Shown: piece by piece, positions 1 to 64,000 of the stretch
Numbering within the stretch: position 1 is the stretch's first letter
Layout: each line of letters begins with the position of its first letter
Assembly (NCBI RefSeq): GCF_001577265.1
Contig: NZ_CP014517.1
Span: 1,851,001 to 1,915,000, forward strand
Length of the DNA: 64,000 nt
Source: Variovorax sp. PAMC 28711
GTDB lineage: Bacteria; Pseudomonadota; Gammaproteobacteria; Burkholderiales; Burkholderiaceae_C
Reading direction: 5' to 3'
Notes under the pieces: model-generated
What the model saw: only the letters and a program-made list of their open reading frames with translations
Databases searched by the model: none
Told to the model about the DNA's origin: nothing
Program-made: the position numbers and the translations under genes

Positions 1-292
1 GGTAGACCATGCCGATCCCGAGCGCGCGCGCGACGATCGGATTGGCGATGTCCTGCTCGCGCCCGTCGATCAGGATGCTGCCCTCCTCCGCGCGCTGGAA
101 GCCGGCCACGCACTTCACCAGCGTGCTCTTGCCCGCGCCGTTCTCGCCGAGCAGCGCGTGCACGGTGCCGGGCTCGACATGCATCGTCACGTTGTCCATC
201 GCGGTGAAGGCGCCGAAACGCTTGGTCAGCTGGTAGGTGTCGAGCGCGAGGGCGCCGGTGCCGGCGGGCAAGGCGCCGATGGGGGTGTTCAT
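1..292 (-). CDS. ABC transporter ATP-binding protein, N-terminal part (runs off the window)
   Basis: This is the first ~97 residues of a nucleotide-binding subunit; the gene continues past base 1. The Walker A motif GENGAGKST is visible around residues 49-57, preceded by the TKRFG-type A-loop region. The GENGAGKST variant is typical of the sugar/nucleoside (CUT2, BMP-associated) ATPases. It is the missing ATPase of the BMP importer whose two permeases and binding protein lie upstream in the same operon (2403-5525). Its ATG overlaps the end of the biuret hydrolase gene by 4 nt, so translation is probably coupled. Substrate is unknown; the enzymes around it suggest biuret or another ureide. Confidence 0.85.
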
Positions 293-987
293 GGTGTGCT
301 GGCTCCAACGGCATCGAGCAGCGCGCTCGATTCGGCATGCGCGCCGAACACGCCGCCCTGCATCGTGATCATCTTCAGCGCGGCGAGGTGGTTGCCGTGG
401 TCGGTCGCGGCCGTGCAGTCCGAGAGCAGCAGGCATTCGAAGCCACGGTCGTTGGCGTCGCGCATGGTGGTGTGCACGCACACGTCGGTGGTGATGCCGG
501 TGAGGATCAGGTTCTCGATGCCGCGCGTGCGAAGGATGAGTTCGAGGTCGGTCGCGTAGAACGAGCCCTTGCCCGGCTTGTCGATGACGACTTCACCGTC
601 GAGTGGCGCCAGTTCGGAGATCAGCTCCCAGCCCGGCTCGCCGCGGATGAGGATGCGGCCGCACGGCCCGTCGTCGCCGATGCCCACGCCGTTGGCGCCG
701 ATCTGGCGCGAGCGCCAGCGCTTGTTGGGCGGCAGGTCGGCCAGATCAGGCCGGTGGCCTTCGCGCGTGTGAATGATGTGGAAGCCCAGAGGCCGCAGCG
801 CCGCGAGCGTGCGCTGGATCGGCGCGATCGGCGCCTGCACCAGCGACAGGTCGTAGCCCATCACGTCGACATAGCCGCCCTGGCCGCAGAAGTCGGTCTG
901 CATGTCGATGACGATGAGCGCGGTGTTCTCGGGGCGCAGGTCGCGGTTGTACGGCCACGCATAGGGTTGGGCGTTGACGGTGGTCAT
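289..987 (-). CDS. biuH: biuret hydrolase (BiuH-like cysteine hydrolase)
   Basis: A 232-aa member of the isochorismatase-like cysteine hydrolase superfamily. It is expected to hydrolyse biuret to allophanate and ammonia in the cytoplasm. The catalytic triad reads as Asp28 (IDMQTDF), Lys137 (IDKPGKGSF) and Cys170 (TTDVCV). Family features recalled from rhizobial BiuH are present almost unchanged, such as [14 protein letters not shown] and GEPGW. It is followed by an ABC ATPase gene with a 4-nt overlap and preceded by the formamidase gene 7 nt away. The allophanate product would be consumed by AtzF at 10528-12225. A ureidoacrylate or N-carbamoylsarcosine amidohydrolase is the main alternative, but the BiuH-like segments make it less likely. 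Confidence 0.82.
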
Positions 988-994
988 GCGGTCG

Positions 995-2059
995 TCACGG
1001 GGCCGTCAGTTCGTCGGGCTCGGGCGGGGCCATGGCCGGAATCTTCGGCACCAGCGGATGCGACTCGGGGCCCTTGTAGGCGCGCACGGGCGCACCGAAG
1101 CCGCAGCTGGTGCCGTCGGTCACCTTCACCTGGTCGCTCCACGGGAGCTTGTAGGTGCCCGACGCCATGTCCTGCATGTAGGTGTACGGAAAGTCCTGCG
1201 CCCCGCCCTTCACCGCCACGTACCCGCGGTGGTAGAGCTGGTAGATGTTGTTCTCCACGCCCCAGCCGGTGCGCGCTTCGCGCACGAGGTCGGGCAGCAG
1301 CTCGCAGGTGATGATCTCGTCGACCCGGCCGCCGCCTTCGACCATCACGGTGCCGTCGAAGCTGCAGAACATGCCCTCGCCCATCGAGTCGAAGGTGCCG
1401 TCGCTGCCGCACATGCACACGCTCGCGGTGTAGGCCAGGTTGCAGAAGGCGTTGGCCTGGTTGGTGATCTTCCAGGCGTGGCGGATGGGTGCGGTGTATC
1501 CCGCTGTGCGGAGGATGATCTCGGCGCCCTTGTACGCCGCCTCGCGCGCCATCTCGGGCAGCATGCCGTCGTGACAGATGATCAGCGCGAGCTTGCTGCC
1601 GTTGGGCCCGTCGCACACCGGCACGCCGAGGTTGCCCGGCTCCCACGGCTCGACCGGCACCCACGGATGCATCTTGCGGTAGTACAGGCGGATGGCGCCC
1701 ATGTCGTCGATGATCAATCCGCTGTTGTACGGGTTGCCATCAGGGTTGGCTTCCATGATCGAGAAGCAGCCCCAGATGGTGTTGTCGATGCAGGCCTTGC
1801 GGAAGGCCGCGACCTCGGGCCCGTCGAGCGTGCACATGATCTCGGGCGAGGTGTCCATCGACAGGCCGTGCAGCGAATACTCCGGGAACACGACGAGGTC
1901 CATCGTGCCCTGGTTGCGCCGCGCCTTGGCGACGAGTTCGACGATGCGCGCCGTCTGCGCCGCCAGTTCTTCGGATGTGCGCACCACCGGCAACTGGCAT
2001 TGCACAAGGCCGATGACGACGCCGTTTTCCGATTTGTTCAGTCCACCGAATCCACTCAT
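995..2059 (-). CDS. formamidase / aliphatic amidase of the nitrilase superfamily
   Basis: A 354-aa nitrilase-fold amidase resembling AmiF-type formamidases, which release formate and ammonia from formamide. The expected triad is visible: Glu60 (FPEYS), Lys129 (YRKMHPW) and Cys162 (IICHDGM). Length fits the AmiF/AmiE group (about 335-350 aa). The start chosen is the ATG at 2059 because AAGGAG lies at good spacing just upstream; an in-frame start at 2251 would read through a palindromic repeat. The gene sits between the BMP permeases and biuH, separated from the permeases by a 343-bp gap with two repeats. The true substrate in this cluster could be another short amide; formamide is the family default. 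Confidence 0.82.
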
Positions 2060-2120
2060 TCGCTTATCTCCTTGCAGTTCGTATGTGTCGGCGCGCGGCG
2101 CCGGAAAATCGATCGGGGGG

Positions 2121-2218
2121 CGTGCCGAGGCCACCGGGTATTCCCCTCCGCGAATGTCCCCCGGCCGGCGGCCTCCTCCTTGATTTCGCTGCGGGGAACA
2201 CCCGATGCCCTCGGCACG
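2121..2218. repeat. Long palindromic intergenic repeat, copy A
   Basis: A ~98-bp imperfect inverted repeat between the permease gene (2403) and the formamidase gene (2059). The outer arms CGTGCCGAGG (2121-2130) and CCTCGGCACG (2209-2218) are perfectly complementary. A second arm pair lies at 2135-2146 and 2193-2204. The centre holds a conserved core with CCGCGAATGTCCCCC, GGCC, GGCC and TTTCGCTGCGG. Copies B (2261-2365) and C (6041-6136) share the core in the opposite orientation but have different, still complementary, arms. Confidence 0.8.
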
Positions 2219-2260
2219 GGATCCGCCACGCCGTGCGAGCGGATCAGCCACGGCAGGTCT

Positions 2261-2365
2261 GGATCACGTCGATGGTGTGCTTCCCGCAGCGAAATAAAGG
2301 AGGAGCTCCGGCCATAGGCCAGGCGGGGGACATTCGCGGAGGGAAGTACGCCGTCGGCGTGATCC
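2261..2365. repeat. Long palindromic intergenic repeat, copy B
   Basis: Second copy in the 2060-2402 gap, inverted relative to copy A and 42 bp away. Arms at 2261-2285 and 2341-2365 pair over about 25 bp with a few G-T wobbles; the tips are GGATCACG and CGTGATCC. The core contains GCAGCGAAATAAAGGAGGAG and GGGGGACATTCGCGGA. In copy C the tips read GGCTCAC and GTGAGCC, so the third pair changed A-T to C-G while staying paired. Beyond copies A and B this 343-bp gap shows no gene. Confidence 0.8.
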
Positions 2366-2402
2366 CGCCCCGGAGGTGCAACAGGAATCGACATGTGCGG
2401 TA

Positions 2403-3323
2403 TCACCTCGTGGATGAAAGCTCGCCCGGGCTGCCGATGGCGACACTGCCCGGCTTGCAGGTGAACACCAGAATGACCAGCGTGAGCACGTAGGGCACCG
2501 TGTTGAACAGGTGATAGCCCCAGCCGACGCCGATCGACTGCAGCGCCGGGCCCAACGCGCCGGCGCCGCCGAACAGGAAGGCCGCGCCCACGCAGCGCAG
2601 CGGGCTCCAGCGCGCGAAGATCACCAGCGCCACCGCGATCAGGCCCTGGCCGCTGGAGATGCCCTCGTTCCAGCTGCCCGGATAGAACAGCGTGAGCGAT
2701 GCGCCGCCCAGCCCCGCGATGAAGCCGCCCGCCGTCGTGGCCGCGATGCGGATGCCCGACACCGAGTAGCCGAGCGCCCGCGTCGCGTTGGCCGAATCGC
2801 CCGCCATGCGCACCAGCAGTCCGGCGCGTGTGTGTGCGAAGCCCCAGTACAGCAGCACGGCGAGCACCAGGCCGAGGGGCACCAGCGCATTGAGCTGCAG
2901 CGCCGAGCGCACCACCGGGTTGTCGCTCCAGAAGCCCAGCGCAATCGCCGGGATCTGCGGCGCCTGCGGCTGGATCAGCGGCTTGCCCAGGTAGAAGGCC
3001 AGGCCGGTTCCGAACAGCATCAGCGCGATGCCGGTGGCCACGTCGTTCACCCGGTCCAGCGAGCACAGCAGGCCGTGCAGCAGCGCGAGCGCGGCGCCGG
3101 CGGTCGCGCCGATCAGCACGCCGAGCCAGGCCGAGTCGGTGAGGTAGGCGCCGCCGAAGGCCGCCATGGCCGACAGCACCAGCACGCCTTCGAGGCCGAG
3201 GTTGATGCGGCCCGACTTCTCGGTGAGGCATTCGCCCAGGCTCACGAAGAGGAACGGTGCACCCACGCGCAAGGCGCCGCCGACGATGCCCGCCACCAGT
3301 GCGATCCACTGATCGGCGGTCAT
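2403..3323 (-). CDS. BMP-type ABC transporter, permease subunit 2
   Basis: A 306-aa very hydrophobic inner-membrane permease of the branched-chain/BMP (BPD_transp_2) family, with about eight to nine predicted membrane segments. A segment resembling NLGLEGVLVLSA near residue 40 is typical of the nucleoside/BMP importer permeases. Its ATG overlaps the stop of the partner permease (3320-4399) by 4 nt, showing co-translation. With that permease, the binding protein at 4410 and the ATPase at the window edge it forms one importer. The substrate is probably a ureide or purine-like compound, inferred only from context. Confidence 0.85.
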   Translation of the reverse strand: MTADQWIALVAGIVGGALRVGAPFLFVSLGECLTEKSGRINLGLEGVLVLSAMAAFGGAYLTDSAWLGVLIGATAGAALALLHGLLCSLDRVNDVATGIALMLFGTGLAFYLGKPLIQPQAPQIPAIALGFWSDNPVVRSALQLNALVPLGLVLAVLLYWGFAHTRAGLLVRMAGDSANATRALGYSVSGIRIAATTAGGFIAGLGGASLTLFYPGSWNEGISSGQGLIAVALVIFARWSPLRCVGAAFLFGGAGALGPALQSIGVGWGYHLFNTVPYVLTLVILVFTCKPGSVAIGSPGELSSTR

Positions 3324-4399
3324 GCGCGCTCCTTCACCAGCTTGGGTTGCGCGGCCTTGGGCATGCGGTTCCTGAGCAGCGTCTTCCAGTCGACCATGCG
3401 CAGGCCCTCGCTCGCGAGGATCAGCACGAAGGCGATGCCCTGCAGCACCAGCACCGATGCGTCAGGCAGGCCGAGCCGCCGCTGCAGCAGGCTGCCGGCC
3501 GCGCCGAAACCGCCGAACAGAATGGCAACGGGAATGATCGCGATGGGGTTGTGCCGCGCGATGAAGGACACCAGGATGCCCGCGTAGCCATAGCCCGCGA
3601 TGATCGAGGCGTTGGCGTTGGTGTGCACCGCCGCCACCTCGACCGCGCCGGCCACGCCGGCGCAGGCACCGCCCACACCGCAGGCCGCGAGAATGAGTCG
3701 CGTGGCCGGCAGGCCGACCAGCTGCGCGGTGCGGGGGTTGCCGCCCACCACGCGCACCGAGAAGCCGGAAGCCGTCACGCGCAGCCAGAGGCCCAGGCCC
3801 ACGCAGGCCACGACCCCGATGGCCAGGCCCCAGTGAATGTCCGAGCCGGCGATGCCGTGGATCAGCAGTCCCTCGGGCAGCGAATAGGTCGACGGCTTGT
3901 TGAGGCTGGCCGGGTCGCGCAACGGGCCTTCGACCAAGTGCTTGAAGATGCCGATGGCGATGTAGGCGAGCAGCAGGCTGCTGATGGTCTCGTTGATGCC
4001 GCGGTACTGGCGCAGCCAGCCGGCCAGCATGATCCAGAGGCCGCCGGCGATCGCACCTGCGAGGCAGATCGCGACCGTGCCCGCCACGTTGGCCGGCAGC
4101 GGCAATGCATAGGGCAGCGCCGCTGCGGCCAGCCCGCCGAGCACCACGGCACCCTCGCCGCCGATGATCACCAGGCCGGCGCGCGCCGGAATGGCCACGC
4201 ACAGCGCCGTGAGCATGAGCGGCGCCGCGCGCTGCAGCGTGTTCTGCCACGAGAACCAGTCGCCGAAGGCGCCCTTGAAGAGCGTGACCCACACGTCCAC
4301 CGGGCTCACCCCGGCGAACCAGACGAGCACCCCGAACACCAGCAGTGCCGCCGCGATGGCGAAGGCCGGCAAGGCGATTTCCTTCAGCGCGCTGCGCAT
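3320..4399 (-). CDS. BMP-type ABC transporter, permease subunit 1
   Basis: A 359-aa integral membrane permease, partner of the protein encoded at 2403-3323. It starts with a membrane segment at about residues 10-32. It carries the loop GGEGAVVLGG near residue 80 that is characteristic of YufP/NupB-like permeases, and a conserved NETISSLLL stretch near residue 138. It follows the binding-protein gene by 10 nt and overlaps the next permease by 4 nt. The role is import across the inner membrane, powered by the ATPase at 1-292. Confidence 0.85.
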   Translation of the reverse strand: MRSALKEIALPAFAIAAALLVFGVLVWFAGVSPVDVWVTLFKGAFGDWFSWQNTLQRAAPLMLTALCVAIPARAGLVIIGGEGAVVLGGLAAAALPYALPLPANVAGTVAICLAGAIAGGLWIMLAGWLRQYRGINETISSLLLAYIAIGIFKHLVEGPLRDPASLNKPSTYSLPEGLLIHGIAGSDIHWGLAIGVVACVGLGLWLRVTASGFSVRVVGGNPRTAQLVGLPATRLILAACGVGGACAGVAGAVEVAAVHTNANASIIAGYGYAGILVSFIARHNPIAIIPVAILFGGFGAAGSLLQRRLGLPDASVLVLQGIAFVLILASEGLRMVDWKTLLRNRMPKAAQPKLVKERA

Positions 4400-4409
4400 G
4401 GTCGTGCGA

Positions 4410-5525
4410 TCAGATGCTGCCGTTGACGCCTTCGACCAGGTAGTTCATCTTCTCGAGCTCGATGTCCGTCTGCTTGAAGGCCTTGCCCGAGGCGACGACG
4501 TCCTTGCCCTTGTTGTCCTTGAGCGGACCCTTGAAGATGTCGAAGCTGCCCGCGACCATCTGGGCCTTGATGCCATCGGCCTGCTTCTTCGCGGCATCGG
4601 TCACGGCCGGGCCGTAGGCCGACATCTTCACGTAGCCTTCCTTGAGGCCGCCGCGCAGGAAGTTGGGGTGTGGCTTGCCGGCCTGGGCGGCTTCGATCGC
4701 CGTCTTGTACGCGGTGAGCCAGTTCCATTCGGCGCCCGTCAGGTAGGCCTGCGGCGCCAGCTTGGCCTGGCTCGCGTGGTAGCCGCAGACCATCTTGCCG
4801 CGCTTGGCGGCCGTCTCGACCACGACCTTGGGTCCGTCGACGTGCATCGTGAACACGTCGCAGCCCTGGTCGGCCAGGCTGTTGGTGGCCTCGGCTTCCT
4901 TCACGGGCATCGACCACTCGCCCGTGAAGATCACGCTGCAGGTGATGCCGGGCTTGACCGAGCGCGCGCCGAGCGTGAAGGCGTTGATGTTGCGCAGTAC
5001 CTGCGGGATCGGCTTGGCCGCGACAAAGGCGATCTTGTTGCTCTTCGTCATGTGGGCGGCGATCACGCCGTTCAAGTACTGGCACTCGTCGATGTAGCCG
5101 AAGTAGCTGCCGACGTTCTTGGGCATGCTTTCGGTCCAGAGGCCGCCGCAGTGCGAGAAGCGCACGTCCGGGTGCTTCGGCGCGACGGCCAGGATGTGCG
5201 GATCGAAGTAGCCGTAGGACGTGGGGAACAGCAGCCTGACGCCGTCCTGCGCGATCATGCCGGTCATGGTCTTCTGCACGGCTGCGGTCTCGGGCACGTT
5301 CTCTTCCTCGACCACCTTGACCCCAGGCATCTTCTTGATCTCGGCGGCGGCCTGCGCCTGCGCCTGGTTGTAGCCGTAGTCGTCGCGTGGGCCGACGTAG
5401 ATGACGCCGACGGTCAGCGGCTTGGCCTGTGCGCTGGCCAATGCGCTCCAGCTGCCCAGCGTGCCGGCGGCACCGAGGGCGGCGATGGATTTGAGGGAAT
5501 CGCGACGGTTGACTTGACTCTTCAT
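4410..5525 (-). CDS. BMP-family substrate-binding protein (ABC importer)
   Basis: A 371-aa periplasmic binding protein of the basic membrane protein (PnrA/BMP) family. It has an N-terminal export signal of about 33 residues with NRRDSLKSIAALGAAG, ending ALASAQA. The mature start LTVGVIYVGPRDDYGYNQ is the usual BMP opening. The first gene of the BMP importer set, it has its own promoter module immediately upstream: a sigma-54-like element at 5580-5595 and a palindrome at 5560-5575. Family members bind nucleosides, purines or related ureides; which one is bound here cannot be read from the sequence. The start is supported by GGAGAG shortly upstream of the ATG. Confidence 0.87.
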   Translation of the reverse strand: MKSQVNRRDSLKSIAALGAAGTLGSWSALASAQAKPLTVGVIYVGPRDDYGYNQAQAQAAAEIKKMPGVKVVEEENVPETAAVQKTMTGMIAQDGVRLLFPTSYGYFDPHILAVAPKHPDVRFSHCGGLWTESMPKNVGSYFGYIDECQYLNGVIAAHMTKSNKIAFVAAKPIPQVLRNINAFTLGARSVKPGITCSVIFTGEWSMPVKEAEATNSLADQGCDVFTMHVDGPKVVVETAAKRGKMVCGYHASQAKLAPQAYLTGAEWNWLTAYKTAIEAAQAGKPHPNFLRGGLKEGYVKMSAYGPAVTDAAKKQADGIKAQMVAGSFDIFKGPLKDNKGKDVVASGKAFKQTDIELEKMNYLVEGVNGSI

Positions 5526-5559
5526 GGCTCTCTCCGGGTTCGTAAAAACAGGTTGGAAA

Positions 5560-5575
5560 ATCTTGGATACAAGAT
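5560..5575. promoter_or_regulatory. 16-bp palindromic operator upstream of the BMP binding-protein gene
   Basis: On the minus strand this reads ATCTTGTATCCAAGAT, with perfect 6-bp arms. It starts exactly 5 nt downstream of the sigma-54-like -12 element at 5581-5582 and so spans the expected transcription start. A near-identical palindrome with the same spacing precedes atzF (12236-12251). The CTTGTA..CAAG type resembles sites of GntR-family (FCD) regulators. No such regulator gene is in the window, so the bound protein is unknown. Confidence 0.65.
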
Positions 5576-5579
5576 GGAA

Positions 5580-5595
5580 TGCACAAATCAGGCCA
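5580..5595 (-). promoter_or_regulatory. sigma-54-like promoter for the BMP transporter genes
   Basis: Minus-strand sequence TGGCCTGATTTGTGCA has GG and GC separated by exactly 10 nt, matching the -24/-12 layout of RpoN promoters (consensus TGGCAC-N5-TTGCA). It overlaps the stop codon end of atzH. It is weaker than the atzF element in the -24 part, but the identical 5-nt distance to the same palindrome supports it. Confidence 0.6.
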
Positions 5596-5968
5596 GCAGG
5601 CTCACGTGCGCAGACACCACTCGCCAGCCTTCGGGCGTGCGCATCCAGGTCTGGCTCTGGCGGCCGGTCCGATCGCCGCCTTCGCGCAGGAATTCGCAGT
5701 TGGCGGTGGCGAAGTCCTCGCCATAGGTGGTGAGCACGACGCGCAGCAACCTGCGCTGGAGGCCCTGAGACGGGCGGCTCGCCCGGAACGCCTGGATCGC
5801 TTCGGCGCCGTAGAGGTTTTCCGTCGCGCCGTAGCGCAGGGTGTGCGGGCTGTTCCAGAACAGTTCGTCGAGCACGTCGACCTTGTTGTGGACCAGCGCG
5901 TCTTCGTAGCGGGCGAAGGCGTCTTCGACTTCGGCGAGGACAGTGGGGATGTTGATTTCTGGGGTCAT
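5588..5968 (-). CDS. atzH: AtzH-like 1,3-dicarboxyurea decarboxylase (HpxZ/DUF3225 family)
   Basis: A 126-aa SnoaL/NTF2-fold protein of the AtzH/HpxZ (DUF3225) family. Family features include [14 protein letters not shown] near residue 12, LDELFW near residue 33, [12 protein letters not shown] near residue 42, and a C-terminal [19 protein letters not shown]. In cyanuric acid catabolism AtzH decarboxylates 1,3-dicarboxyurea to allophanate; in Klebsiella the relative HpxZ belongs to oxalurate catabolism. The neighbours AtzE/AtzG, BiuH and AtzF favour the s-triazine/biuret role. It lies downstream of atzE across a 202-bp gap holding repeat copy C. Full length for the family. Confidence 0.8.
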
Positions 5969-6040
5969 GTTTTTTGGACTGGATGGACGTTCTGGGTGCG
6001 TGACGTCGTGCGGTATGCACCGATGAACCACTGCGCTGCC

Positions 6041-6136
6041 GGCTCACCTCGATGGCGTGCTCCCCGCAGCGAAATAAAGGAGGAGGCCGCAGGCCGGGGG
6101 ACATTCGCGGAGGGGAGTACGCCGTCGGCGTGAGCC
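6041..6136. repeat. Long palindromic intergenic repeat, copy C
   Basis: Third copy of the ~100-bp palindrome, in the gap between atzE and atzH and in the same orientation as copy B. Arms at 6041-6065 and 6112-6136 pair over about 25 bp with a few mismatches or wobbles. The core GCAGCGAAATAAAGGAGGAG and GGGGGACATTCGCGGAGGGG is nearly identical to copy B. It would form a long hairpin in the polycistronic transcript. Confidence 0.8.
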
Positions 6137-6170
6137 CGCCCCGGACCGCCGCCCTCGAACCGCGCGCAAG

Positions 6171-7598
6171 TCACAGCGCAGCCACCGGCGAATGAACCAC
6201 GTTTGCTGCTTCGAGCGCCGCCGCGACGCGCAGCACCAGGTCTTCACGCCAAGGCGCTGCGATGACCTGCACGCCGATCGGCAACTTCGCATGCGCGCCC
6301 CACACCGGGACGGCGCACACCGGCAGGCCGATGCACGAAATGGGTTGCGTGAGCAGCCCCATGTTGGGTCGTACCGGCAGGCGCTGCCCATTGAGTTCGA
6401 ACCACTCGGCGCCGATGGGCGTGGCGGCCGAAGGCGTGGCGGCGGCCAGCAGGATGTCGTAGCGGTCGAACACGCGGGCTACGGCCTGTGCGTAGGCCAG
6501 CCGCACACGTTGGGCGCGCGCGATCCACGCGGCGGGCAGGAGCGCACCGGCGAGAAAGCGATCGCGCGACAACGGCTCGAAGTCGTGCGGGCGACGGCGG
6601 AGGTCGTGCAGGTGCAGCGCGGCGCCTTCCGAATTGGTGATGAGGAAGGCGGCTGCGCGGCCGGCCTCGACCATCGGCAGTTCGACCGTCGCGCTCGCAC
6701 CGAGCGCGTCGGCCACCCGGTCGACGGCGGCCAGCGCCTCGGGTTGCGCATGCGCGCGGAAGTAGCCACCGAGCACGCCGATGCGAAGGCCCTGCGTGCC
6801 GCGTCCGAGCAGTGGCGTCACCAACTCGGCGGAACGTTGTGCGCAACCTGGATCGCGCAGACCCATCGTGCCTTCCGGCCCCTGCATCGCGTCGTAGGCC
6901 AGGGCGAGGTCGCGCGCCGAACGTGCGAACGGGCCGAGGTGGTCGAGGCTCGACACGAAGGGATAGCTGCCGGTGCGCGGCAGGCGGCCGAAGGTCGGCT
7001 TGAGGCCGAACACGCCGCACAGCGATGCGGGCACGCGGATCGATCCGTTGGTGTCGGAGCCGAGCGTGAGCGGCACCTGCCCTGCGGCCACTGCCGCCGC
7101 CGAACCGCCCGACGATCCTCCGGCCAGGCGCGTCAGGTCGTGCGGGTTGTGCGCGGCGCCGACGTGGCTGTTTTCCGTGGTGAAGCCGTAGGCGTATTCA
7201 TCCATGTTGAGTGCGCCGACCAGGACGGCGCCTGCGCTCTCGAGGCGCCGCACCAGCGCGGCATCGCTGCGCGCGGGCGCGCCGTCGCGTTCGATCTTCG
7301 AGCCGGCCAGCGTTTGCAGGCCAGCGATGTCGAACAGGTTCTTGACAGCGAACGGCACGCCAAGCAAGGGCAATGCACGGGTGCGCTCGGCGTTGACCGA
7401 GGCAAGCGATGCATCGACCTGCGCGGCGCGGCGCAGAGCCCGCGCGGTCACGACGTCGGTGAAGGCGTTGACGCGGTCGTTGGTGGCACCGATGCGGTCG
7501 AGGCTGGCCTGCACCAGCGACACCGCACTCACCGCGTTCGAGCGCACCGCGACGGCCATGCCGGCCGCGTCGCCGCCGAGCAGATCGGCCGGCGTCAT
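6171..7598 (-). CDS. atzE: AtzE amidase, catalytic subunit of 1-carboxybiuret hydrolase
   Basis: A 475-aa amidase-signature enzyme. The Ser-cisSer-Lys triad is placed at Lys86 (FAVKNLFD), Ser162 (AGGSSGGSAA) and Ser186 (SDTNGSIR), with the usual 24-residue gap between the serines. AtzE of Pseudomonas ADP is about 457 aa and needs the small subunit AtzG, whose gene lies directly upstream and overlaps this start in an ATGA tetranucleotide (7595-7598). The expected reaction is deamination of 1-carboxybiuret to 1,3-dicarboxyurea, handed to AtzH. HpxY of oxalurate catabolism is a close relative and cannot be excluded. The start at 7598 is preferred to an in-frame start at 7643 because of this coupling. 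Confidence 0.85.
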   Translation of the reverse strand: MTPADLLGGDAAGMAVAVRSNAVSAVSLVQASLDRIGATNDRVNAFTDVVTARALRRAAQVDASLASVNAERTRALPLLGVPFAVKNLFDIAGLQTLAGSKIERDGAPARSDAALVRRLESAGAVLVGALNMDEYAYGFTTENSHVGAAHNPHDLTRLAGGSSGGSAAAVAAGQVPLTLGSDTNGSIRVPASLCGVFGLKPTFGRLPRTGSYPFVSSLDHLGPFARSARDLALAYDAMQGPEGTMGLRDPGCAQRSAELVTPLLGRGTQGLRIGVLGGYFRAHAQPEALAAVDRVADALGASATVELPMVEAGRAAAFLITNSEGAALHLHDLRRRPHDFEPLSRDRFLAGALLPAAWIARAQRVRLAYAQAVARVFDRYDILLAAATPSAATPIGAEWFELNGQRLPVRPNMGLLTQPISCIGLPVCAVPVWGAHAKLPIGVQVIAAPWREDLVLRVAAALEAANVVHSPVAAL

Positions 7599-7801
7599 GC
7601 TTCCTTCTCCGACGGGCTGACGGGGACGAAGGTCACGGCGCATTCATCGTGTGGCGCGAGCGGCACGGCATCGATCGTTGCAGCGAAGTGGGCTGCGAGC
7701 GTGAAGTAGCCCAGCACGCCGGCACGGTGCGCCGGCCAGATGCGCAGCCCGAGCGCGGCGGCGGCTGCGTCGACGTAGGTTTCGACCTGGACAGGGGTCA
7801 T
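7595..7801 (-). CDS. atzG: AtzG-like small subunit (DUF4089)
   Basis: A 68-aa protein of the AtzG/DUF4089 type, a GatC-like partner that stabilises the amidase AtzE. A short helical opening VETYVDAAAAALGL is typical of the family. ATG at 7801 is chosen because GGAGG lies about 8 nt upstream; the GTG at 7810 overlaps that ribosome-binding site. The gene begins 5 nt after the ABC ATPase gene and ends overlapping atzE by 4 nt, giving near 1:1 coupled translation of the two subunits. Confidence 0.8.
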   Translation of the reverse strand: MTPVQVETYVDAAAAALGLRIWPAHRAGVLGYFTLAAHFAATIDAVPLAPHDECAVTFVPVSPSEKEA

Positions 7802-7806
7802 GGCGT

Positions 7807-8628
7807 TCACCTCCGCACTTCCCGCTGGAAGATTTCCAGACTGCGTTTCTTCATCGCGACGAAGCTCGGCGCGCTCAACGTTTCGAGAGTCCGCGGTCGG
7901 GCTTCACCGTAGCGAAGGATCTCGGCCACCTTGGTCGGCCGCTTGGTCAGCAGCAGCACCTCGTCGGCCAGGTAGACGGCTTCTTCGAGGTCGTGCGACA
8001 CCAGCAGCATCGTGGTGCCGGTCTGCATGAACACCTCCTGCAGCTTCTCGCGGATGAAGAGGGTCATCTCGAAGTCGAGCGCGGAAAACGGTTCGTCGAG
8101 AAAAAGCACCTCGGGGTTCGGCGCCAGCGCCCGCATGATCGATGCCGTCTGCTGCTGGCCGCCCGAGAGCTCGTAGGGGAAGCGATTCAGGTCGAACTTG
8201 ACATCGAACGACGCGACCAGCTCGGCCATGCGACGGTCGACCTCGGCTTTCGACCGGCCTTCCAGCTTGAGCGGGTAGGCGATGTTGTCGATGGTGCGCA
8301 TCCACGGGAACATCGCCTCGCGGTAGTTCTGGAACACGTAGCCGATCTTGGTGTCCTTGAGCGACTTGCCGTCGAACAGAATCTCCCCCGAATCGATCGG
8401 CACCAGCCCCGCGATCATGTTGATCAGCGTCGACTTGCCGCAACCGTTCGGCCCGAACACCGAGACGATCTTGTGCTTCGGGATGTCGAGGTCGAAGTTC
8501 TCGTACAGCGGCCAGCCCGCGAAGTACTTGGTGAGGCCGCGGATGGTGATGTGCGTGCCGGCCGGGCCGGGCTGGAACATGGGGGCGGGCACGTCGGCGT
8601 ACACCGGGCCGTTGAGGACTGCAGACAT
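7807..8628 (-). CDS. NitT/TauT-type ABC transporter ATP-binding protein
   Basis: A 273-aa ATPase of the SsuB/TauB/NrtD group. Walker A GPNGCGKST lies at residues 59-67, a Q-loop region at about 105, the signature LSGGQQQ at about 158, and Walker B LFLDEPFSALD at about 180. It powers the importer formed with the permease at 8634 and the binding protein at 9479. Gene spacing is 5 nt from the permease gene and 5 nt to atzG, so it belongs to the atzF-led operon. Relatives import nitrate, sulfonates, cyanate or pyrimidines; here a ureide or triazine-derived compound is likely from context. Confidence 0.87.
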   Translation of the reverse strand: MSAVLNGPVYADVPAPMFQPGPAGTHITIRGLTKYFAGWPLYENFDLDIPKHKIVSVFGPNGCGKSTLINMIAGLVPIDSGEILFDGKSLKDTKIGYVFQNYREAMFPWMRTIDNIAYPLKLEGRSKAEVDRRMAELVASFDVKFDLNRFPYELSGGQQQTASIMRALAPNPEVLFLDEPFSALDFEMTLFIREKLQEVFMQTGTTMLLVSHDLEEAVYLADEVLLLTKRPTKVAEILRYGEARPRTLETLSAPSFVAMKKRSLEIFQREVRR

Positions 8629-8633
8629 GGCGA

Positions 8634-9473
8634 TTACCTTCCAGACCAGTGAACGATCTTGCGTTCGGCAACGAGGAACAGGATGTTGAGCACATAGCCG
8701 AGCGCGCCAGCGGCCAGGATCGAGGCGTACATGTCCTTGACGTTCATCACCTGCTGCGAGTTGATGATGCGATGACCCAAGCCGGCGTCCGAGCCGATGA
8801 ACATCTCGGCGACGATCACGATCACCAGCGCCATCGACACGGCAGAGCGAAGCCCCACGAACGAGGGCTGCAGGCTCTCCCAGATCAGCACGTCCTTGAA
8901 GATCTGCCAGCGCGAGGCGCCCATCACGCGTGCCGCCATCACGCGTTGCTTGCGCGCATTGATGACGCCGTAGGCGCTGTTGAACACCACGATCAGGAAG
9001 GCCCCGAAGGCGGCGATGGCGATCTTGTTGACGTCAGACACGCCGAAGATCATCAGAAACAACGGGATCAACGCGGACGACGGTGTCGAGCGGAAAAAGT
9101 CGATCAGGAACTCGACGCTGCGGTAGGCCTTCTCGTTGCTGCCGAGCAGCACCCCCAGCGGCATGCCGACCACGGCAGCGATCAGGAAAGCCTGCAGCGT
9201 GCGCCACACGGTCACGGCGAAGTCGGTGAGCAGCGTTCCGCCGGCCAGCCCGGTGAGCAGCGAGACCACCGTGTCGCCCGGCAGCGGCAGCAGGATGGCC
9301 TTGATGAAGCCCAGCCGCACCACCAGGTCCCAGACGATGAACAGCACGACGGGGCCGATGAACGGCAAGGCCTTGAGCCAGGGCGACGGCTTGGGGGCGG
9401 CTGCCGTGGCGCCGTGGGCAGGCGCCTTCCAGGGTGTGCCCGCATCGGGGCCGACGGAGGTGGCTTCGGCCAT
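8634..9473 (-). CDS. NitT/TauT-type ABC transporter permease
   Basis: A 279-aa inner-membrane permease of the SsuC/TauC group with about six membrane segments. The cytoplasmic EAA-type loop ARVMGASRWQIFKDVLIWE, which contacts the ATPase, is near residue 180. A Pro/Ala-rich N-terminal tail of about 30 residues precedes the first membrane segment. It sits between the binding-protein and ATPase genes with gaps of 5 nt on each side. Confidence 0.87.
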   Translation of the reverse strand: MAEATSVGPDAGTPWKAPAHGATAAAPKPSPWLKALPFIGPVVLFIVWDLVVRLGFIKAILLPLPGDTVVSLLTGLAGGTLLTDFAVTVWRTLQAFLIAAVVGMPLGVLLGSNEKAYRSVEFLIDFFRSTPSSALIPLFLMIFGVSDVNKIAIAAFGAFLIVVFNSAYGVINARKQRVMAARVMGASRWQIFKDVLIWESLQPSFVGLRSAVSMALVIVIVAEMFIGSDAGLGHRIINSQQVMNVKDMYASILAAGALGYVLNILFLVAERKIVHWSGR

Positions 9474-9478
9474 GGCGC

Positions 9479-10480
9479 TCAGCCCTTGTAGAGCATCGAA
9501 TCGACCATCAGGCGCGACGAGAAGATGCCCTTGTCGGAGAACAGGTCGAAGAACTTCTGGAAGTACGCCACGTCCGCCGGCGTGAACTCGTTGTACATCG
9601 TGTAGGCCGCGAGCGGCACTTCGCTCGTGAGGGCGCCTTCGATGGCGGTGTAGCCCTTCAGGTACTGGCGGGCCTCGTTGGGCTTGCTGCGCACATAGGC
9701 CACGCCCTTGGCGTAGGCCGCGATGAACTTCTTCGACTCGGCCGGGTTCGCCTTGATGAAGGCGCCTGTGAGCGAAGCCGATCCGCCGAACCAGGGGGCC
9801 ATCGCATCGCCGAGGATGTAGCGGGAGATCACGCCTGTTTCGAGCGTGCGCGTCGTCTTGGACAGACGGCCGATGGTGCCCGTGGGCTCGAGCGTGTAGC
9901 AGCCGTCGACCTGACCGGCCGCCAGGGCGGCCACGTGCTGGCCGATCGGCAATTCGATGACGGTGGCGCCGGTCGCGCCGCCGCGTTCGAGCACCGTCTT
10001 GGCCAGCGTCACGTTCTGGATGCCGGGACCCGAAGCCACTCGCTTGCCCTTGAGGTCGGCGATGGTCTTGGCCGTGCTGGCGATGGGCACCAGCACTTCG
10101 TCGAGCACATTTTTTTCGTTGCTGGGGTTCGAGCAGAAGATCTTGAAGCTGCCGGGTTGGGCGATTTCGCCGATGGCGATGTTGGCCGAACCGGTGCCGT
10201 TGGCGCTGCCGTCGCAGCGTCCGGACAGCATGCCTTCCATGATCTGCTGGGCGCCCGCGTAGCGCTGGACCTCGACGTTGAGGCCCGCCTCCTTGAAGTA
10301 GCCGAGCTCGACGGCCGCGTAGAACGGCAGCCCGGCCGCGATCGGCCAGTAGCCGACTCGAATCGCGGGACCGCCTTGCGCACGCACGATCGCCGGTGCG
10401 GCCAGCACGCCGAAACCGGCGGCACCGGCTTGCAGCAACTTGCGGCGCGATGGGCCGGTGGAGAGAGGCTTGTTTGTCAT
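9479..10480 (-). CDS. NitT/TauT-type ABC transporter substrate-binding protein
   Basis: A 333-aa periplasmic binding protein of the SsuA/NrtA-like group. The first ~35 residues form an export signal with RRKLLQAGAAGFGVLAAP, a twin-arginine-like motif, cleaved near IVRAQG. The mature part opens with IRVGYWPIAAGLPFYAA, the usual start of this family. The ATG at 10480 is preferred to a far upstream in-frame start because it opens exactly at the signal peptide. The gene is 47 nt downstream of atzF. Confidence 0.87.
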   Translation of the reverse strand: MTNKPLSTGPSRRKLLQAGAAGFGVLAAPAIVRAQGGPAIRVGYWPIAAGLPFYAAVELGYFKEAGLNVEVQRYAGAQQIMEGMLSGRCDGSANGTGSANIAIGEIAQPGSFKIFCSNPSNEKNVLDEVLVPIASTAKTIADLKGKRVASGPGIQNVTLAKTVLERGGATGATVIELPIGQHVAALAAGQVDGCYTLEPTGTIGRLSKTTRTLETGVISRYILGDAMAPWFGGSASLTGAFIKANPAESKKFIAAYAKGVAYVRSKPNEARQYLKGYTAIEGALTSEVPLAAYTMYNEFTPADVAYFQKFFDLFSDKGIFSSRLMVDSMLYKG

Positions 10481-10527
10481 GGGGTCGTCCTGCTTGAAAA
10501 GAATGGAGATGGGTAACTTGCGTGCCT

Positions 10528-12225
10528 TCAGGCCGCAGGCGCTTTTTGTCTCGAGGCGATGTAGTGGCGCCAGCCGCCGTGGCGCGTGATGTCTTGCGCG
10601 CCGGCGAGCGCGATCGACTCGCAGACGAAGCCCTGCACGCTGCTGCCGTCGGCCAGCGTCAAGGTGCCGATGCCGAGCGGCGCCGGAATGAGCGCAACGA
10701 AGGAGCCGTAGGCGGTGGCGGGCATCTCCCATACCTCGACGATCAGCGCGGCGCCCTCGCCGGCGGGCACGCGCACCATCCCGGGCTTGGGGGGCACCGT
10801 GCCGGGCAAGGCATAGAGGCGGTACAGCGGTGCCGTTGTGGTTTCGCGCAGCAGCGTGGCACCGCGCTCGACGAGCTGGCCGTTGAGCGGCATCCCCGAC
10901 AAATGGGCGCCGACGACGGCCACGCGCACGATCTCCAATGAGGGCGCGGCGCCGAACACGGGCGCCTGCGCAGGCAACGGCTCGCCCGTGACGCCCATCG
11001 TGAGGCCGCTCGCATGGTGGTAACGCTGGCCGAGCTCGGCCAGTTGCAGGTCGCTGCCGCAAACGCCGACCAGCGTGATGCCGAAAGGCAGCCCGTCGTC
11101 GCGCAGGCTGCTCGGCACCGAGAGCGCGGCGTAATCGAGCAGGTTGACGAAATTGGTGTACGCGCCGAGGTTGCGGTTGAGCGCCACCGGGTCGGCCTGC
11201 ATCGCCTCGATCGTGTAGTGCGTGGGCGCGGTCGGCACCAGCAGGAGGTCGATGTCGGCCCACATCGGTGCAACCTTTTGTGCAAGCGTGCGCAGCCTGA
11301 CTTGCGCATCCACGAGGTCGGCCGCGCTGTAGGTGCGGCCCTTGGCGAGGATGCTGCGCACCGGCTCGATGACCTGGTCTTCATGGCCGTCGAAGAATTC
11401 GCGCACCGCGGCGTAGCGCTCGGCGACGAGCGCACTGTCGTAGAGCAACGCGGCGGCGTCGGCGAGTGGCGCGTAGTCGATCGCGACCGCGGTGCCGCCC
11501 ATCGCCTCGAGCCGCGCGATGGCGTCGGCGAAGGCGGACTCGGCCGCGCTGTCGCCGAAGAAGGCCAGTGCGGATGGCACGCCGAAACGAAAGCGCGCCG
11601 GGTACGGCGTTTGCAGCAGCGGGAGTTCGCGGCCGTAGGGGTCGAGCGGGTCGAAGGCCGCGGCGGCCTTCAACACCTGCAAGGCCGTGGCCACCGTGCG
11701 CGCGAAGATCGACACGCAATCGACGCTCTGGGCAGCCGGCACCACGCCGCGCGCGCTGAGCAGGCCGCGCGAGGGCTTGAGGCCGACGATGTTGTTGAGG
11801 CCGGCCGGCACGCGGCCGGAGCCCGCGGTGTCGGTGCCGAGCGAAAAATCCACCTGGCCGGTCGCCACCACGTAGGCCGAGCCGGAGCTCGATCCGCCCG
11901 ACACGTAGCGCGCGTCGAAGGCGTTGGGCACGGCGCCGTAGGGCGACCGCGTGCCGTTGAGGCCGCAGGCGAACTGGTCGAGGTTGGTCTTGCCGACCAG
12001 CGTCGCACCGGCATCGAGCAGGCGCTGCACCACCTGGGCGTTGGCGTCGGGCGTGCGCGAGAAGAACGCGCAGCCCGCCGTGGTCGGCACGCCGGCTGCA
12101 TCGATGTTGTCCTTGGCGGCGAAGCGCAGGCCGGCCAGCGGGCCTTCGGTGGCACCGGCGATCGGCTGCGCCAGCTTGGTGATCCATGCCGCGCCGGCCG
12201 TGTCGTTGAGTTTTTGCACCATCAT
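10528..12225 (-). CDS. atzF: allophanate hydrolase (AtzF type), N-terminally short
   Basis: A 565-aa cytoplasmic enzyme converting allophanate to CO2 and ammonia, the last step of biuret and cyanuric acid catabolism. The amidase-signature domain spans about residues 10-430 with triad Lys38 (AAKDNID), Ser112 (SGGSSSGS) and Ser136 (DTAGSGR). The C-terminal AtzF-specific domain spans about 445-560 (VAVVGAHLSGMPLNGQL, EVWEMP). AtzF of Pseudomonas ADP is about 605 aa; here about 35 N-terminal residues before AAWITKL are missing. It is the first gene of the minus-strand cluster, with a sigma-54-like promoter at 12256-12271 and a palindrome ending 10 nt before the ATG. Confidence 0.88.
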   Translation of the reverse strand: MMVQKLNDTAGAAWITKLAQPIAGATEGPLAGLRFAAKDNIDAAGVPTTAGCAFFSRTPDANAQVVQRLLDAGATLVGKTNLDQFACGLNGTRSPYGAVPNAFDARYVSGGSSSGSAYVVATGQVDFSLGTDTAGSGRVPAGLNNIVGLKPSRGLLSARGVVPAAQSVDCVSIFARTVATALQVLKAAAAFDPLDPYGRELPLLQTPYPARFRFGVPSALAFFGDSAAESAFADAIARLEAMGGTAVAIDYAPLADAAALLYDSALVAERYAAVREFFDGHEDQVIEPVRSILAKGRTYSAADLVDAQVRLRTLAQKVAPMWADIDLLLVPTAPTHYTIEAMQADPVALNRNLGAYTNFVNLLDYAALSVPSSLRDDGLPFGITLVGVCGSDLQLAELGQRYHHASGLTMGVTGEPLPAQAPVFGAAPSLEIVRVAVVGAHLSGMPLNGQLVERGATLLRETTTAPLYRLYALPGTVPPKPGMVRVPAGEGAALIVEVWEMPATAYGSFVALIPAPLGIGTLTLADGSSVQGFVCESIALAGAQDITRHGGWRHYIASRQKAPAA

Positions 12226-12235
12226 CAAGCATCCT

Positions 12236-12251
12236 GTCTTGTGTACAAGAT
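12236..12251. promoter_or_regulatory. 16-bp palindromic operator upstream of atzF
   Basis: Minus-strand ATCTTGTACACAAGAC, with arms pairing over TCTTGT/ACAAGA. It begins 5 nt downstream of the sigma-54-like -12 GC (12257-12258), exactly as at 5560-5575. It therefore covers the predicted transcription start and ends 10 nt before the atzF ATG. A repressor bound here would block initiation; a GntR-type protein is the best guess. Confidence 0.68.
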
Positions 12252-12255
12252 CTGA

Positions 12256-12271
12256 TGCAAGCAGTGTGCCA
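12256..12271 (-). promoter_or_regulatory. sigma-54-like promoter of the atzF operon
   Basis: Minus-strand TGGCACACTGCTTGCA matches the RpoN consensus TGGCAC-N5-TTGCA at every consensus position. GG and GC are separated by 10 nt. RpoN promoters need an activator such as NtrC, which fits nitrogen-limited expression of a ureide pathway. No clear NtrC site was seen in the 12272-12365 stretch. Confidence 0.75.
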
Positions 12272-12365
12272 ACGGCGTTCAGTGCGTTTAACCCCGTTGG
12301 CATGGCGGCTCCGTACAAGAAAGCACGGTCCATTCCGGCCGCTTCACTTCCTTTCGGAGAACGCC

Positions 12366-13220
12366 ATGATTTCACTCCCCGCCCCCGGCCGCCTGCAGCG
12401 CCGCACGTTGCTCGGCCTCTCGGCCGGTTTGATCGCCGCCGCTGCGCTGCCGGCCTGCGCGGGCGCGCGCGCCTCATCGAGCCGCTGGCTGCAGATCGAG
12501 GTGCAGGACCGCGACAGTGGCGCCACGCTCCCCGTCTACAGCGCGAACGGCCAGTGGTACGTGGCGGGCCGGCCGGGCGCGCGCTACGGCGTGACGCTGC
12601 GCAATCTGCGGCGCGAGCGGGTGCTGGTGGTGATGTCGGTCGACGGCGTGAACGTGCTGACCGGCCAGACCGCCGGCACCGGGCAGGACGGCTACGTGCT
12701 CGGCCCGCTGGAGAGCGGACAGATCGCCGGCTGGCGCAAGAACGACCGGGAGATCGCGGCGTTCGAGTTCACGGCGCCATCGGATTCATACGCTGTGCGC
12801 ACGGGTCGCTCGCTCGATGTCGGCGTGATCGGCGTGGCGGTCTTTCGGGAGCGTCAGCCCGAACCGCTGCCGGCGCCGCCGATGGTGCAATCCGAATCCA
12901 GCGCCGCCGGCAACGTGGCGCAGGACACGGCCAGGGCGGCGCCGTCGCCTGCGCCTTCGTCCAGCGCACGCCGCGAGCGCGCAACGGCCGAACAGAAGCT
13001 GGGTACCGGCCACGGCCAGCGCGAGACTTCCGTCGTCGGCCGGACCGCCTTCGAGCGCGCGAGCAGCCGCCCCGACGAGGTGATGGCGCTGCGCTACGAC
13101 AGCCGTGCGAACCTGATCGCCCAGGGCGTCATTCCCGCGGCCTCGCCTTCGTCGCCGCGCCCGCGCCCGTTTCCGCAATCCCCGCAAGCCGGCTTCGTGC
13201 CCGACCCACCCGCCTATTGA
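12366..13220 (+). CDS. Exported hypothetical protein with twin-arginine-like signal
   Basis: A 284-aa protein of unknown function. The N-terminus has RRTLLGLSAGLIAAAALPAC, a Tat-like signal that also offers a lipobox-type Cys (LPAC) near residue 34, so it may be a lipoprotein. The region at about residues 45-160 looks like a compact beta-rich domain (WLQIEVQDRDSG, YGVTLRN, VDGVNVLTG). The C-terminal ~120 residues are Pro/Ser/Ala-rich and probably disordered. It is divergent from atzF across a 140-bp gap. The start at 12366 is supported by GGAGA upstream. Confidence 0.7.
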   Translation: MISLPAPGRLQRRTLLGLSAGLIAAAALPACAGARASSSRWLQIEVQDRDSGATLPVYSANGQWYVAGRPGARYGVTLRNLRRERVLVVMSVDGVNVLTGQTAGTGQDGYVLGPLESGQIAGWRKNDREIAAFEFTAPSDSYAVRTGRSLDVGVIGVAVFRERQPEPLPAPPMVQSESSAAGNVAQDTARAAPSPAPSSSARRERATAEQKLGTGHGQRETSVVGRTAFERASSRPDEVMALRYDSRANLIAQGVIPAASPSSPRPRPFPQSPQAGFVPDPPAY

Positions 13221-13265
13221 CCTCGGCCCCGGGGAATAATGGGCGGCCCTCACTCGACCGCCTCC

Positions 13266-14645
13266 ATGTCTGCACCCCCGGCCCTCCCAGCCTCCCCTGC
13301 CGTTCCTTGGCGCGACACGCTCAAGGTCTATCTCGAGCCCGCCACGCTCCGCATGCTCGCCCTGGGCTTTTCGGCGGGGTTGCCGCTGCTGCTGGTGCTC
13401 GGCACGCTGAGCTTCCGGCTGCGCGAGGCCGGCATCGACCGCACCACCATCGGCTACCTGAGCTGGGTCGGCCTGGCCTACGGCTTCAAGTGGGTGTGGG
13501 CGCCGCTGGTCGACCGCTTGCCGGTGCCGCCTTTCACCACGCTGCTCGGACGGCGGCGCGGCTGGCTGCTGATGGCACAACTGACGGTGGTGGCGGGCCT
13601 CGTCGGCATGGCGCTGACCGACCCGCGCGCCGGGTTGCCGCCGTTGATCTGGTGTGCGTTGCTGGTGGCTTTCGGCTCGGCCACGCAGGACATCGCGCTC
13701 GACGCCTTCCGCATCGAATCTGCCGAGACGCGCAAGCAAGCCGCGTTGGCCGCGGCCTACCAGACCGGCTACCGCCTCGCAATGATCTGGGCCGGCGCCG
13801 GCGTGCTGTGGGTCGCGGCCTGGGCCGAGACGAGCGGCACCGCGGGCTACCAGAACGCGGCCTGGAAAACCGCCTACCTCGTGATGGCCGGCTCGATGGT
13901 CGTCGGCGTGCTCACCGTGCTGCTGTCGCCCGAGCCGGCGCGTCGCGCCATGCCCCAACCGAAGAACACCGCCGAATGGCTTCAGAGCGTGCTGATCGAA
14001 CCCTTCGCCGACTTCATCCGCCGCTACCAATGGCAGGCTGCGCTCATCCTCGCGCTCATCGCCGTGTACCGCATCAGCGACGTGGTGATGGGCATCATGG
14101 CCAATCCGTTCTACGTCGACATGGGGTTCACCAAGGACGAGGTCGCCACCGTCAGCAAGATCTACGGCGTGGTGATGACGCTGGTCGGCGCCTTCGTCGG
14201 CGGCGTGCTGTCGATGCGCCTGGGCGTGATGCGCGTGCTGATGCTCGGCGCGGTGCTGAGCGCCGCCAGCAACCTGCTCTTCGCCTGGCTGGCCGGGCGC
14301 GGCCACGACCTCACGGCGCTGATCGCCGTGGTGTCGGCCGACAACCTGGCCGGCGGCATCGCTTCGGCCGCCTTCATCGCCTACCTGTCGAGCCTGACCA
14401 ACGTGAGCTATTCGGCCACGCAGTACGCGCTGTTCAGCTCGCTGATGCTGCTGCTGCCGAAGTTCATCGCGGGCTACTCGGGCGTGTTCGTCGACGCCTA
14501 TGGCTACGCCACGTTCTTCACCGCGACCGCCCTGCTGGGCGCCCCGGTGCTGGTGCTGGTGGCGCTGGCTTCCTGGCAGGCCAAAAAGGCTGCAGGCGCA
14601 AGCCCGCGACTGTCGGCGCTGACCGACGAGGGCGCGGCAGGCTAG
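13266..14645 (+). CDS. ampG: AmpG-like muropeptide permease (MFS)
   Basis: A 459-aa major facilitator with about 12-14 membrane segments. AmpG hallmarks are present: LGFSAGLPLLLVLGTLSFRLREAG near residue 37, FKWVWAPLVDR near 77, GRRRGWLLMAQ near 97 and ATQDIALDAFRIE near 139. AmpG imports anhydromuropeptides from the periplasm for cell-wall recycling. It starts 46 nt after the preceding gene; ATG at 13266 is taken rather than an in-frame start at 13239. A related sugar-type MFS is possible but the motif match is good. Confidence 0.8.
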   Translation: MSAPPALPASPAVPWRDTLKVYLEPATLRMLALGFSAGLPLLLVLGTLSFRLREAGIDRTTIGYLSWVGLAYGFKWVWAPLVDRLPVPPFTTLLGRRRGWLLMAQLTVVAGLVGMALTDPRAGLPPLIWCALLVAFGSATQDIALDAFRIESAETRKQAALAAAYQTGYRLAMIWAGAGVLWVAAWAETSGTAGYQNAAWKTAYLVMAGSMVVGVLTVLLSPEPARRAMPQPKNTAEWLQSVLIEPFADFIRRYQWQAALILALIAVYRISDVVMGIMANPFYVDMGFTKDEVATVSKIYGVVMTLVGAFVGGVLSMRLGVMRVLMLGAVLSAASNLLFAWLAGRGHDLTALIAVVSADNLAGGIASAAFIAYLSSLTNVSYSATQYALFSSLMLLLPKFIAGYSGVFVDAYGYATFFTATALLGAPVLVLVALASWQAKKAAGASPRLSALTDEGAAG

Positions 14646-14661
14646 CTGGTAGGCTTTCGCG

Positions 14662-15855
14662 GTGCCATCGAAAATCCCCCCCCTCCGCATCAGCGCCTAC
14701 ACGGCCACCTCGGCCGTCGGCAACGGCAAGGCGCCGCTGGCCGAGGCGCTCGCGCAATCGCGCAGCGGCCTGCGCGTCAATGACTTTGGCGACGCGCCGC
14801 TGCCCACCTGGATCGGCCGCGTGCAAGGCCTCGAAGCATTGCAGTTACCCGACGCCCTCGCCCGCTGGGACTGCCGCAACAACCGGCTGGCCTGGCTCGG
14901 CCTTCAGTCGGACGGGTTCACGCAAGCGGTCGCGGCGGCGCGCCAGCAGTACGGCGCGTCGCGCGTCGCGCTGATCCTCGGCACCTCGACGTCGAGCATC
15001 GGCGAAACCGAGTTCGCCTACACGCAGCTCGACGAGCGCGGCAGCTTTCCGGCGGGCCAGCACCGACCGGAAGTGCACACGCCGCATTCGCTCACCCTGT
15101 TCGTGGCCGAAGCGCTCGGGCTCGAAGGCCCGAACGAAACCATTTCCACTGCCTGCTCGTCGAGCGCCAAGGTGTTCGCCTCGGCCGAGCGGCTGATCCG
15201 GCTCGGGCTGGTCGATGCGGCCGTGGTCGGCGGTGTCGACACGCTGTGCGGCAGCGTGCTGTTCGGCTTCAACTCGCTTGAACTGGTGTCGCCGGAACCG
15301 TGCCGGCCGTTCGACGCCACGCGCGGCGGCATCAGCCTCGGTGAGGCGGCCGGCTTCGCGCTGCTGGAGCGCGGGCCGGGTCCGCTCGAACTGCTCGGCT
15401 ACGGCGAGGCGAGCGACGCGCACCACATGTCGACGCCGCACCCCGAAGGCGCCGGCGCCGAGCGCGCGCTCGACGACGCGCTGGCCCGCGCCGGCCTCAC
15501 CGCCGATGCGATCGACTACATCAACATGCACGGCACGGCGAGCATGAAGAACGACGAGGTCGAGGGCGCGCTGGTGGCACGGCGTTTCCCGGCCTCGACG
15601 CACGCCAGCTCGACCAAGGGCTTCACCGGCCACACGCTGGGCGCCGCCGGCATCGTCGAGGCGGTGATCAGCCTGCTGGCGATCGAGCGCGGCCTGAAGC
15701 CGGGCACGGTCAACACGGTCGAGATCGACAGCAGCTTCGGCCCCCAGATCCGACTCGCGCCCGAGCACGCCGACGTGCAGCACGTGCTCAGCAATTCCTT
15801 CGGCTTCGGCGGCAACAACTGTGCGCTGATCTTCGGCAAGGGCCCTGCGGCATGA
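14662..15855 (+). CDS. Beta-ketoacyl-ACP synthase (aryl-polyene-type KS)
   Basis: A 397-aa FabB/FabF-fold condensing enzyme. The active-site Cys is in STACSSSAK at about residue 169, the two His residues are in MHGTASMKND (about 292) and KGFTGHTLGAAG (about 325). The C-terminal NSFGFGGNNCALI is standard. The start appears to be a GTG (14662) followed by a short N-terminus. It overlaps the next ketoacyl-synthase-like gene by 4 nt. Such KS plus chain-length-factor-like pairs occur in aryl polyene and related pigment clusters. No acyl carrier protein, ketoreductase or dehydratase gene lies nearby, so its ACP would have to come from elsewhere. Confidence 0.82.
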   Translation: MPSKIPPLRISAYTATSAVGNGKAPLAEALAQSRSGLRVNDFGDAPLPTWIGRVQGLEALQLPDALARWDCRNNRLAWLGLQSDGFTQAVAAARQQYGASRVALILGTSTSSIGETEFAYTQLDERGSFPAGQHRPEVHTPHSLTLFVAEALGLEGPNETISTACSSSAKVFASAERLIRLGLVDAAVVGGVDTLCGSVLFGFNSLELVSPEPCRPFDATRGGISLGEAAGFALLERGPGPLELLGYGEASDAHHMSTPHPEGAGAERALDDALARAGLTADAIDYINMHGTASMKNDEVEGALVARRFPASTHASSTKGFTGHTLGAAGIVEAVISLLAIERGLKPGTVNTVEIDSSFGPQIRLAPEHADVQHVLSNSFGFGGNNCALIFGKGPAA

Positions 15856-16652
15856 GCGCGCCCCGTCTCTACATCGAAGGCCCGGCCTTCTGGTCGCCCA
15901 ACCTGCCGGGTTGGGACATCGCCTTCGCGGCGTTCCGCGGCGAAGGCGCACCGGTCGAGCCGCCGGCCAAGCGCCCCGCACCGCTGGTGCTGGCGCCGGC
16001 CGAGCGCCGCCGCGCACCCGACACGGTAGCGCTCGCGCTCGAAGTGGCAGCGGCGGCCATCGCGAGCGCCGGCCGCAATGCGGTCGACCTGCCGTGCGTC
16101 TTCGTCTCCGCGCATGGCGACCTCGGCATCAACGACTACATGTGCAGCGTGCTCGCGAGCGATCCGTCGGTGCTGTCGCCGACCAAGTTCCACAACTCGG
16201 TGCACAACGCGGCCGTGGGCTACTGGACCATCGGCACCGGCTGCATGCAGGCCAGCAACTCGGTGTCGGCCTACGAGCACAGTTTCGCGGCGGGACTGCT
16301 GGAAGCCGCGTCGCAATGCGCAGCAGACCAGTCGCCGGTGCTGATCGTCGGCTACGACACGGCGGCGGTGGGCGCCCTCGCGTCGGTGACGACCAGCCGC
16401 ACCATGCTGGCGGTGGGCATGGTGATTTCGCCGGAACGCAGCGAGCGCACGGTCGCCGCGTTCGACTGGTCGCTCGAAAGCGGCCCGACCTCGGCGCCCC
16501 CCCTGAAGACCGGCGTTTCGGAGACACTCACCCTCAACGCCATGGCCGATGCGCTGCCGCTGTTCGAGCAGCTCGCGCTGGGCGGCGCTGCCACGCTGGC
16601 GATGCCGCTGTCGTCCAACCTGGCCTTGCAAATGCGCCTCAACCCGCCCTGA
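15852..16652 (+). CDS. Beta-ketoacyl synthase chain-length-factor-like protein
   Basis: A 266-aa protein of the short 'ketoacyl synthase, N-terminal 2' type found beside condensing enzymes in aryl polyene loci. Visible are the opening LYIEGPAFWSPNLPGW, ALEVAAAAIASAG, the central FHNSVHNAAVGYWTIGTG, and a C-terminal region that lacks the GTAS and GHT histidine motifs of true condensing enzymes. It probably partners the upstream synthase rather than condensing by itself. Start overlaps the upstream stop (ATGA), and the next gene begins 5 nt after its stop. Confidence 0.75.
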   Translation: MSAPRLYIEGPAFWSPNLPGWDIAFAAFRGEGAPVEPPAKRPAPLVLAPAERRRAPDTVALALEVAAAAIASAGRNAVDLPCVFVSAHGDLGINDYMCSVLASDPSVLSPTKFHNSVHNAAVGYWTIGTGCMQASNSVSAYEHSFAAGLLEAASQCAADQSPVLIVGYDTAAVGALASVTTSRTMLAVGMVISPERSERTVAAFDWSLESGPTSAPPLKTGVSETLTLNAMADALPLFEQLALGGAATLAMPLSSNLALQMRLNPP

Positions 16653-16657
16653 ACACC

Positions 16658-18289
16658 ATGGACACATCCGCTCCCCGCACGCACGACGTCGTCGTCATGG
16701 GCGGTGGCCTGGCCGGCCTCACGCTCGCGCTCCAGCTGAAACAACGCTTCGGCGACATCGACGTGCTGGTGCTGGAGCGCCGCATGCACCCGGTGCCGCA
16801 CGCGGCGCACAAGGTGGGCGAGTCGTCGGTGGAAATCGGCGCGCACTATTTCGACACGGTGCTGGGCCTCAAACCGCACCTGCAGGGCGAGCAGCTGCGC
16901 AAATTCGGCTTCCGCTTCTTCTTCAGTGAAGGACGACGCGACATCGACCAGGTCACCGAGATCGGTGCCAGCCGCTTCCTGTCGGTGCCCAGCTACCAGA
17001 TCGACCGCGGCATCTTCGAGAACTACCTCGCCGAAGAAGCGGCACGGCGCGGCGTGCAGTTCGTCGACAACGCGATGGTCCGGCACATCGATCTTTCCGA
17101 AGACGCGAAGACGCCGCACCTGCTGAGCTGGACCGAGGGCGAGCGCGTGTGCACCGCCCGCGCCCGCTGGGTCGTCGACGCCTGCGGCCGGGCCGGCCTG
17201 CTCAAGCGCAAGCTGGGGCTCGCGCAGCCCAACGCGCACGATTGCCACGCGGTGTGGTTTCGCATCAGCGACCGCATCACGATCGACGAGTGGAGCGACA
17301 ACACCGAATGGCGTGAACGCTGCGAGCCTCAGGCGCGCTGGCTGTCGACCAACCACCTGGTGGGCGCGGGCTACTGGGTGTGGCTGATCCCGCTCGCGTC
17401 GGGCTCGCATTCGGTCGGCATCGTGGCCGATCCGCGCCTCCATCCGCTCCACACGATGGACACCTTCGACAAGGCGATGGACTGGTTCCACGAGTTCCAG
17501 CCGCGCCTGTTCGACGAGCTCGACGGCAAGCGCCACTTGCTGCAGGACTTCGCGTTCTTCAAGAACTTCTCGTACGGCTGCAAGCAGGTCTTCTCCGGCC
17601 AGCGCTGGGCGCTGACCGGCGAGGCGGGCCTCTTCCTCGACCCGTTCTATTCGCCCGGCAGCGATTTCATCGCAATGGGCAACACCTACATCACCGACCT
17701 GATCGCGCACGACCGCGAGGGCCACGCACTGGCCGCGCGCGCGCAGCTCTACGACCAGATCTACCACTCGTTCTACGAAAGCACGCTGGCCCTCTACCAG
17801 GACCAGTACCCCCTGTTCGGCGACCCCGAGGTGCTGCCGGTGAAGGTGATCTGGGACTACACCTACTACTGGGGCGTGTTGTCGCAAATCTTCTTCCATG
17901 ACCGACTCACCGACGTGGCCTCGCTCGGCGCGCTGCGCGAAGAACTCCAGCACTGCCAGAAGCTGAACATCGCGGTGCAGGACTTCATGCGCGAATGGTC
18001 CGCCGTGACCGACAAGCACAACCCGGCGGTGATGCTCGACCAGGCTGCGCTGCCCTGGTTCGCCGAATTGAACAAGAGCCTGAACGACCGGCTCGACGAT
18101 GCCGCATTCCGCGCGCGCATCCGCGCGTCGGCCGAGCAGTTGCGCCAGCTGGCCGGCGAAATCCTGTCGCGGGCGCACGCCGCGCACCCCGGCATCGAGG
18201 CCGGCGCCCTGCGCGCACTGCTGGATGAGACGATGACGGCGGCGCCCGTGGACAGCGCGCAAGACGCCATGCTTTTCGCAGCCGCCTGA
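16658..18289 (+). CDS. Flavin-dependent halogenase-like oxidoreductase
   Basis: A 543-aa FAD-binding protein. The dinucleotide motif GGGLAG lies at residues 15-20, HKVGESSVE follows near 47, and the halogenase signature WxWxIP is present as WVWLIP at residues 240-245. A C-terminal helical region follows (about 400-530). It resembles the PF04820 family: halogenases of phenols, pyrroles or tryptophan, and halogenase-like oxidoreductases. The tight operon with two ketoacyl-synthase-type genes suggests it modifies a polyene or phenolic product. Whether it halogenates or only oxidises cannot be told from motifs alone. The start at 16658 is chosen because the flavin fold begins ten residues later. 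Confidence 0.78.
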   Translation: MDTSAPRTHDVVVMGGGLAGLTLALQLKQRFGDIDVLVLERRMHPVPHAAHKVGESSVEIGAHYFDTVLGLKPHLQGEQLRKFGFRFFFSEGRRDIDQVTEIGASRFLSVPSYQIDRGIFENYLAEEAARRGVQFVDNAMVRHIDLSEDAKTPHLLSWTEGERVCTARARWVVDACGRAGLLKRKLGLAQPNAHDCHAVWFRISDRITIDEWSDNTEWRERCEPQARWLSTNHLVGAGYWVWLIPLASGSHSVGIVADPRLHPLHTMDTFDKAMDWFHEFQPRLFDELDGKRHLLQDFAFFKNFSYGCKQVFSGQRWALTGEAGLFLDPFYSPGSDFIAMGNTYITDLIAHDREGHALAARAQLYDQIYHSFYESTLALYQDQYPLFGDPEVLPVKVIWDYTYYWGVLSQIFFHDRLTDVASLGALREELQHCQKLNIAVQDFMREWSAVTDKHNPAVMLDQAALPWFAELNKSLNDRLDDAAFRARIRASAEQLRQLAGEILSRAHAAHPGIEAGALRALLDETMTAAPVDSAQDAMLFAAA

Positions 18290-18361
18290 CCGTTCGGTCG
18301 GGCGCGGCGTTTACCCCAACTTTACGGAGCGTTCAAGCCGGCTTGGCGCCGGTGCACGACC

Positions 18362-19084
18362 ATGAAAGCCATGAGCACCCCGCAACTCCTGATGATCGAA
18401 GACGACACCCGCCTGGCGAAGATGGTGGGCGAATACCTGACGCAATCGGGCTTCGTGTTCCACCACGCGGCCGATGGGGCGAGCGGCATGGCGCAACTGC
18501 AGGAGCACGCGCCCGACCTCGTCATCCTCGACCTGATGCTGCCCGACACCGACGGCCTCGAGGTCTGCCGACGCATCCGCGCGCTGCCGGGTGGCCTCGC
18601 CAAGGTGTCGGTGCTGATGCTCACCGCCAAGGGAGATCCGATGGACCGCATCATCGGCCTGGAGATCGGCGCCGACGATTACCTGCCCAAGCCCTTCGAA
18701 CCGCGCGAACTGCTGGCCCGCATCCGCGCCGTGCTGCGCCGGCGCGGCGAAACCACCAGCGAAGCCTCGGCCGCCACCCTGATTCGCTTCGGCACGCTGG
18801 AGATCGACCGCAACGCGCGCACCGTGACGGTCGGCGGCGCGCTGGCCGACCTCACCTCCTACCAGTTCGACCTGTTGGTCGCGATGGCCGAGCGCGCTGG
18901 GCGCGTGCTGACGCGCGACCAGATCATGGAAGCCGTGCGCGGCCGCGAGCTCGAAGCCTTCGACCGCTCGATCGACGTGCACATGGGGCGCATCCGCGCG
19001 GCCATCGAGGTCGACGCGAAGAACCCGAAACGCATCCTCACGGTGCGCGGCGTCGGCTACGTGTTCGCCAAGCAGCAAGACTAG
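18362..19084 (+). CDS. OmpR-family response regulator
   Basis: A 240-aa two-component regulator. The receiver domain spans about residues 8-125 with acidic pair Asp14/Asp15, phosphoacceptor Asp57 (VILDLMLPD) and Lys in LPKPF. The winged-helix DNA-binding domain spans about 140-237 (LTSYQFDLLVAMAE, VRGVGYVF). A start three codons later (18371) is equally possible. It is followed 10 nt later by its cognate histidine kinase gene. Targets are unknown; the two are plausibly envelope-stress or surface-related given their neighbours. Confidence 0.9.
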   Translation: MKAMSTPQLLMIEDDTRLAKMVGEYLTQSGFVFHHAADGASGMAQLQEHAPDLVILDLMLPDTDGLEVCRRIRALPGGLAKVSVLMLTAKGDPMDRIIGLEIGADDYLPKPFEPRELLARIRAVLRRRGETTSEASAATLIRFGTLEIDRNARTVTVGGALADLTSYQFDLLVAMAERAGRVLTRDQIMEAVRGRELEAFDRSIDVHMGRIRAAIEVDAKNPKRILTVRGVGYVFAKQQD

Positions 19085-19094
19085 CCGGGCCCTG

Positions 19095-20288
19095 ATGCTG
19101 AGCCTGTACTCCCGCCACCTCTACGTCCGCATCTGGCTGGCGGTGGTGGCGGGCGTGATCGTGCTCATGCTGGCCGCCGGCTGGCTGGTGCGCGTGTCGG
19201 CCGAGAGCGAGCGCGACCGCCTCAACTCGCTGTCGCGCGAGGTGGTCGTGCGCGACGCCAATGACCAGGTGATCGGGACCGGCCAGGCGACGCGCGTGCG
19301 GGGCCAGGGCACCGAGTTCGAGCTCACGCTGAGCGACGGCCGCGCGCTGTCGCTGCAAATCACGCGGCGCGAGCCGAATGCAGGGTCGGGCAGCCGAACG
19401 CCGCCGTCGTGGCGCACCCCGTTCGATTTTTCCTGGTTGATCGTCGCCGTGGGCTTGACGGTGGCGCTGGGCGTCTACCCGATCGTGCGACGCCTCACCA
19501 AGCGTCTCGAGTCGCTGCAGCGCAGCGTGCAGCGGTGGGGCGAAGGTGACCTGTCCGTGCGCATGGTCGAGGAAGGGCAGGACGAGGTCGCCGACCTGGC
19601 CAAGCGCTTCAACGCCGCCGCGGTGCGCATCGAGCAGCTGGTGAGTTCGCACAAGTCGTTGCTGGCCAATGCCTCGCACGAGCTGCGTTCGCCGCTGGCG
19701 CGCATCCGCATGGCGTTGCAGCTCATGGGCGACACGCCCAACGCCACCGCGCAGCAGGAAATCGCCCGCAACATCGGCGAGCTCGACCAGCTGATCGACG
19801 AGATCCTGCTGGCCAGCCGCCTCGACGCGAGCGAAGCCGACATGGGCACCATCGAGGCGATTGATCTCATGGGCCTGGCCGCAGAAGAATGCGCACAGGT
19901 CGGCGCCGAACTCGACCTGGCCGAAGGCGCGGACAGCAACGCGCTCACGGTGCCCGGCGTGTCGCGGCTGCTGCGCCGCGCGATCCGCAACCTGCTGGAG
20001 AACGCGCGCCGCTACGGCGCCGGCGAGACCACGGTCGAACTCGGCACGAACGCCGGCTTCGCGATCGTGCGCGTGAACGACCGCGGCCCGGGCGTGCCGC
20101 CCGCGTTGCGCGACCGCATCTTCGAGCCGTTCTATCGTTTGCCCGGCGCCAGCGAGCGCAACGGGGGCGTCGGCCTCGGCCTGGCGCTGGTGAAATCGAT
20201 CGCTGAGCGGCATGGCGGCAGCGTGCGCTGCGAAGAACGCCCGGGCGGCGGCGCGAGTTTCGTGATCCATCTGCCGCACACGACTTGA
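19095..20288 (+). CDS. Sensor histidine kinase (partner of the 18362 regulator)
   Basis: A 397-aa inner-membrane kinase. Two membrane segments (about residues 12-32 and 115-135) enclose a periplasmic loop of about 80 residues, followed by HAMP (about 135-185). The H-box has His195 (ASHELRSPLAR), then come an N-box (NLLENARRYG) and G-boxes (DRGPGVP, GGVGLGLALVKSI). The sensed signal is unknown; the periplasmic loop is small and shows no known domain. Confidence 0.9.
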   Translation: MLSLYSRHLYVRIWLAVVAGVIVLMLAAGWLVRVSAESERDRLNSLSREVVVRDANDQVIGTGQATRVRGQGTEFELTLSDGRALSLQITRREPNAGSGSRTPPSWRTPFDFSWLIVAVGLTVALGVYPIVRRLTKRLESLQRSVQRWGEGDLSVRMVEEGQDEVADLAKRFNAAAVRIEQLVSSHKSLLANASHELRSPLARIRMALQLMGDTPNATAQQEIARNIGELDQLIDEILLASRLDASEADMGTIEAIDLMGLAAEECAQVGAELDLAEGADSNALTVPGVSRLLRRAIRNLLENARRYGAGETTVELGTNAGFAIVRVNDRGPGVPPALRDRIFEPFYRLPGASERNGGVGLGLALVKSIAERHGGSVRCEERPGGGASFVIHLPHTT

Positions 20289-20338
20289 GCAGCCGAAGTC
20301 AGGCGGGCTCCAGCAAGCGCCGCCTAGAATTCGCGCCC

Positions 20339-21574
20339 ATGCAGAGATCGTTCATCGTGCGGCCCGCGGCCATGTTCTGGGGGCTGGCGGTGTTTGCGCC
20401 CGTCGGCGTCAACTACCTCGCGGCGTTCCTGCTGCTGGCGTGTCTTCTGATCGTCGGCATCGCCGGCGACTGGCGCGAGCGCTACGCGCGACTGCGCGCC
20501 AATCCGTTGTGGTGGCCCGTGGTGGCCTACCTGGTCTGGACTCTGGTGGTGCTGGCGTTCCGGCCGCACTACCCGCAGACCGCGTCCAACCTGTGGCATG
20601 GCTTTCGCATCGGCTTCACCATGCTCATGGCGATGGCGCTCACGCGCGAAGAAGCGAGGTGGGCGCTGCGTGGTTTTCTCGTCATCGCAGGCGCCAGCGT
20701 CGTCATGGTGCTGCTGTACCGCAGCGTCGGTTTTCCCATGACCGAACTGTGGCGCGCCACGCTGGTGCTCGTGGGCAACAAGTCGATCAACAACGCGTTG
20801 CTGTTCACCGTGCTGGGCGCGAGCGCGGCAGTGTGGGGGCTCGCGCACCTGCGCAACGCGCAGGGGCAGATCGCCTGGAAGGCGCTGTTGGCGTTTGCGC
20901 TCACCGGCCTCGTCGCGGTCATCGTCACGCAGTGGCTGCCGTCGCGCACGTCGCTGCTGGCCTTGCTCGTGGCCGTTGTCGCCGCCTGCGTGCACCAGTG
21001 GCGCAAGCAACTGAAGGTGCTGGCCGGCGTGCTGGTGGTGGCCGGCGTCCTCGTCGCCGCGCTGGTGTGGCAGGCGCCTTCGGTGCAGCAGAAGTTCGAG
21101 CTCGGCCTGCAGGAGATCGAAGCGGCGCAGGCCGGCGCGGTGTCGGAAGGCAGCTGGGTGGTGCGCTTCTACATGTACCGCGACACGGCCCGCATGATCG
21201 TCGACCAGCCGCTCGCAGGCTGGGGCATCGGCGGCTGGACCGAACAGTGGCATCTGCGCGGCCCGAAGCTGCTGGCCGACTACAACATGCCGCACAACGA
21301 CTTCCTGTGGATGGGCGCACAGGCCGGCTTGCCGGGCGCGCTGCTGCTGCTTTCCATCCTGCTGATCGGCCTGTGGCAGTGCTGGCGACGCGACGACCTG
21401 ATCGGACGTTACGGCTTCGCCGCGATGCTGGTCATGCTGGTCGCGACCAGCGTCAACTCGGCGATGCGCGACGCGCAGATCGGGCTGAGCCTGCTATGGG
21501 TGGCGATGGTGTATCTGCGCCTGGCGCAGCCGGCGCCGCCTGTGCTGCCGGCGCCGCGATCGGCTGCCGCCTAG
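20339..21574 (+). CDS. O-antigen ligase family membrane protein
   Basis: A 411-aa polytopic membrane protein with about 10-12 hydrophobic segments and the Wzy_C/WaaL-type region around residues 200-330 (SRTSLLALLVA, MIVDQPLAGWGIGGW, MPHNDFLW). Proteins of this family ligate O-antigen to lipid A-core or polymerise surface glycans in the periplasm. The ATG at 20339 lies beside a TAGAAT element, so an earlier in-frame start at 20285 is less likely. Its stop overlaps the convergent glycosyltransferase stop in a shared CTAG (21571-21574). Confidence 0.83.
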   Translation: MQRSFIVRPAAMFWGLAVFAPVGVNYLAAFLLLACLLIVGIAGDWRERYARLRANPLWWPVVAYLVWTLVVLAFRPHYPQTASNLWHGFRIGFTMLMAMALTREEARWALRGFLVIAGASVVMVLLYRSVGFPMTELWRATLVLVGNKSINNALLFTVLGASAAVWGLAHLRNAQGQIAWKALLAFALTGLVAVIVTQWLPSRTSLLALLVAVVAACVHQWRKQLKVLAGVLVVAGVLVAALVWQAPSVQQKFELGLQEIEAAQAGAVSEGSWVVRFYMYRDTARMIVDQPLAGWGIGGWTEQWHLRGPKLLADYNMPHNDFLWMGAQAGLPGALLLLSILLIGLWQCWRRDDLIGRYGFAAMLVMLVATSVNSAMRDAQIGLSLLWVAMVYLRLAQPAPPVLPAPRSAAA

Positions 21575-22467
21575 AGCTCGATGCCGTAGTGGGCCTTGAC
21601 GTAGGCCTTCATCCTGGCGGGGTCGGTGCCGCAGGCTTTCTTGATCTCGTAGATCTTGGCGTCGACCAGCGTTCGGTACCACCAGCCCTGCAAAAAGTGC
21701 CAGAGAAAGGCTTCCTTGCCGCCGGTGAATCCGAGCAGGAAGATGTAGCGGTAGAAAAAGTAAAACGTCGAGCGGTAAAAGAGCGGCAGCTTCGCGTACG
21801 TGTGCTTGTTCCTGCGCTTGCCGGCGGCCGCGCTGTTCATGGCGCCGTCGGGGCCCGATGGCATCAGGCCGTATTCGATGTCCAGCAGGTCGATCGCCTC
21901 GCGGATCGAATAGCCGTTGTGCTTTTGCGTCCACCAGCCGATGGTGTTGAGGTTATGGTCGACGAACTCGTGTTCGAACAGCATCGACGTGCCCTTGCGC
22001 AGCTTGATGTGCTCGTCCATCCAGCGCGTTTCGCTGAAGCCGTCCTGGTAGCGAAACAACCGCAGCATTTCCATCTTGCCGATGCCTCGCTTGATCCACT
22101 TGTTGAGAAACAGGCGCCTGAGCGGAAAAATAATGCCCGACACGCCCGCATCGACCTGCGGCAAACGCGTGTTCACCTCGTCGACCAGTTCGGGCGTCAG
22201 GTACTCGTCCGCATCGAGGCGCAACACCCATTCGGTTTCGATGGGCAGGTTGTCCAGCCCCCAGTTGAACTGGCGCGCGTGGTTGTTTTCCCATTTGTTC
22301 TGGTAGACGACGGCGCCGCACTCGCGGGCGATGGCCACCGTGGCATCCGTCGAAAAGGAATCGACAATGAAAACCTGGCTCGCCACCTGGCAAACGTTCT
22401 CGATGCACCGACGAAGATGAATTTCCTCGTTGAACGTCAGGATGATGGCGCTGATGCCCGGCTTCAT
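21571..22467 (-). CDS. Family 2 glycosyltransferase, copy 1
   Basis: A 298-aa GT-A-fold transferase. The N-terminal ISAIILTFNEE and the DxD-type LRLDADEYL (about residue 92) mark nucleotide-sugar binding. An aromatic-rich C-terminal region (FYRSTFYFFYRYIFLLGF) probably associates with the membrane. It resembles WaaE/KdtX-like core glycosyltransferases. A near-duplicate lies at 24283-25182, with a 161-bp stretch differing at one base. The start overlaps the upstream acetyltransferase gene by 4 nt. Confidence 0.85.
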   Translation of the reverse strand: MKPGISAIILTFNEEIHLRRCIENVCQVASQVFIVDSFSTDATVAIARECGAVVYQNKWENNHARQFNWGLDNLPIETEWVLRLDADEYLTPELVDEVNTRLPQVDAGVSGIIFPLRRLFLNKWIKRGIGKMEMLRLFRYQDGFSETRWMDEHIKLRKGTSMLFEHEFVDHNLNTIGWWTQKHNGYSIREAIDLLDIEYGLMPSGPDGAMNSAAAGKRRNKHTYAKLPLFYRSTFYFFYRYIFLLGFTGGKEAFLWHFLQGWWYRTLVDAKIYEIKKACGTDPARMKAYVKAHYGIEL

Positions 22468-23024
22468 GACGCCCGCATTTCCCGGCGGCCCACACAGATT
22501 GCGGGGTTGCCGCGAACGATGGTCCAGGGCGCCACGTTGTCGAAGACGGCAGACCGGGCAGCCACCACGGCACCCTGGCCGATTGAGACGCCCGGGCCGA
22601 TGAACGCATCGGCCGCGACCCACGCCTGATCGGCGATGACGATCGGCTTCAGAAGCAGCCGGTGCTTCGGATCGCGGATGTCGTGGCTGGAGGCGCACAG
22701 GTAGCTCTTCTGCGAGACCGTGGTGTGCGCCCCGATGGTGATGTGGCCCTGGTTGTAGCAATCCGCCTCCGGGCCGAGGCATGCATGCTCGCCCATGGTC
22801 AGGTTCCAGGGCGCCCAGATTCGGGCACTGGCGTAGACCATGGCGTTCGAGGCGATCTTGGCGCCGAACAGTCGCAGCACGAAAAGCCGCCAGGGGTTGA
22901 AAAAATTGAACACGAACGGTCGGAACAACACCACGCGACAAAGGTTCCACGCGGCACGTGCCATCTTGTTATTCAACGAGAACTTGCTTTCGTACTCGGA
23001 GAGATCGATCGTGGGCTCGCTCAT
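22464..23024 (-). CDS. WcaF-like hexapeptide acetyltransferase
   Basis: A 186-aa left-handed beta-helix acetyltransferase, related to the WcaF/colanic-acid type. Hexapeptide repeats run from about residue 65 to 165 (SARIWAPWNLTMGEHACLGPEADC, ITIGAHTTVSQ, IGPGVSIGQGAVVAARS). It probably O-acetylates a surface glycan sugar. It overlaps glycosyltransferase copy 1 by 4 nt, so the two form a unit. The start at 23024 precedes the family-typical IDLSEYESKF opening. Confidence 0.83.
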   Translation of the reverse strand: MSEPTIDLSEYESKFSLNNKMARAAWNLCRVVLFRPFVFNFFNPWRLFVLRLFGAKIASNAMVYASARIWAPWNLTMGEHACLGPEADCYNQGHITIGAHTTVSQKSYLCASSHDIRDPKHRLLLKPIVIADQAWVAADAFIGPGVSIGQGAVVAARSAVFDNVAPWTIVRGNPAICVGRREMRAS

Positions 23025-23056
23025 CGTGGGCGGCGTTTCGCTTCGGCTCCGGAGCG

Positions 23057-23269
23057 TCAATGCCGGCGCGCTGCCGTCTCGCCGGCCTTGAGCCGATAGA
23101 CGGTTCCGCAGTACGGGCATTTGGCCTGGCCGGTGTGGCCGACGTCGAGGTACACCTTGGGATGGGTGTTCCAGATCTTCATGTCGGCCTTGGGGCTGGG
23201 GCAGAACACGCCACCCTGGTCGTTCAGTTCCTTGCCGAGCAGTTCGACAACCGCGGTGTTGGCACTCAT
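23057..23269 (-). CDS. Small zinc-finger (zf-CHCC-type) protein
   Basis: A 70-aa protein with a C-H-C-C metal site: Cys in GGVFCP, His in GHTGQ, and the pair CPYC near the C-terminus. The fold is that of the NDUFS6-like zf-CHCC family, small cytoplasmic proteins of unclear role in betaproteobacteria. It follows ilvE by 5 nt and is probably co-transcribed. Confidence 0.8.
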   Translation of the reverse strand: MSANTAVVELLGKELNDQGGVFCPSPKADMKIWNTHPKVYLDVGHTGQAKCPYCGTVYRLKAGETAARRH

Positions 23270-23274
23270 GGTGT

Positions 23275-24222
23275 TCAGACTTTCGTGAGCCAGTGGGCGT
23301 ACTTCGGATTCTTGCCGTTCACGATGTCGAAGAACGCGGACTGGATCTTCTCCGTGACCGGACCGCGCGAGCCCGCCCCGATTTCGATGCGGTCGAGTTC
23401 GCGGATCGGCGTGACTTCGGCGGCGGTGCCGGTGAAGAAGGCTTCGTCCGAGATGTAGACCTCGTCGCGCGTGATGCGCTTTTGCACGAGTTCCAGCCCC
23501 AAGTCCTTGCAGATGTGCAGGATGGTGTTGCGCGTGATGCCGTTGAGCGCGCCGGCCGACAGGTCGGGCGTGTAGACCACGCCGCCCTTCACCACGAACA
23601 CGTTCTCGCCCGCGCCTTCGCTGACGAAGCCGCTCGCGTCGAGCAGCAGCGCTTCGTCGTAGCCGTCGTCGAGCGCTTCCATGTTGGCCAGGATCGAGTT
23701 GGTGTAGTTGCTCACCGCCTTGGCCTGCGTCATGGTGATGTTGACGTGATGGCGCGTGTAGCTGGAGGTCTTCACGCGGATGCCGCGCTTCATGCCTTCG
23801 TCGCCGAGGTAGGCGCCCCACGACCAGGCCGCGACCATCGCGTGGATCTTGTTGCCGCGCGGGCTGACGCCGAGCTTCTCGGAGCCGATCCAGATCAGCG
23901 GACGCAGGTAGCAGCTTTCGAGCTGGTTCTCGCGCACGACCTGCTTTTGCGCCTCGTTGACCTGTTCCTTCGAGAACGGGATGGTCATGCGCAGGATCTT
24001 GGCGCTGTTGAACAGGCGTTCGGTGTGCTCTTCCATGCGGAAGATGGCGGTGCCGTCGACCGTCTTGTAGGCGCGCACGCCCTCGAAGGCGCCGCAGCCG
24101 TAGTGCAGGGTGTGGCTGAGCACGTGGATCTTGGCGTCGCGCCAGTCGACGAGCTCGCCGTCCATCCAGATCTTGCCGTCCTTGTCGTCGAGCGAGGGAG
24201 CAGGCGGTACGAGGGCGCTCAT
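23275..24222 (-). CDS. ilvE: Branched-chain amino acid aminotransferase
   Basis: A 315-aa fold-type IV PLP aminotransferase that interconverts Leu, Ile and Val with their 2-oxoacids. The motifs HTLHYGCGAFEGVRAYK (about residue 36), the PLP-lysine region TMTQAKAVSNYTNS (about 165) and EVYISDEAFFTGTAAEVTPI (about 245) are diagnostic. A hairpin (24235-24268) lies in its leader. It is inserted between two near-identical glycosyltransferase genes and is probably housekeeping. Confidence 0.93.
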   Translation of the reverse strand: MSALVPPAPSLDDKDGKIWMDGELVDWRDAKIHVLSHTLHYGCGAFEGVRAYKTVDGTAIFRMEEHTERLFNSAKILRMTIPFSKEQVNEAQKQVVRENQLESCYLRPLIWIGSEKLGVSPRGNKIHAMVAAWSWGAYLGDEGMKRGIRVKTSSYTRHHVNITMTQAKAVSNYTNSILANMEALDDGYDEALLLDASGFVSEGAGENVFVVKGGVVYTPDLSAGALNGITRNTILHICKDLGLELVQKRITRDEVYISDEAFFTGTAAEVTPIRELDRIEIGAGSRGPVTEKIQSAFFDIVNGKNPKYAHWLTKV

Positions 24223-24234
24223 GGTGTGGTCCTT

Positions 24235-24268
24235 ATCGGGGGCAGGGAAAGTCTCGGAAACCCCCGAT
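24235..24268. promoter_or_regulatory. Hairpin between glycosyltransferase copy 2 and ilvE
   Basis: Perfect 8-bp arms ATCGGGGG (24235-24242) and CCCCCGAT (24261-24268) around an 18-nt loop. It lies downstream of the glycosyltransferase stop and 13 bp from the ilvE ATG. No U-run follows in the ilvE direction, so a leader structure is as plausible as a terminator. Confidence 0.35.
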
Positions 24269-24282
24269 TTTACGATGGCCGC

Positions 24283-25182
24283 CTAGAGCTCGATGCCGTA
24301 CTGGACTTTGATGTAGCGCTTCATGAGGACCGGGTCCGATCCACACGCTTTGCGGATTTCAAAGACCTTGGCGTCGACCAGCGTGCGATACCACCAGCCT
24401 TGCAGGAAATGCCAGAGGAATCCCTCCTTGCCGCCTGTAAAACCGAGCAGAAAAACATAGCGGTAGAAAAAGTAGGCCGCCGACCGGAAGAAGAGCGGCA
24501 GCTTCGCATATCGGAGCTTCTTGCCACGCTTGCCCGCGGCCCCACTGCCCATTTGCCCGTCCGGCCCGACTTCGGCGATCAGGCCGTATTCGATGTTCAG
24601 CAGCTCGATGGCCTCGCGGATCGAATAGCCGTTGTGCTTTTGCGTCCACCAGCCGATGGTGTTGAGGTTGTGGTCGACGAACTCGTGTTCGAACAGCATC
24701 GACGTGCCCTTGCGCAGCTTGATGTGCTCGTCCATCCAGCGCGTTTCGCTGAAGCCGTCCTGGTAGCGAAAGAGCCGCAGCATCTCCATCTTGCCGATGC
24801 CGCGCTTGATCCACTTGTTCAGGAAGACGCAGCGCCGCCGAAAAATGATGCCGGACACCGACGCGTCGACCTGCGGCACGCGCGCGTTGATCTCGTCGAC
24901 CAGCGCGGGCAGCAGGTACTCGTCGGCATCGAGACGCAGCACCCATTCGGTTTCGATGGGCAGGTTGTCCAGCGCCCAGTTGAACTGGCGCGCGTGGTTG
25001 TTTTCCCATTTGTTCTGGTAGACGACCGCGCCGCACTCGCGGGCGATCGCCAGCGTGGCATCGGTGGAGAACGAGTCGACGATGAAAATCGCGCTCGCGA
25101 CCTGGCGGGCATTCTCGAGGCATCTGCGCAGATGCAGTTCCTCGTTGAACGTCAGGATGACTGCAGTGATGCTTGGCTTCAT
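24283..25182 (-). CDS. Family 2 glycosyltransferase, copy 2
   Basis: A 299-aa paralogue of the protein encoded at 21571-22467, sharing ITAVILTFNEE, LRLDADEYL and the aromatic C-terminal region. The two differ mainly between residues 90-130 and 205-230. The start at 25182 is chosen by alignment with copy 1. Its 3' end carries the same GCCGCCTAGAGCTCGATGCC sequence as copy 1. It is likely a second transferase for the same glycan with changed donor or acceptor specificity. Confidence 0.85.
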   Translation of the reverse strand: MKPSITAVILTFNEELHLRRCLENARQVASAIFIVDSFSTDATLAIARECGAVVYQNKWENNHARQFNWALDNLPIETEWVLRLDADEYLLPALVDEINARVPQVDASVSGIIFRRRCVFLNKWIKRGIGKMEMLRLFRYQDGFSETRWMDEHIKLRKGTSMLFEHEFVDHNLNTIGWWTQKHNGYSIREAIELLNIEYGLIAEVGPDGQMGSGAAGKRGKKLRYAKLPLFFRSAAYFFYRYVFLLGFTGGKEGFLWHFLQGWWYRTLVDAKVFEIRKACGSDPVLMKRYIKVQYGIEL

Positions 25183-25344
25183 GAGGAGGATGGCAAGCAT
25201 GTTAGGGGCCCGGCGACGCCGCATGCCTTGGGGCGCGGACGAATGTCGCAAAAGCTTTCGATTTTAGGAGGGCACCGGCAACCGCCGCCCCGACAATGGC
25301 CGACTTTGCCACGTTGCGGCCAACCGCCCCGAAAGAGTCATTCA

Positions 25345-26328
25345 GTGTCTGTCTTCAAGAACGTCATCGTCTTCCGCATCGAACCCTCGTGGTCGCAAAC
25401 TCTGGTCCAGGCCGAAGACGCCCTGGGCGCCTTCCGCTTCGCGCCCTGCTCGCCGTCGCAGGAGAAGTCGGTCGGCTGGAGCGAGCCACGCGGTGAAGAC
25501 AATGGCCCGCTGGTCGAATCGGTCGGGGGCCAGTGGCTGCTCGAATTCATGATCGAAAGCAAGGCACTGCCGGCCTCCGTCGTGCGCCGCAAGGTCGAGG
25601 AGCGTTGCGCGCAGATCGAAGCCACCACCGGCCGGAAGCCCGGCAAGAAGGAAAAGCGCGACCTGAAGGAAGACATCACCCACGAACTGCTGCCGATGGC
25701 CTTCACCCGGCATGCGCGCATTGCGGTATGGATCGATCCGGTCGAACGCCGGCTGGTCGTGAACGCCAGCAACGCGGCGCGCGCGGACGAGATCGTGACG
25801 AACCTGGTGAGCGCCCTCGAAGGCTTTTCGGTCGCAATGCTGCAGACGCAGATGGAGCCTGCCGCGGCGATGTCGAACTGGCTCGCGACACAGGAACCGC
25901 CGGCCGGCTTCACGATCGACCGCGAGTGCGAATTGCGCGCGACCGACGAATCGAAGTCCGTGGTGCGCTACGCCAAACATGCGCTCGACATCGAAGAAGT
26001 GCGCCAGCACATCGCCGACGGCAAGCGGCCCACGCGCCTGGCCATGACCTGGGAAGACCGCGTGTCGTTCGAGCTCACCGAATCGATGCAGATTAGAAAG
26101 ATCGTGTTCATCGAAGGCACCGACGGCGCGCAGGACGGCAAGAAGGAAGACAACTTCGACGCCGATGCAGCCATTGCCACCGGCGAACTCGGCCAGCTGG
26201 TGCCGGCGCTGCTGGAGGCGCTGGGCGGCGAAGCGGCCTTTGCCGCAGCCCCCACCGAGCGCGCGCCCGACGGCGCGGCGACCGCAGCGGCGCCAACCGA
26301 CACAGAGGCTGAAGACGCCCCGTTCTGA
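25345..26328 (+). CDS. rdgC: Recombination-associated protein RdgC
   Basis: A 327-aa ring-forming DNA-binding protein that modulates RecA. The N-terminal MSVFKNVIVFRIE, KKEKRDLKEDITHELLPMAF and AIWIDP-like segment are typical. The start is a GTG at 25345; no ATG in frame gives a proper N-terminus. The C-terminal ~35 residues are Ala/Glu-rich and variable. It is convergent with the membrane protein gene at 26347. Confidence 0.92.
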   Translation: MSVFKNVIVFRIEPSWSQTLVQAEDALGAFRFAPCSPSQEKSVGWSEPRGEDNGPLVESVGGQWLLEFMIESKALPASVVRRKVEERCAQIEATTGRKPGKKEKRDLKEDITHELLPMAFTRHARIAVWIDPVERRLVVNASNAARADEIVTNLVSALEGFSVAMLQTQMEPAAAMSNWLATQEPPAGFTIDRECELRATDESKSVVRYAKHALDIEEVRQHIADGKRPTRLAMTWEDRVSFELTESMQIRKIVFIEGTDGAQDGKKEDNFDADAAIATGELGQLVPALLEALGGEAAFAAAPTERAPDGAATAAAPTDTEAEDAPF

Positions 26329-26346
26329 TGGAAGCGGGCGCTGCCC

Positions 26347-26778
26347 TCAGGCGCCCGGCGGCGGCTCGGCCGCTGTGGCGTCGTCCTCCGTCGGCGGCCG
26401 CGTCAGCCCCCAGCTCTGCAACTTGCCGTTCAGGAAAACGGCGTCCACATGCGACTGGCCGCCGTCGGTCCAGCGGTACGTTTCCGGCTGCTGGTCCGGA
26501 GGGGTCCTGAGTTCGCCGAGCGATCGCGTCATGGCGACCACGTGCAGCAGCGTCACCCGGGGCTTGAGCTTGGCGTTGAGCATCACGGCGCTGGCGACGC
26601 TGCCGATCGGGCGGTCGGTGGCGCGCTTGAGCACTTGCATCGTCCGCGTGAAGTGCAGCAGCAGAAACATGACGATGCCGCCAGCCGCCACGGCGACGCC
26701 GGGCCAGCCGAAGCTGCGGTAGGCCAGGCCGATCAACAGCAGGCCGGTCAGCGGCACAAAAACTTTCTGAAAATTCAT
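26347..26778 (-). CDS. Small membrane protein of unknown function
   Basis: A 143-aa protein with two adjacent membrane segments at about residues 5-43 (VPLTGLLLIGLAY, VAVAAGGIVMFLLLHF) and a soluble C-terminal part ending in an acidic, Pro-rich tail. The ATG at 26778 places the first membrane segment right at the N-terminus. No motif points to a function. It is 31 nt downstream of the BCCT transporter gene on the same strand. Confidence 0.7.
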   Translation of the reverse strand: MNFQKVFVPLTGLLLIGLAYRSFGWPGVAVAAGGIVMFLLLHFTRTMQVLKRATDRPIGSVASAVMLNAKLKPRVTLLHVVAMTRSLGELRTPPDQQPETYRWTDGGQSHVDAVFLNGKLQSWGLTRPPTEDDATAAEPPPGA

Positions 26779-26809
26779 GGCCCGCATTGTCGCTGCGCGC
26801 ACGGCAGCG

Positions 26810-28327
26810 CTACTCGCGAACCATGTCCCGCATCTTGCGGCGCAGCGCACGATCGCGCTTTTGCTCCTCGTTCCAATCGTCGCGGATCGCCAGCGTGACC
26901 GAGATCGCCATCAGCACCAGCACCACCGAAAAGGGCAACGCGAAAACGATGGTCGCCGTCTGCACTGCGCCCAGTCCGCCTGCGAGCAGCAGGCTCAGCG
27001 CAATGGCCGCCACCAGGATGCCCCAAACGATCTTCACCCGGTTCGGCGGGTTCGGGTTGCCGCCAGTGCTCATGGTGCCCAGCACCAGGGTGGCGGAGTC
27101 GCCCGAGGTCACGAAGAACACGAAGACCAGCACGGTCGCCACCGCCGACAACACCGCACCCAGGGGCAGGGCGTCGAACATCACGAACATCGTGGTCGAA
27201 ACGTCGGTCGTCACCGCCTCGGCCAACGGAACGCCACGGAAAATCTCGAGGTGGAGCGCCGTCCCGCCGAAGATGGAAAACCAGACGAAACCGACCAGGC
27301 TCGGCGCCAGTACGGTGCCGACGAGGAACTGCCGGACCGTGCGGCCGCGCGAGACGCGCGCGATAAACAGGCCCACGAACGGCGACCACGCAAGCCACCA
27401 TGCCCAATAGAAAATGGTCCAGTCGCCGATCCATGCGTTGTCGCGGAACGGTGTCAGGCGCAAGCTCATGCGAACGAACTCGCTGATGTACGAGCCCAGC
27501 GTGCTGGTCAGCGTGTCGATGATGGCCACCGTGGGCCCCACGCAAAACACAAAGAGCGCCAGCGCGCCGGCCAGGAACAGGTTGCCGATCGACAGCCATT
27601 TCACGCCGCGCTCCACCCCGGTGACAGCCGAGGTGATGAACAAGGCGGTGGTGCCGACGATGATGAGCGACTGCGCCAGGGTGCCGATCGGCACGCCGAA
27701 GGCGGCATTCAGACCGCTGTTGATCTGCGCGGCGCCCATGCCGAGCGAGGCCGCGACGCCGAAGGCCGTGGCCACCACCGCCAGCACGTTGAAGACGGGC
27801 GACATGCGTTGCACGATGCGCCAGGGAAGCGCTTCGGTGGCCGAGCTCACCAGCGGCAGGGCCTTGCGCCGAAAGGTGAAGAAGCTGATGGCCAGCCCCA
27901 CGATGCCGTAGATCGCCCAGGGGTGAAAGCCCCAGTGGAAAAAGGCGTAGCGCATGGCCGCACCGGCCGCCTCGGGCGTTCCGGCCTCGATGCCGGGGGG
28001 CGGCTTCACATAGTGCGAGACCGGTTCGGCCACGCCCCAGAACACCAGTCCGATGCCCATGCCGGCGGCGAACAGCATGGCGAACCAGGCGCCCACCGAG
28101 AACTCGGGCTCGTCGTCCTCGTCGCCGAGCTTGAGGTCGCCATAGCGGCTGACGGCCAGAACGAAGGCCAACACCACGAGGCCGAGCACGACCCAGAGAT
28201 ACAGCCAGCCGAAAGTGCGCGTGATGTCGGACAGCAGCGTGCTGAAGACGCTGTCGAGCGTGCGTGGAGAGATCAAGCCCCAGAGCACGACCGCGACGAT
28301 GATCCCTGCGGACGCGATGAGTTGCAT
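26810..28327 (-). CDS. BCCT-family transporter (betaine/choline/carnitine)
   Basis: A 505-aa secondary transporter with about 12 membrane segments. The family motifs GMGIGLVFWGVAEPVSHY near residue 90, the Trp-rich WTIFYWAWWLAWSPFVGLFIARVSRG near 310 and TSGDSATLVLGTMS near 400 identify BCCT proteins. It likely takes up a quaternary amine for osmoprotection or catabolism. The start at 28327 is the first ATG before the first membrane segment. Confidence 0.9.
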   Translation of the reverse strand: MQLIASAGIIVAVVLWGLISPRTLDSVFSTLLSDITRTFGWLYLWVVLGLVVLAFVLAVSRYGDLKLGDEDDEPEFSVGAWFAMLFAAGMGIGLVFWGVAEPVSHYVKPPPGIEAGTPEAAGAAMRYAFFHWGFHPWAIYGIVGLAISFFTFRRKALPLVSSATEALPWRIVQRMSPVFNVLAVVATAFGVAASLGMGAAQINSGLNAAFGVPIGTLAQSLIIVGTTALFITSAVTGVERGVKWLSIGNLFLAGALALFVFCVGPTVAIIDTLTSTLGSYISEFVRMSLRLTPFRDNAWIGDWTIFYWAWWLAWSPFVGLFIARVSRGRTVRQFLVGTVLAPSLVGFVWFSIFGGTALHLEIFRGVPLAEAVTTDVSTTMFVMFDALPLGAVLSAVATVLVFVFFVTSGDSATLVLGTMSTGGNPNPPNRVKIVWGILVAAIALSLLLAGGLGAVQTATIVFALPFSVVLVLMAISVTLAIRDDWNEEQKRDRALRRKMRDMVRE

Positions 28328-28346
28328 AAGCCGATCTTTCCTTGGG

Positions 28347-29741
28347 TCAGTCCAGACGCCGTACGACGTCCATTGCTTCTTCGATGCGCTCGACCGCGTG
28401 GATGGTGAGCCCCTCGATCTCCTTCGAACCCTTTTTCGGCGCGTTGGCCTTGGGCACCACCGCCACGCTGAAACCGAGCTTGGCGGCCTCACGCAGCCGC
28501 TCCTGCCCGCGCGGCGCCGGACGCACCTCGCCGGCCAGGCCGACCTCGCCGAAAGCGATGAAGCCCTTGGGAAGCGGCTTGCCGCGCAGGCTGGAGGTGA
28601 TGGCGAGCATGACCGCCAGGTCGGCCGCCGGTTCGCTGATGCGCACGCCGCCCACTGCGTTGACGAACACATCCTGGTCCATGCACGCCACGCCGGCATG
28701 CCGGTGCAGCACCGCCAGCAGCATCGCGAGACGGTCGCGGTCGAGGCCGACCGACAGGCGCCGCGGGCTCGGGCCGCCGTTGTCGACCAGCGCCTGGATT
28801 TCGACCAGCATCGGGCGCGTGCCTTCGAGCGTGACCAGCACGACGCTGCCCGGCACGGGCTCGGCGTGCTGGCTCAGGAAGATCGCGCTCGGATTGGCGA
28901 CGCCTTTCAACCCGCGCTCCGTCATCGCAAAGACGCCGATCTCGTTCACCGCGCCGAAGCGGTTCTTGATGGCACGCACGAGGCGAAAGCTGGAGTGCGT
29001 GTCGCCCTCGAAATACAACACCGTGTCGACCATGTGCTCGAGCACGCGCGGACCGGCCAGCGCGCCTTCTTTTGTGACGTGGCCGACCAGCACGATCGCC
29101 GTACCGCTGGCCTTGGCGAAGCGCGTGAGGTGGGCCGCGCACTCGCGCACCTGCGCGACCGAGCCGGGCGCGGACGTGAGCTGGTCCGAATACACCGTCT
29201 GGATCGAATCGATGACCGCGATCGCTGGCCGCGTCGCATCCAGCGTGGCGAGAATTTTCTCCAGCTGGATTTCGGCCAGCACTTGCACCTGGGAATGATC
29301 GAGCCCCAGCCGACGTGAGCGCAGCGCCACCTGCGCGCCGCTCTCTTCGCCGGTGACATAGATCGCGTTCTGGCCGGCGCGCTGCAGCGCGTCGACCGCC
29401 TGCAGCAGCAGCGTCGATTTGCCGATGCCCGGGTCGCCGCCGATCAGCGTGACGCCGCCCGGCACGATGCCGCCGCCCAGCACGCGGTCGAGTTCGTCGA
29501 GCCCCGTCGGCGTGCGGTCGGTGTCGGTGGCCTCGATGTCCGACAGCGTTGCGAGATCGGACGAGCCCGCGAGCGATGCGAACACCGGCGCACCGAAGCG
29601 GTTGTTCGCGCTGCCGGGCGCGGGGCCGGCGACCTGCTCGATCAGTGTGTTCCAGGCCCCGCAGCTCGGGCATTTTCCGAGCCATTTCGCACTCGCGCCT
29701 CCGCACTCGGTGCAAACGTAGTTGGTTTTTTCCTTGGCCAT
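28347..29741 (-). CDS. radA: DNA repair protein RadA
   Basis: A 464-aa RecA-like branch-migration helicase. An N-terminal C4 zinc finger (CTECGG and CPSCGAWN), Walker A GGDPGIGKSTLLLQ near residue 97, the KNRFG motif (IKNRFGAVNEIGVF) near 258 and a C-terminal Lon-like domain (about 290-455) are all present. The ATG at 29741 begins the standard MAKEKTNYVC start. It is divergent from the Bug receptor gene across 138 bp. Confidence 0.95.
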   Translation of the reverse strand: MAKEKTNYVCTECGGASAKWLGKCPSCGAWNTLIEQVAGPAPGSANNRFGAPVFASLAGSSDLATLSDIEATDTDRTPTGLDELDRVLGGGIVPGGVTLIGGDPGIGKSTLLLQAVDALQRAGQNAIYVTGEESGAQVALRSRRLGLDHSQVQVLAEIQLEKILATLDATRPAIAVIDSIQTVYSDQLTSAPGSVAQVRECAAHLTRFAKASGTAIVLVGHVTKEGALAGPRVLEHMVDTVLYFEGDTHSSFRLVRAIKNRFGAVNEIGVFAMTERGLKGVANPSAIFLSQHAEPVPGSVVLVTLEGTRPMLVEIQALVDNGGPSPRRLSVGLDRDRLAMLLAVLHRHAGVACMDQDVFVNAVGGVRISEPAADLAVMLAITSSLRGKPLPKGFIAFGEVGLAGEVRPAPRGQERLREAAKLGFSVAVVPKANAPKKGSKEIEGLTIHAVERIEEAMDVVRRLD

Positions 29742-29879
29742 CGGCCGAGTGTAGGGAGCGCGGCGTCCGAAGGGGGTGTAAACGCGGGGACGCCGACGCA
29801 CGTCCCGCTGGAAAAATACAGGGTCGTGCGCGCAGGAGATTGCCGCGCGTCGAACGATTCATCCATCGGAGAAGCCCTC

Positions 29880-30869
29880 ATGACCATCACCCGCCGCCAC
29901 CTGCTGCAAACCACGGGCGCCTCGGCGCTGCTCGCCGCCATCGGCCACCAAGCCTTCGCCCAGGCCCAGCTCGAAACCGCCACCATCGTCACCGGCTTCG
30001 CGGCCGGCGGCACGTCCGACACCATCTGCCGCCGCCTGGCACAGAAGATCAGCCCGGAGTTCTCCAAGGTGGCCGTGGTCGAAAACCGCACCGGCGCCGG
30101 CGGCCAGATCGCCATCGGCTACGTCAAGGGCCGGCCGGCCGACGGCTCGGCCATCCTGCAGACACCGACGTCGATGCTCACCATCTACCCGCACATCTAC
30201 AAGAAGCTGCCGTACGACCCGCAGACCGACCTGACGCCGGTGTCGCTGGGTTGCGCGTTCGACTTCGGCTTCGCAGTCGGGCCCGCCGTGCCGGCGAGCG
30301 TCAAGACAGTGCCCGAGTTCCTGGCCTGGGCCAAGGCCAACCCGGCCGGTGCCAACTTCGGTTCGCCGGCCGCCGGCTCGACGCCGCACTTCATCGGCGC
30401 GCTGCTCGGCAAGGGCGCCGGCGTGGAACTCAAGCACGCCGCCTACCGCGGCACGCAGCCCGCGATGCTCGACCTGCTGGGCGGCAACATCTCGGCGGTG
30501 TCGGGCCCGGTCGGCGACCTCACGCAGCACCTGCCCAGCGGCAAGGTGCGCATCCTGGGCGTCTCGGGCGCCAAGCGCAGCCGCTTCGCCCCCGATGTGC
30601 CGACCTTCGGCGAGCAGGGCATCGCCAACATGGCGCACAGCGAATGGTTCGCCTTCTTCCTGCCGGCCAAGGCGTCGCCCGAACTGGTGGCGCGCCTGAA
30701 CACGGCCATGAAGAACGCCCTGGCGTCCAAGGACGTGATCGACGGCCTCGGCACCTTCGGGCTGGAAGCGATGTCCTCGACGCCGACGGAACTGGCCGAC
30801 CTCATCAGGAAAGACACGGCCAAGTGGGGCCCGATCGTCAAGGAAGTCGGTTTCACGGCCGAAGGCTGA
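29880..30869 (+). CDS. Bug-family tripartite tricarboxylate receptor
   Basis: A 329-aa periplasmic solute-binding protein of the Bug/TctC family, abundant in Burkholderiales. A signal peptide of about 27 residues (TRRHLLQTTGASALLAAI) ends QAFAQA. IVTGFAAGGTSDTICR, ENRTGAGGQIAIGYVKG and AYRGTQPAMLDLLGG are family hallmarks. No cognate TctA/TctB membrane genes are adjacent, as is usual for orphan Bug receptors. The ligand is unknown, typically a carboxylate. Confidence 0.88.
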   Translation: MTITRRHLLQTTGASALLAAIGHQAFAQAQLETATIVTGFAAGGTSDTICRRLAQKISPEFSKVAVVENRTGAGGQIAIGYVKGRPADGSAILQTPTSMLTIYPHIYKKLPYDPQTDLTPVSLGCAFDFGFAVGPAVPASVKTVPEFLAWAKANPAGANFGSPAAGSTPHFIGALLGKGAGVELKHAAYRGTQPAMLDLLGGNISAVSGPVGDLTQHLPSGKVRILGVSGAKRSRFAPDVPTFGEQGIANMAHSEWFAFFLPAKASPELVARLNTAMKNALASKDVIDGLGTFGLEAMSSTPTELADLIRKDTAKWGPIVKEVGFTAEG

Positions 30870-30921
30870 TCGCCGCCGCGCGCAGTGCGATGGCGATCAG
30901 CCTTCTGGCACCATCGCACCC

Positions 30922-31905
30922 ATGAACATCTGCATCTACGGCGCCGGCGCGATCGGCGGATGGATCGGTGCTGCCTTCGCGCAAGCCGGTGAACCACTCA
31001 ACGTGGTGGCGCGCGGCGCCACGCTCGACGCCTTGCAGCGTGACGGCCTCGTGCTAATGCGTGGCGACGAACGCACGACCACCGCCGTGCACGCGGTCGA
31101 GGACCCGGCGGTGCTGGGCGTGCAAGACGTGGTGGTCATCGCGGTCAAGGCGCCGGCCCTGGCGGCCGTGGCCGCGCGCATCGCGCCGCTGATCGGCCCC
31201 GACACCCTCGTGCTGACGGCCATGAACGGCGTGCCGTGGTGGTTCCTCGAAGGCGGTTTCGGCGGTGCGCTGGCCGGAACGCGGCTTCAGGCCGTCGACC
31301 CCGACGGTGCGATTGCCGCCGCCATCCCGACCCCTCACGTGGTCGGCGGCGTGGTGCATGCGAGCTGTTCGCTGGATGCGCCCGGCGTGGTGCGCCACCA
31401 TTTCGGCAACAAACTCATCATCGGCGAGCCCGCCGGCGGCACCGCGGCGCGGGTCACCGAACTCGCAGCGCGGTTGACGCGCGCCGGCATCGAGACCAGC
31501 GTGTCGCCGCAGATCCAGAAGGACATCTGGTTCAAGCTGTGGGGCAACATGACGGTGAATCCGATCAGCGCGCTCACCGGCGCCACCACCGACAAGATCA
31601 TGTCGGACGAGTTGGTGATCGGCTTTATCTCTTCCGTGATGCTCGAGGCCAAGGCAATCGGCGCGCGCATCGGCATCGAGATCACCGACAGCCCGCAAGA
31701 CCGCCACGCGGTCACGCGCAAGCTCGGCGCGTTCAAGACGTCGATGCTGCAGGACGTGGAAGCCGGTCGCGCCGTGGAACTCGACGCGCTGGTGACCGTC
31801 GTGCGCGAACTCGGGCAGCTCACGCACACCGCAACGCCGTTCACCGATGCGCTGCTCGGCCTCGCGCGCTTGCGGACGCGGCAGCTGGGCCTGTACCCCG
31901 GCTGA
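30922..31905 (+). CDS. Ketopantoate reductase-family protein (PanE-like)
   Basis: A 327-aa NADP-dependent 2-dehydropantoate 2-reductase family member. The Rossmann motif GAGAIGG is at residues 7-13, and the helical C-terminal domain carries QKDIWFKLWGNMTVNPISALTGAT near residue 197. True PanE reduces ketopantoate for coenzyme A synthesis. Many Burkholderiales carry several PanE-like paralogues acting on other 2-keto acids, so the substrate is uncertain. It lies 52 nt after the Bug receptor gene and its stop directly abuts the alr stop. Confidence 0.85.
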   Translation: MNICIYGAGAIGGWIGAAFAQAGEPLNVVARGATLDALQRDGLVLMRGDERTTTAVHAVEDPAVLGVQDVVVIAVKAPALAAVAARIAPLIGPDTLVLTAMNGVPWWFLEGGFGGALAGTRLQAVDPDGAIAAAIPTPHVVGGVVHASCSLDAPGVVRHHFGNKLIIGEPAGGTAARVTELAARLTRAGIETSVSPQIQKDIWFKLWGNMTVNPISALTGATTDKIMSDELVIGFISSVMLEAKAIGARIGIEITDSPQDRHAVTRKLGAFKTSMLQDVEAGRAVELDALVTVVRELGQLTHTATPFTDALLGLARLRTRQLGLYPG

Positions 31906-32994
31906 TCAGGCCACGACGACCGGCACGCGCGGGGCCAGCGCGCACATGAGCTCGTAGCCCACCGTGCCGGCCGCCTGCGCGACCTCGTCGATCGGCAACA
32001 CCGCGCCGCCCGACGCGTTGCCCCACAACGTGACTTCGCTGCCGAAGCCGGCCTCGGGCACCGGCGTGAGGTCGACCGTGATCATGTCCATGCTCACGCG
32101 CCCGACCAGGCGCGTGCGCACGCCGTTCACCAGCACCGGCGTTCCGGTGGTGCAGTGCCGCGGATAGCCATCGGCGTAACCGACTGCGGCCACGCCGATG
32201 CGCAGCGGCCCCTCGGCCGTGAAGCTGGAGCCATAGCCGACGGTGTCGCCGGCCTTCAGCGTTTGCACCGAGATGAGCCGCGTCGCGAGCGTCATGCCCG
32301 GCTGCAGGTGCCAGTGCGCCGCACTGCCGACCGGAAAATCCGGTGCGCTGCCATACAGCACGATGCCGGGGCGCACCCAGTCGCCGCGCGCTTCGCAGGC
32401 GTGCCGCAAGGTGGCTGCGCTGTTGGCGATCGACCGCTCGCCGGGCAGGTCGAGCGTCGTGCGCTCGAACACCTCGAGCTGGTGCGCGATGCCGCGGGTG
32501 CCGTCGGCGTCGCTGAAGTGGGTCATGAGCGTGATCTCGTCGACCTGCGGCAACGCGTTGAGCCGGGTCCACGCCGACCGGTAACGCGCCGGCGCGAAGC
32601 CGAGCCGGTTCATGCCGGAATTCAGCTTCAGGAAAATGCGCTGCGGCGTCTGGGTCTTGTGCGCTGCCAGCATGTCGATCTGCTCGTCGCAGTGCACTGT
32701 GTGCCAGAGGTCGAGGCGCGAGCAGAGTTCGAGGTCGCGCGCATCGAACACGCCTTCGAGCAGCAGGATCGGGCCGCGCCAGCCGAGCGCGCGCACGCGT
32801 TCGGCTTCGGCCAGGTCCAACAGCGCAAAGCCGTCGGCGGCGCGAAAACTGTCGAACACGCGCTCGATCCCGTGCCCGTAGGCATTCGCCTTGACCACCG
32901 CCCACACGCGGGATTCGAGCGCATCGCGGCGCACCCGTTCGAGGTTGTGGCGGAGCGCGGCGGCGTGAATGGTGGCGAGGATGGGACGGGGCAC
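31906..32994 (-). CDS. alr: Alanine racemase
   Basis: A 362-aa fold-type III PLP enzyme making D-alanine for peptidoglycan. The PLP lysine is Lys35 ([10 protein letters not shown]), GYADGYPRH carries the conserved loop, and [13 protein letters not shown] lies near residue 300. The start is taken as GTG at 32994, because the typical MPRPI-like N-terminus begins there with GAAGAG upstream. Another in-frame GTG at 33036 would add 14 residues. Confidence 0.93.
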
Positions 32995-33153
32995 GGCGGG
33001 GAACTCTTCAGGGTGGACAAACACCCACAAACGCACGGGTGGAAGCGCTCATTTTGGCACTGCACCCCCATGCTATAACCGCGCATTCGCCATGGCGGGT
33101 CACCCTTTTCCACTATTGCCAGCAGCCCACTCTCTGGCCAGCCAGCCCCCTCG

Positions 33154-34458
33154 ATGAAGCGCGGTTTTTACACCATCATGTCGGCCCAGTTCTTTTCGTC
33201 GCTGGCCGACAACGCGATTTTCGTGGTTGCGGTGGAATTCATGCGAAGCGTGGGCGCTGCCGAATGGCAGCGTGCCGCGCTGGTGCCGATTTTCGCGATC
33301 TTCTACGTGGTGCTGGCCCCGCTGGTCGGCGCCTTCGCCGACGCCTTGCCCAAGGGCAAGGTCATGTTCATCAGCAACGCGATCAAGGTGGTCGGCTGCC
33401 TGCTGATGCTGTTCGGCACGCATCCCTTGATGGCCTACGCGATCATCGGCCTCGGCGCTGCGGCCTACTCGCCGGCCAAGTACGGCATCCTGACCGAATT
33501 GCTGCCGGCATCGCAGCTGGTCAAGGCGAACGGCTGGATCGAAGGCCTGACGATTGCGTCGATCCTGCTGGGCATCGTGCTGGGCGGCACGCTGGTCGGC
33601 CACATGGTGTCGAGCCACCTGCTGGCGTTCGACTTTCCATTCATCGACACCGGCGTCGACACGCCGTCCGAGGCGGCGATCTCGGTGCTGATCTTCGTCT
33701 ACATGATCGCGGCCTGGTTCAACACGCGCATCCCGCACACCGGTGTCGAGATGCGGCCGCTGCGCAGCAACCCGAACCACGGTGTGGCGCGCAACCTGGC
33801 CGCGCTGCTGCCCGACTTCTGGCATTGCAATGCGCGCCTCTGGCGCGACAAGCTGGGCCAGATCTCGCTGGCCACCACCACGCTCTTCTGGGGCGCAGGC
33901 GGCAACCTCAAGTACATCGTGCTGGCCTGGGCGTCGCTCGCCCTCGGCTACAACACCACGCAAGCGTCGGCGCTGACGGGTGTCGTCACCATCGGCATGG
34001 CGGTCGGCGCGGTGGTGGCATCGATGCGCATGCGCCTGGACATGGCGACCCGCGTGATTCCACTGGGCATCGGCATGGGTCTCCTTGTGATGGCGATGAT
34101 CTTCATCCACAACGTGTGGCTGGCCGTGCCGTTCCTGATTCTGCTGGGCGGGTTCGGCGGCTTCCTGGTGGTGCCGATGAACGCGCTGCTGCAGCACCGG
34201 GGCCACAACCTCATGGGTGCGGGCCGGTCGATCGCGGTGCAGAACTTCAACGAGCAGGCGTGCATTCTTCTGCTTGGCGGCGTCTACAGCGCCTGCACCG
34301 GGCTGGGCCTGTCGGCGTATGCGGCCATCACCGTGTTCGGCGGGCTGGTGGCGGGCTTCATGTGGATCATCCGAGCCTGGCATCAAAACAACCTGCGCAA
34401 GTACCCGGAAGAGGTCGAACATCTCCTCGCGATCGCGCGCAGCGACAAGCACCACTGA
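33154..34458 (+). CDS. lplT: Lysophospholipid transporter LplT
   Basis: A 434-aa major facilitator with 12 membrane segments. The opening FYTIMSAQFFSSLADNAIFVVA, the loop AYSPAKYGILTELLP near residue 104 and KANGWIEGLTI near 125 are LplT signatures. LplT flips lysophospholipids across the inner membrane for reacylation. No acyltransferase (aas) gene is adjacent here. It is divergent from alr. Confidence 0.9.
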   Translation: MKRGFYTIMSAQFFSSLADNAIFVVAVEFMRSVGAAEWQRAALVPIFAIFYVVLAPLVGAFADALPKGKVMFISNAIKVVGCLLMLFGTHPLMAYAIIGLGAAAYSPAKYGILTELLPASQLVKANGWIEGLTIASILLGIVLGGTLVGHMVSSHLLAFDFPFIDTGVDTPSEAAISVLIFVYMIAAWFNTRIPHTGVEMRPLRSNPNHGVARNLAALLPDFWHCNARLWRDKLGQISLATTTLFWGAGGNLKYIVLAWASLALGYNTTQASALTGVVTIGMAVGAVVASMRMRLDMATRVIPLGIGMGLLVMAMIFIHNVWLAVPFLILLGGFGGFLVVPMNALLQHRGHNLMGAGRSIAVQNFNEQACILLLGGVYSACTGLGLSAYAAITVFGGLVAGFMWIIRAWHQNNLRKYPEEVEHLLAIARSDKHH

Positions 34459-34483
34459 TCTTCCACGGACACAAGGACACGCC

Positions 34484-34969
34484 ATGACCACGGTTTTCGA
34501 TTTCGAAGCCCAGCAGATCGACGGCAAGACCGTGAAGCTGTCCGACTACCGCGGCAAGGTGCTGCTGATCGTGAACACCGCCAGCAAGTGCGGGTTCACG
34601 CCGCAGTTCGAGGGGCTGGAGACGCTCTACGAAAAGTATGCGGAACAGGGCTTGGTGGTCTTGGGCTTTCCATCAAATCAGTTCGCGTCGCAAGACCCGG
34701 GCAGCAATGAAGAGATCGGCGCGTTCTGTCTCAAGAACTACGGCGTGAGTTTTCCGATGATGGAAAAGATCGAGGTGAACGGCAGCGGCGCGACGCCGCT
34801 CTACCAGTGGCTCACCAAAGAAAAGCCCGGCCTCCTGGGCAGCACGGCCATCAAGTGGAACTTCACCAAGTTCCTGGTCGCGCGCGACGGGTCCGTGCTC
34901 AAGCGCTATGCGCCGCTCGACACGCCTGCTTCGATGACGCGCGACGTCGAGGCCGCGCTGGCTGGCTGA
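34484..34969 (+). CDS. Glutathione peroxidase (Cys type)
   Basis: A 161-aa thioredoxin-fold peroxidase. Catalytic Cys36 is in VNTASKCGFTPQ, the Gln is in GFPSNQF near residue 66, and the Trp/Asn pair in IKWNFTKFL near 125. It detoxifies peroxides in the cytoplasm, probably using thioredoxin as many bacterial members do. It follows lplT by 25 nt. The last 64 bp overlap the antisense 3' end of the DUF1266 gene. Confidence 0.93.
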   Translation: MTTVFDFEAQQIDGKTVKLSDYRGKVLLIVNTASKCGFTPQFEGLETLYEKYAEQGLVVLGFPSNQFASQDPGSNEEIGAFCLKNYGVSFPMMEKIEVNGSGATPLYQWLTKEKPGLLGSTAIKWNFTKFLVARDGSVLKRYAPLDTPASMTRDVEAALAG

Positions 34970-35751
34970 ACCGCCGGGTCCCACGGCGTGGCATGCCGCA
35001 GCAGCGTGTCGCGGCTGCCTTCCAGCACGGTGTGGCTGCGGGCAAATTCGAACCAGCCACCGACATCGAATTCGTCTACCGGGCTGCGCACGCCCATGCC
35101 GACCAGCATTGAGAGCGAGTAGTCGTTCCACGAGTGGCAGGCCCGACGCGCGTGCCGCTGCAGCTCGTCGAACACGTGCTCGGCACTGTGCCGTGAAACG
35201 AAGCCGGCCGTGACGCCCAACCGGGTCATGTAGGCCACCTGCTGAATGTCCCAGGCCATCATGCTGAAACGATGGCCGAGCAATCGGTGCGGCGGCACCA
35301 CCTGCGCGTCCGTCGACAGGAAACGGCACACGCCATGCAATGAGGCGAAGGCACGCGAATCGATCGAGCTGCCGGCCGCCCAGGCCGAAAAGGCCGCCTG
35401 CTCTTCCAGCGTCGCGCAACCCAGGTTTCGCAACCTGCCGAAGAGGGTGCGGCTGCAGCTTTCGGCAGAGTCGATGTCCCAGTGCGCGGCCAGGATGGCC
35501 CGGATGCGCTTGGCCGGCAGCGCGCTCTCGAGCTGGTTGAAGTTGTCGTGCTCCAGCAGGGCCATGTTCGCGCTCAGCAGGCAACCGAACAACTGCGCGG
35601 CGCTCATCTCCTCGGCCGGCGCGAACCGGATCGCACGCAGCCATCGTTTGCACGACCAGCCATAGCGCAGGCGAAACAGCGCCAGCGCGACAACGCCGCC
35701 GAGCGCGACCAGCAATGCGGAGGGGAGGAACAGCATGAGGGGGCCGTGCAT
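34906..35751 (-). CDS. DUF1266-domain protein
   Basis: A 281-aa protein with one N-terminal membrane segment (about residues 5-27). A DUF1266-like C-terminal region is visible: AWDIQQVAYMTRLGVTAGFVS near residue 165 and a following HSWNDYSLSMLVGMG. Function is unknown; DUF1266 proteins are scattered and sometimes linked to surface or secretion loci. It is the last gene of the adhesin-operon strand, 36 nt after the OmpA-like gene. A start at 35736 is also possible. Confidence 0.7.
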   Translation of the reverse strand: MHGPLMLFLPSALLVALGGVVALALFRLRYGWSCKRWLRAIRFAPAEEMSAAQLFGCLLSANMALLEHDNFNQLESALPAKRIRAILAAHWDIDSAESCSRTLFGRLRNLGCATLEEQAAFSAWAAGSSIDSRAFASLHGVCRFLSTDAQVVPPHRLLGHRFSMMAWDIQQVAYMTRLGVTAGFVSRHSAEHVFDELQRHARRACHSWNDYSLSMLVGMGVRSPVDEFDVGGWFEFARSHTVLEGSRDTLLRHATPWDPAVQPASAASTSRVIEAGVSSGA

Positions 35752-35787
35752 GTGCGGTTCAGAGCATCAAAGCACGAGCCCCGGATC

Positions 35788-36678
35788 TCACTGCTCCGCG
35801 GACACCTCGATGTCGACGCGGCGGTTCGGCTGCAGGCAGCTCACCAGCGCAGGGGTTGCCCTGGCGCCGTCGCAGGTCGCGACCGGGCGACGCTTGCCCT
35901 CGCCCACCGTGCGGATCCGCTTGCCGTCGAGGCCTTGCGCCACCAGCAGGTCGCGCACGGTGTTGGCACGCGAGAGCGAAAGCGCATCGTTGTAGCTGTC
36001 AGAGCCCAGGCGATCGGTGTGCCCGGTCACGACCACGCCGTTGAGCTTGCTGCCGCTGCGCTGCAGCTCGGCGCCCAGTGCTTCGACGCGGCGCTTGCCC
36101 TCGGGCAGCAGGTCGGCCAGCGCGCTGCGATCGAAGCGGAACAAACCGTCGGCCGCCAGCGTGATCTTGCGCGGCGCAGCCGGTGGCACGACCACGGCGA
36201 CCGGCTTCACTTCCACCGGGTTGAGCAACGCGGCGCAGGCCGGATTCTTCCAGTACATGCCGTGGGTCAACACGTCGCTGTTGAAGCGAACCATGTATTG
36301 GCAGGTGATGAACTCCGGGCCCTTGCCGGTGCGAAAGTGAAAGATGTAGTTCCACTCGCGCACGCCGAAGATGCCTTCGCTGAAGTGCGGCCAGTTGAGC
36401 AGGTCGCGCACCTGGTCCTTGCCCATGCCGGTGCGCATCGCGCGCAACGCCTCGAGGCTCGGGAACGTGCCCTGTTTCCACTTGGCCGATTCGAGCGCCG
36501 GGAAATCCTTGTCCGTCGGCGGCGCCGGGTTGTCGGCCGCGGCCCGCGCCTGGCCTTCGGGTGTGATCGTGTGGCTCGGGCTGGCACAGCCTGCGAGCAG
36601 CGCGACCGCACAGGCGGCGAGCGTGAAAGAGAACGCCCTGGCGGCGCGTGGTGCAAGTGATGGGGTCGATGTGTTCAT
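35788..36678 (-). CDS. TpgA-like BamE/OmpA lipoprotein (partner of adhesin 1)
   Basis: A 296-aa outer-membrane lipoprotein: signal peptide with lipobox LAGC (Cys31). A BamE/SmpA-like domain at about residues 75-160 carries RTGMGKDQVRDLL and FGVREWNYIF. An OmpA-type peptidoglycan-binding domain at about 185-295 carries TGHTDRLGSDSYNDALSLSRA and NRRVDIEV. This architecture matches TpgA of Acinetobacter, which binds the anchor of the trimeric autotransporter AtaA and ties it to peptidoglycan. The gene lies 26 nt downstream of the adhesin gene in the same operon, as tpgA does after ataA. A paralogue follows the second adhesin. Confidence 0.83.
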   Translation of the reverse strand: MNTSTPSLAPRAARAFSFTLAACAVALLAGCASPSHTITPEGQARAAADNPAPPTDKDFPALESAKWKQGTFPSLEALRAMRTGMGKDQVRDLLNWPHFSEGIFGVREWNYIFHFRTGKGPEFITCQYMVRFNSDVLTHGMYWKNPACAALLNPVEVKPVAVVVPPAAPRKITLAADGLFRFDRSALADLLPEGKRRVEALGAELQRSGSKLNGVVVTGHTDRLGSDSYNDALSLSRANTVRDLLVAQGLDGKRIRTVGEGKRRPVATCDGARATPALVSCLQPNRRVDIEVSAEQ

Positions 36679-36704
36679 GGTGAAAGCTCCCTCGTTCTTG
36701 TTGT

Positions 36705-39700
36705 TCAATTGAAGACCCATTCGGCGCCCACGGTGGCCGCCACGCCGGCGCGGCTCAGGCCCACGCCGCCCGTCAGGCTCCATCCGTTGTTGTCCGCCGT
36801 GCGGCGCATGCTCACGCCGACAGCGCTTTCGCCCTTGAAGACGCCGTATCCGATGCGCATGACCGTCTTGCCCGGCACGTAGCTGGCCGGCATCTGCACC
36901 GCCATGGCGGCGGCGACACCGGCGTAGGCGTTTTTCGAGACGCTGTCGATGCGGTTGTCGAGCTGCGCGGCCCGGGTGTTCGTGTACGCGTTGGCGGATG
37001 CCACGCCGCTGTTCAACTGGTTCACGTTGACCGCGTCGGTGCCCGCCACGCCGGGTGCCACGTTGTGCACCGAGACCGGTCCCGTCGTGTTGCTGCCGCC
37101 CAGCGACACGCTGTTGTAGTTGGTCGTGCCGTTGGCGTTGGTGTCGTACTTCACCGCCGTGTTGTCGATGTTCTGCACCGTGGTCTGCACCGCCTTGAGT
37201 TGCGACACATTGACCGCATCGCTGTCGACCGTGCCCGCGGCCACACCGTTGATCTGGCGGAACTGGCCTGCCGCCGCGTTGCCGACCGACACGCCGGCCA
37301 GCGTGCTGGTCGTCGCGTTGATGGCGGCGGTCTGCGCCGTGCTGGCACCGTTCGGCACGTAGCCGGCGGCACCGGGCACCGTGCTGGCGACCGAGCCTGC
37401 ACCCAGCGCCACGCCACCCGCGGTGTTGACCACGCTGCCCGCGCCGATCGCCACGCCCTGCACGCCCAGCGCGCTGGCCTGGGTGCCCAGCGCGATCGAG
37501 TCCGCCGACACGCTGCGCGCCGCCTGGCCGATGGCGATGCCGCCCGGGGCCGAGGCTTGCACCGTGGCGCCGTTGCCGATGCCCACGCCGTTGTTGCCGT
37601 TGACCACCGTTTGCGGTCCGACCGCAACGGACTCCATGCCAACCGCCAGCGAGTCCGGCGCGCTGGAGTTGGCATGGAAGTACTTCGTCGGCGTGACAGC
37701 AAAGGAACCCAGTGCGCCGGTCAGCTGGCGCAGCGTGACGGCGTCTTGCGCCTCGGTACCGTCCGCCACGTTCGTGATCTGACGGTAGCTCGTGGCGTTG
37801 CCCACGGAGACCGCGCCGAGCAGCGTCCGGTCCGTGGTGTTGTAGGGGATGAGCGCGGTGCTCGAGGTGATCTGGCCGCTGGTGCCGGCGATGGCGCGGT
37901 CGGAAACGGAGCCTGCCCCCAAGGCGACCGAATTGAGAACGTTGGCCTTGGCCTCGTAACCCAATGCGGTGGAATTGGCGGCGCCGCCTGCGCGTGCACC
38001 GACGAGGACCGAATTGGCTGCGCTGTCTTGCGTGTCATGGCCGATCGCCACAGTGTCCGCAAACTGGGCCATGGCGCCGTAGCCCAACGCCGTGCTGCCG
38101 AAATCGCCGGCCCAGCTGCCGTAGCCGACGGCTGTAGCGCCGCCAGTGCCGACCGCCGACGCGTTAGAGCCAATCGCTACACCGCCAGCGGCCGAAGCCT
38201 TGGCTTCCGTCCCCATCGCGACCGCGAAGTCGCCCCCTGCGGATGCCTTTTCACCGGCGGCCATGGCCTGTAGCCCCGTCGCGCCGTCGTTGTCGGCGTT
38301 GCTCCCTACCCCGGAGCTCACGCCTTGCACGCTGTAGTACTTGGTCTTGTTGGCCGCCACCGTGGTCGACAGGTTGTTGATCGCGTCGTTCGTCGCGTAC
38401 AGCTGCGAGCCATTGATGGCATCGGTGCTGGTTCCGCTGATCCGGCCAGCAGCGACATTGGTGACGGTGCGCACGCCGTTCACTGCCGCGCCCGTGCCCA
38501 CGCTGACCGTGCTGGTCGCGTCGGTCCCGGCGAAGACGTACGGGGTGCCGCGGATGGTCGTGCCCGCGGTGTTCACCACGGCCGCCGTGACCGAGTTGGC
38601 GCCGAGCGCCACGTCGCCGACGTTGGCCACCGCTTTGGCCTGGTAGCCCAGCGCGGTGGAGTTGGCAGCACCGTTGGCACGTGCGCCGACCAACACCGAA
38701 TTGATTGCACTGTCTTGCGTGTCGTGCCCGATGGCCACGGTTTCCGCAAAAGAAGCGGCCGCGCCATGCCCGATGGCGGTGCCGTCTTTCCCGCCGACAT
38801 AGGCCGCATAGCCCACCGCTGTGGCGCCCTCACTGGCCGCAGTCGAATTGGCACCGAGTGCTGTGCCACCTGGGCCCGACGCCTCACTCACCGCGCCCAT
38901 CGCAACACTGAGGTTGCCTGCCGCGCTCGAAAGCTCGCCGGCGGCCATCGATTGCAGACCGGTCGCGCCGTCGTTGTTGACATTGCTTCCCACGCCGGTC
39001 GCTGTGCCGTTCACGCTGTAGTACTTGGTCTTGTTGGCGGCAACCGTGCCCTCCACCGCCTTCAGCTGCGACACATTCACCGCATCGGTGTTCAACGTGC
39101 CGGCCGCGACGTTGGTGATCTGGCGGTACTGCTTCGTGGTCGCGTTACCGACCGAGATGGCACCATAGGTTTTGCTGGCGGTCGCAGCGATCGCCGCGGT
39201 CTGCGCAGTATCGGCATTGGTTGGCACATACCCTGCCGCACCGCCGGCGATGCTGGCAACAGAATTGGAACCCAGCGCCACCGAGTCGGACACGTTGGCT
39301 TTGCTCAGAAAGCCGATGCCCACCGCCCCGCTGCTCGACGCGCCCGCCGCCGCGCCGATCGCGATGGCGGTGGTGTTGCTGGCGGTCGCGCCATTGCCGA
39401 CCGCGACCGCGCCGCTGCCTGAAGCCGTGCTGCCAGCGCCAAGGGCCGTGCTGGTACTGCCAGACGCGGTGCTGCCGGTGCCCAACGCGGTGGCATCTGA
39501 GTTCAACGCTTTGCTTTCATAGCCGATCGCGGTCGACTGCACGCCGCTCGCTATGCTGCCAACGCCCAGTGCAGACGCACTGGTGGCTGTCGCCTTGCTG
39601 CGCGTGCCGACCGCCACCGTCAGCGAGTCGTTGGCAGTCGCGCCGTTGCCGATCGCGACCGTGCCGTCCGCATAAGTGTTGACGATGGCAGTTGACCCCA

Positions 39701-40988
39701 GTGCCTGCGCGTTCAGGCCCAAGGCGACCGAACCCGAGCCCGTCGCGGTCGCAGTGTCGCCGATGGCGACGCTGCTTGCCGAATTGGTCAGCACCTTGGC
39801 ACCCACGCCCATGGCGATCGCGTTTTTACTGCTGGCCGCCACCGACGCATTCTTGCCTGAGGCGATCGCGTCGGCACCCGCAGCGCCGAGGTTGTCCTCG
39901 TTGGTTCCACCGGTCGAATTGACGCTGTAGTACTTGGTCTTGTTCGCGGCAGCCACGGCTTCGGCGGCTTTCAACTGCGAAACGTTGACCGCGTCGCTGT
40001 CTGCGGTGCCCGCCGCGACCGCATTGATCTGGCGGAAGATGCCGCCGGCCGCATTGCCGACGGACAGCGCGCCCTGCGTACCTTTCGTTGCCGTGATGGC
40101 TGCAATCTGTGCGGCGTCTGCATTCGACGGCATGTAGCCGAGAATCCCTGCTGCGGTGCTCGCGGCTGACGCATTGCCCAATGCCACGCCACCCACAGCG
40201 GTCGCCACGGTGTTGTTGCCCAACGCCATGGTGTTGGCGATTCGCACGGTTCCGGGGCTCGCTTGCGCATTTGTACCGATTGCGATGGCACCTGTTACTC
40301 CAAGCGCACTGACCATGTCGGCGCCGGCACGCGCACCCGAGCCAATTGCGATTTGGCTTGAATTAACGCCAGCGCCGGCTGCCGGCGTTGGGCCGGCGAC
40401 GGCGGTTGGGCCAATCGCCACAGAGCCATTGTTGGCGCGCGAAGAGTCGCCAATTGCAACAGCGCCTGAACCGGTGCCTTCTGCCTTGGCACCGATGACG
40501 ACGGTCGCAAAGCCTGAGGTGTTGTTCGGAATGCTTCCAAACCCGCCGCCGCTGGTGGCCCCGGCGCCGATCACGACACCTCCGGCACCTGTGGGCGTGT
40601 TGTCTGTGAATTTGGCGCCTCGCCCCATCACAACGGTGTCGATGCCGACGGTCGATGTGTCTTTCCCGATGGCGACCGAACCATTGCCCGCCGCTGTCGC
40701 AGTGTTGCCGACAGCGACCGCGTTCGCGCCAGAAGCGACGGCCGCATTGCCGCAAGCCACTTCGAAGCCGGAACCGCTGGTCGTGCCCACCGGCGCACCA
40801 CCGACCGGATTCACACAAACCGCATCCTGCGCAGCCGCGTCGGTCGGCATCAGTCCGGCCATCATCAAGGCCGCAGACACTGCCACCACTGCGCCCGACG
40901 AGCGTTTTCCGCAAGACCGCGTCAGTTCGGAAGCGGCGACCCAGGCGCCGAGCGATGCATTCCAGATGGATTTGTAAGACCGGTTCAT
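36705..40988 (-). CDS. Trimeric autotransporter adhesin 1 (YadA-like)
   Basis: A 1427-aa surface adhesin. The N-terminus is an extended signal peptide (ESPR) [20 protein letters not shown] with a hydrophobic core near residues 33-55. The passenger is built from YadA-head repeats of the SVAIG / AVAVGNGA type, broken by neck/HIM modules ([19 protein letters not shown]) and KTKYYSV linkers. The last ~90 residues form the YadA membrane anchor (NAYAGVAAAMAVQMP, GVFKGESAVGVSMRRT). ATG at 40988 has GAGGAG upstream. Unusually the protein ends in WVFN rather than a terminal aromatic residue. It likely mediates adhesion or aggregation. Confidence 0.9.
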   Translation of the reverse strand: MNRSYKSIWNASLGAWVAASELTRSCGKRSSGAVVAVSAALMMAGLMPTDAAAQDAVCVNPVGGAPVGTTSGSGFEVACGNAAVASGANAVAVGNTATAAGNGSVAIGKDTSTVGIDTVVMGRGAKFTDNTPTGAGGVVIGAGATSGGGFGSIPNNTSGFATVVIGAKAEGTGSGAVAIGDSSRANNGSVAIGPTAVAGPTPAAGAGVNSSQIAIGSGARAGADMVSALGVTGAIAIGTNAQASPGTVRIANTMALGNNTVATAVGGVALGNASAASTAAGILGYMPSNADAAQIAAITATKGTQGALSVGNAAGGIFRQINAVAAGTADSDAVNVSQLKAAEAVAAANKTKYYSVNSTGGTNEDNLGAAGADAIASGKNASVAASSKNAIAMGVGAKVLTNSASSVAIGDTATATGSGSVALGLNAQALGSTAIVNTYADGTVAIGNGATANDSLTVAVGTRSKATATSASALGVGSIASGVQSTAIGYESKALNSDATALGTGSTASGSTSTALGAGSTASGSGAVAVGNGATASNTTAIAIGAAAGASSSGAVGIGFLSKANVSDSVALGSNSVASIAGGAAGYVPTNADTAQTAAIAATASKTYGAISVGNATTKQYRQITNVAAGTLNTDAVNVSQLKAVEGTVAANKTKYYSVNGTATGVGSNVNNDGATGLQSMAAGELSSAAGNLSVAMGAVSEASGPGGTALGANSTAASEGATAVGYAAYVGGKDGTAIGHGAAASFAETVAIGHDTQDSAINSVLVGARANGAANSTALGYQAKAVANVGDVALGANSVTAAVVNTAGTTIRGTPYVFAGTDATSTVSVGTGAAVNGVRTVTNVAAGRISGTSTDAINGSQLYATNDAINNLSTTVAANKTKYYSVQGVSSGVGSNADNDGATGLQAMAAGEKASAGGDFAVAMGTEAKASAAGGVAIGSNASAVGTGGATAVGYGSWAGDFGSTALGYGAMAQFADTVAIGHDTQDSAANSVLVGARAGGAANSTALGYEAKANVLNSVALGAGSVSDRAIAGTSGQITSSTALIPYNTTDRTLLGAVSVGNATSYRQITNVADGTEAQDAVTLRQLTGALGSFAVTPTKYFHANSSAPDSLAVGMESVAVGPQTVVNGNNGVGIGNGATVQASAPGGIAIGQAARSVSADSIALGTQASALGVQGVAIGAGSVVNTAGGVALGAGSVASTVPGAAGYVPNGASTAQTAAINATTSTLAGVSVGNAAAGQFRQINGVAAGTVDSDAVNVSQLKAVQTTVQNIDNTAVKYDTNANGTTNYNSVSLGGSNTTGPVSVHNVAPGVAGTDAVNVNQLNSGVASANAYTNTRAAQLDNRIDSVSKNAYAGVAAAMAVQMPASYVPGKTVMRIGYGVFKGESAVGVSMRRTADNNGWSLTGGVGLSRAGVAATVGAEWVFN
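37890..39020 (-). repeat. Duplicated head module inside adhesin 1
   Basis: Two ~455-bp blocks, about 38565-39020 and 37890-38345, encode parallel modules. Each starts KTKYYSV, continues NDGATGLQ, passes through TAVGY and VAIGHDTQDSA, and reaches NSVLVGARA and NSTALGY. Protein positions align one to one with scattered substitutions. This indicates an internal duplication of a head-neck unit that lengthens the fibre. Confidence 0.75.
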
Positions 40989-41247
40989 TGACACTCCTCG
41001 TTGGTTTTGTTTCCAACAGAAACAAATTCCTGTCAGCCGAAAGTGAGTATCAAAGTGACGTCAGCGTCTAAAAAGTCAAAAACAAACAATGTGGAACGCC
41101 TGCGACGCTCAAAAATAACAATGCGTGACAAATTGCGCAAAAAAATCAGCCCCACTCCCGGCAATGGCTGGGTGAATGTGAAGGTAATTGTCAATAACTG
41201 TTAATTGCTCCGTTCCATGGGAGGGAGAACCCCACGGCGGCAATTCG
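40989..41247. promoter_or_regulatory. AT-rich promoter region of adhesin 1
   Basis: This 259-bp gap between the Crp-type gene and adhesin 1 is clearly AT-richer than its surroundings (41000-41210). It must hold the adhesin 1 promoter and the end of the regulator transcript. It contains the perfect palindrome TGACGTCA at 41056-41063. No gene is seen. Whether the neighbouring Crp-type protein binds here is untested. Confidence 0.45.
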
Positions 41248-41973
41248 TCAAACGCTTTGGTCTGCAATCTTCGAAAGTACGTCGGGTTGCAGGATGGTGA
41301 TGGTGTTGTAGGCACACCCGATCACGCCGGCTGTTTCCAGTCGATGCAGTTCCTTGTTCACCGTCTGGCGCGACACGCAGAGCATGTCGGCAAGATCGTC
41401 CTGCGAGAGACGCAGCTTGAGCAGCGTTCCCGCCTGGCGCTGCACGCCGAAGAGTTTCGACAGCCGCCGCAAGGTGGCTGCAATGCGGTGGTCGGCACCG
41501 CCGATCACCACCTGGTCGAGCACGGTGCCGATGAGTTGCGCCTTGCGGTCGATGGCGAATTCGCACACGTCCCGCCATCGCATCGGCTCCGAATCGAACA
41601 AGGTGTGCAATTCGCTGCAGGGCATGTGCACGACAGATGCATTCTCACGCGCGACGTAGCCGTATTTGACGGGCGTCTCCGCGAACAGCCGAACCAGGCC
41701 AATGACCTCGCCGGGCCCTGCGATGCCCATGACGAAGCGCCGGCCATTGGCCGCGACGAGGCTGATTTCCAGCAATCCGGAGACGGCGAGCAGCACGTGA
41801 TCGGCTGTGCCGATGCACGTCGAGACCGCGTCGCCGCGCCGGTACTGCCGAAGACTGCTCCCCTTCGCGAGCCGCTCTATCCACTCGGCAGAAGCGCGGG
41901 AAAAAAGTCGGGATGCCGACAGCGCGTTACGGATCAACGCCATTAAATCTGCAGGACGCGGCTCGCTGCTCAT
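41248..41973 (-). CDS. Crp/Fnr-family transcriptional regulator
   Basis: A 241-aa regulator with an N-terminal cyclic-nucleotide-binding-like beta-roll (about residues 25-140; GEVIGLVRLF) and a C-terminal HTH_Crp (about 165-230; LSQDDLADMLCVSRQTVNKELHRLE). No Fnr-type cysteine cluster is seen at the N-terminus, so it is not an oxygen sensor of the Fnr kind. It lies between the two adhesin operons, 44 nt after the second TpgA-like gene and just upstream of adhesin 1. It is a plausible local regulator of both. Start at 41973; the N-terminus before it shows no conservation. Confidence 0.85.
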   Translation of the reverse strand: MSSEPRPADLMALIRNALSASRLFSRASAEWIERLAKGSSLRQYRRGDAVSTCIGTADHVLLAVSGLLEISLVAANGRRFVMGIAGPGEVIGLVRLFAETPVKYGYVARENASVVHMPCSELHTLFDSEPMRWRDVCEFAIDRKAQLIGTVLDQVVIGGADHRIAATLRRLSKLFGVQRQAGTLLKLRLSQDDLADMLCVSRQTVNKELHRLETAGVIGCAYNTITILQPDVLSKIADQSV

Positions 41974-42017
41974 GGGTTGCTCCGTATCGCGTTGCGGTTC
42001 GCGGACATCGACTGCGG

Positions 42018-42872
42018 TCAGCGCGCAGCGTCTCGCCCGGTCACTTCGATCTCGACGCGGCGGTTCGGCTGCAGGCACTGGATCAGGGCCGGCGTGATGC
42101 GCTCGCCCGTGCAGTCCTTCACCGGCTGCGATTCGCCGACATCCGACGAGCGGATCAGCTCCGGCGCAACGCCGTTCTGCGTCATGTAATCGCGCACGGT
42201 GGCGGCGCGCGCTCGCGACAGGGCGAGGTTCTCTTCGTTCGATCCGATGCGATCGGTGTGGCCGGTCACGACCACGGCCGTCGGCTGGACCTTGCCGGCA
42301 CGGATGCCGGCGGCCATGGCGGTCAGCTTTTCGCGGCCGCCCGGCAGCAGGTCGGCCAAGGCCGAACGGCCAAACACGAAGAGGCCGTCGGCGGCCAGCG
42401 TCACGCGCTGGCCCGCGGTGGCGGTGGCAGGCACAGGCGCTGCGGCCACCAGTGCGGGCGGATTGGCGATCTGTTCGCACGCCGGGTCGGCCCAGTGCGT
42501 GCTGACCACGACGTCCTTCTCGTCGAAGCGCGTCTTGAACTGGCAGGTGACGTACTTGTCGCCCTGGCCCGTGTAGAAGTTGAACGCGTAGTCCCACTCA
42601 CGCACGCTGAAGATGCCTTCGCTGAAGTGCGGGTTGCCCAGTTGCAGACGCACCTGGTCCTTGTTGAGACCGGGGCGCACACGGCGCGTGTGGTCGGGGC
42701 CGACGAAATCGCCGGTGTGCAGGTACGAACTGTCGAGCGACGGGAACGTGACCTGTGCCGGGTCGGCCGCGTACGCCGGTGCGGCGAGGCAGACGACGAG
42801 CGCGAGTGCCATGCCACCGATGGTGGCGGCGTAGGCCGTGGCAGGTTGCCACTTGAAGCTGGATTTGGACAT
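42018..42872 (-). CDS. TpgA-like BamE/OmpA protein (partner of adhesin 2)
   Basis: A 284-aa paralogue of the protein encoded at 35788. A cleavable signal (about residues 20-36, ending APAYAADP) has no lipobox, so the mature protein is predicted soluble in the periplasm rather than lipidated. The BamE-like domain (about 65-140: RPGLNKDQVRLQLGNPHFSEGIF) and OmpA-like domain (about 170-280: TGHTDRIGSNEENLALSRARA) are intact. It lies 23 nt downstream of adhesin 2, repeating the ataA-tpgA order. The expected job is anchoring the adhesin trimer to peptidoglycan. Confidence 0.83.
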   Translation of the reverse strand: MSKSSFKWQPATAYAATIGGMALALVVCLAAPAYAADPAQVTFPSLDSSYLHTGDFVGPDHTRRVRPGLNKDQVRLQLGNPHFSEGIFSVREWDYAFNFYTGQGDKYVTCQFKTRFDEKDVVVSTHWADPACEQIANPPALVAAAPVPATATAGQRVTLAADGLFVFGRSALADLLPGGREKLTAMAAGIRAGKVQPTAVVVTGHTDRIGSNEENLALSRARAATVRDYMTQNGVAPELIRSSDVGESQPVKDCTGERITPALIQCLQPNRRVEIEVTGRDAAR

Positions 42873-42895
42873 GATGAATAACCGTTGAATTGAGA

Positions 42896-45800
42896 TCAGT
42901 TGAAGACGCCGGAGATACCGACACGCGCACCCACACCGCCGCTGGAGACCGACACGCCGCCGGTGATGCTCCAGCGACCGTTGTCGGCGGTGCGGCGCAG
43001 CGTCACCGCTGCAGCCGTCTGCTGCTGGTAGTAGCCGAGGCCTGCCGAGTAGGTCAGCTTGCCGGCCACGTAAGGCGCGCTTTCCATCGCCATGGCGGCG
43101 GCGGCACCGGCGTAAGCCTTCTTCGCCACGCCGTCGATCTGGCCCTGCACCGCAGCGACCTGCTGGTTGGTGTACGCATTGGCACTGGCGACGCCCGCGT
43201 TCAACTGGTTGACGTTGACCGCATCGGTGCCGGCCACGCCGGGTGCCACGTTGTGGACCGAGACGGGCCCGGTGTTGTTGCCGAGGGTCACGCCGTTGTA
43301 GTTGGTGCTGCCATCGACGTTGGTGTCGTACTTGACCGTGCCCTTCAACTGCGAGACGTTGACGCCGTCGGTGTCGGCCACGCCGGCCTTCACGTTGGTG
43401 ATCTGCCGTTCGTTGCCGACCGAGCCGACCGACACCGAGTTGGCGCGGTCTGCCACCGAGCCCATGCCCAGGGCCACCGAGTTGGCGGCCGTGGCCGACG
43501 CGCCGTTGCCCAGCGCCGTGCTGTTGACACCGGAGGCCGTCGAGCTGTTGCCGACCGCGGTGCTGTTGTTGCCCGACGCCACCGAGCCTGCGCCGCCCGC
43601 TGCGGAGTTGAGGCCGGTCGGCGACGGCGGCGGGGTGTTCGTGTCCTGGCTGACCTGGAACATGCCCTTGGCACCGTTGTTGATGTTGGTGATGTCACCG
43701 GCAATTTCGGTGATCCGGCCGTCGGTGTAGGTGTTGGCTTCCTTCACCGCGCCGTCGAGCTGGCGCAGGTTGACCGCGTCGGTGGCCAGCTTGCCGTCGG
43801 CCACGTTGCTGATGGTGCGGGTCTCGCCGGTCGCCGCGTTGCCGACCGACACCGTGCCGACCGTGTTGTTCACCGCGTTCGAGTACTTGCCGGTGTAGCT
43901 TTCTGCGCCGCGGCCGCCGTCGTTCGCGCCTTGGCCGAGGGCGACCGAACCGGCACCCGATGACGTGGCGCCGTTGCCCACGGCCGTGCTGCCGGTTGAA
44001 GATGCGGTGCTGTCGTTGCCCAGCGCCATCGCGCTGTTGCCGGAGGCCTTCGCATTCGCACCGCCCGCCACCGACTTGGTGCCGGTGGGCAGCGGTGGCG
44101 GCGAGTTGTAGTCCTGGCTGACCTGGAACATGCCGGCCGCGCCGTTGGAGATGTTGACGATCTTGCCGTCCACCGCCTTGAGCTGGCTCAGGTTGACGGC
44201 ATCGGTGTCGTCGGCGCCTGCGGCCAGGTTGGTGATGCGGCGCTCCTTGCCGGCCGAGCCGACCGACACTTCGCCGATGGCGGTCGTACCGACGATCGGC
44301 AGGGCGACGCCGGTCGCGCTCAGCGGCTGCCAGCCGGTCTTGGCGATCGTGGCGCCGGTGGCCACCGAGTCGTTGCCGAGGGCGATGCTGTTGTCACCCG
44401 TGACGTTGGCGTTCGAACCGATCGCCACGCTGTTCTTGCCCGAGGCGACAGCGCGCGGGCCGGCCGCCACGCTTTCCGCACCGATGGCCTGGCTGTCTGC
44501 CAGCACCGAGTTGGCGTGGAAGTACTTGGTGCCGCCGTTGAAGAGGTTGTTGACAGCCAGGTTCGTGGCGTTGAGTTGCGAGCCGTTTACCGCGTCAGTC
44601 GAGGTCATGCTCAGTTGGCCGGCCGAGACGTTCTGGATCTGGCGCGTGCTGCCCAGCGCACCCACCGACACCACGCCGACCGACGTGCCGCCGGCGAAGT
44701 TGTACGGCGTGCCGCCGATGGTGGCGCTGGCGGTGTTCACTGCGGCGGTCGTCGTTGCGTTGCTGCCCAGCGCGACGCTGTCGGCGATGCTGGCGGTGGC
44801 GCCGCGGCCGATGGCCACTGCGTTGGCAGCCGAGGCGGTGGCGTTGTAGCCGAGGGCGCTGGAGCCCACCGCTTGTGCGTGTGCGTCATCGAGTGCCAAG
44901 CCGGTGTCGTTGGTGCGCACATAACGCACGCCCTTGCCGTTGTTGGTGATGTAGGTGTTGTCGACCGGGCCGGTGATCTGGAACAGCTGCGCGCCGTTGA
45001 TCGCGTCGGTGCTGGTCGCGTTCACGGCGCCCTGGCTCAGGTTGGTGATCTTGGTGCCGCCGGTCAGGCCGCCGTCCGCCGAAGTGGCGCCGGCCAACGT
45101 GACGGTGTTCTTCGGGTCGCCGAGCGAGCCGTCGTACTTCACCGTGCGGTCGTCGAGCGCCTTCAGCTGGCTCACGTTGACGCCGTCGGTGTCCGCGCCG
45201 CCAGCGGCGACGTTGGTGATGCGGCGTTCCGCGCCGGCCGTGCCGATCGAAATTTCGCTGGTGGCTGTGGGGGCCTTGATGGCGGTGATCAGGCTGCCGG
45301 TGGGCACGAAGGCGGCGGTGCCGAGCGTGGCGCCGTTGGCGATCGAGTTGGAGCCCAGGGCGATGTTGCCCACGCCGGTGGCCGATGAGTTCGCGCCGAT
45401 GGCGACAGCCTTGTCCGAGTTGGCCAGGGCGTTGGTGCCGAAGGCGACGGTGTCGTTGATGGCCAGCGTGCCGACCTTTGTGCCGGCCTGATTGCAACCA
45501 TCGACCAAAGGCACGCACACCACTGTGCCGCCCGGCGTGATGGTGGCGCTGCCGGCGTTCTTGCCGACCGCCACGTTGCCGCTGCCGGTCACGCCGACAC
45601 CGGCGTTCGTGCCCATGGCCGAGTTGTCGGCACCGCTGACGAACTGGCCCGCGCCCGCGCCGAATGCGTTGTTGAAGACGCCATTCATGGTCCAGCCTTC
45701 AGCCGTAGTGAGCTGGTACGCCTTGCCGCCACCCGTCACATAGTTGCCGGCGGCATCGCCGAGTGCGGTGTTGCCGCTCGACGAGGCGTTCTGGCCGGCC

Positions 45801-46417
45801 CGGTAGCCCACCGCCGTGTTGTCGTTGCCGCCGGCTGCGCCGGCCCAGTTTTGACCCGCACGGGTGCCGACATTGGTGTTGCGATCGCCGACAACGCCCT
45901 GGCCGCTGAAGCTGCCGAGGCTGGTGTTCAGGCTGCCCTTGGTGCCGTTGCCTGCGGCGTAGCCGCCCAGCAGCGTATTGGAATCGCCGGTGACATCCTG
46001 GCCCGAAAGGTATCCGAGGACAGAGTTGTACTGCCCTTGCATCTTGGTACCAGCGCCGTTGCCGATGACAGTGATGTACGCGCCGTTCATGTTCTGACCA
46101 GCGCCGTTGCCGATCACCACGATGTCCTGCCCCGTGGTGCCCGTGCCTGCCGAACCGCCGATCGCGGTCATGCTGGTTCCGGCCGCCTGGGCGTTGTTGC
46201 CCAGCGCAATGGCGGAAGTACCGGTCGCCGTTGCACCCAACGTGCCCCCCGTCGTCTGCACCACATCACCCGCCATCGCAAGCGAGCTGCCCATGGCCAG
46301 CGTGGTGGCGATCAGCGCGATCGAGCCGCTGCGCTTGCCCTGTGACTTGACGGCTTCCGAAGCCGCGACCCAGGCGCCGAGCGCCTCATTCCAGATTGAC
46401 CGATATGACTTGTTCAT
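42896..46417 (-). CDS. Trimeric autotransporter adhesin 2 (YadA-like)
   Basis: A 1173-aa surface adhesin with ESPR start [20 protein letters not shown] and signal core to about residue 49. The first third of the passenger (about 90-280) carries GxxAG...NTxxG repeats ([21 protein letters not shown]) like those of phage tail fibres. The middle carries YadA-head and neck/HIM modules ([15 protein letters not shown]). Two near-parallel blocks with FQVSQD, PPP and TG lie near residues 755 and 915. The anchor is the last ~85 residues ([14 protein letters not shown]). It ends in GVFN, as adhesin 1 does. It heads the operon adhesin 2 - TpgA-like - Crp-type regulator. Confidence 0.9.
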
Positions 46418-46706
46418 GATTTTTAATCCCTGTTGCGTTACGGCACCGACGCCGCGTGTCTACGAATTCACCGGGAGATTCCGGCGCCGTCCTTCCCTGA
46501 ATCCAGGGCAGGCGCCGATGGTTGTCGAGCGCCCCGGGGCGAACAGGAGCGCTGCGAGACTTCGTCAGAATTGAGCTGAAAGGATTGGGCAAAAGCGGTG
46601 CTAGTTCACATTTCGGCGGCGCGCGCCAGCCCTCCGGCAGCAGCCGAACGCTACGAGGCCGTGACATTGGGTTCCACTAAGGCCCTGTCACACATCCACC
46701 CTCGTC
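46418..46706. promoter_or_regulatory. Divergent promoter region between adhesin 2 and its response regulator
   Basis: This 289-bp gap separates adhesin 2 (minus) from the two-component genes (plus) and must contain both promoters. A pair of complementary arms, GTGACA at 46661-46666 and TGTCAC at 46686-46691, sits just upstream of the regulator start and could be an operator. No gene is seen. The arrangement favours direct control of adhesin 2 by the adjacent regulator. Confidence 0.45.
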
Positions 46707-47474
46707 ATGCGCATCGCAGTCCTCGAAGACGACCCTCATCAACTGACGCACGCCGTGCAGGCGCTCGACCGCCATCTCGCGATCGCCGATGAGGAGATCT
46801 CCACCATTCCCTTCGAAAGCGGCGAGGCCTTGCGCCGCGCGCTTCGCACCGAAACCTTCGACGCGCTGATCCTCGATTGGGGCGTGCCCGACCTCGACGG
46901 CATCGACCTGTTGCGCTGGCTGCGGTGGATCAAGCAGGACGACGTGCCGGTGCTCATGCTCACCTCGCGCGGTGCCGAGCGCGACGTGGCCGAGGCACTC
47001 GGCCTGGGTGCCGACGACTACGTCGCGAAGCCGTTTCGTGCCATCGAACTGTGCGCACGCGTGCGGCGCCTCCTGACCCGACGCCTCGCCGGCCCGGCCG
47101 GCAGCGCGTCGGCCGCGCCGATCATCAGCACCGAGCGCTTCGGCCCCTGGGTGTTCGATCGCTCGACGCTGAGCGTGACCATCGACACCACGGCGCAGAC
47201 CTTCGTGCTGACCGATCGCGAGTTCAAGCTGGTGCTCGCCCTGTTCCGTCATCTCGGTCGGCCGGTCTCGCGCACGTACCTGCTGGAGAGTTCGGGCCAT
47301 CGCGGCGACGCGGTGTCGTCGCGCGCACTCGACAGCCACATCTACCGCCTGCGCAACAAGCTCGGCCTGCACGCCGGCAACGGCGTGCGATTGCAGACGG
47401 TGTACGGACAAGGCTACCGGCTCGAATGGGCAGACGAATCGGCCGACCGCGAGCCGTTGGCGCATGCGGGCTGA
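46707..47474 (+). CDS. OmpR-family response regulator of the adhesin locus
   Basis: A 255-aa regulator: receiver domain (about residues 1-120; Asp8/Asp9, phosphoacceptor Asp57 in LILDWGVPD, Lys in VAKPF) and winged-helix domain (about 145-240; LTDREFKLVLALFRHLG, VYGQGYRLEW). The WGVPD variant replaces the usual MMLPD-type turn. The gene overlaps its kinase gene by 11 nt. It is divergent from adhesin 2, so the adhesins are the natural candidate targets. Confidence 0.88.
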   Translation: MRIAVLEDDPHQLTHAVQALDRHLAIADEEISTIPFESGEALRRALRTETFDALILDWGVPDLDGIDLLRWLRWIKQDDVPVLMLTSRGAERDVAEALGLGADDYVAKPFRAIELCARVRRLLTRRLAGPAGSASAAPIISTERFGPWVFDRSTLSVTIDTTAQTFVLTDREFKLVLALFRHLGRPVSRTYLLESSGHRGDAVSSRALDSHIYRLRNKLGLHAGNGVRLQTVYGQGYRLEWADESADREPLAHAG

Positions 47475-49914
47475 CGGCCGCTTCATGCGACGGCGGCTGC
47501 TCACCGACTCGCTGCTGATCGCGCTGCTGCTGCCGCTGTTGCTGCTGTGGCTCGACGGCCGAACCGGCTTGCCGGAAGCCAATCGCATGGTCTACGACCG
47601 CCTGCTGCAGACGCTGCCGGCCACCGCCTCCGGCGATGTCGTGATCATCGGCATCGACAAGCGCAGCATCGACGCCATCGGCCCGCTGCCCTGGCCGCGT
47701 TCGGTGCACGCCGAGTTGCTCGAACGCCTTGCGCCGGCGGCACCCCGCTCGGTGCTGTTCAACGTGTTTTTCGATGCCGGCAGCGCGCGACCCGAGGACG
47801 ACCAGCGCCTGGCCCGCGCCATCGGCGCGCTGCCCGTCTACCTGCCGCTGGACTACACCCATCCATCGGCCGCAGCGCCGGGCGTTCGCACCGGCTTCAC
47901 CGACCCGCTCGCCATGCTCGCGCAGCATGCGGAGGGAATCGGCCACGCCAACGTCGCGCCGGATGCCGACGACCGGGTGCGCACCATCTTTCGCTACGAA
48001 GGCACCGCCGAGCGGCTGGTGCCCTACGTCGGCCTGCTCATGGCCACCGGCGCGCAAGACGCGTCGCCGGCCAACCCCGTGTTCGCGCCTCGCGGCGACT
48101 GGAGCAAGCTGTCGCGCTTCGGCTTCCGGTTCGCGGGACCGGCCGGCACCTACCGGACGGAATCCTTCATCGACGTGCTGCGCGGGGCGGTGTCTGCGGA
48201 CAGCCTTCGCGGCAAGTACCTGATGGTCGGTGCGCTGGCGGACTCGCGGGTGAACGACCAGCTGGCCGTGGTCGGCGTGGGCGCGCGCAGCAGCATGCCG
48301 GGCGTCGAGATCCATGCCAATGCTTTCGATGCCTTGCGCCAAGGTCGCACCCTCGAGTTCCCGACGCCGGTCGCCGGCACATTGTGGAAGGTCGTGCCGA
48401 TCTGGATCGCGCTCGCGCTGTTCCTGCTGAGTGCGCGGCATGCGCTGGCCAGCGCCATGCTGCTGGTCACCGGCTGCGCGTTGCTCGCGCTGATCGCCGT
48501 GTCGCAGGCGCATTACATGCCGCCGATCGCCACCTCGATGGCCGGCATCGCACTGAGCTACCTGCTGTGGAGCGGCCGGCGTTTCAGCGCGATGCTGCTG
48601 TTCTTGCGGCAACGCATCGATGCGCTGAATGCCGTGCCATCGGGCGCCTTCGAACCGCCGACCACGCCGCGTGCAGTCGCGCTCGATGCGGTCGAAGAAC
48701 GCGCGCACAGCCTCGACCGGGCCATCCAGCGATTGGTGGGCCTGCAGGCGATGCTGAACGAGAGCCTGCAGATGATGCCGGTGGCGGTCGCGGTGTGCCG
48801 CGCCGACGGCGTGATCGCGCAGAGCAACGCCGTCGCGCGCCAGCTGTTGACGGGGCAACCTGCCATTGCCGGCCCTGCCGGCGCCGGCGATCCGCTCGAG
48901 GGGCGAAACCTCCTCGACATACTCTCTCGCATGCAGCGAAAGACGATTTCAGACGGGCTGCAAGCCGACGCCGCCGACCGCTGGGCGCAGGCGATGGACG
49001 GCGAATACACCACCGCGGGCCACGATGTGCTGCGCGTGCATGCGGTGCAGCTCGCCGGCCTCGGCGATGCGCCCGGCACGCACCGGGTCGTGGTGCTGCG
49101 CGACCTGACGACCGAACGACGGGTGCAGGGCGAACGCGAGCGCTGGTTCGCGTTTCTTTCACACGATTTGCGCAGCCCGCAGGTGTCGATTCTGAGCCTG
49201 CTCGCACTGCACGCCGACCAGGAAAGCGGCCGCATCGACACCGCGCAACTGGTGCAGGGGGTCGAGCGCCAAGCGCATCGCACGCTCGCACTCACCGAGA
49301 ACGTGATGAGCATGATCGAGACCGCCGCCAGTCGCCAGGACCTGTCGGCCATTCCGATGGGGGACGCGGCGATGGACGCCATCGACGCGAGCTGGCACTA
49401 CGCGCAAAGCCGCGGGGTGTTGCTGGCGCCGATGCTCGGCGATGACGACTGCATCGTGCGCGCCGATCGCCCGCTGTTGACCCGCGCGATCCTCAATCTG
49501 CTGACCAACGCGATCCGTCACAGCGCACCGGGCCGCACGGTGCATGTGTGCATGAGCCAGAGCCAGTCCGCCCTGCACGGCGGCGCGGTCGGGGAGGCGG
49601 TGTTGTCGGTGCGCGACGAAGGCGAAGGCATGTCCGCGGAGAAGCTGGCCCGCATCCTGAAAACCGATGCGCGTGAAAGAGCGCCGGGACAGCCGGCGCA
49701 TGCGCACGACGTCCAGGGCTGGGGCATCGGGATGTCGGTGGTGCACGCCGTGATCGAGCGGCATCGCGGCTGGCTGGACGCGCACAGCGCACCGGGCGTC
49801 GGCAGCACGTTTTTGCTGGGCCTGCCTTTGCAGGCGCTGTCGATGGAGGAAGCCGACTATTCGAGGAACACGCCGCAATCGGCCGGCAACCAGCGCATGC
49901 TGCCGACCCTGTAG
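47464..49914 (+). CDS. CHASE2-domain sensor histidine kinase
   Basis: An 816-aa kinase (809 aa if started at 47485). The N-terminal membrane segment (about 12-29) is followed by an extracytoplasmic CHASE2 domain (about 35-300; VVIIGIDKRSIDAIGPLPWPR), three membrane segments (about 310-395) and a PAS-like region (about 430-550). The transmitter has His567 in LSHDLRSPQ, N-box NLLTNAIRHS, and G-boxes DEGEGMS and GWGIGMSVVH. HDLRSPQ departs from the usual HxLRTPL. CHASE2 binds unknown small molecules. The 3' end overlaps the antisense BamE-like gene by 58 bp. Confidence 0.88.
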   Translation: MRADGRFMRRRLLTDSLLIALLLPLLLLWLDGRTGLPEANRMVYDRLLQTLPATASGDVVIIGIDKRSIDAIGPLPWPRSVHAELLERLAPAAPRSVLFNVFFDAGSARPEDDQRLARAIGALPVYLPLDYTHPSAAAPGVRTGFTDPLAMLAQHAEGIGHANVAPDADDRVRTIFRYEGTAERLVPYVGLLMATGAQDASPANPVFAPRGDWSKLSRFGFRFAGPAGTYRTESFIDVLRGAVSADSLRGKYLMVGALADSRVNDQLAVVGVGARSSMPGVEIHANAFDALRQGRTLEFPTPVAGTLWKVVPIWIALALFLLSARHALASAMLLVTGCALLALIAVSQAHYMPPIATSMAGIALSYLLWSGRRFSAMLLFLRQRIDALNAVPSGAFEPPTTPRAVALDAVEERAHSLDRAIQRLVGLQAMLNESLQMMPVAVAVCRADGVIAQSNAVARQLLTGQPAIAGPAGAGDPLEGRNLLDILSRMQRKTISDGLQADAADRWAQAMDGEYTTAGHDVLRVHAVQLAGLGDAPGTHRVVVLRDLTTERRVQGERERWFAFLSHDLRSPQVSILSLLALHADQESGRIDTAQLVQGVERQAHRTLALTENVMSMIETAASRQDLSAIPMGDAAMDAIDASWHYAQSRGVLLAPMLGDDDCIVRADRPLLTRAILNLLTNAIRHSAPGRTVHVCMSQSQSALHGGAVGEAVLSVRDEGEGMSAEKLARILKTDARERAPGQPAHAHDVQGWGIGMSVVHAVIERHRGWLDAHSAPGVGSTFLLGLPLQALSMEEADYSRNTPQSAGNQRMLPTL

Positions 49915-50264
49915 TCGGCATCGAACAGCAGCTTGTACTGGCAGGTGGTGAGGCCGCCGCCGCTCTTGAAGTCGAGCCGGTAATCCCACTCGCGCACGCC
50001 GGCGATGCCTTCGTCGAACTGGGGCGTTCCGAGCAGCGCAACGACCTGGTCCTTGTGCATGCCGGTGCGGATCAGCCCGAGCTTTTCGCGCACCACCGCA
50101 CGGCCCGGCTTGCGCAGCGCCGGATCGTGCGAAATGGCCGGAAAGACGATGCGCTGCGCGCTTGTGCCGTCATCGGCGATGCCCCGGCTGGGGTTGTTGG
50201 TAACGCAGCCGTGCAGTGCAAACAGTGTGCAGGCGCCGAGCGCGCCGATCCGCCAGATTTTCAT
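49857..50264 (-). CDS. Orphan BamE-like lipoprotein
   Basis: A 135-aa lipoprotein with lipobox LHGC (Cys20) and a single BamE/SmpA-like domain (about residues 60-130). Its core IRTGMHKDQVVALLGTPQF, AGVREWDYRLDF and TCQYKLLFD matches the N-terminal domain of both TpgA-like proteins of this locus. It lacks the OmpA domain, so it would not bind peptidoglycan itself. It may be a third adhesin-anchor component or a decoy or regulator. Overlap with the kinase 3' end is 58 bp. Confidence 0.75.
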   Translation of the reverse strand: MKIWRIGALGACTLFALHGCVTNNPSRGIADDGTSAQRIVFPAISHDPALRKPGRAVVREKLGLIRTGMHKDQVVALLGTPQFDEGIAGVREWDYRLDFKSGGGLTTCQYKLLFDADYRVGSMRWLPADCGVFLE

Positions 50265-50378
50265 TCGTGACTCCCTGAGCGGCCATGATGCCGCGCGAAC
50301 AGGGAGCGACGCGAACCCGGGGCGAACGCCGGCCCGCGGGTCGTTACTTCCTGCGCACTCTGCGCGGATACCTGCAGG

Positions 50379-50786
50379 TCAGAAGCGGAAGTCTGCCGTC
50401 TTGGGCGTGTCGCCGACCGTCACCGGCTGCTTCTGCGTGGTGCCTTGCGCGGTGGCCTGGACGGTGTAGCGACCCGCCGGTACGTCGACGAGGCAGACCG
50501 GACCCGTGGCGCGCAGGGTGAACCCGGGTGCGCCGCCTTCGCGCTGGATCGCGACGTCGACATCGGCCACATAGGCGCCGTCCTGGCGTGCGAACAGCAA
50601 CGACAACGGATGGGACTTCATCGCGGCGCGGAAAGCGGTCGATTCATCGGAGCCGATGCCGCCGCAAATCCAGCGAAAGGCGCCCTCGCCTTTCATGGCG
50701 GGCATCGCGGGTGGCGTTTGCGCCTGCGCCTGCAGCGCGCCGGCCATGCACAACGCGGCGGCGATCAACGGGATTCGGTTCTTCAT
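50379..50786 (-). CDS. Exported hypothetical protein
   Basis: A 135-aa protein with a signal peptide (about residues 1-22, ALQAQAQ). It has two cysteines that could form a disulphide (FRWICGG, GPVCLVD). A beta-rich C-terminal part resembles a small carboxypeptidase-regulatory-like or transthyretin-like fold (VPAGRYTVQATAQG). No function can be assigned. Its ATG overlaps the glcF stop by 4 nt, so it is translated with glcF. The 114-bp gap to the next gene shows nothing notable. Confidence 0.7.
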   Translation of the reverse strand: MKNRIPLIAAALCMAGALQAQAQTPPAMPAMKGEGAFRWICGGIGSDESTAFRAAMKSHPLSLLFARQDGAYVADVDVAIQREGGAPGFTLRATGPVCLVDVPAGRYTVQATAQGTTQKQPVTVGDTPKTADFRF

Positions 50787-52036
50787 GCGGAGGGCTCCTT
50801 GGGCGAAGACGCCTCCGTCAAGGCCGCATCGAGCACCTCGATCCAGTGCTTCACGGCCACGGTGCTGCCGCTTTGCAGATGGGTGATGCATCCGATATTG
50901 GCCGAGACAATGGTCGTCGGTTGCAACTGGTTCAAGTGTCCCAGCTTGCGGTCACGCAACGTGTAGGCGATTTCCGGTTGAAGCACCGAATAGGTGCCGG
51001 CCGATCCGCAACACAGGTGCGACTCGCTTCGCGCGACCTGCACGTCGAAACCGAGCGCGCGCAGATTCACTTCGACGCCGCCGCGCAACTTCTGGCCATG
51101 CTGCAAGGTGCAGGGCGGGTGATAGCCGACCACGCCGGTGGGCGCCTTCACGCGGCCCTTGAGCACCGGCACCAGGTCGGGCAGCAGCTCGCTCAGGTCG
51201 CGCGTGAGTTCGCTGACGCGCCGCGCTTTGAGCGCATAGGCCGGATCGTCGCGCAGGATGTGGCCGTACTCGCGCACCGTGACACCGCAACCCGATGCGT
51301 TCATGACGATCGCCTCGACTTCGTCGCGCTCGACTTGCGGCCACCACGCATCGATGTTGGCGCGCATCTGCGCCTTGGCGCCGTCCTGGTCGTTCAGGTG
51401 GAACTTGACGCCGCCGCAGCAACCGGCTGCGCGCGCGATCACGGTCTGGATGCCCGCCGCATCGAGCACCCGGGCGGTCGCGCTGTTGATGTTGGGCATC
51501 ATCGACGGCTGCACGCAACCGGCCAGCATGAGCACCTTGCGCGCGTGCGTGGCGGTCGGCCAGGTGCCGGCGTCCTGTCTGGCGGGCACCTTGGCCTTGA
51601 GCGCCTCGGGCAGCAGCCCGCGCACCGACTGGCCCAGCTTCATGGCCGGGCCGAACAGCGGCGACGGCAGCGCTTCCTTCAAGAGCCAGCGCGTGGCCGA
51701 TTCCACCGCGGGGCGCGGCACCTTCGCATCGACGATCTTGCGGCCGATGTCGACCAGGTGGCCGTACTGCACGCCGCTCGGGCAGGTGGTCTCACAGTTG
51801 CGGCAGGTGAGGCAACGGTCCAGATGCAGCTGCGTGCTGCGCGTCGGCGTCTTGCCTTCGAGCACCTGCTTGATGAGGTAGATGCGTCCGCGCGGGCCGT
51901 CGAGCTCGTCGCCGAGCAGCTGGTAGGTCGGGCAGGTCGCGGTGCAGAAGCCGCAGTGCACGCATTTGCGCAGGATCGCCTCGGCTTCCTGGCCGTCGGC
52001 GGTGTCGCGAAATTCGGGAGCGAGTTCGGTTTGCAT
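50783..52036 (-). CDS. glcF: Glycolate oxidase iron-sulfur subunit
   Basis: A 417-aa protein carrying two [4Fe-4S] motifs, CVHCGFCTATCPTY near residue 25 and CLTCRNCETTCPSG near 75. Two CCG domains follow (GCCGGVKFH near 207 and CCGSAGTYS near 345). It transfers electrons from glycolate oxidation to the quinone pool with GlcD and GlcE. glcE lies 6 nt upstream; glcD is not in this unit and may be elsewhere. Confidence 0.92.
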   Translation of the reverse strand: MQTELAPEFRDTADGQEAEAILRKCVHCGFCTATCPTYQLLGDELDGPRGRIYLIKQVLEGKTPTRSTQLHLDRCLTCRNCETTCPSGVQYGHLVDIGRKIVDAKVPRPAVESATRWLLKEALPSPLFGPAMKLGQSVRGLLPEALKAKVPARQDAGTWPTATHARKVLMLAGCVQPSMMPNINSATARVLDAAGIQTVIARAAGCCGGVKFHLNDQDGAKAQMRANIDAWWPQVERDEVEAIVMNASGCGVTVREYGHILRDDPAYALKARRVSELTRDLSELLPDLVPVLKGRVKAPTGVVGYHPPCTLQHGQKLRGGVEVNLRALGFDVQVARSESHLCCGSAGTYSVLQPEIAYTLRDRKLGHLNQLQPTTIVSANIGCITHLQSGSTVAVKHWIEVLDAALTEASSPKEPSA

Positions 52037-52042
52037 GGAAGG

Positions 52043-53185
52043 TCAAAGGTCCCGATAAAAGCGGCCGCGATTGAAGATGCGGTGCGGATCGAATTCGTGC
52101 TTGAGCGCGCGATGGATGCGCGCCAGCGGCGGGCTCAACGCGTCGAACTTTGGAACGGAGTCGGTCGCAGCGCCAAGCGAGTCGGGCGATGCGGCAGCGA
52201 ACAGCGTCGCACTGCCGCCCGCCGCCCGCGCCGCGTCTCGCAGCGCCTCAGCCTGCCCGCGCGCGGCACAGTACCAACGCTGCCCGCCGTGCCATTCGAT
52301 CAACGGCATGCCGTCGAGCGCCAGCACCGGCGCGGTTTGCGGCACCGACAGCCGCCACAGGTCGGCAGCGCCATCGTCGACAAGGCGTGCGGCGAACCAG
52401 GGATGCTGCTGGTCGCGCAGCGACTGCCAGAAGGCCGCTGCCTGCTGCGCATCCTGCCTCTCGCCGCCCAGATGCCCGCATGCCGCTTCGACCGCAGCCA
52501 CCGCCCCGCGCAGACGCAGCGCGAGCCGGCCGACGCCATCGGCCTCGTGCCAGGCGCTCGCGTTCAGCGGCAGCGGCCGGCCGCCCCATTCGTTGAGCAG
52601 GCGCAACGCATCGGCCTGGCTGCAGTCGAAACTCAGCGTGGCCTCGGCCGGCGCCACCGGCAGCACCTTCAGGCTCACTTCCGCGATGAGGCCCAACACG
52701 CCGAGCGAACCGGCCAGCACGCGCGAGACGTCGTAGCCCGCGACGTTCTTCATGACGGTGCCGCCGAAGCTGAGCACCTCGCCGCGTCCGTTGACCAACG
52801 TCGCACCGAGCACGTAGTCGCGCACCGCGCCGACGCTCGCGCGGGACGGACCGCTCAGGCCCGCCGCGACCATGCCGCCGACGGTGCCGCCGCGCACGCC
52901 GGGGTTGGCAGGATGGGCGAAGCGCGGCGCCTCGAAAGGCAGGCACTGCCCGTGTTCGGCCAGCAGCGCCTCGAGTTCGGCCAGCGGCGTGCCGGCGCGC
53001 ACGGTGACCACGAGTTCGCTGGGTTCGTAGCTGGTGATGCCGTGCAGCTCGCTGGTGACCAGCGGCTCGCCTTGCGGGGCCTCGCCGTAGAAGTATTTGG
53101 TGCCGCCGCCGCGGATGTCGAGCGGGGTGGCGTCGGTGGCGGCCGCGCGGATGCGATCGGCGATCTGGCGAAGGGCTGGATCCAT
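52043..53185 (-). CDS. glcE: Glycolate oxidase FAD-binding subunit
   Basis: A 380-aa FAD-linked oxidase subunit. The PCMH-type FAD fold runs over about residues 15-200 (DIRGGGTKYFYG, RGGTVGGMVAAGLSGPSRASVGAVRDYVLG, GGTVMKNVAGYDVSRVLAGSLGVLG). It acts with GlcD and GlcF to oxidise glycolate to glyoxylate. ATG at 53185 is taken because MDPALRQIADR begins the conserved region. Confidence 0.92.
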   Translation of the reverse strand: MDPALRQIADRIRAAATDATPLDIRGGGTKYFYGEAPQGEPLVTSELHGITSYEPSELVVTVRAGTPLAELEALLAEHGQCLPFEAPRFAHPANPGVRGGTVGGMVAAGLSGPSRASVGAVRDYVLGATLVNGRGEVLSFGGTVMKNVAGYDVSRVLAGSLGVLGLIAEVSLKVLPVAPAEATLSFDCSQADALRLLNEWGGRPLPLNASAWHEADGVGRLALRLRGAVAAVEAACGHLGGERQDAQQAAAFWQSLRDQQHPWFAARLVDDGAADLWRLSVPQTAPVLALDGMPLIEWHGGQRWYCAARGQAEALRDAARAAGGSATLFAAASPDSLGAATDSVPKFDALSPPLARIHRALKHEFDPHRIFNRGRFYRDL

Positions 53186-53217
53186 GAGGGCGATCGTACC
53201 GCTGGCGGCCGCGGGCT

Positions 53218-54138
53218 TCAGTCTTCGAAGAAGCTCACCGACATGCCGGGCGTCGCGACGTGCATCGACACCACGCAGCCGGAAGCGGGCCGCTGCTCGA
53301 TCTCTTCGGCCGGGCGGCCGCGGCGGGCGCTCGTCACGAACAGTGTTTTCAGGTCGTCTCCGCCAAAACACGGCATGGTCGGGCATTGCACCGGCGTGGC
53401 AATGGCCGCGACCTGCTCGCCCGCAGCGTTGAACCGAAGCAACTGCCCGCCTTCGAACATCGCGGCCCAGTAGCACCCTTCGGCGTCGAGCGTGGCGCCG
53501 TCGGGCCGGCCCTGGTAGCGCACCGGCGACGACGGCGTCCAGCCCGAAGGCTTCGGCGCGAACTGCTGGAACACGCGCGGGTTCGTGAGCGTGTTCGGCT
53601 CGCTGTCCCAGTCCCACGCGCGGATCGCATGCGCTGCGGTGTCCGACCAGTAAACCGTGCGCCGGTCCGCCGAAAACGCGAGGCCGTTGGCGGTGGTCGC
53701 ATCGCCCGCCATCGCGGTGACCGACGGCGCCTTGCCGTCCCGCGCGTCGAGACAAAAGAGCGTGGCGTTCGGCCGGTCCTTGGCCTCGTTCAACGTGCCG
53801 GCCCAGAAGCGGCCGAGCGCATCGCACTTGCCGTCGTTGAAGCGCATCGTGCGGGTGTCGTAGTCGACGCCGGCCAGCAGCGTGAGTTCACCGCCCCATT
53901 CGCGCGCCCGGTAGATGCCGTCGCGCAGCGCGATCACCAGACCGCCACTGCGTGCGGGCGCCATGCAGCCGGGTTCGCTGGGCAGCAGCCATCGCTCGAC
54001 CGTCGCCATGCCGATCTCGCCGCGGGTGCGCAGCACGGCGCGACCGGGAATGTCCACCCAGTACAGCGAGCGCTCCTGCGGATGCCAGAAAGGGGATTCG
54101 CCAAGCTCGCACTGGCTGTCTTGAAGGGTGGTCCACAT
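53218..54138 (-). CDS. SMP-30/gluconolactonase-family protein
   Basis: A 306-aa six-bladed beta-propeller of the SMP-30/regucalcin family. Metal-ligand motifs are visible: LGESPFWHP (Glu near residue 14), NDGKCDALGRFWAGT near 100, TTANGLAFSADRRTVYWSD near 148. Family members hydrolyse sugar lactones. It is 32 nt upstream of glcE on the same strand, suggesting a shared transcript, though no direct pathway link to glycolate is evident. A terminator lies just before its start region. Confidence 0.83.
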   Translation of the reverse strand: MWTTLQDSQCELGESPFWHPQERSLYWVDIPGRAVLRTRGEIGMATVERWLLPSEPGCMAPARSGGLVIALRDGIYRAREWGGELTLLAGVDYDTRTMRFNDGKCDALGRFWAGTLNEAKDRPNATLFCLDARDGKAPSVTAMAGDATTANGLAFSADRRTVYWSDTAAHAIRAWDWDSEPNTLTNPRVFQQFAPKPSGWTPSSPVRYQGRPDGATLDAEGCYWAAMFEGGQLLRFNAAGEQVAAIATPVQCPTMPCFGGDDLKTLFVTSARRGRPAEEIEQRPASGCVVSMHVATPGMSVSFFED

Positions 54139-54161
54139 CGAGCGAATTGTGCGCGCTCAAT

Positions 54162-54192
54162 GCAAAAGGCCCGTCAGAGACGGGCCTTTTGC
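54162..54192. terminator. Rho-independent terminator after amtB
   Basis: Perfect 12-bp arms GCAAAAGGCCCG (54162-54173) and CGGGCCTTTTGC (54181-54192) around a 7-nt loop. The arms include A and T runs, so the structure can work in both directions. It ends the porin-glnK-amtB transcript, whose last stop is at 54212, and insulates the SMP-30 gene. Confidence 0.85.
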
Positions 54193-54211
54193 TGATCGCG
54201 AAAACCGAGAA

Positions 54212-55729
54212 TTAGCGGTTGTACGCGGTCTCGCCGTGCGACGAGATGTCGAGGCCTTCGCGCTCTTCTTCTTCCGTCACGCGAAGACCGATCGTCAGGT
54301 CGGCGATCTTGAAGGCGACGAAGGAAACCACACCCGACCACACGATGGTGAGGAGCACAGCCTTCAGCTGGATCCAGACCTGCGGTCCGATCTCGGTGGT
54401 CACGACGGCAGCCGTGACCCAGTCGCCGACGATGCCGGGGCCGCCGAGCGACTGCGTGTTGAACACGCCGGTGAGCAGGGCGCCGACGATACCGCCGACA
54501 CCGTGCACGCCGAACACGTCGAGCGAGTCGTCCGCGCCGAGCAGCTTCTTGAGACCATTGACGCCCCAGAGGCAGGCGAAGCCGGCGACGAAGCCGATCA
54601 CGATCGCGCCCATCAGGCCGACGTTGCCGGCGGCCGGGGTGATCGCCACGAGGCCGGCGACGGCGCCCGAAGCGGCACCGAGCATCGACGCCTTGCCGCG
54701 AATCAGCGCTTCGCCGATGCACCATGCGAGCACGGCGGCGGCGGTGGCCGAGAAGGTGTTCATGAAGGCGAGCACGGCGCTGGTGCCGGCTTCGAGGGCC
54801 GAACCGGCGTTGAAGCCGAACCAGCCCACCCACAGCAGCGAGGCACCGACCATCGTCAGCGTCAGTGAATGCGGCGTGAAGGCTTCCTTGCCGTAGCCCA
54901 CGCGCTTGCCGATCACGAAAGCACCGACCAGACCGGCGACGGCCGCGTTGATGTGCACCACCGTGCCGCCTGCGAAGTCCAGGGCGCCCATCTGCCAGAT
55001 GTAGCCGGCCTTGGCGTTCATCGCGTCGACCACGTCCTTGCTGGCGTAGGCATCCGGGCCCATCCAGTACCAGACCATGTGCGCGATCGGCGCGTAGCTG
55101 AAGGTGAACCACAGCACCATGAACAGCAGGATGCCGCCGAACTTGGCGCGCTCTGCGAAGGCACCGACGATCAGGCAGCAGGTGATGCCGGCGAAGGTGG
55201 CCTGGAACGCGGCGAACAGCAGTTCGGGGATGTAGACGCCCTTGCTGAAGGTCGCGCCGGGTGCGAACACGCCGGTGGCCGGATCGAAGATCCCCTTCAT
55301 GAAGAGCCGGTCGAAGCCGCCGATGAAGGCATTGCCCTCGGTGAACGCGAGGCTGTAGCCGTAGACCAGCCACAACACGACGATCAGCGAGAACGTGACC
55401 ATCACCTGCATCAGGACCGACAGCATGTTCTTGCTGCGGACCAGGCCGCCGTAGAACAGCGCGAGGCCGGGGATGGTCATCATGATGACCAGCAGCGTCG
55501 ACAGCATCATCCAGCTGGTGTCGCCCTTGTCGAACTTGATCGCGGGTGCAGCGGCTGCGGCATCGGCAGCAGGTGCCGTGGCAGCCGCGGCGGCGGGTGC
55601 CACGGCCGGCGCGGCAGCGGCAGCCGGGGCCGAGGCCTCGGCGGCAGGCGCGGGCGTCTGGGCGAAGCCAGACACGCCGGCAGTGAGCACGCTCAGGCCG
55701 AGCGCGAGGGAGACGAGCAGTTTTTTCAT
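54212..55729 (-). CDS. amtB: Ammonium transporter AmtB
   Basis: A 505-aa ammonium channel with 11 membrane segments in the core. After a signal peptide (about residues 1-24) comes an Ala/Pro-rich spacer to about residue 65, making it longer than E. coli AmtB (428 aa). Pore histidines lie in FTPHSLTLT and FGVHGVGGIVG; ALFYGGLVRSKN opens the channel domain. It works with the adjacent PII protein, which blocks the pore when ammonium is plentiful. Start at 55729 opens the signal peptide; an upstream in-frame start would read through glnK. Confidence 0.94.
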   Translation of the reverse strand: MKKLLVSLALGLSVLTAGVSGFAQTPAPAAEASAPAAAAAPAVAPAAAAATAPAADAAAAAPAIKFDKGDTSWMMLSTLLVIMMTIPGLALFYGGLVRSKNMLSVLMQVMVTFSLIVVLWLVYGYSLAFTEGNAFIGGFDRLFMKGIFDPATGVFAPGATFSKGVYIPELLFAAFQATFAGITCCLIVGAFAERAKFGGILLFMVLWFTFSYAPIAHMVWYWMGPDAYASKDVVDAMNAKAGYIWQMGALDFAGGTVVHINAAVAGLVGAFVIGKRVGYGKEAFTPHSLTLTMVGASLLWVGWFGFNAGSALEAGTSAVLAFMNTFSATAAAVLAWCIGEALIRGKASMLGAASGAVAGLVAITPAAGNVGLMGAIVIGFVAGFACLWGVNGLKKLLGADDSLDVFGVHGVGGIVGALLTGVFNTQSLGGPGIVGDWVTAAVVTTEIGPQVWIQLKAVLLTIVWSGVVSFVAFKIADLTIGLRVTEEEEREGLDISSHGETAYNR

Positions 55730-55757
55730 TTCGGTTGTTCTTTCGTGCCGTGAATGA

Positions 55758-57067
<1,310 letters not shown>

Positions 57068-57115
57068 CGGGAAACTCCTCGAGGGGGTTGAAAATGGGGT
57101 TTGAATCCTGTTCAA

Positions 57116-57131
57116 AGCAGGGAGCGTGCCA
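57116..57131 (-). promoter_or_regulatory. sigma-54-like promoter of the porin-glnK-amtB unit
   Basis: Minus-strand TGGCACGCTCCCTGCT matches TGGCACG-N4-(T/C)TGC, with GG and GC separated by exactly 10 nt. It lies about 50 bp upstream of the porin ATG. RpoN control of amtB operons is the known pattern in proteobacteria. Confidence 0.75.
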
Positions 57132-57256
57132 AAGTCCACAAGCGGCGTGTCGCCAAAATGACCCGCGGCGCGGCGCGCCCTTTAAATAGTTACCTGACTG
57201 TTTCAAGCTGCCGCGGAACTTTGGAAGCCCGGCACGGTGGACCGGCGATTGCGGAA

Positions 57257-57273
57257 TGCACCATCTTGGTGAA
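57257..57273. promoter_or_regulatory. NtrC-like enhancer site
   Basis: TGCACC-N5-GGTGAA, matching the NtrC consensus TGCACC-N5-GGTGCA at 11 of 12 arm positions. It lies about 125-155 bp upstream of the sigma-54 element at 57116-57131, a normal enhancer distance. It also sits 10 bp before the comM start codon. Confidence 0.65.
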
Positions 57274-57283
57274 AGGGAGTGGA

Positions 57284-57505
57284 ATGAGTTTGTCTTTGGT
57301 GCAAAGCCGTGCATTGCTGGGTCTGGAAGCGGCCAGCGTGACCGTCGAGGTGCATCTGGCCAATGGCCTGCCCAGCTTCACGCTGGTCGGCCTGGCCGAT
57401 GTCGAAGTCAAGGAAGCGCGCGAACGCGTCCGCTCGGCCATCCAGAACGCCGGGCTCGAATTCCCCAACAACAAGAAGATCCGAAGTAGCCAAGCAGCTT
57501 TTTGA
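57284..57505 (+). pseudogene. comM: comM, 5' fragment (Mg-chelatase-like ATPase)
   Basis: The first 66 codons encode the ComM/YifB N-terminus (VQSRALLGLEAASVTVEVHL, NGLPSFTLVGLADVEVKEAR, GLEFPNNKKI). Homology stops at base 57481 and the frame ends seven codons later. Intact ComM is about 500 aa, so the Lon-like and AAA+ parts are gone and no function is expected. comM supports branch migration during natural transformation. The start has GGGAG upstream. The cut marks the left edge of the accessory region. Confidence 0.85.
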
Positions 57506-57837
57506 GACACGTAGTGGGGTGCAACGCCCCGGTTCGAATCTGGTTTCTCCCAAAAAGGATAGGAAAGGCAAGCCCCAAAGGGGCGCGTCAGTCTGCGGAC
57601 TTCGGGGGGCGCGGGGGGCGGGGAAAACCTGTGAATAACTCTGTATAGCTTGTGATCAACTGCTCGAGGGCGCAGTTATCGTGGGCTGGCTACCTGCAAG
57701 CAATTTTCCACATTGAGGGCATTGACGCCTTCAGCCGCCAAGCCCACCGGGTTTTGTAAGGTCTCAGAGGCTGCTGGGCAACTAGCTCAACGACAGAGGC
57801 GTCTTCTCAACGGTCGAAAGGACTTTGACCGGAATGC
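57482..57837. other. Non-coding junction with a tRNA T-arm-like sequence
   Basis: This ~355-bp stretch after the comM cut encodes no credible protein. At 57515-57552 it contains GGGGTGCAACGCCCC, then GGTTCGAATC and TGGTTTCTCCCA. That reads like the variable region, T-loop and 3' acceptor of a tRNA. No matching 5' half (GGGAGAA-like) precedes it and no CCA is encoded. It may be a leftover attachment site. The rest (57560-57837) shows only G-rich tracts and is AT-richer toward 57700. Confidence 0.35.
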
Positions 57838-58140
57838 CTACTTCGCAATCTTCCCTTCCGTTGCTGACTTCCTCTTTTTGGCCTTTTCAGGCCGGGCTAG
57901 CAAGGAGGAGGGATCGACTTCCAAGCTTCGAGCTAGCTTTTCGATGTTGTCGACCGAGACGTTTACCCGAGCGCGCTCTACCTGACTGATGAATGTCCGA
58001 TCTAGCTCGGCTGCGAACCCAAGTTTCTCTTGAGAAAGCCCTCTCTGCACCCGGTACGCGCGGACGTTGTAAGCGAGCACATCGCGAAGCGAATGCAAAG
58101 GAGTTGACTTAAGAGGGCCTTGCAGTGGTGGTGCCACCAT
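57838..58140 (-). CDS. XRE-family HTH regulator
   Basis: A 100-aa protein with a Cro/cI helix-turn-helix at about residues 20-78 (NVRAYRVQRGLSQEKLGFAAELDRTFISQVERA) and a Lys-rich C-terminal tail. It resembles small controller-type regulators of mobile elements. It is divergent from the unknown gene at 58268. The region is noticeably less GC-rich than the core chromosome. Confidence 0.82.
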   Translation of the reverse strand: MVAPPLQGPLKSTPLHSLRDVLAYNVRAYRVQRGLSQEKLGFAAELDRTFISQVERARVNVSVDNIEKLARSLEVDPSSLLARPEKAKKRKSATEGKIAK

Positions 58141-58267
58141 GCAATCTTTCCGTTATGATGGCGATACATCTACGGCCTTTGCGTCACCTATCAGAGGGTT
58201 GACTCGTCTATTGCTGTTAGCGGTACACCGATGCCGCTCGCTTCCACGCACAGTGCGCATTTGATCC

Positions 58268-58720
58268 ATGTTCACAACACCAGCATCCAGAGTCGCGCCC
58301 GCCGACTGGTCAGAGGGCCAACTGCAGTTCTCAATCGCACACTTGAGAGCAGTGGACCCAATGTTTCTTTGCACTTGGTACCGCGACGCCACGGAACAGG
58401 GAGAGGAAGCAGGCTACGGAGGATTTCTTTGCACCAAGGAAGAACTCCACAGGTTCTTGCTAGCTGAAGATGTTCCTCAGCTCGTAGGAATCCAGGTGCT
58501 CACCCGATCGAGTGAAGTCGGTTGGTCCATGCGAACCGCCCTTACGGTTGCGCACTGCATTGCCGATGGATGCGAGCCCGGCGACTTGGCATTCGGTGAC
58601 GACATTGAGTTGTTTGACAGCTGGACATCCCGCCTCCCAAGTTCGGCAGCCTTCATACCGCTGTGGAGCGCGCCGCAACTGCAGACCGGTGGCACCCAAG
58701 TTCAACAAGTCAAGAAATGA
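58268..58720 (+). CDS. Hypothetical protein, accessory region
   Basis: A 150-aa soluble protein with no recognised domain. Mixed alpha/beta sequence with LFDSWTS and several tryptophans; no membrane segment or signal. Its stop overlaps the next start in ATGA, so the two are translated together. Confidence 0.5.
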   Translation: MFTTPASRVAPADWSEGQLQFSIAHLRAVDPMFLCTWYRDATEQGEEAGYGGFLCTKEELHRFLLAEDVPQLVGIQVLTRSSEVGWSMRTALTVAHCIADGCEPGDLAFGDDIELFDSWTSRLPSSAAFIPLWSAPQLQTGGTQVQQVKK

Positions 58721-58992
58721 CAGTGCCCTACGAACGCCGAAGGGCTATTGAATGGGCAGGACAAGCTCTGCGTGACATGCGGTCCGAAACCAAGGACGCA
58801 ACGCTGTGGGGGGCTGCCGTTCCTGAAAAGCTACGGCAGCTTGCAACGCAGATTCTTCGGCATTACCCAACACCGGAGCAAATTGACGCGGCGACTGGCA
58901 TGGACGATGTGCCAGTGAGCGGGTGGATCGCAGGCGAGCCCGGCGATCGCGAGAAGCCCACCGAGAGCGATCGTGATTCTCACCGTGGATGA
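58717..58992 (+). CDS. BPSL0761-family small protein
   Basis: A 91-aa protein opening with TVPYERRRAIEWAGQALRDM, followed by LRQLATQILRHYPTPEQID. It resembles the BPSL0761 family of short proteins found in Burkholderiales accessory DNA. Function is unknown. Start at 58717 overlaps the upstream stop. Confidence 0.6.
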   Translation: MTVPYERRRAIEWAGQALRDMRSETKDATLWGAAVPEKLRQLATQILRHYPTPEQIDAATGMDDVPVSGWIAGEPGDREKPTESDRDSHRG

Positions 58993-59056
58993 CAACCTCC
59001 TCCTCATTAACGACCGCCGCTTCAAACTCGGCAAAACTCAGCAGTGAAGAAAGACG

Positions 59057-59458
59057 ATGACGTCGGAAGAACTCAAGTCGAAGTATCGATACATGTTCGA
59101 AGGACCCAACATTGGCTTGGACATGTACGAAGGGTGGACGCCGATCCTTGCGCAGGCGTGCGCGGAGATTGACGCGATCCTAGGAGAACACAAGCAAGGC
59201 TTTCACTTCTCTCAGCTCAAAGAAAAATACGGGAGCGCACGTTACTACTTCGACGCTGGTTCTGTTGATAACGAAGCATTGGAGCGAATTCAGATCGCGC
59301 TAGACCAAGCGGAGCAGGCGACCGAAACCGCATGCATGTGTTGTGGAAGCCCGGCCGTCATTGAAAAGTACGGTGGATGGTTTCTGTGCCTTTGCGATGC
59401 GCATGCCGTCGAACGCCGCGCAAAAATCTTAGAGCGGCCGACGAACCCGCGCACGTAG
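59057..59458 (+). CDS. Zinc-motif protein of unknown function, copy 1
   Basis: A 133-aa protein. N-terminal KSKYRYMF and GWTPILAQACAEIDAILGEHKQGFHFSQLKEKYGSARYYF are followed by a C-terminal zinc-type motif CMCCGSP...GWFLCLCDAH. This pattern (KEKYG/KEKFG, then C-x2-CG-x-P, GW, LC-x2-H) occurs in small proteins common in phage and accessory regions. No activity is known. A diverged paralogue is at 59824-60360 on the other strand. Confidence 0.6.
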   Translation: MTSEELKSKYRYMFEGPNIGLDMYEGWTPILAQACAEIDAILGEHKQGFHFSQLKEKYGSARYYFDAGSVDNEALERIQIALDQAEQATETACMCCGSPAVIEKYGGWFLCLCDAHAVERRAKILERPTNPRT

Positions 59459-59483
59459 ACAAGCTGTAGAACCGACGTGACTG

Positions 59484-59804
59484 ATGGCCGAGCAAAGACA
59501 ACGTCGCTACAAGCACACCGGCAGCGCGGTGCCTGACTTCAGTTTTACCGAATGCTACGACTGCGAAAGCAGAACCCTGACGATCTCGGCTCAGGACTTT
59601 GACAGCGTTGCGATTGGCGATCTCGTGATTCACAACGACTACGGGGTAGTTGCCCACGAGGATGAATTGGGCCCATTTGTGCACCCGTCGGCGTCTGTGA
59701 TCGTCGAAATAGCAAGTGCTCGATTTAGCGCCCGTATCGTTCGACAGCGTAGGTACGGATTGGAACGTGAGGAGCAAGTGACTGTGAGGCTGAGCATGCT
59801 GTGA
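59484..59804 (+). CDS. Hypothetical protein, accessory region
   Basis: A 106-aa soluble protein, beta-rich, opening MAEQRQRRYKHTGS and ending with QVTVRLSML. No recognised motif. It starts 25 nt after the zinc-motif gene on the same strand; no strong ribosome-binding site is seen. Confidence 0.45.
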   Translation: MAEQRQRRYKHTGSAVPDFSFTECYDCESRTLTISAQDFDSVAIGDLVIHNDYGVVAHEDELGPFVHPSASVIVEIASARFSARIVRQRRYGLEREEQVTVRLSML

Positions 59805-59823
59805 ACCATGCGCATGACGATGC

Positions 59824-60360
59824 CTAGCTCGTGCAGTCATCGCGGATCTCCGCGGCTGTCCACACAGATCCACGGAAACTATTTTCTAGGAATGCGCCAG
59901 TGCTGTGCTCGTGGCAGAGAGATGCCCATGGCCCGGCTGCGTTCGTGATGATCGAAGGTGACCCGCACACAATACACGACTCTCGAAGCGCCAACTCCCC
60001 ACGGAGCACAACCTCATGGATTTCGACCGCGGACCGCTCAAACGAATCGACGGGCTCGCACACTACCCGTGTCACTGCATCAGGCCGATGCGCGTGGATC
60101 ACGTGCCGGGCACGACCGCGCATCTCGTAGAAGAGACTTGGCGCGCCAAATTTCTCTCGTATTCGTATCCATTCGAAACCCCGTTTGTCCTCGCTGAGGA
60201 TGGTGTCGATCTGCTTGCACATCAGCGCGAACGTGGGCATCCAACCTCTAAAAAACACGTACGCTCTTCTACGTTCTGTACCCGTGAGCGGGAACATGTA
60301 CTTGAACTTCTCAGTCAAGCCTCGAATCTGAGCAGGTTCGCTCCACGCGTCAATACTCAC
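59824..60360 (-). CDS. Zinc-motif protein of unknown function, copy 2
   Basis: A 178-aa paralogue of the protein at 59057. Matching blocks are EKFKYMF, GWMPTFALMCKQIDTILSEDKRGF, IREKFGAPSLFY and the C-terminal CIVCGSP...GPWASLCHEHS. An insert of about 35 residues lies before the metal motif. The start is GTG at 60360 with GGAG upstream. Opposite strand to copy 1, suggesting an inverted duplication or independent acquisition. Confidence 0.55.
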   Translation of the reverse strand: MSIDAWSEPAQIRGLTEKFKYMFPLTGTERRRAYVFFRGWMPTFALMCKQIDTILSEDKRGFEWIRIREKFGAPSLFYEMRGRARHVIHAHRPDAVTRVVCEPVDSFERSAVEIHEVVLRGELALRESCIVCGSPSIITNAAGPWASLCHEHSTGAFLENSFRGSVWTAAEIRDDCTS

Positions 60361-60420
60361 AGGTCACTCCAGCAAGGACTAGGCTCGGGAAGCCAAGCAT
60401 GTCCCATCGAAGGATCTTGA

Positions 60421-60903
60421 TCAAGTCACTCCTGCATACTGAGCAGCAAGATCTTGAAAGAGTTTCAGCCCGGGATCTACATCAAGCTCATCGCGAATGA
60501 TTTGAGCCACCCGCGAGGAGCAAGCTGTCGCCGAACGCGCATCTAAAAACAGGATGCGTGTTCTGCGGGCAAGGATGTCCTCGACATTGCGCGCAAACTC
60601 GTACCGAATTGAGAAACGAACCATCCCTTCAGTAAGTGATCCGCAGATCGAAGCGTCGGCCCCGGGCATCTGTTCAACCAGCGTGGAATCGCGCCCGTAC
60701 TGAACCAGACTCGGCATAGAAGCTTCACCAGCTGCCACGAGCGCAAGTGTCAAGGTTCGGCAAGGTGCCAACTTTTCAAGCGCTCCGTTCGCGATGCATT
60801 CGTCAACAACCTCTTCTGCGATGGCTCGATAAGTTGTCCACTTGCCGCCCGTCACCGTAACGAGGCCGCTCGCGCTCACATCTATGTCGTGCTGTTGAGT
60901 TCC
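60421..60903 (-). pseudogene. glpD: glpD, 3' fragment (glycerol-3-phosphate dehydrogenase)
   Basis: About 160 C-terminal residues of an FAD-dependent glycerol-3-phosphate dehydrogenase. VSASGLVTVTGGKWTTYRAIAEEVVD and the C-terminal domain ARNVEDILARRTRILFLDA are diagnostic. The FAD-binding N-terminal two thirds are missing, cut off by the IS21-type end at about 60901. Not functional. Confidence 0.8.
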
Positions 60904-60942
60904 ATGCAATCCTGACCCGGTATTTCCATCTAATCTTGACCC
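60901..60942. repeat. Terminal direct repeats of the IS21-type element
   Basis: TCCATGCAATCCTGACCC (60901-60918) and TCCATCTAATCTTGACCC (60925-60942) match at 15 of 18 positions, 24 bp apart. IS21-family ends characteristically carry such repeats as transposase sites. Confidence 0.7.
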
Positions 60943-60965
60943 ACCCTTTTTGCGAGCCTGGCGGC

Positions 60966-61772
60966 TCACGGTGTGGATAGGTTCTTGGTCTTCTCCTTCT
61001 TTTTAATTGGGTCTGTGCGAACGGGTTGAGCCGAGCTGTGCCTGAAGCGGAAGCTGTCGTTGCCAGTCTCCAGGATGTGGCAATGATGCGTGAGCCGGTC
61101 CAGCAGCGCCGTCGTCATCTTCGCATCGCCGAACACGCTTGCCCATTCACTGAAGCTCAGGTTCGTCGTGATCACCACGCTCGTGCGCTCGTAGAGCTTC
61201 GAGAGCAAATGGAACAGCAACGCTCCGCCCGAGGCGCTGAACGGCAGGTAGCCAAGCTCGTCCAGGATCACCATGTCGGCGTACATCAGCCGGTGCGCGA
61301 TGTGACCCGGGTTGCCGCTGGCCTTCTCCTGCTCGAGCGCATTGACCAGTTCGACCGTGGAGAAGAATCTCACACGTCGATGGTGATGCTCGATGGCCTG
61401 CACACCCAGCGCCGTGGCGATGTGGGTCTTGCCCGTGCCAGGACCACCGACGAGCACCACGTTCTGGGCGTCCTCCATGAACTCGCACCGGTGCAACTGC
61501 CGCACCAAGGCTTCGTTGACCTCGCTGTGCGTGAAGTCGAAGCCTGTGAGGTCCCGGTAGGCCGGGAAGCGTGCCAGCTTCAACTGGTAGGCCACAGAGC
61601 GCACCTCACGCTCGGCCGTCTCGGCCTTGAGCAACTGCGCGAGCATCGGCTGCGCGGCCTCGAAGGCTGGAGCGCCCTGCGCGGCGAGTTCGGCCACGGC
61701 GTGTGCCATGCCGTGCATCTTGAGTTCGCGCAGCATGATCACGATGGCTGCGCTGGCGGGGTCATGGCGCAT
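60966..61772 (-). CDS. istB: IS21-family helper ATPase IstB
   Basis: A 268-aa AAA+ ATPase that assists the IstA transposase. Walker [10 protein letters not shown] near residue 109, Walker [13 protein letters not shown] near 170 and [12 protein letters not shown] near 228 are intact. The start overlaps the istA 3' end by 11 nt. Full length, but the element lacks an intact istA. Confidence 0.92.
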
Positions 61773-62824
61773 GGCGCACCTCCTGGATGATGATCGGATC
61801 CGCTGCAGTCACACGTCCTCTGAGGGAGTCGTAGCGCAGCACATTGGCCTGGGGTTCGTTTGCCAGGCGCAACGCCTGAGGCGCCGTCACCGGCGCTGGC
61901 GCCACCGGCTTGCCGTCGAGCAGCCGATGCAGGACGTTCAGCACATGCGTCTTGCTCGCCACACCCGCTTCCAGTGCCAGCTCGACCGCAGTCAGCACAG
62001 CCTGTTCATCGTGGTGCAGCACGAGCGCGAGGATCTCCACCATCTCCCGGTCGCCGCCGGGCTGCTTTAGCAGGACGCTTTGCAATCTTCGGAAGCCCTG
62101 CGGCAGTTCACTGAAGGGCGCGCCGTTCCTGAGCGCCCCGGGCTTGCGCTGGAGCACCGCCAGGTAGTGGCGCCAGTCGTAGATGGTCTGGCCGGCCGTG
62201 TCGTGACGCCGGTCGATGATGCGCGTGTGCTCGCACAGGAGCTGCCCCTCGGCCGCCACGACCAGGCGATCGGCGTAGACCCGCAGGCTGACCGGGCGGT
62301 TCGCGTAGGACGCCGGCACGCTGTAGCGGTTGCGCTCGAAGTGCACCAGGCAGGTAGGTGAGACGCGCTTGGTGTGCTCGACGAAGCCGTCGAAGGCACG
62401 AGGCACAGGCATCAGCAGTGGCCGCTCCTGCGCCCATACGTCCGCCACGGTGCCAGGTTGCTTGCCGTGAACGATCTCGCCCCACAGCGCCTTGCAGCGG
62501 TTCTCCAGCCATTCGTTGAGCATCGCCAGCGTCGCGAACGCCGGCACGGGCTGCCACAGCCGGTGGCGCGCATCGCGCACGTTCTTCTCCACCTGGCCCT
62601 TCTCCCAGCCCGAGGCGGGGTTGCAGAACTCGGCCTCGAACAGGTAGTGGCTCACCATGGCGCTAAAGCGCGCGTTGACGTCGCGCTCCTTGCCCCGGCG
62701 CACGCGATCGACGGCCGTCTTCATGTTGTCGTAGATGCCGCGGCGCGGCACGCCGCCCAAGACCTCGAACGCGCGGTTGTGCGCGTCGAACAGCATCTCG
62801 TGGGTCTGCAGCGGGTCCTGTTTC
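61762..62824 (-). pseudogene. istA: istA transposase, 5'-truncated
   Basis: About 354 C-terminal residues of the IS21 transposase remain: EMLFDAHNRAF, GGVPRRGIYDNMKTAVDR, FCNPASGWEKGQVEKNV (part of the DDE core) and the C-terminal beta-barrel region (YSVPASYANRPVSLRVYADRL). The N-terminal helix-turn-helix and the first catalytic Asp region are missing, so the transposase is dead. Junction lies at about 62820-62830. Confidence 0.82.
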
Positions 62825-63738
62825 ATCTTTCGGTGCCCGGCATCGTGTTCGGCGTTCAGCCACCACCCGGCGGCTTGCCTTCGTACGAGGTGGCGTATTG
62901 CGCATCCACACCCGGCCGCGTGCGCTGCGATCAGGGCATTGAAGTGGAAGTGCCCGGCGGGCTCGATGCGATGGTCGGAGCCGACATCGTGGTGGTGCCC
63001 GCGTGGAACCACCCCGAGGTCACCGCGCCTGTCGCGCTGACGGACGCACTGCGCGAGGCGCACGCGCGCGGTGCTCAGGTCGTCGGGCTTTGCCTGGGTG
63101 CTTTCGTGCTGGGCGATGCGGGCTTGCTCGATGAACGGCGTGCCACCACGCATTGGGCCTCCCGCGATCTCTTCGCCCGGCGCTTTCCGAAGACGCACTT
63201 TCTTCCGGATGTGCTGTATGTCGATGACGGCAATGTCGTCACCTCGGCCGGAACCGTCGCCGCTATCGACTGTTGCCTGCACATCCTGCGCCTGCGCCAC
63301 GGTGCCGATGTCGCCAATCGCGTGGCGCGCTTGCTGGTGACCCCGCCGCACCGCCAGGGCGGCCAGGCGCAGTACATCGAACAACCCGTCCCCGCACTGC
63401 CGAGCGAGGCACGCCTGCCGGGAGTCCTGGAATGGGCGCGCGCGCATCTGTCGGAGCCGCTGTCGCTCGATGTGCTGGCGGAAGCGGCGAGGATGAGCCG
63501 GCGAACTTTCACCCGACGCTTTCGAGAAGCAACCGGTGTGACGGTGAGCAAGTGGCTCACGACCGAACGCATCGGCAAGGCGCAGCAATTGCTGGAAACG
63601 ACCGACATGCCCATCGAGCGGGTCGCCGCAGAGGCAGGCTTCGGTACATCGCTGTCGTTACGCCAGCACTTCGCAAACCAGGTGCACACGTCACCGTCTT
63701 CCTACAGACGGGCTTTTCGTGATCGCAAGAAGAGCTGA
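62825..63738 (+). pseudogene. GlxA/FtrA-type AraC regulator, 5'-truncated
   Basis: The reading frame enters at FHLSVPGIVFG and runs about 304 residues. A DJ-1/PfpI-like domain (YEVAYCASTPG, VGLCLGAFVLGDAGLLDERRATTHW) is followed by an AraC helix-turn-helix region (LDVLAEAARMSRRTFTRRFREATG, VAAEAGFGTSLSLRQHF). Only the first ~15-20 residues and the promoter are lost to the IS21-type element. An in-frame start inside the IS could still give a product, but none is obvious. Confidence 0.8.
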
Positions 63739-64000
63739 GTAAAGTGAGGCGACTTTGGCTCGAAGGCATGGAGGCGTACGTCAACTTCGTCTTCTCGTTG
63801 ATGAAGAGTGGGCGACGAAGGTTGAAATCAGCAAAGCACAAATTCGATCGATACCTATGGGATCAAAGAAGCTCTTCTCCCAACACTGGCAACAGAAACC
63901 AATTTTTTATCCGCAGCCAAAGAAACTCACCAGGTACGTCCTCGTGAACGATTTCTTCGCCGTTTTCTGAATGCGCGACCCATTGCGTGCGACGGCCGTC
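63739..64000. other. No gene recognised at the right window edge
   Basis: These 262 bp hold only short overlapping frames without a convincing ribosome-binding site or motif. The sequence is AT-richer than the chromosome average, continuing the accessory region. Confidence 0.5.

Follow-up and report, generated by a model that had tools for sequence, protein, structure and literature searches.

The window, which is the whole stretch of 64,000 nucleotides that was analyzed, carries on its minus strand a cluster of amide hydrolase and ABC transporter genes that continues to the left of the window. The genes are given below in the order in which they would be transcribed.

10528..12222, minus strand: atzF, allophanate hydrolase (PF01425 and PF21986); the start is ATG-GTG at 12222, inside an NtrC-like dyad, or ATG at 12225
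9479..10480, minus strand: substrate-binding protein of an NMT1-type ABC transporter
8634..9473, minus strand: ABC permease (BPD_transp_1), labelled TauC
7807..8628, minus strand: ABC ATPase, labelled TauB
7598..7801, minus strand: AtzG-like small subunit (PF13318; 3' end approximate)
6171..7598, minus strand: AtzE-like amidase, start predicted within a longer open frame; the closest solved structure is 6c62, named biuret hydrolase
5588..5968, minus strand: AtzH-like protein (PF11533), start predicted within a longer open frame
4410..5525, minus strand: BMP-type (PnrA-like) substrate-binding protein (PF02608)
3320..4399, minus strand: BPD_transp_2 permease 1 of the BMP transporter
2403..3323, minus strand: BPD_transp_2 permease 2 of the BMP transporter
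995..2056, minus strand: formamidase-like carbon-nitrogen hydrolase, predicted start
289..987, minus strand: BiuH-like biuret hydrolase
Left of the window, minus strand: ABC ATPase, TrtA-like triuret hydrolase and GntR/FCD regulator (regulator at genome positions 1848276-1849025)

The best PDB sequence match of the TrtA-like protein was 6xix (TrtA, PMC7948467), and that of the BiuH-like protein was 6azo, followed by 6xjm, which is named biuret hydrolase. With homologues of TrtA, BiuH and AtzF together, the cluster would by homology serve the scavenging of nitrogen from triuret and biuret. The analogy to s-triazine catabolism drawn in an earlier note on this DNA is therefore loose, the enzymes being TrtA-, BiuH-, AtzE/G/H- and AtzF-like. 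Enzymes of the AtzE/G/H/F type are indeed shared with the atzR-atzDEF system of Pseudomonas sp. ADP, which reportedly has a LysR-type regulator and is said to be under NtrC/RpoN control. Unlike that system, the present cluster has a GntR/FCD regulator, two ABC transporters and TrtA/BiuH, and neither the cyanuric acid hydrolase gene atzD nor the LysR-type AtzR of the s-triazine regulon is among the cluster genes named here. An operon atzDGEHF is named in the abstract of PMC6219798. The same three hydrolases as in our cluster, TrtA, BiuH and AtzF, are encoded in operons of Herbaspirillum sp. BH-1 and Rhizobium leguminosarum (PMC7948467). The cluster studied here has a regulator in addition, and the passages of PMC7948467 on the triuret pathway of these organisms describe none.

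The GntR/FCD regulator gene is the last of the cluster, 9 nt past the TrtA-like gene. It lies about 2 kb outside the window and hence was beyond the view of the earlier note. Two domains of the encoded protein scored above cut-off, the GntR winged helix (PF00392) and FCD (PF07729), and FCD was the only effector domain found. Its closest named orthologues belong to Variovorax and are 77-87 percent identical. The genome has one rpoN (one Sigma54_DBD match), one ntrC match above the TIGR01818 cut-off and 28 GntR-domain matches, some of them weak.

Two promoter modules, S1 upstream of atzF and S2 upstream of the BMP gene, precede parts of this cluster.

12256..12271, minus strand: S1, sigma-54 -24/-12 element TGGCACACTGCTTGCA, recognized by scoring and in relatives
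12236..12251, minus strand: S1, operator-like palindrome ATCTTGTACACAAGAC, recognized by genome search and in relatives
12249-12238, minus strand: S1, palindrome core CTTGTACACAAG, predicted -4 to +8 with a predicted +1 at 12245
5580..5595, minus strand: S2, sigma-54-like element TGGCCTGATTTGTGCA
5560..5575, minus strand: S2, operator-like palindrome ATCTTGTATCCAAGAT
5573-5562, minus strand: S2, palindrome core CTTGTATCCAAG, predicted +1 at about 5569

Both modules had been proposed in the earlier note and were found where it had put them, on the minus strand at 12271-12236 (atzF) and 5595-5560 (BMP). Two details needed correction. The gap between element and palindrome, given as 5 nt, is 4 nt at both sites (12255-12252 and 5579-5576). 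The 16-bp palindrome is present but imperfect, with 6/8 and 7/8 symmetric base pairs. The two modules share the imperfect palindrome core CTTGTANNCAAG, and relatives mainly keep the 12-bp core CTTG-N4-CAAG and not the whole 16 bp.

We scored the elements with consensus weights that were set by hand for sigma-54 and NtrC sites alike. The S1 sigma-54 element reached 19.7 of 20, the highest score among 127,968 window positions; the S2 element is weak, with a score of 17.0 that is reached by 30 window positions. The mismatch-free sequence ATCTTGTANNCAAGAY occurs at only 2 places in the 4.316-Mb genome, a single contig, both of them in the cluster. Looser matches within the window were at chance level, both for the palindrome with up to 2 mismatches (27 versus 19.5 expected) and for sigma-54-like elements (25 versus 21.7 expected). 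The signal above chance is in the exact palindromes and their conservation, not in the loose matches of the window.

Conservation was assessed at 18 same-genus loci that were fetched by regulator orthology alone, which makes 19 with the window's own genome. Gene order is much alike across these 19 loci, some of which lack an AtzG/AtzE or a formamidase match. All 18 same-genus atzF promoters (own included) have the sigma-54 element and a spacing of exactly 7 between its GC and CTTG, and three of the 18 carry the core variant CTTGTACACATG. At the BMP promoter the operator is kept in 12 of the 19 loci and gone in 7, five of which retain the sigma-54-like element; at one locus (L115) the operator is kept and the -24 GG is changed. 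Several BMP promoters among the Variovorax loci L107, L110, L111, L121, L123, L169 and L170 have a sigma-54-like element and have lost the palindrome. At such promoters the operon would be left to nitrogen control alone.

The composite GGY-N9-GC-N7-CTTGTANNCAAG was present in 69 of 101 genus genomes, compared with one match of the backward pattern. Three of the listed composite matches, in G285, G300 and G375, resemble chance by sequence, and these genomes have cluster-type matches too. In the 37 genomes scanned for both motif and regulator, the composite occurred in 26 of the 32 with a regulator orthologue and in 0 of the 5 without (Fisher P 0.001). Among the six genomes with an orthologue and no composite, G307, G314 and G315 have the CTTGTACACATG variant and the atzF promoter of G308 falls outside the stretch, leaving G301 and G327 as the other two exceptions. 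The regulon of two sites with fixed element order and spacing that the earlier note had argued for is thus borne out by the sequence and conserved in the genus, and the search of related genomes that it had proposed was run and passed.

The same spacing prevails in the wider family. A GC-to-CTTG distance of exactly 7 was seen in 41 of 44 palindromes directly upstream of cluster genes, a set partly picked by spacing 7, and in 26 of 28 when loci fetched by the regulator plus our own are counted. Loci L128-L145 were chosen from motif matches and are therefore no independent proof of spacing. At two family loci (L140 and L288) the spacing is 4 in place of 7. In a family scan that allowed gaps of 1-30, 12 of the 31 matches with a CTTGTA core among those listed share one spacing (binomial P 1.5e-10; 4e-9 allowing for 30 spacings), and all 12 stand before atzF or BMP. 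Of the 12 genomes with these matches, 11 have a regulator orthologue, compared with 4 in a set of 40 that had been selected for lacking a family-scan match. All of these 4 have a sigma-54 element plus an operator variant, one of them at spacing 4; the single motif genome without an orthologue (G131) is an incomplete assembly.

Of 80 named loci with regulator relatives, the 26 with at least 45 percent identity were analyzed and 54 weaker ones were left out. We inspected the atzF or first-gene promoter of 18 more distant loci by eye, and 15 of them have a sigma-54 element with an CTTGTATAC-like operator 7 to 19 nt behind it, with operators recognized by loose rules and one of the 18 loci (L144) having come from a motif match. 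Bordetella, Achromobacter, Marinobacter, Pantoea, Pectobacterium and Rosenbergiella are among the genera with the pair. As for the exceptions, L126 and L127 are each without one element and L173 is cut by the contig end. With a range of 7 to 19 farther out, the spacing need not be fixed. In distant genera, too, the regulator gene lies close to atzF.

The atzF promoter has a third element, which is absent from the observations of the earlier note.

12215..12231, minus strand: S1, NtrC-like dyad TGCTTGATGATGGTGCA (TGC-N11-GCA), predicted position +15 to +31, across the start codon of atzF

A profile of 26 atzF-type promoters showed it as a third conserved block, GGATGC-N7-TGGTGCA. Because the 26 rows were picked for a sigma-54 element 7 nt from the core, the conservation of that element in the profile is partly selection; 15 of the rows come from one genus. 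Compared with the NtrC consensus GCACCA-N3-TGGTGC (PMC12977541), the dyad fits in its length of 17 bp and in its right half, and most genomes have a degenerate left half. In 27 of 28 S1 sites the best downstream NtrC-like match is placed exactly at +15, mostly with a perfect right half. This is the less biased count, none of these loci having been fetched by the dyad (16 by the regulator only, 11 by sigma-54 element plus operator, 1 our own). At the correct distance, TGC is present in 24 and TGGTGC in 25 of 26 S1 rows, and TGC and GCA are both present in 22 of 26. The dyad at +15 to +31 is the sole consistent NtrC-like site at the atzF promoter, where it might either activate or restrain. S2, the BMP promoter of the window itself, showed none by the same downstream scoring.

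The three-part pattern of 56 bp was found in 32 of 399 family genomes, representing 23 of 141 genera, with 0 backward matches. Of 31 three-part loci examined, 29 precede atzF and two (L260 and L270) resemble chance. An order-wide scan for the pattern gave matches in 2 genomes of a set of 399 that includes only 12 (own included) from the window's family. The dyad searched for on its own, as TGCAC-N7-GTGCA with one mismatch, gave 114 matches per strand of the genome versus 75 for the backward pattern and is mostly background.

Several related arrangements were noted along the way. BMP-type promoters outside the genus (L133:13060, L138:9561 and L139:9705) have a TGCACC-type dyad at about +25, ten bp further downstream than that of atzF. 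At L143 (operator at 13130) the promoter precedes an NMT1 transporter gene, not atzF, and a downstream dyad TGC-N11-GCG is present.

Two other roles for the dyad were considered and rejected. An enhancer of a divergent plus-strand gene is not indicated, as there is no conservation in the 38 columns that precede the sigma-54 element (mean 0.23 bits in 29 aligned loci, which were selected by the three-part pattern). LysR-type regulators recognize a T-N11-A box; the outer T and A of the dyad are 15 apart, not 11.

We further asked whether the dyad might belong to the translation start of atzF, i.e. to the ribosome site, the start codon and preferred codons 2 and 3, or might be a second GntR site and not an NtrC site. 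This explanation has a real chance of being right, although we would not call it probable. The dyad overlaps the start codon, a well-formed left half is missing from most genomes, and there is a parallel for a second GntR site, since at hutF HutC binds an NtrC-like site that adjoins its operator and extends into the coding region (PMC12977541). On the other hand, the TGC conserved in 24 of 26 rows is unnecessary for translation. In 25 of the 26 rows the gene opens with ATG, GTG or TTG and has GTG as its second codon; codon 3 varies (His, Gln, Pro, Arg) while its DNA mostly stays CA, and codons 4 to 11 vary widely. The DNA of the dyad thus seems to be kept beyond apparent coding need. Two comparisons with other promoters also speak against this explanation: a similar dyad lies upstream instead in 10 of 15 distant promoters, and one family locus (L289), with a good dyad both upstream and downstream (TGCACAAAGATGGTGTC), has both halves recognizable.

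A dyad of the NtrC type is usually located about 100-150 bp upstream of its promoter, according to the relevant passage of PMC7057263. In our own S1, the best dyad between -300 and -40 scored 12.5 (p about 0.8), and no upstream NtrC site stands out in this interval. Upstream scores of 15 or more occurred in 3 of 29 family S1 promoters and in 10 of the 15 distant ones (Fisher P 0.0002); genomes of the family set are related and not independent. Nine of the distant dyads are at -106 to -150 and one is at -276, and none of the 15 distant promoters has a downstream dyad as good. As the 29 family promoters had been selected for the downstream dyad, only the upstream contrast counts. The window itself contains a control promoter.

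57257-57273, minus strand: control dyad TTCACCAAGATGGTGCA, canonical NtrC-like, about 142 bp before the sigma-54 element
57116-57131, minus strand: control sigma-54 element TGGCACGCTCCCTGCT, located before an unnamed open frame at 56165-57139
55758-56138 and 54212-55822, minus strand: P-II gene and ammonium-transporter-like frame of the control run

This promoter, about 1 kb before the P-II gene, has its dyad at about -168 and shows the canonical layout. The simplest reading of the sequence comparison suggests that the NtrC site was moved downstream in the window's family. Going one step further, we tentatively propose, as a possibility that we consider rather doubtful, that in this family (by our assignment Comamonadaceae) the atzF NtrC enhancer was relocated from an ancestral upstream place to +15 to +31, behind the GntR operator and across the start codon, and that the resulting 56-bp promoter may hold three elements in one register that compete or cooperate directly. 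If true, a native sigma-54 promoter would be worked or restrained by NtrC touching the initiation region and not by looping from upstream.

Taken together, we give a probability of roughly 80 percent to the following reading: the triuret/biuret cluster is probably expressed from sigma-54 promoters that are blocked by a substrate-relieved GntR/FCD repressor on the start site and activated by NtrC-P. It builds on the elements, their near-fixed spacing and conservation, the co-occurrence of the regulator, and the presence of rpoN and ntrC. The first promoter would drive atzF and the first transporter; the second would drive the BMP transporter, the formamidase, the hydrolases for biuret and triuret, and also the regulator. 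Sigma-54 polymerase is expected to wait at -24/-12; an FCD dimer bound to CTTG-N4-CAAG (predicted -4 to +8) would stop open-complex formation (melting) or escape. A pathway compound would act as the inducer and free the promoter from the repressor, and NtrC-P would provide the activation that sigma-54 polymerase needs. Expression would therefore require nitrogen limitation AND the inducer, and the regulator, with its gene at the operon end, would repress itself. The earlier note had postulated that a GntR-type operator covers the predicted start site; the sequence supports this, and a GntR/FCD gene closes the same cluster. In Burkholderia cenocepacia an ntrC mutant is reported to grow better on biuret, as stated in the relevant part of PMC5491218, so NtrC need not activate the use of biuret everywhere.

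Instead of a simple repressor, the FCD protein might be an activator or a dual regulator that aids sigma-54 polymerase from the start-site position, given that the operator position alone gives no sign and that the near-rigid spacing of 7 in one family is what direct protein contact might demand. We consider this unlikely. A dimer over -4 to +8 would cover DNA that the polymerase must melt, the spacing varies from 7 to 19 among the distant loci, with two family loci at 4, and at some BMP promoters the sigma-54-like element has stayed where the operator is absent. HutC, moreover, is described as repressing at a sigma-54 promoter (PMC12977541).

Still less likely is that another GntR protein of the genome binds the palindrome and that the neighboring FCD protein is incidental. 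With 28 GntR-domain matches there are other candidates, and related FCD proteins may share operators, but both exact palindromes of the genome (n=2) lie inside this cluster, motif and regulator orthologue co-occur across genomes, and the regulator stays near atzF in distant genera. Chance, or the shared descent of a functionless transposed promoter piece, is very improbable: the two sites share a cluster and might be copies of each other, but the 38 upstream columns are near-random while the elements stay fixed, the three-part pattern is spread over 23 of 141 genera with 0 backward matches in 399 genomes, the composite had one backward match in 101, and the genus and family scans speak against two chance sites.

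A repressor acting on nitrogen-controlled sigma-54 promoters has a direct precedent. The footprint of HutC, a GntR family protein, overlaps the sigma-54 site of Pseudomonas hutU, where HutC responds to urocanate and NtrBC can activate (PMC12977541). Because of this precedent the combination of a GntR protein with sigma-54/NtrC is not unprecedented, and the view that such a combination appears unusual, taken in the earlier note, did not hold. As at hutU, a local GntR-family regulator has its predicted operator near the sigma-54 site of a catabolic operon. Unlike HutC, which has the operator TGTA-N2-TACA and its own GntR subfamily, the regulator studied here has an FCD domain and a predicted CTTG-N4-CAAG operator, which within one family almost invariably follows the GC of the -12 box at a distance of 7 nt. 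In the HutC subfamily the effector domain is of the HutC type, not FCD; here FCD is the sole effector domain and the cores CTTGTACACAAG and CTTGTATCCAAG differ from TGTA-N2-TACA, which places the regulator outside that subfamily.

A second parallel is hutF of P. fluorescens SBW25, where HutC binds both an operator (Phut) and an NtrC-like site (Pntr) in the coding region (PMC12977541). The order of a GntR operator on the promoter and then an NtrC-like palindrome is the same; however, hutF has a sigma-70 promoter and its NtrC-like site is bound by HutC, whereas the promoter here is sigma-54-like and NtrC is a candidate binder of the dyad. By comparative genomics, atzF has been placed under NtrC in Rhizobiales (PMC5343134). 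That regulon belongs to alpha-proteobacteria, and the passage on atzF names no second operator or GntR regulator (PMC5343134). A gntR gene is listed beside trtA, biuH and atzF in nitrifier genomes, in a passage that makes no regulatory claim (PMC12625717). Among the best-matching papers on GntR regulators of biuret or allophanate genes and on sigma-54 enhancers placed just downstream, the passages retrieved did not describe the present arrangement. Judged from sequence comparison, it looks like a well-supported variant of HutC-like control with one unusual feature, the downstream NtrC-like dyad.

What had been a guess about one promoter has become a predicted regulon with a candidate repressor and an AND-gate, occurring in its three-part form in 23 of 141 sampled family genera. 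The orthologous sigma-54-type promoters, with an NtrC-like site either upstream or just downstream, form a natural series, which makes enhancer placement relative to sigma-54 polymerase directly testable. Biuret and triuret are impurities of urea fertilizer, as stated in abstracts on the subject, and the operator is a possible part for a biuret/triuret biosensor once the inducer is known.

Finally, two loci of another genus of the family (L141:14840-14874 and L142:2849-2883) show a sigma-54-like element and, behind it, a pair of CTTGTATNCAAG-type palindromes at a distance of 23 bp. The GntR-type regulator encoded nearby is a different one (about 30 percent identity), and these loci may represent another regulon, unrelated to this one and built on the same plan.
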